Translations under genes and position numbers: made by a program
DNA from: an uncultured Bacilli bacterium
GTDB lineage: Bacteria; Bacillota_I; Bacilli_A; RF39; UBA660
DNA length: 32,163 nucleotides
NCBI GenBank assembly: GCA_947628785.1
Contig: CANRBE010000008.1
Location: 1-32,163, forward strand
Direction of reading: 5' to 3'
Shown here: in pieces, positions 1 through 32,163 of the stretch
Position numbering within the stretch: the stretch's first letter is position 1
Layout: each line of letters begins with the position of its first letter
Notes under the pieces: model-generated
Seen by the model: the letters and a program-made list of their open reading frames with translations, nothing else
Told to the model about the DNA's origin: nothing
Databases searched by the model: none

Positions 1-57
1 GAACGAATTTGACAAAAAAATAACCATTTTTCAATGGCTTTCTCACTTTCGTTATTA

Positions 58-123
58 TTAAACTGTCAAATTCCCGTGTTGATGGGACTTTCTTGTAACA
101 TAGTCTTTTTCTTTAAAGTTCAT
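58..123 (-). pseudogene. Truncated ORF (MNFKEKDYVTRKSHQHGNLTV*) resembling the N-terminus of a YabG-like sporulation protease
   Basis: On the minus strand a ribosome-binding-like aggtgat precedes ATG at 123. The DxVxRKS motif resembles my recollection of the YabG N-terminus. The ORF stops after 21 codons. A hairpin plus T-run (rc of 10-35) lies downstream. Confidence 0.3.
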
Positions 124-227
124 GTTATCACCTAGATAATTATATGTAATAAATATTTTTTTAAGAACATTAAAAAAAATATTTTAATTATTTTGAAAAA
201 TATGTTACAATGGTATTAGGTGATAGT

Positions 228-767
228 ATGAAACTAGATACAGTTTTTAAAGCTGTTGATAATAATAAAGAGTTAACTGATGAAATGAAGGATAATTTTA
301 AAGAACTTATAACTGTTTTTAATTCTTTTTTTCCAATGGTTGATTTAACTAATTTAACAAAAAGAATGGAAACTTTAAAAGTCATTTCATCTAGTAAGTT
401 TGTTACGAGGGATATTATGGAGTATCATCCTGTTAGTAATGAGTTATGTTTTAATTTAGAAGAAGTTATGAAAAATTATGATATAAGACATGTTTTAATG
501 AATGCTTTAATTAGAATAGCAACTTCACATGATCAAACTTTTGGATTTGACCAAAATAATAAATTAAAAGCTCTTAATATAGGGTATACAGAAATACTTA
601 CTAATTTTGTTATTGGTAATCAAAGTGAAGCGACTTTATATGATGATGAAGTAATAGCGACCAATCTTATTTCGGATATTATTGGACCTGATATTTTATT
701 TCAATCATATTTTACTAATAATCCAAATATGTTAGTTAAAACTTTAGATGATAAGGGGGTAAAATAA
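228..767 (+). CDS. Hypothetical protein, possible degenerate metallopeptidase-like (pseudoenzyme)
   Basis: ORF 210-767; the ATG at 228 (MKLDTVFK...) follows ggtgatagt. C-terminal region has LNIGYTEILTNF. No intact HExxH. Confidence 0.6.
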   Translation: MKLDTVFKAVDNNKELTDEMKDNFKELITVFNSFFPMVDLTNLTKRMETLKVISSSKFVTRDIMEYHPVSNELCFNLEEVMKNYDIRHVLMNALIRIATSHDQTFGFDQNNKLKALNIGYTEILTNFVIGNQSEATLYDDEVIATNLISDIIGPDILFQSYFTNNPNMLVKTLDDKGVK

Positions 768-1054
768 TGGATTTAATGGAACTTATGAATTACAATCATG
801 ATTTAGGATTAAACGGTAAAGACAATTTTGAAAGCAAATTAGGTGAAATTCAAATAATGATTTCTAAAGCTTTTGTTAGTGAACCTAGAACTAATGAAGA
901 AATAGCTAAATTTGAAAGTGACTTATATGGCGACAGTAGGGTTTTTGGTGATAATGCCGCTAGTTATAGTAGTCTTGATAATGTTTATGAAACTTGGAAT
1001 GAGTTAAAAAGTCAAATTGTTGTTAAAGATTTAGAAAATAGTAAGAGTAAATAA
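767..1054 (+). CDS. Hypothetical protein, translationally coupled to upstream ORF
   Basis: The start codon directly abuts the upstream stop (aagggggtaaaataATG). Followed by a terminator hairpin. Confidence 0.6.
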   Translation: MDLMELMNYNHDLGLNGKDNFESKLGEIQIMISKAFVSEPRTNEEIAKFESDLYGDSRVFGDNAASYSSLDNVYETWNELKSQIVVKDLENSKSK

Positions 1055-1086
1055 ACTGTTAATATAAAATTAACGGTTTTTTCATA
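1054..1086 (+). terminator. Intrinsic terminator
   Basis: CTGTTAA-tataaaa-TTAACGG followed by TTTTTT. Confidence 0.6.
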
Positions 1087-1150
1087 TTTTTTGACATTTT
1101 TCATACATTTTATTAGAGGTTAAAAACCTTTTTAAGAAAGGAATTTATGT

Positions 1151-2296
1151 ATGAAAAAAATTATCTGTTTAGTTGTTACTTTTTTACTTTTTACAAGTTA
1201 TGTTAATGCTTTAGATAATAATTTAGATTTAAAAGCTAAAAGTGCAGTTTTGATTGAACAAAGTACGGGAAAAGTAATATTTGAAAAAAATGCTCATGAA
1301 AAATTAGCTCCAGCTAGTATGACTAAAATAGCCAGTATGTTAGTAATTATTGAGGCAATAGAAAAGGGTACTATTAATTGGAATGATATGATTACTGTAA
1401 GTGAAAATGCTTCTAAAATGGGTGGTAGTCAAATATTACTTGAAACAGGAGAGCAAATGAGTGTTTCTGATTTATTTAAAGGGGTAGCTGTCGCTAGTGG
1501 AAATGATGCTGTTGTAGCTTTAGCAGAAGCAGTAGCTGGTAGTACTGATGAATTTGTAAAAATGATGAACCAAAAAGTTAAAGAATTGGGTTTAAAGGAT
1601 ACAAATTTTAAAAATCCTCATGGTTTAGATACCGCTGACCACTATTCTAGTGCTTATGATATGGCCATGCTAGGTAGGGAATTAGTTAAACATGAGAAGG
1701 TGTTAGAGTATACATCTATTTATGAGGACTATTTAAGAAAGAATACAGATAGAGAATTTTGGCTTGTTAATACTAATAAGCTAGTCCGTTTTAATCCAAT
1801 TGTCGATGGTTTAAAAACAGGTTTTACTGAAAGTGCTGGATATTGTTTAACAGCTACTTCTTTAAAAAATGATATGAGATTAATAGCTACTGTTATGGGA
1901 GAGGAAAAAGCAACTGATAGAAATAGTGAAGCTAGTACTTTACTTGATTATGGATATGCTAAAATGAAAGCTCAAAAAGTATTGGAAAAAAATAAAGAAA
2001 TAACTAAAATTAAAATTGATAAAGCTTTAAAAGAAGAAGTATCAGTTGTTTCTAAAGAAGATGTTAAAGTAGTAAGAGATAAATCTGAAAAGATTGGAAC
2101 AATTACATACAATTTAAAATTAAATAATCAAAAATTGCCAATAAAAAAAGGGGATATTGTTGGTATTATAGAAATAAAAGAGGATGGTAAAATTATTGAT
2201 AAAGCTAAAGCAACCATATCAGAAGATATCGAAAAAGCTAAAATACCTACTTTATATTATAGATATTTAAAACAAATGATAAGTGGTATATTTTAA
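1151..2296 (+). CDS. dacF: D-alanyl-D-alanine carboxypeptidase (DacF/PBP5-like serine peptidase S11)
   Basis: Signal peptide; SxxK (ASMTK), SGN (ASGND) and KTG (LKTGFT) motifs. Confidence 0.9.
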   Translation: MKKIICLVVTFLLFTSYVNALDNNLDLKAKSAVLIEQSTGKVIFEKNAHEKLAPASMTKIASMLVIIEAIEKGTINWNDMITVSENASKMGGSQILLETGEQMSVSDLFKGVAVASGNDAVVALAEAVAGSTDEFVKMMNQKVKELGLKDTNFKNPHGLDTADHYSSAYDMAMLGRELVKHEKVLEYTSIYEDYLRKNTDREFWLVNTNKLVRFNPIVDGLKTGFTESAGYCLTATSLKNDMRLIATVMGEEKATDRNSEASTLLDYGYAKMKAQKVLEKNKEITKIKIDKALKEEVSVVSKEDVKVVRDKSEKIGTITYNLKLNNQKLPIKKGDIVGIIEIKEDGKIIDKAKATISEDIEKAKIPTLYYRYLKQMISGIF

Positions 2297-2322
2297 CAAA
2301 ATATTATAAATTTATTAGTAAT

Positions 2323-2353
2323 AAACAATGTAACTATAAATTACATTGTTTTA
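2323..2353 (+). terminator. Intrinsic terminator after dacF
   Basis: AAACAATGTAA-ctataaa-TTACATTGTTTTA hairpin. Confidence 0.55.
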
Positions 2354-2397
2354 ATATCTAATTTTATGTATTTAAGGTAAATAGTAGGGAAGAGGTA

Positions 2398-2779
2398 AAA
2401 AAGAAAAAGGATGAATTTATCATCCTTCAACACAACTAGCTAAAGCTTGTGGTGAACTAGCTGATGAACAACTTCCATCTGACCTAGCTCCATACTCTGT
2501 ATTATGTACAAAGTCACTTACACAGTTTTCTTTTGTTCCTGGTTTACAAGTTAATTTGAAATCACTATAATCATTTGCGGCATTATATGCTCTTATTTTT
2601 TGAACAGTAGCTTTTGTTAGAGTAAAGTGATACATTATTTTACTACTGTCATATATTTCATCTCCATTAACCCCTCTGTTTTTAGTGATATATTTAGCTT
2701 GTATTGTCTCATCATCCCAGTTAAATCCTGCTCTTCTTCCTTTCGCTGGTGAAGTCTTTCCTGGGAATGGATTATTTAA
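2398..2779 (-). repeat. Inverted copy of the 3' end of the 3219-6311 gene (382 bp, about 98% identical to 5952-6333)
   Basis: Reverse complement aligned by eye to 5952-6333: 7 mismatches, no gaps. Encodes the same C-terminal 71 aa after the internal Met, including the stop codon and the terminator hairpin. Confidence 0.97.
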
Positions 2780-3218
2780 TTCTGAGATACTTAATGTTTA
2801 AATATGAAACATTTATTGTTAAATTTTTAATTTATATAAGGTAAAGAAGAAAATTTTATTTTACTGACTAAAGTTTTTTTTATTTGATTTTAAATAATTT
2901 TTTTTCTTTATTTTTGTATGTTTTATTTAATGTTATTGATGTTTAAAAATTATAAAAAAATATATTTTAAGACAATTATAATTGTTAATTTAAAAGATTA
3001 TTGTAAATTTATTTATATTTAAACTCCACAATAAAAACTTTATTTATTCTTAAGAAATATGAATTAAATTTTTAAAATTTTATTATTAAAATTATGAAAA
3101 TTTTAAAAATTGTATTTTATTTTTATTCATTATATGTTATACTAAATTTGAATAAACATAATAAAAATATCGTAGATTAAAATATTCTACAGTATATTTA
3201 AAGATAAGGAGTTTAAAT

Positions 3219-6200
3219 ATGAGAATAGTAAAACAAGATAAATTAACTTTAATGTTGACTATAGCTTTTATTTTTATGATTACATTTGGTTTTGGAATTA
3301 TAAAAGTATTGGCTACTGATAACGGAGATGGAAATGGTACTGGAGGTTCTGAAATAAGTGGAGCTTGTACCCACACTGTTTGTAATGGTGTAATTCAACC
3401 AAAAGACAAACCTCCTATTGTTAAGTTAACTTTAGTTTATTATGATGGTAAGACTAGAAAAAAGATAGGTAAAACTCCAGTATGGTACCTTTCAGGAGTT
3501 TCTAAAAAAAGATTGCAAAATTTGGGAGTATATAATGCTTTATTAAGTCATGCCAAAGGAGCTCCAATTTATTACGATATAAGTTTTAGTTGGGGAAATT
3601 TTAAGAATATTGAAAAATGGATTGTTGGTACTAACAAAAAAGGTATTCCAGATAAAGGACTTTTGAAAAATCAAGTATATAAACGTTTTGGAATTAGTAA
3701 AGCTGATTTAAATCAGGAATCATGTATAGTTGATAAAAATGGTAATGGGAAACATAGAAAGAGTAATGGAAAATCTGAAACTTATATTGACCCAAAAACT
3801 GGTAAGGTAAAAGATGAAGAAGGTAGTTGTTATAAACAACCAGGTTACCGTGTAATAATGGAACCAGTTATGGTATTAGGACCTAAAAGTGGTGGACATA
3901 AATTTTATACAACAAAAGAATTAGCTAAAGGAGCCTTTAATTCTAAACCACCTAAATCTAATTATTATTGGTGGGTTCGTTGGTGGTCTTGGGATAATAC
4001 TATTACAGGAGATGGTAGGTCTTATTCAAAAACAGGTGTATTATGGAGAATGTATACTGAATATGCGGATATCAATATAAGTAAAGGAAATCCAAGTAAA
4101 CGATATAGTGAGATTGCTGGAAATAATTACAAAACGATAGCTAGCGATACAGATGGTGTTGGTTATTATATATTTGATACAGGTACATGGGATACTGGAG
4201 CTTGTGAAGCTTTTAATCCAGACCATTATAAAGCTAATCAAGAACCATCAACGGCTACTAGAACAAAAGGTAGTGGACCACAAGGACAAAACTGTTGTGT
4301 CGAAGTTGGTACGGCCTTACAATATCGAACTTCTAGTAAATATAAAGCTCAAGCTGATGCATATTTAAAAGAATTTCAAGACCTTAAATTAAAACTTGAA
4401 GGATATCCAACTGTTAATATCAATAATCTTTATGAAGTTTGGAAAGTTTATCATCCAGAATGTTTAGAAGATTTGTCTTATGTAGAAAAGCCAGAACTAA
4501 CTTGTGGTAAAACTGGTGAAGGTGGGGATACAACTAATTTTGGAGATAAGACAAAAGATGGTAGGTCTATTGTCGAAGATATGCTTGGTAGTGATAGAAA
4601 TAACGGAAAAGGTAAATACGTTTATAGAGATTATACTTACTGCGATATTTTATGTGGTGAAGAACTAACCTTGAAATTTCCAAAGCAAATTCAAGAAACG
4701 ATAACAAAAGGTACTAAATTAGTTTGGCCTACTAATGAAGGTGGAGCTATAGTTAATGCCTACCCTCTAACTTTAAAAGGTAAAGCAACTTGTACTTTGG
4801 ATATTGATTATCAATTATTAGATGATACATATTGTTATGATAGAACTGTAACTTCAACAGATGCTGATGGTAATAAAATAAGCTCAACTGTACATGTTTG
4901 TGGTAGTGGTTATTATACTCAAGAAGATAACTGTATAAAACATGCTAACGACGTAAATAAAAATAAAGATACTTTGAAAGCTTTCTATAATGTCAAAGGT
5001 GACTTTACAGTTGGTCATGATGATGATGAATATGGTGGTAATTTCAGCCTTGGGGAACCTTATGATGATGGATATAGTACTGGTAATTATAAAACAACTG
5101 GCTTCCCTGTAAGACGTAGTGGTAGTACATTTACTATTGAACAAACAGTTCAATATAAATTACCAACTAATTTATATAGATATGTTAATAATAACGACGG
5201 TGTTATAAAATCAAGTAATACCCCTAATTCTAATAACTATATTGATTTAGGCTATGGAAATTTACCAGTATCTTATAACGCTAAAGATGACACTATTTAT
5301 CATTACTTTATTAAATATAGTAATGTGGGTGGACTAGCTGGTAAAGAACAAGTTAAAGATGGAGAAGATTACAGTTGTGAATATGCTTTTGAAAAACCAG
5401 GAGTTGAGTGTAAATGTACCTCTGGTGAATACATGGGTAAAGACTTAACTGAATGTATGGCTGGTGGTTGTGATGGAGAAAAACATACTTGTGATGAAGC
5501 TAGAGAAAAATTCTGTAAAACCCCTAATTGTCTTTGTCCACCAGGTACATTGTATGCTGGAAAAGATATTTCAAGTTCTGTTACTGATGCTAAAACTTGT
5601 TTAGATGCTCAAAATGAACTTTGTGGAGGAAATTGTGGTGAAGATTGTCCTAAAGCAGTATGTCCTCCAACATCAGATTGGTATTCAGAATCTAATTATT
5701 CAATTGGAAATTTTGCCAATCAAGCGATAATTACTGATAAATGTTTAAGCGATAGTACTTGTACAGCCTTAACTTGTTCAGTCTTTGCTTGTCCTCCAGG
5801 AAAAGGAGATGGTAGTGGAAGACCACTAAATGCCTTAATAGCTCAATATTTAGCTAACCATCCAGGAAAAACATTCAATAAAGATTTATTAGATTATTTA
5901 ATTGAATGTAGTTGTGGTTCTTCTGAAAATATTATTTATAGAACAATAGATTTAAATAATCCATTCCCAGGAAAAAATTCACCAGCGAAAGGAAGAAGAG
6001 CAGGATTTAACTGGGATGATGAAACAATACAAGCTAAATATATCACTAAAAACAGAGGGGTTAATGGAGATGAAATATATGATAGTAGTAAAATAATGTA
6101 TCACTTTACCCTAACAAAAGCTACTGTTCAAAAAATAAGAGCATATAATGCCGCAAATGATTATAGTGATTTCAAATTAACTTGTAAACCAGGAACAAAA

Positions 6201-6311
6201 GAAAACTGTGTAAGTGACTTTGTACATAATACAGAGTATGGAGCTAGATCAGATGGAAGTTGTTCATCAGCTAGTTCGCCACAAGCTTTAGCTAGTTGTG
6301 TTGAAGGATGA
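3219..6311 (+). CDS. Large secreted or membrane-anchored Cys-rich surface protein (1030 aa), unknown function
   Basis: SD ataaggag; N-terminal hydrophobic segment LTLMLTIAFIFMITFGFGIIKVLA; multiple CxC / CPPG segments; Trp-rich patch YYWWVRWWSW. Confidence 0.9.
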   Translation: MRIVKQDKLTLMLTIAFIFMITFGFGIIKVLATDNGDGNGTGGSEISGACTHTVCNGVIQPKDKPPIVKLTLVYYDGKTRKKIGKTPVWYLSGVSKKRLQNLGVYNALLSHAKGAPIYYDISFSWGNFKNIEKWIVGTNKKGIPDKGLLKNQVYKRFGISKADLNQESCIVDKNGNGKHRKSNGKSETYIDPKTGKVKDEEGSCYKQPGYRVIMEPVMVLGPKSGGHKFYTTKELAKGAFNSKPPKSNYYWWVRWWSWDNTITGDGRSYSKTGVLWRMYTEYADINISKGNPSKRYSEIAGNNYKTIASDTDGVGYYIFDTGTWDTGACEAFNPDHYKANQEPSTATRTKGSGPQGQNCCVEVGTALQYRTSSKYKAQADAYLKEFQDLKLKLEGYPTVNINNLYEVWKVYHPECLEDLSYVEKPELTCGKTGEGGDTTNFGDKTKDGRSIVEDMLGSDRNNGKGKYVYRDYTYCDILCGEELTLKFPKQIQETITKGTKLVWPTNEGGAIVNAYPLTLKGKATCTLDIDYQLLDDTYCYDRTVTSTDADGNKISSTVHVCGSGYYTQEDNCIKHANDVNKNKDTLKAFYNVKGDFTVGHDDDEYGGNFSLGEPYDDGYSTGNYKTTGFPVRRSGSTFTIEQTVQYKLPTNLYRYVNNNDGVIKSSNTPNSNNYIDLGYGNLPVSYNAKDDTIYHYFIKYSNVGGLAGKEQVKDGEDYSCEYAFEKPGVECKCTSGEYMGKDLTECMAGGCDGEKHTCDEAREKFCKTPNCLCPPGTLYAGKDISSSVTDAKTCLDAQNELCGGNCGEDCPKAVCPPTSDWYSESNYSIGNFANQAIITDKCLSDSTCTALTCSVFACPPGKGDGSGRPLNALIAQYLANHPGKTFNKDLLDYLIECSCGSSENIIYRTIDLNNPFPGKNSPAKGRRAGFNWDDETIQAKYITKNRGVNGDEIYDSSKIMYHFTLTKATVQKIRAYNAANDYSDFKLTCKPGTKENCVSDFVHNTEYGARSDGSCSSASSPQALASCVEG

Positions 6312-6333
6312 TAAATTCATCCTTTTTCTTTTT
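5952..6333 (+). repeat. Right copy of the 382-bp inverted repeat (3' end of the Cys-rich protein gene plus terminator)
   Basis: Matches the reverse complement of 2398-2779 with 7 differences. Confidence 0.97.
6304..6333 (+). terminator. Intrinsic terminator overlapping the stop codon
   Basis: AAGGATGA-taaat-TCATCCTT followed by TTTCTTTTT. Confidence 0.65.
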
Positions 6334-6464
6334 AAAATAAAAAATTTTATATAATTTTTATACTAAAATAATTAATAAATAATCTTTTAGATAAAAAACG
6401 TGATAATTATTAAAAAATTATGATATAATTAATTAGAAAAACAACTAAATAGAAAGGATAAAAT

Positions 6465-7556
6465 ATGAAAGTAGTAATAAGTGCAGGTGGAACAGGTGGA
6501 CATATATATCCTGCTTTAGCTATATTAGATAAAATAAAAGAAAAAGAACCAGATAGTGAATTTTTATATATTGGCACACATAATAGAATGGAAAATGTTA
6601 TTGTACCAAAAAAGGGAATACCTTTTTCTAGTATTGAAATATATGGTATATATAAAAAACAACCTTGGAAAAATGTCAAAACTTTAACTTGTTTTATTAA
6701 AAGTCAAACCAAAATAAAAAAGCTATTAAAAGAATTTAAACCAGATGTTGTAATAGGTGTTGGTGGATATGTAACAGGTCCTGTTATTAAAGTAGCACAT
6801 AAACTAGGTATTAAAACTATTATCCATGAACAAAATAGTATTGCAGGAAAAGCCAATATTTATTTAAGCAAATACGTTGATAAAATATGTGTATCATTTA
6901 TATCAAGTAAAAAATATTTTGATGAAAAAAAAGTTGTCTTTACTGGAAATCCTGTTAGTGAAGTCGCTATTAAAGCTGAACCACTTGATAAAACAACATT
7001 AGGATTTAATAAAAACAAAAAATTAGTAGTTTTTGTAATGGGATCTTTAGGTTCAAATAAAGTAAATGATAGTCTTTTTGAAATATTTAAAAAAGTAACT
7101 TTAAAAGATTATGAAATACTTTGGATAACTGGTGATAATTATTATGAAAATATCAAAAAAGAAAAATTTTCTGACAATATAAAAATATTACCATATTTAG
7201 ATGATTTAGTTAGAATTTTAAAAAATACTGATTTATTAGTAACTAGAGCAGGAGCATCTACTTTAAGTGAAATAATAGCTTTAAAAATACCATCAATATT
7301 AGTGCCTAGTCCTTATGTTGCGAATAACCATCAATATAAAAATGCCTTTGATTTAATCGATAAAAAAGCTGCTTTATTAGTAGAAGAAAAAGATTTAAAT
7401 TATGATAATTTAATTCCTTTGATAGAAGAAACTTTAAAAAATCAAAGCAAAATATTGGAAATGAAAAATAACTTAAAACAGTTTCAGGTAAATAATAGTA
7501 GTGATAAAATATATGAAGTAATAATGGATGTGATAAAAAATGAAAGAAAATCTTGA
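6465..7556 (+). CDS. murG: UDP-N-acetylglucosamine--N-acetylmuramyl-(pentapeptide) pyrophosphoryl-undecaprenol N-acetylglucosamine transferase
   Basis: GGTGGHIYPALA N-terminus, GVGGYVTGP, HEQNSIAGKAN, RAGASTLSE. Confidence 0.96.
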   Translation: MKVVISAGGTGGHIYPALAILDKIKEKEPDSEFLYIGTHNRMENVIVPKKGIPFSSIEIYGIYKKQPWKNVKTLTCFIKSQTKIKKLLKEFKPDVVIGVGGYVTGPVIKVAHKLGIKTIIHEQNSIAGKANIYLSKYVDKICVSFISSKKYFDEKKVVFTGNPVSEVAIKAEPLDKTTLGFNKNKKLVVFVMGSLGSNKVNDSLFEIFKKVTLKDYEILWITGDNYYENIKKEKFSDNIKILPYLDDLVRILKNTDLLVTRAGASTLSEIIALKIPSILVPSPYVANNHQYKNAFDLIDKKAALLVEEKDLNYDNLIPLIEETLKNQSKILEMKNNLKQFQVNNSSDKIYEVIMDVIKNERKS

Positions 7557-8421
7557 AAAATGGGGTGAGGTAATAGAAAACGTCCCCTTATCAAACTATA
7601 CAACATATAGATTACTTGGAACAGCTGATTATTTAATAAAACCAAAAGGAATAGGTAGTTTATTAGAACTACTAAAATATTTAAAAAAACAAAACAAAAA
7701 ATATCAAATTATTGGTGGTGGAAGTAATTTAATATTTAAAAAACATTATGATGGTGTATTAATTAGTATGGACAACTTTAAAGATATAGAAATAGATGGA
7801 AATTACTGTATAGTTGGAGCTGGATATTCACTGATAGCTTTAGCTTTAAAAATGTCAAAATTAGGTTATACAGGTTTAGAATTCGCAACTGGTATACCTG
7901 GAACAGTTGGGGGAGCAGTTTATAATAATTCTGGGGCTTATAATAGTGATATGAGTCAAATAGTAAAATCTATTTTAGTAATAACACCTGATTTAGAAAT
8001 TAAAAGAATGTATAACCGTGATTTAAATTTTCACTATCGGGGGTCATATTTAAAAGACCAACAGGGATATATATGTTTAGAAGTGTCATTAGCTTTAAAA
8101 GAGGGATATATTGATATTATTGAAGAAATAATTGAAAATAGAAAAAAGAGAAGATTAGAAAGTCAACCCTTAAATTTTCCATCAGCGGGAAGTGTATTTA
8201 GAAACCCAGAAGGTAAATCAGCTTGGAAATTAATAGAAGAATTAGGACTGAAAGGAAAAACTATTGGCGGAGCTAAAATAAGTGAAAAACATGCGAATTT
8301 TATTATCAATGAAGGAAATGCTACAGGTGAAGATATAATCAAATTAATTAATGAAGTAAAAAAACAAGTAAAAGATAAATACAATATCGATTTAATATTA
8401 GAACAAGAAATAATAAAGTAG
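7540..8421 (+). CDS. murB: UDP-N-acetylmuramate dehydrogenase
   Basis: GGGSNLIF, GIPGTVGGAVYNNSGAY, YRGSY, PSAGSVFRNPEG, KISEKHANFIIN. Confidence 0.96.
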   Translation: MKENLEKWGEVIENVPLSNYTTYRLLGTADYLIKPKGIGSLLELLKYLKKQNKKYQIIGGGSNLIFKKHYDGVLISMDNFKDIEIDGNYCIVGAGYSLIALALKMSKLGYTGLEFATGIPGTVGGAVYNNSGAYNSDMSQIVKSILVITPDLEIKRMYNRDLNFHYRGSYLKDQQGYICLEVSLALKEGYIDIIEEIIENRKKRRLESQPLNFPSAGSVFRNPEGKSAWKLIEELGLKGKTIGGAKISEKHANFIINEGNATGEDIIKLINEVKKQVKDKYNIDLILEQEIIK

Positions 8422-8428
8422 GGATATA

Positions 8429-9145
8429 ATGAAAAAACAAGGAATAAAAAAGAAGGGAAATAGAAAAGTAGTAGTTAAAAAGAAATTACGTTTAGGACGT
8501 ATCTTTTTGGCTTTAACAATTCTTTTTACTATAATAATTATTGCTTGTTATATATATTTAAAACCAATAAAAAATATCATTATTAAAAACAATTATTATT
8601 TAACTGACCAGGAAATAATAGATATTTTGAAACTGTCTAAATATCCATCTTATTTTGAAACAACAACTAAAAATTTAAATAAGAAAATTCCAAAAGAATC
8701 TTTATTAAAAAAAGTTCAGGTCAAACATAATTTATTCTATGAAATAGAAATAAAAGTAGAAGAAAAAATACCAGTTTATTATGACCAAGAACAAAAAAAG
8801 ACAGTTTTAAATAATAAAGAAACTGTTGATAAATATTATCAAGTCCCACTTTTAAGAAACTATGTACCTGATACTATCAGTGATAAATTAATTGATACAT
8901 TAGCTAAAGTAAAAAATAATATCAAAGAAAAAATATCAGAAATAGAATATAATCCTAATGATGTTGATGAAGAAAGATTTTTACTTGTTATGTCTGACAA
9001 TAATAAAGTATATTTAACTTTAGAAAAATTTTTAAAAATCAATTATTATAATGAAATAATGGAAAGAGTTTTAGTAAAATATCAAAATAAAAAAGGAATA
9101 TTATACTTAGATGAAGGAGAATATTTTGTTCTTGAAAACAGTTAA
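8429..9145 (+). CDS. divIB: Cell division protein FtsQ/DivIB (POTRA domain)
   Basis: Lys-rich N-terminus, single TM, POTRA-like region; lies between murB and ftsA. Confidence 0.85.
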   Translation: MKKQGIKKKGNRKVVVKKKLRLGRIFLALTILFTIIIIACYIYLKPIKNIIIKNNYYLTDQEIIDILKLSKYPSYFETTTKNLNKKIPKESLLKKVQVKHNLFYEIEIKVEEKIPVYYDQEQKKTVLNNKETVDKYYQVPLLRNYVPDTISDKLIDTLAKVKNNIKEKISEIEYNPNDVDEERFLLVMSDNNKVYLTLEKFLKINYYNEIMERVLVKYQNKKGILYLDEGEYFVLENS

Positions 9146-9165
9146 AATTTAAAAAATACCAAAAA

Positions 9166-9195
9166 TAGGAGAAAAATTTTTCTCCTTTTTCTTTT
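9166..9195 (+). terminator. Intrinsic terminator after divIB
   Basis: AGGAGAAAAATTTTTCTCCTTTTTC near-perfect hairpin with T-run. Confidence 0.7.
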
Positions 9196-9246
9196 ATTTT
9201 GGTTAAAGATATAGTATAATGATAATTAGAATATGGAGATGATTTG

Positions 9247-10476
9247 GTGAGACGAATTTATACTAGTATAGACTTAGGATCAAATGCTGTAAAAATTGTC
9301 GTATGCGAATTGTTTCATAATAAGTTAAATTTATTAGCGGCCACTTCTGTTAAAACAGGAGGAATAACTAAAGGTGTTATCACTTCTAAAGAAGAAGTTA
9401 TACATGCTATAAAAAAAGGAATAAATGATATCGAAGAAATGATAGGCGTTAGAATAAAAAAAGTTATAGCCGCATTACCCAGTCAAGATATCGACTATAC
9501 TATGGGTATAGCTACAAAGCATATTGATGGGGTAGTAAGAAATAATGATATTGATGAAATATTACAAGCTAGTACTGAAGGTAAAATAAGTGCTGATAGG
9601 GAATTAATTACAGTTATACCAGTAGATTTTTCTATTGATGGTAGTATTGTAGTTAAAGACCCAAAATATCAAGAAGCATCTTTATTAAAAACAAGGACTA
9701 TTGTTGTTTCTACATCTAATGAACGAATATATAGTTTAATAGAAATATTAGAAGAAGCAGGATTAGAAGTTGTCGACTTGTCATTAACGACTATTGGTGA
9801 TTATTATTGTTTTAAAAATAAAGAAAATTCTTCATCGATTGGAGCAGTAGTCAATATAGGTTATGAAACAGTAAATATAGCTTTATATAATAAAGGACTT
9901 ATTTATAAAAGCAGTGTTTTGAATATGGGAAGTAGAAATATTGATAATGATATTGCCTATATGTATAAAATATCATTAGAAGATGCTAGTAAAATAAAGG
10001 AAAAATTTGCTTGTGCTAATATAGAAAATGCCAGTCAAAGTGATTTTGTTGAATGTGTTAATAATGAAGGTAAAAAAATAAAAATAAATCAATTTGAATT
10101 ATCTCAAGTTGTAATGTCAAGGTTAGAAGAAATTTTAGAATTTTCTAGAAAAGAGCTAAATACTTTGACAAAGAGTAAAGTTAATTATATAATATTAACT
10201 GGTGGTACTAGTAATATGCGAGGCTTTTCTAAAGTAGCAGAAAGAGTTTTAGGAAGAATAAGTATTACTGGAAGTATAAAAATATTAGGTGTTAGAAATA
10301 ACATATATTCATCAGCACTGGGAAATATTGTATATTTTATTAACAAATTAAAAATAAAAGGAAGAGACTATACTATGATTAGAGAAGATGAACTATATTA
10401 CTCTAATAGAAGTATTTTGGATACATCAAATGATACAATGATAGGGAAAGTTTTTGGTTACTTTTTCGGGGACTAA
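9247..10476 (+). CDS. ftsA: Cell division protein FtsA (non-ATG start, GTG 9247 or TTG 9244)
   Basis: SHS2/actin fold motifs (TSIDLGSNAVKIVV, TGGTSNMRGF); followed by ftsZ; SD ggagatga before TTG/GTG. Confidence 0.92.
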   Translation: MRRIYTSIDLGSNAVKIVVCELFHNKLNLLAATSVKTGGITKGVITSKEEVIHAIKKGINDIEEMIGVRIKKVIAALPSQDIDYTMGIATKHIDGVVRNNDIDEILQASTEGKISADRELITVIPVDFSIDGSIVVKDPKYQEASLLKTRTIVVSTSNERIYSLIEILEEAGLEVVDLSLTTIGDYYCFKNKENSSSIGAVVNIGYETVNIALYNKGLIYKSSVLNMGSRNIDNDIAYMYKISLEDASKIKEKFACANIENASQSDFVECVNNEGKKIKINQFELSQVVMSRLEEILEFSRKELNTLTKSKVNYIILTGGTSNMRGFSKVAERVLGRISITGSIKILGVRNNIYSSALGNIVYFINKLKIKGRDYTMIREDELYYSNRSILDTSNDTMIGKVFGYFFGD

Positions 10477-10490
10477 GGAGGTTTTAAAAT

Positions 10491-11540
10491 ATGAATATGT
10501 TTGGATTAGAAGTAGATCAATTAGCAAAAATAAAAGTAATTGGTGTTGGTGGTGCTGGTAATAATGCAGTAAATCGAATGATTGAGGCAGGTATACAAGG
10601 TGTTGATTTTATTGTTGTCAATACTGATTTACAAGTTTTAAATAATTCTAAAGCTGACAATAGAATCCAAATTGGCATAGAACTAACTAATGGACTTGGT
10701 GCAGGAGCCAATCCAGAAGTAGGTAGGGAAGCAGCACTAGAAAATAAAGCTGAATTAGTCGCTGCCCTTGAAGGTGCTGATATGGTATTTATAACTTGTG
10801 GTATGGGTGGTGGAACAGGAACTGGAGCAGCTCCTATCATTGCCGATATTGCCCAAGAACTTGGGGCTTTAACTGTAGGTATTATAACTAAGCCATTTTC
10901 ATTTGAAGGACGTAAAAGAATGGACCAAGCTTTAGCTGGTCTTGATGAATTGAAAAAACATGTCGATACATTAATTGTCATACCTAATGACCGCTTAAGA
11001 GGAATTATTGATAAAACAACACCACTTATTGACTCATTTAAAGAAGTTGATAATGTTTTAAGACGAGGTGTTCAATCAATTTCTGATTTAATAGCAGTAG
11101 CAGGTTTAATTAATTTGGACTTTGCCGATGTCAAAGCTGTTATGAAAAGTCGGGGAAATGCATTGATAGGTATTGGAATGGGTACTGGTGAAAATAGAGC
11201 AGTTGAAGCCGCTAAACAAGCTGTAACAAGCCCACTACTTGAAGCTAGTATATCTGGAGCTACTGATGCGATTATTAACGTAACTGGTGGTGCTAATCTT
11301 ACTTTATTTGAAGTAGATGAAGCAGTTGAAGCAATCAGAAATGCTGCCAATACTGATATTAATACTATTTTTGGAGCTGTTATTAATGAGAATTTAGATG
11401 ATGAAATTATCGTTACAGTAATAGCTACAGGTTTTGATGAATATGAAAAACAAGAAAGTTTAAATTATTCTTCGCAAGCAGATGATGATGACGATAATGA
11501 TGATGACATACCAGCATTCTTAAGAAAAAGAGTATATTAG
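10491..11540 (+). CDS. ftsZ: Cell division protein FtsZ
   Basis: [26 protein letters not shown] tubulin signature, acidic linker plus IPAFLRKR tail. Confidence 0.98.
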
Positions 11541-11566
11541 AATGAGTTTTATTCATTCTTTTTTTC
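11539..11566 (+). terminator. Intrinsic terminator after ftsZ
   Basis: AGAATGA-gtttta-TTCATTCTTTTTTT. Confidence 0.65.
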
Positions 11567-11666
11567 TATTAAAATATAAGTAAAGTAAAAGTAAACTATG
11601 TTAAAAATTATTGTTATTAATAAAAAAAAATGATATACTAAAGTAGTCGTATAGGAGTTGATTAAT

Positions 11667-12659
11667 ATGTTGATTCTAGCCAAAGCCATGTTGGCTATGA
11701 TGATTGGTTTTATCCTAGCTATCATAACTGGTTTAATATTAATACCAGCCTTTAAAAAAAATAATACTAGACAAAGTTTAAGTACTTATCTAAAACAAAA
11801 ACATAAGAAAAAAGAAGGAACCCCAACTATGGGAGGTTTTATCTTTATAATACCGACAATATTAACGGTCATTATACTTCTTTTAATGGGAAAAATTGAA
11901 TATTCTATTAATTTAACTATTATTATATTTGTTTTTGTAAGCTATGGATTAATTGGTTTTATCGATGATTATCTAATTGTCAAAAAGCATAATAACAAAG
12001 GTCTTACTGCTATGCAGAAACTGGTAGCTCAATTAGTTATAGCATTAGTATTTTTCTGTTTGTTTTTGATAAGTGGTCATAATCCTGAATTATATATACA
12101 TACTTTAAATTTAAGAATTGAAATGAAATGGGTATATGGTTTATTTTTACTATTTATTTTAGTAGCTTCTTCAAATGCTGTCAATTTGACAGATGGACTA
12201 GATGGACTAGCAGGTGGACTTTCTTTAATTGCTTTTTTAGCTTTAGGACTAATAAGTTGGAATTCTAGTTGGGCATCTGGTTATGAAGCAATTGCGATAT
12301 TTTGTTTTATTTTAGTAGGTTCATTATTAGGCTTTTTGTTTTTTAATACTTATCCAGCTAAAATATTTATGGGAGATACTGGTTCTTTATCTTTAGGAGC
12401 AACAATGGCTAGTGTTGCTATATTAACCAACCATGAAGTTACTTTTATAATTATTGCAGGAGTATTTATTATTGAAACATTGAGTTGTATTTTTCAGATT
12501 TTAGCAGTAGTATATACCAATCATAAATTATTTTTAATGGCTCCTATTCATCATCATTTTGAAAAACTTGGTTGGCAAGAAAGAGACATTGTTAAAATGT
12601 TTTGGGTTATTGGTTTATTACTAGCGATGGCTGGTGTTATATTTGCTGTTTGGATTTAG
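11667..12659 (+). CDS. mraY: Phospho-N-acetylmuramoyl-pentapeptide-transferase
   Basis: GTPTMGGF, FIDDYLIVKKHNNKGL, NLTDGLDGLAGG, APIHHHFEKLGW. The ATG at 11667 is better placed for the aggag SD than the TTG at 11658. Confidence 0.96.
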   Translation: MLILAKAMLAMMIGFILAIITGLILIPAFKKNNTRQSLSTYLKQKHKKKEGTPTMGGFIFIIPTILTVIILLLMGKIEYSINLTIIIFVFVSYGLIGFIDDYLIVKKHNNKGLTAMQKLVAQLVIALVFFCLFLISGHNPELYIHTLNLRIEMKWVYGLFLLFILVASSNAVNLTDGLDGLAGGLSLIAFLALGLISWNSSWASGYEAIAIFCFILVGSLLGFLFFNTYPAKIFMGDTGSLSLGATMASVAILTNHEVTFIIIAGVFIIETLSCIFQILAVVYTNHKLFLMAPIHHHFEKLGWQERDIVKMFWVIGLLLAMAGVIFAVWI

Positions 12660-12688
12660 GATGATAACTATTTAAGTTATCATTTTTT
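12660..12688 (+). terminator. Intrinsic terminator after mraY
   Basis: ATGATAACT-attta-AGTTATCATTTTTTT. Confidence 0.75.
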
Positions 12689-12700
12689 TGATTAAATTAC

Positions 12701-12729
12701 TTGTTTAAAAATAAAAAATATGGTAATAT
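12701..12729 (+). promoter_or_regulatory. Sigma-A-type promoter
   Basis: TTGTTT (12701-12706), 17-bp spacer, TAATAT (12724-12729). Confidence 0.55.
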
Positions 12730-12735
12730 TAAATT

Positions 12736-12840
12736 GTGAAGGAAACTTCATAAAAAGAGACATACCCTAGTGGTATTTCCCTTTTAGTTGGATTAAAAGA
12801 AAAATACCGAATTAATTTAGGAAAACGGTATTTTTCTTTG
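12736..12840 (+). ncRNA. Candidate structured non-coding RNA or orphan attenuator
   Basis: 5-bp GAAA-tetraloop hairpin (12737-12750), 12-bp hairpin (12753-12785), intrinsic terminator (12800-12835). The middle strands can also form an alternative antiterminator-like hairpin. No intact ORF follows for several hundred bp. Confidence 0.5.
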
Positions 12841-13254
12841 TTTATTTATTTTTGTTAAAATAAACACTGATGATAAATAAAATAAAATCTAAGAAGTTAA
12901 ATCTTGATGTTTTATCATATTTATTAAAACTTATAAATTAGATCTTCATAAGCATCATCACCTTTCTATTTTAGAATAAAAATAAAAAGGGAAAATACTG
13001 ATTCACCTAAAAAGAACAAAAACTTTTTCATTTTTGTTTTATAAGAATTTGTGGTAAGTATACTAAAATAATTTTAAGTACAATTTAGGTACAAATAATA
13101 AGTTAAATTTAACAATATATACAAAGATATGGATAAATGATACGATGTCTGTATAAACGAAAAAAAAGTTGCTTTATGATAAAAGAGGATTTTATAATAT
13201 AATAATAGGTATAAAAAAATATCATAGATTTAAAAAATGTCAACTAATGAAAAA

Positions 13255-13320
13255 TAAAAGCAAAAGGTTATTATGATGTTGATAAAATGTTTGAGGATAT
13301 TTTAAATGACCAAGATTAAT
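13255..13320 (+). pseudogene. C-terminal remnant of RelB/DinJ-like antitoxin
   Basis: Reads KAKGYYDVDKMFEDILNDQD* in the frame overlapping the toxin ATG (atgaccaagattaa). No intact upstream ORF. Confidence 0.5.
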
Positions 13321-13600
13321 AGTTATACAACTTCTTGTGAAATAAAATATACCAAAAACTTTAGTAAGAATTTAAAAAAATTAAATAGTCAGAAAAAAGA
13401 TATAAATAAATTAAAAAAAGTTATAAAAATTATATCAATTTTGAAACATTAGAGAAAAAATATTATATCATAAATTAATAGACAATAAAAATTGTTATGA
13501 GTGTCATATAGAAAATGATTGGTTATTAATTTATCAAATAAATGAAAATAAACTAGTTTTGTTATTAATTACAACTGGAAGTCACAGTGAACTATTTTAA
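13306..13600 (+). pseudogene. YafQ/RelE-family mRNA interferase toxin, frameshifted
   Basis: MTKINSYTTSCEIKYTKNFSKNLKKLNSQKKDINKLKKVIKIISILKH* then, in another frame, ..EKILYHKLIDNKNCYECHIENDWLLIYQINENKLVLLLITTGSHSELF*. The second part is the typical YafQ C-terminus (ECHIxxDWLLIYxI...LxxTGSHSxLF). Confidence 0.75.
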
Positions 13601-13692
13601 TTAATGACAAGTTTTGTCTAGTTTTGTCGAATCAATTTACAATCTTTTTAAATAATGTTACCCTAGAAATCATTAGTCAGGGGGTGAATCTT

Positions 13693-13851
13693 ATGAAAGA
13701 AAATAACAATAAAGAAAACGTACAAGAAATAGAAAGAATTAAATTAATATTAAATTTTTATGATGATCATGTAGAAAAAGAAATAATAAAACAACCACCT
13801 TTTATAATTGATAAAACTAAAAAAAACAAAAAAACTACAAAAAACGATTAA
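13693..13851 (+). CDS. Small Lys/Asn-rich hypothetical protein
   Basis: ATG at 13693 preceded by cagggggtgaatctt; 3' end overlaps the convergent spoVB tail. Confidence 0.35.
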   Translation: MKENNNKENVQEIERIKLILNFYDDHVEKEIIKQPPFIIDKTKKNKKTTKND

Positions 13852-15121
13852 CTTTAGAATACTGAACTAAAGTAACAAAAATAATACTAAAACAAATAGA
13901 AATAATAAGACCCCATACATTAAAAAAATAACACCCAATAATTAAACTAATTATTTTTATAATAGTTCCAAATAAAGTTGAAGTAAAAGCTTCTTTTGCT
14001 TTATCCATAGCTTGTAAAGTCGACGCTAAAGGTGCTTGAATATATTGAAATAAACAAATAGGTGATAAAATCCTAACATAAAAAGTACCTTCAGTATTGT
14101 GATATAAAAAATAAAGTAATTTTTCTGGAAATAATTCAAAAATAACAGTAAAAATAAAACCGATAGCTAAAGAAATAAATAAAGCTTGATTAAATCTTTT
14201 TTTAGCCATCTTCTTCTTTTTTAAGGCTATATATTTAGAAATAGTTGGAACTAAAGCTTGACTTATTGCCATTGAAAAAAAAGAAGGAATTAAAATTAAA
14301 GGTAAAACAAAACCTGAAATAATACCATATTCTAAAGTAATATCTTGATTACTAAAACCTTTAAAAAGTAAAATAGTAGTGAATAAAATAGGTTCTAAAA
14401 AATACCCAATGTTACCAATTAATCTAGAGGCAACAGTTGGAATAGAAATACTAAAAATTGGATTTAAATACTTTCTTTTAGGTTTAAAATCAACTTTGTC
14501 AATAACAATCTTATTTGGTAAAAATAAAAGAAAAATAACAATAGAACATATTTCAGAAACAATATTAGATAAAATTACAAAAAATACCGCTAGTTCTATA
14601 TTAAACTTCATAAAAAAAGGAATTCCAATTGTTAGTAAACATAATCTTACCAAATCTTCACAAATATTAGAAAAAACATGAATACCCATTCTTTCTTTAC
14701 CAAAATAATATCCTCTTAAAAGAGATGAAATACTTATAAAAGGTAGCGTTAAACCAATCGCAATCAATCCATAATAAGTTGCTTTGTTATGTAAAAGTTT
14801 AATAGAAATAAAGTTTCCACTAAAAATTAAAAAAAACAATAAAAGAAAATCTAAGAGTAAAGAAAGAGGTAAAATTGAAGCAATCAATTTGTGAGTTGGT
14901 AACTTATTTTCCGCTACTAACTTAGAAATAGCGACTGGAAAACCAAAAGAAGCTAAGGCAATAAATAAACTAAAAGTAGGCATAAGTAGGGAATATAAAC
15001 CAATTCCTGTAACTTTTAAATACCTAGAAGTTATAATTCTTATAACCATTCCTAATAATTTAGTAATAAAACCTCCAAACATTAAAATTATAGTTGCCTT
15101 TAAAAAACTACTTTTTTTCAT
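13835..15121 (-). CDS. spoVB: SpoVB-like polysaccharide/lipid flippase (MVF/MOP superfamily)
   Basis: Multi-TM; KATIILMFGGFITKLLGMVIRIITSRYLKVTGIGLYSLLMPTFSLFIALASFGFPVAISKLVAE. The ATG at 15121 has SD aaggtgat. Adjacent to the comN-like gene and secDF, as I recall in Bacillus. Confidence 0.88.
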   Translation of the reverse strand: MKKSSFLKATIILMFGGFITKLLGMVIRIITSRYLKVTGIGLYSLLMPTFSLFIALASFGFPVAISKLVAENKLPTHKLIASILPLSLLLDFLLLFFLIFSGNFISIKLLHNKATYYGLIAIGLTLPFISISSLLRGYYFGKERMGIHVFSNICEDLVRLCLLTIGIPFFMKFNIELAVFFVILSNIVSEICSIVIFLLFLPNKIVIDKVDFKPKRKYLNPIFSISIPTVASRLIGNIGYFLEPILFTTILLFKGFSNQDITLEYGIISGFVLPLILIPSFFSMAISQALVPTISKYIALKKKKMAKKRFNQALFISLAIGFIFTVIFELFPEKLLYFLYHNTEGTFYVRILSPICLFQYIQAPLASTLQAMDKAKEAFTSTLFGTIIKIISLIIGCYFFNVWGLIISICFSIIFVTLVQYSKVNRFL

Positions 15122-15209
15122 AAATATCACCTTAAAACCTTTCAAAAATTGTTGGTTTCATATATAATATATATGTAATCTGTTCATTTAATATGAAAGT
15201 GGTGATTTA

Positions 15210-15473
15210 ATGGATATCCAATCAATTGAAGAACTTTTTAAATTAGTTAGACCATCATTACTAGTTAAAAGTGAAGAATTAAAAAGAAAAGGATATAATT
15301 ATATCAATGAAAAAGATATTTTTAATTATTTGGTAGAAAATAACTGGAAAAATGCGAAAAAATTAGAACTATATCAAATAGTAAGTGATATTCTAAATGC
15401 TGATGAAGTATTAATTGATGGATATTTAAAAAAACAAATAGGTATAAAAAATAGAAACATCTATTTTGAGTAG
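15210..15473 (+). CDS. comN: Post-transcriptional regulator family protein (ComN/YrzD-like)
   Basis: 87 aa; SLLVKSEELKRKGYNYINEKDIFNYLVENNWKN...LYQIVSDILNADEVLIDGYL; syntenic between spoVB and secDF. Confidence 0.7.
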   Translation: MDIQSIEELFKLVRPSLLVKSEELKRKGYNYINEKDIFNYLVENNWKNAKKLELYQIVSDILNADEVLIDGYLKKQIGIKNRNIYFE

Positions 15474-15482
15474 GAGGAAAAC

Positions 15483-17684
15483 ATGAAAAAGAAAAAACAA
15501 AATGGTAAAAAAACATTACTAAAACCTATAATAATAATATTGTTATTATTAGTTATGGTAGGAGTTTTAACCCCTTTAATATTTAAAAGTTTAAAATATG
15601 GTTTAGACTTACAAGGTGGTTTTGAAGTACTATATAAAGTTGATAGTATTGATGGTAAAAAAGTAACCGATGATATGGTTACTAGTACTTATAAAACAAT
15701 TATGAAAAGAGTAGATGTCCTTGGAGTATCAGAACCAGAAATAGTCGTTGAAGGAACTGATAGAATTAGAGTAGGACTAGCTGGAGTGACAGATCAAGAT
15801 GCAGCTAGAAAGCAAATTGGTCAAGTAGCTAATTTAACATTTAGAAACACCAGTGATAAATTACTTATGAAAAGTGATGTTATCAAAGGAGCTAAACTAA
15901 CAACCGATGAACAAACTGGTAAACCAGCAGTAGCTTTAACTGTTAAAGATAAAGACAAATTTTATAGTGTTACTAAAGAAATAAGTGAAAGTGAAGATAA
16001 AACTATTGTTATTTGGTTAGACTTTCAAAATGGTTTAGACCACTATAGTAGCGAGAAGGCTAACTGCGGGAGTTTAGGAGACTCACGTTGTATATCAGCA
16101 GCTTCAGTTGAACAAGGATTTTCAAGTGATGTAATAATAAGAGGAAACTTTACTACCGAAGAAGCTAAATCATTAGCGGAATTAATCAATTCTGGTAGCT
16201 TACAAACTAAATTAACTGAAATATCTTCTAAAACAGTTACAGCTTCATTTGGTAAAGACTCTTTAAAAAACACTTTAATAGCGGGAGCTATTGGACTTGT
16301 TATAATCATGATTTTAGCGATTATTTTATACCGTTTTTCAGGATTTATTGCTTCCATTAGTTTACTTGTTTATACCTTCTTAACCTTCTTTATTTTCTGG
16401 TTGATTGGGGGTGTGTTAACCCTTCCAGGAATTGCTGCTATGCTACTTGGTATTGGTATGGCAATAGATGCAAATGTTTTAAACTTTTCAAGAATAAAAG
16501 ATGAGTTAAGACAAGGTAAAAAACTAAAAGAAGCATATATTAATGGTAATAAAGGTTCTTTAGCTACGATATTAGATGCTAATATCACAACCTTTATAGT
16601 AGCGCTTATACTATTTATATTTGGTGAAAGTAGTGTTAAAGGATTTGCTACAATGTTAATGATTAGTATTTTTGTAACCTTAGTAGTTATGTTAGGACTT
16701 ACAAGATTATTACTAAATTATTTCATTAAGGCCGAATTATTTAAAGATAAACCAGTTAATTTTGTTGGTAAATATCAAAAAAATAAAAAAGAAATATTAC
16801 ATAATAATTTTAAATATGTTTTAGTTAGTTTAATAATATTTATAATCGGTCTTATTTCATTTGGTATTAATAAATTTAATTTGGGAATTGACTTTAAAGG
16901 TGGAACATCAGTTAGTTTAAAAGATGCTAACGCTAGTAAAAATACCATTTCCAAATATTTAAAAGACCAAGGTTATACAATTAGAGAAAATGATAAAAAT
17001 GATGATACAATTAGTATTGTTTTAAATGAAAGTTTAAAAGAAGAAAAAGTTACTAACTTAAAAAATGATTTGGCTGAAAAATACGATGCTAGTGTAGATA
17101 TTGGGGTAGTATCCAATGTTGTTAAAAAAGAATTAGTTAAAAATGCTATTTATTCAATCATTTTAGCTATTATTGGCATTATTATATATATTTCCCTAAG
17201 ATTTACCTTTAAATTTGCTATCAGTGCTATTATAGCCTTATTACATGATGTTTTAATTGTCTGTGGAATTTTTGCTTTACTTAGATTAGAAGTTAGTACT
17301 ATCTTTATAGCTGCGATTTTATCAATAATAGGTTATTCAATTAATGATACAGTTGTTATCTTTGACTTAATAAAAGAACTAAAAGAAAAAAACAAAAAAG
17401 AAAGTTTGGATACAATTACTAATTTAGCTATTAATAACGTTTTAAACCGTAGTTTAGTAACATCTATAACAACCTTAATACCAGTAATTTGTTTAATGAT
17501 ACTTGGTTCTAAATCAATTTATACATTTAACATAGCTATGACTTTTGGTATAATTTTAGGAACCTATTCATCATTATTTATAGCTCCATATATTTGGAAA
17601 AAATTAGAAAATAAATGGAAAAGTAAAACCCAAAACAAACCACGGATAAAAGAAGAAAAAAGTATTAAAGGAATTAATTGTTAA
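15483..17684 (+). CDS. secDF: Protein translocase subunit SecDF (fused)
   Basis: SecD-like LDLQGGFEVLY, GMAIDANVLNFSRIKDELRQG, followed by SecF-like GIDFKGGTSV and IIGYSINDTVVIFDLIKE. Confidence 0.96.
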   Translation: MKKKKQNGKKTLLKPIIIILLLLVMVGVLTPLIFKSLKYGLDLQGGFEVLYKVDSIDGKKVTDDMVTSTYKTIMKRVDVLGVSEPEIVVEGTDRIRVGLAGVTDQDAARKQIGQVANLTFRNTSDKLLMKSDVIKGAKLTTDEQTGKPAVALTVKDKDKFYSVTKEISESEDKTIVIWLDFQNGLDHYSSEKANCGSLGDSRCISAASVEQGFSSDVIIRGNFTTEEAKSLAELINSGSLQTKLTEISSKTVTASFGKDSLKNTLIAGAIGLVIIMILAIILYRFSGFIASISLLVYTFLTFFIFWLIGGVLTLPGIAAMLLGIGMAIDANVLNFSRIKDELRQGKKLKEAYINGNKGSLATILDANITTFIVALILFIFGESSVKGFATMLMISIFVTLVVMLGLTRLLLNYFIKAELFKDKPVNFVGKYQKNKKEILHNNFKYVLVSLIIFIIGLISFGINKFNLGIDFKGGTSVSLKDANASKNTISKYLKDQGYTIRENDKNDDTISIVLNESLKEEKVTNLKNDLAEKYDASVDIGVVSNVVKKELVKNAIYSIILAIIGIIIYISLRFTFKFAISAIIALLHDVLIVCGIFALLRLEVSTIFIAAILSIIGYSINDTVVIFDLIKELKEKNKKESLDTITNLAINNVLNRSLVTSITTLIPVICLMILGSKSIYTFNIAMTFGIILGTYSSLFIAPYIWKKLENKWKSKTQNKPRIKEEKSIKGINC

Positions 17685-17708
17685 GGTTGATAGTTATCGA
17701 CCTTTTCT
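17681..17708 (+). terminator. Intrinsic terminator after secDF
   Basis: AAGGTTGAT-agtt-ATCGACCTTTTC. Confidence 0.55.
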
Positions 17709-17727
17709 TCGCTAAAAGGAGGAAGAT

Positions 17728-19863
17728 ATGATTACTTCGTTAGAAGAACTTAAGAAAAAAGCCCCATATTTAAAAAATGAAAATTGGGATTTAATCAAAA
17801 AAGCATATGAATATGCTAAATTTGTCCATCAAGATATGAAAAGAAAAAATGGGGAAGACTATTTATTACATCCTTTAAATGTGGCCTTTATTTTAACTAC
17901 TTATAAAGTAGATGATATAACAATATCTAGTGCAATACTACATGATGTTTTAAAAAATAAAGAATATACTTTAGAAGATATAGAAACTAATTTTGGTAAA
18001 GAAATAGCTTCAATAGTTAATGGGGTATATGTTATTACCAAATTAGATTTTGATACTAGTAAAGTAGATAAGATAAATTATCAAAGAAAAATTATTGTTG
18101 GTCTTTGTGATGATGTTAGAATATTAATGATAAAACTAGCTGATAGATTACATAATATGCGAACTTTAGAAGCTATGCCTTTAGAAAAACAAAAACAAAA
18201 AGCAATTGAAACTTTAGAAATATATGCACCTATTGCTCATGGAATTGGTTTAAATAAAATGAAATCAGAGCTTGAAGATTTATCGTTAAAATATGCTAAA
18301 CCTGATGCTTATCAAACTGTTTTAGACAAATTAGATGAAACTAAAGAACAAAGAGATTTTTATGTATTAAAAATGCAGGAAGAAATAGAAAAACTATTAA
18401 AAGAAAACAACATTGATTTTTCTATTAAAGGTCGTAGTAAAAGTATTTATGGAATTTATAAAAAATTAGAAAAAGGGAGAAGATTTGAAGATATTTATGA
18501 TATTTTAGCATTGAGAGTATTTGTTAATACTATTCCTGAATGTTATCAAGTAATGGGGATTATTCATGCTAAATATAAACCAATACCTAAAAGATTTAAA
18601 GATTTTATTGCAATGCCTAAAGCAAATATGTATCAATCATTACATACAACCGTTTATGGAGTTTTTGATGAAATGTTTGAAATACAAATTAGAACTTATG
18701 AAATGGATGAAATAGCAGAACGAGGTATTGCTTCACACTTTTCATATAAAGAGGGAGGAATAGGTGGTAAAAGTTCTTTAGAAAAAAGATTACAATTTTT
18801 TAGGTCGATTTTGGAACTTAATCAAGAAGAAGATAGTGATATAGAATTTGTAAGAACAGTTCAAAAAGAAATGTTTCAAGATGTTGTTTATGTTTATACT
18901 CCTAATGGTAATGTTATCGAATTACCACTTGGTTCAACACCTGTTGACTTTGCTTACCGCATCCATAGTGATATAGGAAATAAAACAGTTGGTGCTATGG
19001 TAAATGGTAGTATTGTACCCCTTGATTATATTTTGCAAGATAATGATGTTGTTAAAATAAACACTAATAAAAATTCTAAGGGACCTAGTTATGAATGGCT
19101 TAGTTTTGTAAAAACAAGTGGAGCTAAAAATAAAATCAAAAGCTTTTTTAACAAAATAGATAAAGATGAAAAAAGGAAAAAAGGTGAAGAACAACTACAT
19201 AAAGATTTAAGAAAGAAAAAAATATCTATTACAGAATTTTTATCAAGTGAAAATATAGATAAAATTTTAGAAGAATTTAAACAAAATAATTTAGATGAAT
19301 TATATATAAATATTGGTTCTGGTAATATTCAAACTGGTTCTATTATAAACACTGTTTTAGCAAGCAATAGTACTAAAGAAGAACAAGTAATAGAAAAAGC
19401 TCGGCAAAATGAAGTAGAAATACCTAAAATTAAAGATGAAATTATTGTTAATGGAATTGATAATATTAAGGTTAATATCTCATCTTGTTGTAGACCGATA
19501 CCAGGGGATTTTATTATTGGGTATGTAACTAAAGGAGAAGGTATTAATATTCATAGAAAAGATTGTATTAATATTCAAGATACTAATCGAACGATTGATG
19601 TTTATTGGAATGATTCTATAGTTAAAAGATATCCAGCAGATATATATATCAAAGCTATTTTTAATGAAAAATTATTAGTTGATATTGTTTCTAAAACTTC
19701 ATTATGCAATGTCATAATTCAAAGCATGAACAGTAAGAAATATGATAATTATATTATTTATAACTTGACAGTAATGGTTAACAATTTAGACCAATTAAAA
19801 AAATTTATGATATCTTTAGAACAATTACCAGATATTTCTATAGTCGATAGGAGAAACTCATGA
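17728..19863 (+). CDS. rel: Rel/SpoT-family (p)ppGpp synthetase with altered hydrolase motif
   Basis: HD-fold region (LLHPLNVAFIL, LHDVLKNKEYT, KLADRLHNMRTL), synthetase (YDILALRVF, MYQSLHTTVYG, FEIQIRT), TGS (YVYTPNGNVIELPLGSTPVDFAYRIHS), C-terminal CCRPIPGD and ACT-like end. Confidence 0.95.
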   Translation: MITSLEELKKKAPYLKNENWDLIKKAYEYAKFVHQDMKRKNGEDYLLHPLNVAFILTTYKVDDITISSAILHDVLKNKEYTLEDIETNFGKEIASIVNGVYVITKLDFDTSKVDKINYQRKIIVGLCDDVRILMIKLADRLHNMRTLEAMPLEKQKQKAIETLEIYAPIAHGIGLNKMKSELEDLSLKYAKPDAYQTVLDKLDETKEQRDFYVLKMQEEIEKLLKENNIDFSIKGRSKSIYGIYKKLEKGRRFEDIYDILALRVFVNTIPECYQVMGIIHAKYKPIPKRFKDFIAMPKANMYQSLHTTVYGVFDEMFEIQIRTYEMDEIAERGIASHFSYKEGGIGGKSSLEKRLQFFRSILELNQEEDSDIEFVRTVQKEMFQDVVYVYTPNGNVIELPLGSTPVDFAYRIHSDIGNKTVGAMVNGSIVPLDYILQDNDVVKINTNKNSKGPSYEWLSFVKTSGAKNKIKSFFNKIDKDEKRKKGEEQLHKDLRKKKISITEFLSSENIDKILEEFKQNNLDELYINIGSGNIQTGSIINTVLASNSTKEEQVIEKARQNEVEIPKIKDEIIVNGIDNIKVNISSCCRPIPGDFIIGYVTKGEGINIHRKDCINIQDTNRTIDVYWNDSIVKRYPADIYIKAIFNEKLLVDIVSKTSLCNVIIQSMNSKKYDNYIIYNLTVMVNNLDQLKKFMISLEQLPDISIVDRRNS

Positions 19864-20312
19864 AAGTAGTTGTAATGCGTAGTTTAAATTCTAAAGTATT
19901 AGTAAATGATAAAGTAGTTGGTGAAATTAATTCAGGTTTAGTTTTATTAGTTGGTTTTACTTATGGTGATTCTAAAAAAGAAATAGATTATATGGTTAAT
20001 AAAATAATCAATCTAAGAATTTTTGAAGATGAAAATAATATTATGAATAAATCTTTATTAGACCAAACTAATAAAGAAATACTTAGTATTTCTCAATTTA
20101 CTTTATATGGTGATGCTAAAAAAGGTTCTAGACCTAGTTATACCCTAGCTTTAAATTCTAAAGAAGCTATCAAATTATATAATTTATTTAATGAAACGTT
20201 AAAAAAATATGTTCATGTTGAAACAGGTATATTTGGTGCCGATATGAAATGTAATATTACTAATGATGGACCAGTTACAATCATATTAGAAAGGGAGAGT
20301 AACAATGCTTAA
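19860..20312 (+). CDS. dtd: D-aminoacyl-tRNA deacylase
   Basis: MKVVVMRSLNSKV, LLVGFTYGD, SISQFTLYGDAKKGSRPSY, GIFGADMKCNITNDGPVTIILE. Confidence 0.94.
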   Translation: MKVVVMRSLNSKVLVNDKVVGEINSGLVLLVGFTYGDSKKEIDYMVNKIINLRIFEDENNIMNKSLLDQTNKEILSISQFTLYGDAKKGSRPSYTLALNSKEAIKLYNLFNETLKKYVHVETGIFGADMKCNITNDGPVTIILERESNNA

Positions 20313-21381
20313 TAATAAATTAGATTATAAATTGATAAATACAGCTATATTAGTTTTGATTATTTATCTAATGTATCATACAGGTAATTTATGGATTGGT
20401 ATTTTTAATAAAGTTATCAAAATAGCTTTTCCTTTTTTTATAGCTTTTGCGATAGCTTATGCTTTATATCCATTTATGAAAATGTTGATGAAAAAAGGAT
20501 TATCTAAAACTTTATCAGTTTTGATAATAGTTTTAGCTTTATTTGGTTTAATTGGATTAATAGTTGCTTTGGTTTTTCCATTACTATTAGAACAAATAAA
20601 GAGTTTATCAGATTTAGTTATGACTTTTATTAGTGAACTTGGAACTAAATATAAATTTGATTTTGGTTCATTACAATCCGTTTTAAATGATGGTTTTTCA
20701 AATGTTATAACTAAAATAAGTCAATATGTTTCAACTGGAGCTATCAGAGTTATCAATGTATCTTTAGGATATGTAGCCAATATTTTTATTATTGTGTCAT
20801 CAGCTGTTTACTTTTTAATTGAAATGCCAAATATTAGAGAAGCAATAAGAAAATATTTATCTAAAAAATCTGTTAAGGCGTATCGTTATGTAACTATTTT
20901 AGATACGGAGATGAAAAATTATCTAACTGGAATGGTTGAAGTTATGTTTATTACATTTTTCGAATATTCCATAGCTTATAAAATAATTGGTCATCCTAAT
21001 GCCTTACTTTTAGGCTTTTTAGCGGCCATAGCTGGTTTTATTCCTTATTTTGGAGGAATGTTTGTCAATGTTGTAGCGGCTATTACTTCATTTGTGGTAA
21101 GTCCAGCTTTATTTGTTAGAACTTGTATTACTTTTGCTTTGTTATCAGCAGTTGATGGTTATGTAATTAATCCACTTGTCTATGGTAAAACTAATGATGT
21201 TCATCCATTAATTGTTATTTTTTCTATTTTTGCTGGAGGTATTTTGTTTGGTATTTTTGGTATTATAATATCTTTCCCAGTAGCAATCATTGTAATATCA
21301 ACTTATAAATATTTTAAAGAAGATATAAGTGGTAAATTACAAAATAGAAAAGTAAGAAAAAAAAGTATAAAAAAAGTATAA
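20305..21381 (+). CDS. AI-2E family transporter (YdiK/TqsA-like, PF01594-type)
   Basis: About 358 aa multi-TM; GFLAAIAGFIPYFGGMF and VDGYVINPLVYGKTNDVHPLIVIFSIFAGGILFGIFGIIISFPVA. Confidence 0.88.
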   Translation: MLNNKLDYKLINTAILVLIIYLMYHTGNLWIGIFNKVIKIAFPFFIAFAIAYALYPFMKMLMKKGLSKTLSVLIIVLALFGLIGLIVALVFPLLLEQIKSLSDLVMTFISELGTKYKFDFGSLQSVLNDGFSNVITKISQYVSTGAIRVINVSLGYVANIFIIVSSAVYFLIEMPNIREAIRKYLSKKSVKAYRYVTILDTEMKNYLTGMVEVMFITFFEYSIAYKIIGHPNALLLGFLAAIAGFIPYFGGMFVNVVAAITSFVVSPALFVRTCITFALLSAVDGYVINPLVYGKTNDVHPLIVIFSIFAGGILFGIFGIIISFPVAIIVISTYKYFKEDISGKLQNRKVRKKSIKKV

Positions 21382-21440
21382 AAAATAATATTTTTATGTT
21401 AAAATATTATTGAAAATATTTTGGGTAAAAAGGAGATTTT

Positions 21441-22715
21441 ATGAAGAAAAAAAGTTTAATTGTAGTAATTATAGTAATAATAATTATATGTATTGGATGT
21501 ATTTTATTTTTAATGTTAAATAAAAATAAAGAAGAAAACAAAAAATTAGAACCTAGTAAAAATGAAACAAACACTATTAAACTAAATTCAAGTGACATAG
21601 ATTTTTCCCTTCAATTTTTGAAAATGGAAAATAAAATAGAAAATGTAGTTTATAGTCCTTTATCTATAAAATATGCTTTACAAATGTTAAATGATGGAGC
21701 TAGTGGTAATACTAAAACTCAAATTGAAAAAGCCTTAGGAAACACTAGTTTAGGTAAATATAATAACATAGATAAAGTTTTGTCTTTAGCGAATGCTTTA
21801 TATATTAGAAATGATTATTCAAAGTATGTTAAGGATGATTATAATAATAACTTAATTAGTAAATATAATGCCGAGGTAAAATATGATGATTTTAAAAGTG
21901 CTTATAATATCAACAATTGGATTGAAAACAAAACATTTGGGCAAATTAAAAATTTATTAACAGATGATGTAGTTACTGATTATGAGAATAAAATGTTTTT
22001 AATAAATGCTTTAGCTATTGATATGGCTTGGAAAAATAAATTTGAAGAAAAAAATACATATGGCATGACTTTTTACTTAGAAAACAATCAAGAAATGAAT
22101 GCGACTACTATGAGAAAAACAACTTCAGGTGACGATGTTTCATATTATAAAGATGATGATGTAACAGTATTAAACATGGATTTAGAAGAATATGAAGATG
22201 AACAACTAGAATTTATGGCTATTATGCCAAATAGTAATTTATCTGATTATATAAAAAATTTTAATACCGAAAAGTTAGAAAATATTGTTAATAAATTGAA
22301 ACTAGCTTCTGAAACTAACTATGGTGTATCTGTTTGGATTCCAAGATTTTCTTATGATTATAAATTAGATTTTGAAAATGATTTGAAAAAATTAGGAATT
22401 ACTGATGCCTTTAAAAAAGAGTTAGCTGATTTTTCAAATATGTCTAGTAAAACACCTCTTTGGGTAGGTGGTGCATTACATAAGGCTAATGTTGATTTTT
22501 CTGAAAAAGGTATTAAAGCCGCTGCCGCAACAGTTATTTATATGACTGTGGGTATAAATCCAAGTGAAGAAAAAAATAAACCAGTTGTAATAGAAATCAA
22601 TAAACCATTTATGTATTTGATAAAAGATAAAAAGACAAATGAAATTTGGTTCGTTGGAACAGTTTATAAACCAAATTCTTGGGAAGATGATAAAAAAGAT
22701 TACGAGTATAGATAA
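21441..22715 (+). CDS. Serpin (serine/cysteine protease inhibitor), N-terminally membrane-anchored
   Basis: N-terminal TM; NVVYSPLSIKYALQMLNDGASGNTKTQIEKALG; VSVWIPRFSYDYKLD; HKANVDFSEKGIKAAAATVIYMTVG (hinge plus reactive loop); INKPFMYLIKDKKTNEIWFVGTVYKP. Confidence 0.92.
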   Translation: MKKKSLIVVIIVIIIICIGCILFLMLNKNKEENKKLEPSKNETNTIKLNSSDIDFSLQFLKMENKIENVVYSPLSIKYALQMLNDGASGNTKTQIEKALGNTSLGKYNNIDKVLSLANALYIRNDYSKYVKDDYNNNLISKYNAEVKYDDFKSAYNINNWIENKTFGQIKNLLTDDVVTDYENKMFLINALAIDMAWKNKFEEKNTYGMTFYLENNQEMNATTMRKTTSGDDVSYYKDDDVTVLNMDLEEYEDEQLEFMAIMPNSNLSDYIKNFNTEKLENIVNKLKLASETNYGVSVWIPRFSYDYKLDFENDLKKLGITDAFKKELADFSNMSSKTPLWVGGALHKANVDFSEKGIKAAAATVIYMTVGINPSEEKNKPVVIEINKPFMYLIKDKKTNEIWFVGTVYKPNSWEDDKKDYEYR

Positions 22716-22745
22716 AATTTTATGTTTTAAAATTTATCGTTAAAA

Positions 22746-22779
22746 AATACTAGTCTATTAATTAGTTAGTATTTTTTTG
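22746..22779 (+). terminator. Intrinsic terminator after serpin
   Basis: ATACTAGTC/TATTAATTAGTTAGTAT imperfect hairpin followed by TTTTTTT. Confidence 0.5.
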
Positions 22780-22791
22780 TAAAATAAAAAC

Positions 22792-22820
22792 TTGTCAAAA
22801 TTAATAAAAAAGTATATAAT
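22792..22820 (+). promoter_or_regulatory. Sigma-A promoter of the T-box operon
   Basis: TTGTCA (22792-22797), 17 bp, TATAAT (22815-22820). Confidence 0.8.
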
Positions 22821-22825
22821 TTATT

Positions 22826-23018
22826 TAATGTCTGTTTGAAAGAGTATTTTAGTTTGATACTTAGAGAGAATGTGGTTGGTGAAAACATTTTATTAAAACT
22901 AAAAGAAAGACATCAAACAATAAGACATACGTATATCTGCGTTAAAGAAAAAAGATAGCTAAGCTATAAATTAAGGTGGCACCACGGCAAGTTCGTCCTT
23001 AAATTTATGGCTTTTTAT
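22826..23018 (+). promoter_or_regulatory. T-box riboswitch leader, probable Asp specificity
   Basis: Stem I (GTTTGA...TTTAGT / ACTAAA...TCAAAC), E-loop AGAGTA side, specifier GAC at 22909-22911 followed by A; AAGGTGGCACCACGGC T-box sequence (22973-22988); terminator ATAAATTAAGG...CCTTAAATTTAT plus T-run; hisS-aspS downstream. Confidence 0.9.
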
Positions 23019-23033
23019 TGATTGGGGGATAAT

Positions 23034-24386
23034 ATGGAAGAATATGTTGGAATTTTATTTTTTAAAGAATATTGCTTAGATAATAAAATATCTATTTATA
23101 AACCACAAAATACTGTAGTTGGCGAAAAGTTTATTGAAAATGATTTTGTCGGAATTAAAAATAATCAGGAAAAATACTTTAAGTTTAAAGGTGATAATGA
23201 TATTATTTGTGAGATTTTAATGAAAAAAGAAGACATTGAAAAAAACTATAGTGATTTAAAAACTTTTGAAGAAAAAAGAAAAGCTTTTTTTGATAACTAT
23301 AAAAATACATTCGCAATGACTACAGTAGTAGAAAATCAAAATTATATCAAAATCCTTGATATAAGTAGTTTAATGGAAATTATTATAAACAATGATTTTT
23401 GTATAATCGAAGAATCAGTAATTGAACTTTGGAAAGAAAATATGGATAAAGGCAATTTTGAAGAAGTCAAGGAAACACTTACACCAATTTATAATAAAAT
23501 TCAAATACTAAGCAATAATGAAAATAAAATAGCAATTGATTCAGTTGACATTTTAAATAATTATAATACAGCTATTGAAAAATTGAACAGTTTAATTGGT
23601 CTTGAAAATATCAAAAAAGAAGTATTTGCTTGGATAAAATACCTAGAATTTTACGAGAAAGTATTTGAACAAACTAATTTGGAAAGTCCTAATTTAAATA
23701 TGGTATTTTATGGTAATCCAGGAACAGGAAAGACTACTGTTGCCCGTATTTTAACTGATATATTATTTGGTCTAAATTTTATTGATAATCCAATATTAGT
23801 TGAGGTAACTACTAGTGATTTTATTTCTAATCATGTTGGGGAAACAGCTTTAAAAACCAAAAAATTGTTAGATGATTTTAAAGGTTGTTTAATTTTTATA
23901 GATGAAGCTTATGCTTTTAATTTGGAAAACAATAAATTTGCGAGTGAAGCCCTTGTTGAGATATTAAAAGAAATGGAAAAAGGAGATTCTGTTTTTATCC
24001 TAGCTGGTTATAAAAATGAAATGAAAGAGTTTATTGATATGAATCCAGGTTTAGAATCTAGAATTGGTAATTATCTTCAATTTAATGATTTTAGTATTGA
24101 TGAACTTATGAAAATATGGGAGTACAAACTAAATAAACATGGATTTAAACAAACCGAAAAAGTAAATCAAATTATAAAAAATATGTTGTTTGAAGCTAGT
24201 AAAGATAAAAATTATGGTAATGCTAGATATATCGATAAAATATTTGATAAAGCTATATTTAAACATGCCATAAACTGTGAAGGTATTGATGATATAGAAA
24301 AACTAATAACATTAAAATCTGATGATTTTGATAACATAAATGAACAAATAAAATATAAAGAAAAAGTAAAAAGAATAGGTTTTTAA
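23034..24386 (+). CDS. CbxX/CfxQ (SpoVK-like) AAA+ ATPase with unknown N-terminal domain
   Basis: LIGLENIKKEV, Walker A GNPGTGKTTVARIL, Walker B LIFIDEAY, sensor/Arg region NPGLESRIGNYLQF. ATG at 23034 after SD gggggat. Confidence 0.88.
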   Translation: MEEYVGILFFKEYCLDNKISIYKPQNTVVGEKFIENDFVGIKNNQEKYFKFKGDNDIICEILMKKEDIEKNYSDLKTFEEKRKAFFDNYKNTFAMTTVVENQNYIKILDISSLMEIIINNDFCIIEESVIELWKENMDKGNFEEVKETLTPIYNKIQILSNNENKIAIDSVDILNNYNTAIEKLNSLIGLENIKKEVFAWIKYLEFYEKVFEQTNLESPNLNMVFYGNPGTGKTTVARILTDILFGLNFIDNPILVEVTTSDFISNHVGETALKTKKLLDDFKGCLIFIDEAYAFNLENNKFASEALVEILKEMEKGDSVFILAGYKNEMKEFIDMNPGLESRIGNYLQFNDFSIDELMKIWEYKLNKHGFKQTEKVNQIIKNMLFEASKDKNYGNARYIDKIFDKAIFKHAINCEGIDDIEKLITLKSDDFDNINEQIKYKEKVKRIGF

Positions 24387-24399
24387 AGGAGTTGATAAA

Positions 24400-25686
24400 A
24401 TGATACAAAAACCAAAAGGTACATATGATGTTTTTGGATTGATGGGACTAGAAGTAAGATATTTAGAAAAATTATTTGAAAGTATTATGGAAAAATATCA
24501 TTACCAATATATTAGAACACCTATATTTGAAGTAAGTAATTTATTTCATCGCACCGTTGGAGAAACTAGTGATATTGTCAGAAAAGAAACTTATGACTTT
24601 AAAGATAAAGGAAATCGCGATTTGACTTTAAGGCCAGAGGGAACAGCTGGAGTAGTAAGGAGTTTTATTGAAAATAAAATGTCATCTTATCCAAATCAAC
24701 CAGTTAAAACTTGGTATATAGGACCAATGTATCGTTATGAAAGACCACAAGCAGGAAGATTTAGAGAATTTTATCAGTTTGGGGTTGAAGTATTTGGTGA
24801 TACTGATAGTTATATGGATGCTGAAGTTATTAGTATTCCTGTTAATTATTTTAAAATGTTGGGTTTAAAAAATATTAAAGTTAAAATAAATTCTTTAGGT
24901 GATAGGGAATCTAAAGAAAATTATCGTAAGTCTTTATTAGATTATTTTAAACCATATTTAGATTCTTTATGTGATGATTGTAAGGAAAGATATATAAAAA
25001 ACCCTTTGCGGATTTTGGACTGTAAAATAGATAAAGATAAAGACTTTTTTAAAAAAGCTCCTAAAACTATTGATTATCTAAATGAAGAAAGTAAAAAACA
25101 TTTAGAAGATGTACTTAAATATTTAAAAGCTTTAGAGATTGATTATTCAGTTGATTCTAATATTGTAAGAGGACTTGATTATTATACCCATACTGTTTTT
25201 GAAGTAGAAGCTTTAATTCCTTCTTTAGGTAATCAAAATGTTTTATGTGGTGGGGGAAGATATGATAATTTAGTTAAAAGTCTTGATGGACCAGCTACTA
25301 AAGGAGTAGGATTTGCCCTTGGAATGGAAAGATTATTAGATGTCATTCATAATGAAAATATCAAGTTAGTTGATGATTTAGTAGATATATATGTCGTACC
25401 GATGAGTGAAAATACTAAAGAACAAGTAATTAGTTTAGTAAATTATTTAAGATTAAATGGATTTGTAGTTGAAACAGATTATTTAAATAGAAATTTAAAA
25501 GGTAATTTTAAACAAATTGATAGGTTAAATGTGAAATATATAATATTTGTTGGTGAAGATGAAATAAAAAATAAAAAAGTCAAAATAAAAGATAATCATA
25601 CTAAAGAAGAATACGAAATAGAATTTGATAAACTAATTGATTTTTTAGATGATTTAGAAGGGAGTAATTATGAAGAACATATTTAA
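24400..25686 (+). CDS. hisS: Histidyl-tRNA synthetase
   Basis: QKPKGTYDVFG, LRPEGTAGVVR, YRYERPQAGRFREFYQFGVE, RGLDYYTHTVFE, CGGGRYDNLV. Confidence 0.97.
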   Translation: MIQKPKGTYDVFGLMGLEVRYLEKLFESIMEKYHYQYIRTPIFEVSNLFHRTVGETSDIVRKETYDFKDKGNRDLTLRPEGTAGVVRSFIENKMSSYPNQPVKTWYIGPMYRYERPQAGRFREFYQFGVEVFGDTDSYMDAEVISIPVNYFKMLGLKNIKVKINSLGDRESKENYRKSLLDYFKPYLDSLCDDCKERYIKNPLRILDCKIDKDKDFFKKAPKTIDYLNEESKKHLEDVLKYLKALEIDYSVDSNIVRGLDYYTHTVFEVEALIPSLGNQNVLCGGGRYDNLVKSLDGPATKGVGFALGMERLLDVIHNENIKLVDDLVDIYVVPMSENTKEQVISLVNYLRLNGFVVETDYLNRNLKGNFKQIDRLNVKYIIFVGEDEIKNKKVKIKDNHTKEEYEIEFDKLIDFLDDLEGSNYEEHI

Positions 25687-27409
25687 TAATACTTTGTCTA
25701 AAAAAGACTTAAAAAAAGAAGTAACTTTATATGGATGGGTAGCTAAAAAAAGAAATTTAGGTGGAGTTATTTTTATCGATTTAAGAGATAGAAGTGGTAT
25801 TATTCAACTTTTAATAAAACCAGATAATTCAAATTATAAATTAGCTAGTTCTTTGAAAAATGAAAGTGTTATTAAAGTAAAAGGTATTGTTGCTTTAAGA
25901 GAAAAAGTAAATCCTAATTTAAAAACTGGAGAAATAGAAATTGAAGTTAGTGATTTAGTGTTATTAAATACTTCTAGTGATTTACCATTTGAAATTCAAG
26001 ATGATACAACTGCCTTAGAGGATACTAGATTAAAATATCGTTATCTAGATTTAAGAAGAAATTGTTTGAAAGAAAAAATTATTTTAAGACATAATATAGT
26101 TAAAACAATTAGAGATTATTTAAATAGTCAAGATTTTATTGAAATAGAAACACCAATTTTATGTAAATCCACACCTGAAGGAGCTAGAGATTATTTAGTA
26201 CCAAGTAGGGTAAATAAACATAAATTTTATGCTTTACCACAATCACCTCAAATATTTAAACAGTTATTAATGATAGGTGGTATGGAAAGGTATTATCAAG
26301 TAGCTAGATGTTTTAGAGATGAAGATTTAAGAGCAGATAGACAACCAGAATTTACTCAAATAGATATGGAAATGAGTTTTATTGAAGAAAGTGATATTCA
26401 AAATATTGTTGAAGGAATGATGAAAAGCATTTTTTCTAAAGTAAAAGGTATTGAACTTAAAACACCTTTTAAGAGAATGACTTATGATGAAGCAATGGAT
26501 AAATATGGAAGTGATAAACCTGATTTGAGGTTTGATTTACCTTTATATGATGTTTCGAATATCTTTAAAAATAGTGATTTTACGGTTTTTAAGGAAGCTT
26601 TAAAAGATGGGGTTATTAAATGTTTAGTTATTAATGATTCTAATAATTTAATTTCAAGAAAAAAAATAGATAAATATACAGAACTAGTTAAGGTATATAA
26701 AGCTTTAGGGTTAGCTTATTTAAAATATGATAATGGATGGAATAGTGGTATTTTTAAATTTTTAAAAGAAGATGAGTTAAAAGCTTTAAAAGATTTATTA
26801 AATATCAAAGATAAAGATGTTGTTTTCTTTGTTTGTGATAAGAAAAAAGTAGCTAATGTTGCCTTAGGAGAGTTAAGAAATAAATTAGCCCATGATTTTG
26901 ATTTGATTGATAATAATAAGTATTCGTTTTTATGGGTAACTGATTTTCCAGTTTTTGAATGGAGTGATGAAGAAAACAGATATATGGCTTGTCATCATCC
27001 ATTTACCTCTCCTAAAGATAGTGATGTTGATAAACTTTTAACGGATAAAGAACATTGTAAAGCTAAAGCTTATGATATTGTTTTAAATGGTTATGAAGTT
27101 GGGGGTGGAAGTATTAGGATTCATGATGCTTCTGTTCAACAAAAAATGTTTGAAGCCTTAGGTTTTACAAAAGAAGAAGCTTTAGAAAAATTTGGATTTT
27201 TTCTAGAAGCATTTGATTATGGAACTCCACCTCATGGAGGTTTAGCTTTAGGTTTAGAAAGATTAGTCATGATTTTGAGTGATACAACTAATATTAAGGA
27301 TGTTATAGCATTCCCTAAAACAGCTAGTGCATCTGATTTAATGAGTAAAGCTCCAAATGTAGTGGATGAAAAGCAATTAGATGATTTATATTTGAAATTA
27401 AAAAGCTAG
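25670..27409 (+). CDS. aspS: Aspartyl-tRNA synthetase
   Basis: LYGWVAKKRNLGGVIFIDLRDRSGIIQ, YRYLDLRR, SPQIFKQLLMIGGMERYYQVARCFRDEDLRADRQPEFTQIDMEMSF, GLALGLERLVMIL. Confidence 0.97.
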   Translation: MKNIFNNTLSKKDLKKEVTLYGWVAKKRNLGGVIFIDLRDRSGIIQLLIKPDNSNYKLASSLKNESVIKVKGIVALREKVNPNLKTGEIEIEVSDLVLLNTSSDLPFEIQDDTTALEDTRLKYRYLDLRRNCLKEKIILRHNIVKTIRDYLNSQDFIEIETPILCKSTPEGARDYLVPSRVNKHKFYALPQSPQIFKQLLMIGGMERYYQVARCFRDEDLRADRQPEFTQIDMEMSFIEESDIQNIVEGMMKSIFSKVKGIELKTPFKRMTYDEAMDKYGSDKPDLRFDLPLYDVSNIFKNSDFTVFKEALKDGVIKCLVINDSNNLISRKKIDKYTELVKVYKALGLAYLKYDNGWNSGIFKFLKEDELKALKDLLNIKDKDVVFFVCDKKKVANVALGELRNKLAHDFDLIDNNKYSFLWVTDFPVFEWSDEENRYMACHHPFTSPKDSDVDKLLTDKEHCKAKAYDIVLNGYEVGGGSIRIHDASVQQKMFEALGFTKEEALEKFGFFLEAFDYGTPPHGGLALGLERLVMILSDTTNIKDVIAFPKTASASDLMSKAPNVVDEKQLDDLYLKLKS

Positions 27410-27426
27410 ATTATCTAGTTTTTTTG
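27403..27426 (+). terminator. Intrinsic terminator after aspS
   Basis: CTAGATTATCTAG followed by TTTTTTT. Confidence 0.65.
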
Positions 27427-27464
27427 ATTTGTTTTTGATATACTTAACTAAGATAGGAGTAAAT

Positions 27465-27953
27465 ATGGACAGTGTAAATAATTTAAATAGAAAAAATCAA
27501 AGCTAAAAATCAAAACAAAAGCTTTGAAGAAATTAAAACTATTTGTATAAAAAAAGGGGGAACAAGTATATCTTCAACTATTATATTTGTAATTACAGTT
27601 ATTTTTATTTTAGTAGTAATATCTATTTTGGCCGTATTTATTTTATATAATCAGTTGAAAGATAAAAATAAATTTGCTAATGAAATAGATATTTATTCTT
27701 ATATTTCTAAACTAGAAGTAGAATTGATAAATTATTCTAAAACATCAAAACATATTACTGGAACTTGTTTTATTGATAATAACTATTAAAATGTAACAAT
27801 AATGAATCAAATGTTAATTTAAAGATTGATTTTGAACCTATTTTAGATTCAGGAACTTTAATAGTTGATAATGATACTGTTATCGAAGGAAAAGATTTAG
27901 TAATCGAAGATAAAATTTGTAATTATAAAAATAAAAAAGTAACATGTAACTAA
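27465..27953 (+). pseudogene. Frameshifted gene for a single-TM extracytoplasmic (pilin-like size) protein
   Basis: SD aggag and ATG 27465. The reading continues across two frame changes: MDSVNNLNR / KIKAKNQNKSFEEIKTICIKKGGTSISSTIIFVITVIFILVVISILAVFILYNQLKDK...GTCFIDNNY / KCNNNESNVNLKIDFEPILDSGTLIVDNDTVIEGKDLVIEDKICNYKNKKVTCN*. Confidence 0.6.
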
Positions 27954-28064
27954 ATAATATTGCTATTTTAATAAAAAAAGCTTAAAATTAATGATTATTT
28001 GGTTGTCAAGTAAAATAAATGGTGCTATAATAATAGAAGTTAAACGGAAGGGAGGGATTATCAA

Positions 28065-28274
28065 ATGGCTATTGGTACAGGAGTATTAGTCCGTGAGGGA
28101 AAATTAGATGAAGCTTTACAAAATTTAAGAAAAAAGAATGCAAGAGATGGTTCTTCCAAAAAAGTCCGTGAACGAGAACAAGGTTATATGAAACCTGGCG
28201 CAAGAAGAAGAAAAGAAAAAGCAGAAAATACAAAAAACAGTCGTAAAAGAAATAAAAATAAAGATCGTTATTAA
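28065..28274 (+). CDS. rpsU: 30S ribosomal protein S21
   Basis: VREGKLDEALQNLRKKNARDG...VREREQGYMKPGARRRKEKAENTKN; SD ggaaggga; near yqeY. Confidence 0.85.
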   Translation: MAIGTGVLVREGKLDEALQNLRKKNARDGSSKKVREREQGYMKPGARRRKEKAENTKNSRKRNKNKDRY

Positions 28275-28290
28275 AACGATTTTTTCTTTA
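28262..28290 (+). terminator. Intrinsic terminator after rpsU
   Basis: ATCGTT-attaa-AACGATTTTTTC. Confidence 0.6.
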
Positions 28291-28331
28291 CAAAAATAAA
28301 AAATAAAGTATAATAAATAAACGGTGGTTAA

Positions 28332-29939
28332 ATGAATGGGGATTTAAAAATAATCAAGAAAAAATATGGAGAAAAAATGGCTCATTTATGTCGAAATTTA
28401 TTTCCAAGTATTTTAGAAACTGAAGGAAAACTATCCGATATAATGTTAAAAACTTTTGATGAAAATCATGATTTGTATGAAGATATTGTAAATAATGAAT
28501 TAGTAGTACCTTTTAAAAATTATATTTATAGTTTACTTGATATAAAATTAGAAAGTATAAATACCTCCAAAACCGCTTGTGAACTTTTAGATATGGCAGG
28601 TTATACTTTATTTAAGTGTCTCACTGAACAAGATATCCAAAAATTTAAAAAATACTATTATAAAAGTGAAAAGCTATGTACTTTTAGAGGAGGAAGACTT
28701 AAAACAAACTATGTTTTTTTTGCCGTTAAAAAAGATGTTGATGAAATCAAAAGAAGTGATTTTAAAAACCCCAAAAGACAAGATAGATATGGAACAAGTG
28801 TTATAAGTATTCAATTTACTAAAGATAGTAATCATACCTTATCAATTAAAAATAGATACAATCATAGTGTTCAAAATCCAGATGCGACATTCTCTAATAA
28901 CTTAGATAATATAATACCTGGTTTAACTAATGCTTTTGAAAGAGATTATGAATTAAAACAAAAACATATTAATAAAACTACCTTTGAAATACCTAATTAT
29001 ATTTGTATCGAAGGAAAACACTATAAATATAATTATGAAATTAGTAATACTTATTATTGTCCTAATAATGTAGTAATAGAAAATTTTATGGTTAAAAAAT
29101 ATGATAAAGAAAAATATATATTGTTTGACTATTTTATCTTAGACTTAGTAAATAAAGACTTTGTTGATTCTTATATAAAAGATTCTTTTTTTGATACGAT
29201 AAAAAATATCAAAAAAATAAAAATTGAAAATAATAAAGAGGGTAAAAATATAATAATAACTACTGATTTAAAAGAAGATATTATTATAACTTTGAATAAA
29301 CAAAATAAAATAATTGGTTATAAAAATAATAATGTAACTGAAATATATATAAACTTTTTATATTATAATGACAGTATAAAAGATTTAGAACTTAATAAAG
29401 TAAAAAAAATATCATCTAATTTTTTAAGGTATAATAACAGTTTATTAAAATTATCCTTACCTAAAGTAAAGGAAATTGCGAATGATTTTTTAAGAGCAAA
29501 TCTTCATTTAAAAGAATTAAATTTACCTAGTTTAAAAATAGTATCTTGGGGTTTTTTAAGTTATAATTGTACTTTAGAAAAACTATCTTTACCTAATTTA
29601 GAAAGAATTGGTAGTTATTTTTTAAAGAGTAATGGCAAATTAAAAGAGATATATTTACCGAAAGCAAAAAAAGTAAGTTCATACTTTTTAAAATACAATA
29701 ACAGTTTAACTAGTTTGATATTACCAGAAGTTGTTAAAATAGATGAGGGGTTTATGATGCATAATGAATCACTTCTACTATTATATACTCCTAATTTAGA
29801 AACAACTTGGCATTCATTTTTAAAAGATAACAAAAATCTTAAATATTTTTATGCTCCTAAATTAAAATCATTAGGAGTAAATTGTTTAGAAAAAAATAAA
29901 AAAATAAAAAAACAAATTGTTAAACAATTAAAAAAATAA
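28332..29939 (+). CDS. Cytoplasmic leucine-rich-repeat protein with uncharacterised N-terminal domain
   Basis: No signal peptide. C-terminal part has about 8 units of 22 aa (e.g. IANDFLRANLHLKELNLPSLKI / VSWGFLSYNCTLEKLSLPNLER / IGSYFLKSNGKLKEIYLPKAKK). Confidence 0.85.
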   Translation: MNGDLKIIKKKYGEKMAHLCRNLFPSILETEGKLSDIMLKTFDENHDLYEDIVNNELVVPFKNYIYSLLDIKLESINTSKTACELLDMAGYTLFKCLTEQDIQKFKKYYYKSEKLCTFRGGRLKTNYVFFAVKKDVDEIKRSDFKNPKRQDRYGTSVISIQFTKDSNHTLSIKNRYNHSVQNPDATFSNNLDNIIPGLTNAFERDYELKQKHINKTTFEIPNYICIEGKHYKYNYEISNTYYCPNNVVIENFMVKKYDKEKYILFDYFILDLVNKDFVDSYIKDSFFDTIKNIKKIKIENNKEGKNIIITTDLKEDIIITLNKQNKIIGYKNNNVTEIYINFLYYNDSIKDLELNKVKKISSNFLRYNNSLLKLSLPKVKEIANDFLRANLHLKELNLPSLKIVSWGFLSYNCTLEKLSLPNLERIGSYFLKSNGKLKEIYLPKAKKVSSYFLKYNNSLTSLILPEVVKIDEGFMMHNESLLLLYTPNLETTWHSFLKDNKNLKYFYAPKLKSLGVNCLEKNKKIKKQIVKQLKK

Positions 29940-29976
29940 AATTATTATTAATAAAAATTATTTTAAAAAAATAATA

Positions 29977-30005
29977 TTGACAAGCTAAAATAAGCTTGTT
30001 ATATT
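29977..30005 (+). promoter_or_regulatory. Sigma-A promoter for yqeY with a palindrome in the spacer
   Basis: TTGACA (29977-29982), 17 bp, TATATT (30000-30005); spacer contains ACAAGCT-aaaata-AGCTTGT (29980-29999). Confidence 0.75.
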
Positions 30006-30023
30006 GTTTATAGGAGGAATAAT

Positions 30024-30467
30024 ATGAGAGAACAAATACTAGAAGATTTAAAAACAGCTATGAAAAATCAAGATAAAGAATCATTAGCTGTAATAAGAAG
30101 TATTAAAGGAGCTATGCAGTTAGAAGAAATAGATAAAAAACATTTCTTAACTGATGATGAAGTAATTGATGTAATTAGTAAACAAATAAAAATAAGAAAG
30201 GAAGCTATCGAAGGAGCAGAAAAAGCTAGTAGAGATGATTTAAAAGAACAATCTTTAAAAGAAATAGAAATATTAAATAAATATATGCCTAAACAATTAA
30301 CTAAAGAAGAAGTTCAAAAAATAGTTGATGAAGTATTTGAAGAAATAAAACCAACATCCCTTGCTGATATGGGGAAAATTATGAAAGAAGTAACACCTAA
30401 AGTAAAAGGTAAAACAGATATGAAAGATTTAAGTATTTTAATAAGAAATAAACTTTCTAATTTATAA
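30024..30467 (+). CDS. yqeY: GatB/YqeY domain-containing protein
   Basis: DLKTAMKNQDKESLAVIRSIKGAMQ, EIEILNKYMPKQLTKEEV, DMGKIMKEVTPKVKGKTDMKDLSILIRNKL. Confidence 0.92.
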   Translation: MREQILEDLKTAMKNQDKESLAVIRSIKGAMQLEEIDKKHFLTDDEVIDVISKQIKIRKEAIEGAEKASRDDLKEQSLKEIEILNKYMPKQLTKEEVQKIVDEVFEEIKPTSLADMGKIMKEVTPKVKGKTDMKDLSILIRNKLSNL

Positions 30468-30521
30468 AACTAAACGACAAAAAAAGCAAAATGTTTAAGT
30501 TATACTAAACAAGGTGATAAC

Positions 30522-31298
30522 ATGAAAATATATGTTGACCTTGTTTTTTTATTAAATTATTTTTTTGATTTTTTATTACTTTTACTAGTAGCTTACCAAC
30601 TAAAAAGAAATGTCAAAAAAATAAGATATTTAATTGGAGCTTTACTTGGAAGTATAAGTATATTTTTTCTATTTATACCACTAAATAGTCTAACTTTATT
30701 TTTCCTTAAAATAATAGTCAGTATTATTATGATTATAACTACCTTTGGTTTTAGAAATTTTTATTATACTTTAAAAAATCTTTTCTTTTTATATACAACT
30801 AGTATGGCTTTAGGAGGAATACTATACTTTTTAAATGTTCAATTTTCATACAAACAACAAGGACTAGTATTTTTTTATAAGGGACTTTCAATAAACGTTA
30901 TCTTTTTAATTATTTCATCTCCAATTATTTTATATTTATATGTAAAACAAATGAAGTCATTAAAAGACAAATATCAACATTATTACCGTGTTATAATATC
31001 TTACCACCAAAAGCAATATAATGTTATAGGATTTCTAGATACTGGAAATTTATTAGTTGACCCTTACTTTAAAAAACCAATTATTTTATTAAATGAAAAA
31101 ATAATAAATAATAACAATTATTTATTAGTGCCAATTCATACCGCAAGTGGAGATTCATTATTAAAATGTTTTAAAATAGATTGGGTTAAAGTAGAAGGAA
31201 AAATTAAGAAAAGAGATGTTTTAGTTGGTATAACCAAAATAAATATTGATGGAGTAGACTGTTTATTAAATACTAAAATGATGGGAGGAACTATATGA
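30522..31298 (+). CDS. spoIIGA: Sigma-E processing peptidase SpoIIGA
   Basis: MKIYVDLVFLLNYFFDFLLLL multi-TM N-terminus; aspartic protease motif FLDTGNLLVDP; immediately upstream of sigE. Confidence 0.92.
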   Translation: MKIYVDLVFLLNYFFDFLLLLLVAYQLKRNVKKIRYLIGALLGSISIFFLFIPLNSLTLFFLKIIVSIIMIITTFGFRNFYYTLKNLFFLYTTSMALGGILYFLNVQFSYKQQGLVFFYKGLSINVIFLIISSPIILYLYVKQMKSLKDKYQHYYRVIISYHQKQYNVIGFLDTGNLLVDPYFKKPIILLNEKIINNNNYLLVPIHTASGDSLLKCFKIDWVKVEGKIKKRDVLVGITKINIDGVDCLLNTKMMGGTI

Positions 31299-31984
31299 TA
31301 GAATGGATAAAAAAAATAATCAGATTAATGCTTAATGATGGAGAATTATATTTTATTGGTAGTAGTGATAAATTACCAGAACCTTTATCAAAGGAAGAAG
31401 AATTAAAACTCGTTTTAAAAAGTCAAGATGGAGATATTAAAGCTAGAAATAAATTAATTGAACATAACTTAAGACTAGTAGTATTTCTAGCTAAAAAATA
31501 TGAAAATACCAATGTAGATTTAGAAGATTTAGTAAGTATTGGGACGATTGGACTTATTAAAGGGGTAAAGACATATAAATCTGATAAAAATATCAAATTA
31601 GCGACCTATGCTTCTCGTTGTATTGAAAATGAAATACTTATGTTTTTAAGAAAAAATAAAAAAAGAAAAGGAGAAGTATCATTTGAAGATAGTCTAAGTT
31701 ATGATGCGGAAGGTAATGAACTTCATTTAGAAGATGTTTTAGGAACTGATGCGGATATTGTAACTAAGGGAATAGAAGATGAAAATGACAAAAAACTTCT
31801 TCGAGAAGAAATAAAAAAACTAAAAGAAAGAGACCAAAAAATAATGATTTTAAGATATGGCTTATTTGGTTTTAAAGAAATGACTCAAAAAGAAGTAGCT
31901 AAAACTTTAGGGATAAGTCAGTCATATATATCTAGAATAGAAAAAAAAGTAATCAAAAAACTTAAAAGTATTGTTAAAATTTAA
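31295..31984 (+). CDS. sigE: RNA polymerase sporulation sigma factor SigE
   Basis: ELYFIGSSDKLPEPLSKEEE..., NLRLVVFLAKKYENT, DLVSIGTIGLIKGV, KLATYASRCIENEILM, ISQSYISRIEKK; ATGA overlap with spoIIGA. Confidence 0.94.
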   Translation: MIEWIKKIIRLMLNDGELYFIGSSDKLPEPLSKEEELKLVLKSQDGDIKARNKLIEHNLRLVVFLAKKYENTNVDLEDLVSIGTIGLIKGVKTYKSDKNIKLATYASRCIENEILMFLRKNKKRKGEVSFEDSLSYDAEGNELHLEDVLGTDADIVTKGIEDENDKKLLREEIKKLKERDQKIMILRYGLFGFKEMTQKEVAKTLGISQSYISRIEKKVIKKLKSIVKI

Positions 31985-31992
31985 AAAATACC

Positions 31993-32022
31993 TTGTTTTT
32001 TATATATTTTTTATGATACAAT
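31993..32022 (+). promoter_or_regulatory. Putative promoter of rpsB
   Basis: TTGTTT (31993-31998), 18 bp, TACAAT (32017-32022). Confidence 0.5.
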
Positions 32023-32054
32023 ACCTTTGGTTTTTTAAATACACACATTATGGA

Positions 32055-32090
32055 TTTTCTAATTCGAGTGCCAAATGGTGGATTAGGAAA
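32055..32090 (+). promoter_or_regulatory. Structured 5' leader hairpin upstream of rpsB
   Basis: TTTTCTAATTC...GGATTAGGAAA stem of roughly 11 bp with an internal gagtgccaaatggt loop, within a leader of about 100 nt. Confidence 0.35.
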
Positions 32091-32128
32091 GATGAAGTAA
32101 TGGAGGAATAACAAAAGGAGGAATGAAT

Positions 32129-32163
32129 ATGGCCGTAGTGTCAATGAGTTATTTATTAGAAAC
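32129..32163 (+). CDS. rpsB: 30S ribosomal protein S2, N-terminal fragment cut by window end
   Basis: aaaggaggaatgaatATGGCCGTAGTGTCAATGAGTTATTTATTAGAAAC = MAVVSMSYLLET, the typical Firmicute S2 start. Confidence 0.75.
   Translation, partial: MAVVSMSYLLE

Follow-up and report, generated by a model that had tools for sequence, protein, structure and literature searches.

In an uncultured Bacilli bacterium, the 3′ end of a gene for a large secreted surface protein is repeated in inverted orientation on the other side of the gene. To judge from its sequence, the locus appears to be a remnant left by gene shuffling; as an on/off switch it is unproven. The reading favoured here, at about even chances, is that a local rearrangement created a second, inverted copy of a recombination-prone 3′ module and that the two copies were then kept similar by homologous exchange. 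The window (the whole stretch of DNA that was analysed, 32,163 nucleotides) is a complete contig, G000:C8, of a 1.23-Mb assembly in 104 contigs, with 26% G+C and 76% completeness.

Structure of the locus

The gene, its two tail copies and its neighbours are arranged as follows.

1151..2296, plus strand: dacF-like D-Ala-D-Ala carboxypeptidase (Peptidase_S11 and PBP5_C); left flank
2398..2783, minus strand: left (orphan) arm; inverted tail copy with stop codon and terminator, without body or start
2784..3218, no strand: spacer; AT-rich, single-copy, with the presumed promoter and ribosome-binding site of the surface-protein gene
3219..6311, plus strand: surface-protein gene; 1030 aa, secreted, Cys-containing
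5934..6308, plus strand: conserved C-terminal domain of ~125 aa, xIIYRxIxLxNPFPG...GRxxGxNW...
5948..6333, plus strand: right arm; functional tail copy with stop codon and intrinsic terminator
6303..6333, plus strand: stem-loop terminator with T-run; it overlaps the stop codon and recurs at 2428-2398 on the minus strand
6465..7556, plus strand: murG; right flank

In a repeat search of the window, the arms 2398-2783 (minus) and 5948-6333 (plus) were found to be 97.9% complementary over 386 nt. The original prediction had described 382-bp inverted copies, 2398-2779 (minus) and 5952-6333 (plus), with seven mismatches and no gaps; alignment of the arms reproduces this core exactly, and the four edge nucleotides that separate the two versions add one further mismatch. 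The longest exact run is 137 bp, and a search of the same genome returns the pair with E = 7e-191, far beyond chance. The arms lie ~3.2 kb apart and enclose 2784-5947. As predicted, they comprise the last ~120 codons, the stop codon and the intrinsic stem-loop terminator of the 1030-aa protein gene, the terminator being present on both strands. Their inner limit falls at the LNNPFPG codons within the conserved C-terminal domain, their outer limit just beyond the terminator.

Copy number is low throughout. The two tail copies in the window are the only ones in the 1.23-Mb assembly, and no further close copy of the gene body (3219-5945) was found there, in keeping with the prediction of a single-copy body. 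In 656 kb of the genome, searched contig by contig with thresholds of 80 bp and 80% identity, this inverted repeat is the only one. Upstream of the orphan arm the reading frame shuts within a few codons, and nothing in the spacer resembles, at the protein level, a second gene body.

Neither Pfam nor NCBIfam contains a match to the 1030-aa protein, and a profile search of the PDB found nothing; a structure predicted for the C-terminal domain from a single sequence was dropped as unusable (pLDDT 45). A composite transposon or insertion element was considered and set aside: the interval holds the surface gene only and no transposase, and by eye no target-site direct duplication is seen just outside the arms. 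Elsewhere in the window, 21441-22715 encodes a 424-aa serpin (PF00079, E = 4e-73) in this small-genome bacterium. A 535-aa ORF at 28332-29939, lacking a Pfam match, has 75-78% similar DNA on at least four other contigs of the genome and would be a multi-copy gene family or mobile element.

Predicted effect of inversion on the gene

Inversion between the arms was predicted to regenerate a complete ORF on the minus strand. In silico this is exactly the case: a 1030-codon ORF runs from 5512 to 2420, and crossovers simulated at the outer edge, in the middle and at the inner edge of the arms all restore it. The C-terminus of the product is identical, or changes from N to T and from D to E with an inner-edge crossover; the two tails themselves differ by one residue (N/T), and D/E is added only if the crossover falls within the first 4 bp. 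The upstream region 2784-3218, with the presumed promoter, travels with the gene body.

Since the ORF stays intact and at most two residues change, inversion would neither turn the protein off nor vary it. Nearly silent for the protein, it would change nothing but the transcriptional direction of the gene with respect to dacF on the left and murG on the right. Of the predicted switch of tail and direction, the second part stands and the first shrinks to those one or two residues. In terms of what defines an inverton, inverted repeats do flank the segment (386 bp, 98%); a change of expression or product on inversion is not found, as the presumed promoter moves along and the ORF keeps its length of 1030 aa with no more than two residues altered. 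The sequence does not support the label ‘phase variation’ for this locus, nor orientation switching as a source of product variation. A role of the left copy as donor cassette for C-terminal variation, also proposed, fits poorly, given that the tails are nearly equal and that across the family the tail is constant and the body variable.

No dedicated invertase or other recombinase was detected among the window proteins scanned against Pfam, a scan that covered all but a few ORFs. RecA is encoded elsewhere in the genome, and homologous recombination between the arms is therefore still possible. The arms probably do recombine with each other, and flipping of the whole gene between them is possible.

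Signs of constraint on the orphan tail

The orphan tail contains neither an internal stop nor a gap. Seven coding mismatches separate the arms (edge excluded), six of them synonymous and one non-synonymous. Under neutrality of every change, a count of at least six synonymous among seven has P = 0.0004-0.002; under decay of the left copy alone it has P = 0.004-0.025, the range depending on assumptions. The excess speaks against unconstrained drift of the orphan tail, an argument carried by just seven substitutions. There is moderate reason to think that this tail is under protein-level selection or was recently received from a selected copy; such a transfer could have been an exchange, an inversion or the capture of a tail from another strain. 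Third-position and fourfold GC/AT skew was also tried as a record of the past strand and rejected, the shift lying ~330 bp before the arm as part of a regional trend.

The C-terminal domain family

Of 386 genomes in the taxonomic family, 204 carry the C-terminal domain (the last 125 residues), which in almost every case closes a protein of roughly 600-1500 aa. Going by these matches, it is a family-wide, so far unannotated domain of large secreted proteins. In about 30 of roughly 40 relative loci fetched, the domain gene sits within a Tad-like pilus operon, together with genes for a DUF5411 protein, an RcpC/CpaB-like protein, a T2SSE/CpaF ATPase and two TadB/TadC-like membrane proteins, the last two assigned by position and size rather than by a family match.

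The present genome has its own Tad-like operon on another contig (G000:C5:12000-31000, locus L111, 4345-13566). This contig looks native, its rpsI sharing 96% identity with the rpsI of the genus-mate G001. The operon lacks a large domain gene between the 217-aa protein and DUF5411, where relatives have one. Orthologs of the surface protein are found in both genus-mates, with 43-59% identity by segment in G001 and 35-53% in G002; judged from reading of translations, the gene lies beside a purine nucleoside phosphorylase-like gene in the former and a pseudouridine-synthase-like gene in the latter. Both have only a 29%-identical ATPase, and neither carries repeats at the tail of the surface gene. 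An operon without the gene, and genus-mates with the gene elsewhere, indicate that the gene has moved in the present lineage; its different loci in the three genus members, together with the contiguity of upA-upB-murG in G002, point to a rebuilding of the locus in that lineage. In G002 a tandemly duplicated array of repeat-containing genes (L018, G002:C4, 5316-10000) lies directly upstream of the surface gene.

Compared with related genomes, the inverted arrangement is unconserved. Among the matches listed for the 386 family genomes, no other contig carries an opposite-strand tail pair, and the paralogs on multi-copy contigs are all on the same strand; the relatives’ loci examined likewise hold no inverted tail pair. 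A pre-inversion arrangement was not found among relatives, because the genus-mates carry the gene at other loci.

Tail homogenisation among paralogs

Within-genome paralogs were compared codon by codon, using only codons for identical residues. The clearest pair is formed by two tandem genes of G183 (L163, G183:C36, 3675-6134 and 6481-8862), in which 97% of these codons are identical in the tail vs 48% in the body (P = 1.7e-16), the bodies having ~28% protein identity; this is a strong sign of gene conversion in the tail. Tails are also more alike than bodies in G064 (89% vs 58%, P = 6e-6) and G110 (78% vs 59%, P = 0.002). G050 has a block of 362 bp and 91% identity that extends from the NPFPG codons to just after the stop; it is a direct repeat in tandem ORFs of 208 and 609 aa (L084, G050:C3, 3170-5699), the shorter of which seems to be the 3′ remainder of a paralog that was interrupted. 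The paralog pairs of G032, G066, G089 and G275 have no such step, and among three same-genus ortholog controls one (G149/G003) has a weaker step. The starts of the homogenised blocks are spread about +1 to -340 nt around NPFPG. At the level of synonymous sites, then, tail homogenisation is real in some genomes of the family and not general.

These paralogs suggest that the tail is a substrate for homologous recombination and that the inverted copy in the present genome belongs to a recurrent process. The original prediction’s recombination between the tail copies thereby gains indirect support, from homogenised tails elsewhere and from the near-synonymous differences between the arms; product variation by switching does not.

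Three further observations concern these genes. In the genome search, the match to the second G183 gene (6481-8862) contains two TAG stops. Two loci of G215 (L155/L156, G215:C22 and C9) are 96% identical over the first ~1860 bp and 89% in the tails, with ~240 bp of diverged sequence between; they form a mosaic, and the diverged stretch is possibly a variable segment. Contig breaks at the domain boundary (G168, G095, G075) were considered as signs of hidden tail repeats; a second partial copy was present only in G095, and by a rough estimate three such contig ends are not clearly above chance.

Proposed origin and alternatives

The tail module, consisting of the conserved C-terminal domain, the stop codon and the terminator, would be the recombination-prone 3′ part of large secreted proteins. 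The most economical founding event would be a single step in which the gene was inverted and one of the breaks, within the tail, was staggered (duplication associated with inversion). The outer tail copy would remain as an orphan, and the inner one would move with the gene. Later, the copies would be held alike by homologous exchange, that is, gene conversion and possibly further inversions, any of which would take the presumed promoter, the body and one tail together. Inverted duplicates are present at both ends of the segment, and no outgroup shares the locus. We infer both the founding event and the continuing exchange for this genome; a tail captured from another strain would yield an equal synonymous pattern. 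Duplication associated with inversion (DDAI) is known in bacteria (Furuta et al. 2011, as cited in PMC4671568 and PMC8963470).

The main rival to inversion with duplication is a relic of a second, divergently oriented paralog that lost its body and promoter by deletion after its tail had been homogenised by gene conversion. Several domain genes per genome are common, some with homogenised tails and diverged bodies, and the G050 block begins at nearly the same codons as the arms; yet the paralogs listed share one strand on every multi-copy contig, and upstream of the left arm there is neither a body remnant nor the NIIYR part of the domain, which leaves this a minority candidate. An active flip cassette, in which the arms would invert 2784-5947 often, both orientations would coexist and the two tails would be expressed alternately, is unlikely. 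Arms of 386 bp with a 137-bp exact run, 3.2 kb apart, an ORF intact in either state, two tails that look protein-constrained and the presence of recA would all suit it, but a barely altered protein offers no obvious selected outcome, and neither the matches listed nor the relatives’ loci contain another such pair. The same doubt applies to the idea that orientation would matter for murG or dacF, by transcriptional read-through or by antisense RNA. Somewhat less probable still is a gene-preserving inversion cassette or ‘body-swap dock’, whereby the whole transcription unit would flip, or its body be swapped through recombination in both arms, the frame with the constant C-terminal domain being kept each time, in a family with recombining tails.

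Misassembly seems an unlikely source of the left copy, and we put a chimeric join or a second strain’s sequence at a low probability. Short-read assemblies mishandle repeats, this one is 76% complete in its 104 contigs, and strain mixing would give mostly synonymous differences. A hairpin chimera, however, should be identical, and the copies differ by 2%. A graph-based misjoin needs a long word in common with the flanks of the partner arm, and the joins at 2397/2398 and 2783/2784 are unique and have none; the repeat is also the sole one of its kind in 656 kb. A function of its own for the orphan tail, as a small gene or an antisense element, is very improbable: although an ATG-started 71-aa ORF (2420-2635, minus strand) ends in a terminator and promoter-like sites occur on that strand, these sites are not in excess (30 vs 26.7 in shuffles), and stand-alone tails elsewhere are almost confined to contig ends. 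Duplication by inversion followed by exchange is preferred.

Significance and comparison with known systems

The locus draws attention to an unannotated, family-wide C-terminal domain, mostly found beside Tad-like pilus genes, in small-genome uncultured bacteria. Sequence comparisons suggest that the 3′ ends of genes with this domain recombine and their bodies diverge. If confirmed, this would provide a route by which bodies diversify while the anchor or secretion domain stays constant. The locus also serves as a warning that an inverted repeat flanking a gene need not mean a switch.

In the inversion system at sapA of Campylobacter fetus, homology-length inverted repeats are common to the surface genes, and several alternative genes are available for exchange. 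Homology-length inverted repeats in surface or specificity genes are shared with the sapA and hsdS systems (for hsdS, PMC4948785); there, several genes or modules are exchanged, whereas the present locus has one body and two equivalent tails. In Ureaplasma, another low-GC bacterium with a small genome, inversion at inverted repeats takes place in or beside the surface-protein genes mba and UU172, with Xer-type recombinases suspected (PMC3047005). Those repeats are short and lie in the 5′ part or the spacer, and the expressed protein changes; here the repeat is 386 bp long and at the 3′ end, inversion is only possible, and the product would be unchanged.

Like the DDAI cases cited in PMC4671568 and PMC8963470 (Furuta et al. 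2011), the locus has a breakpoint segment at both ends, in inverted orientation; unlike them, it involves just one gene unit of 3 kb, and the event is deduced without the ancestral orientation. Gene conversion between surface-protein paralogs, reviewed in PMC4534519, similarly keeps shared segments alike as other parts diverge, but in the present case it is the constant C-terminal domain, and not the variable part, that is homogenised.
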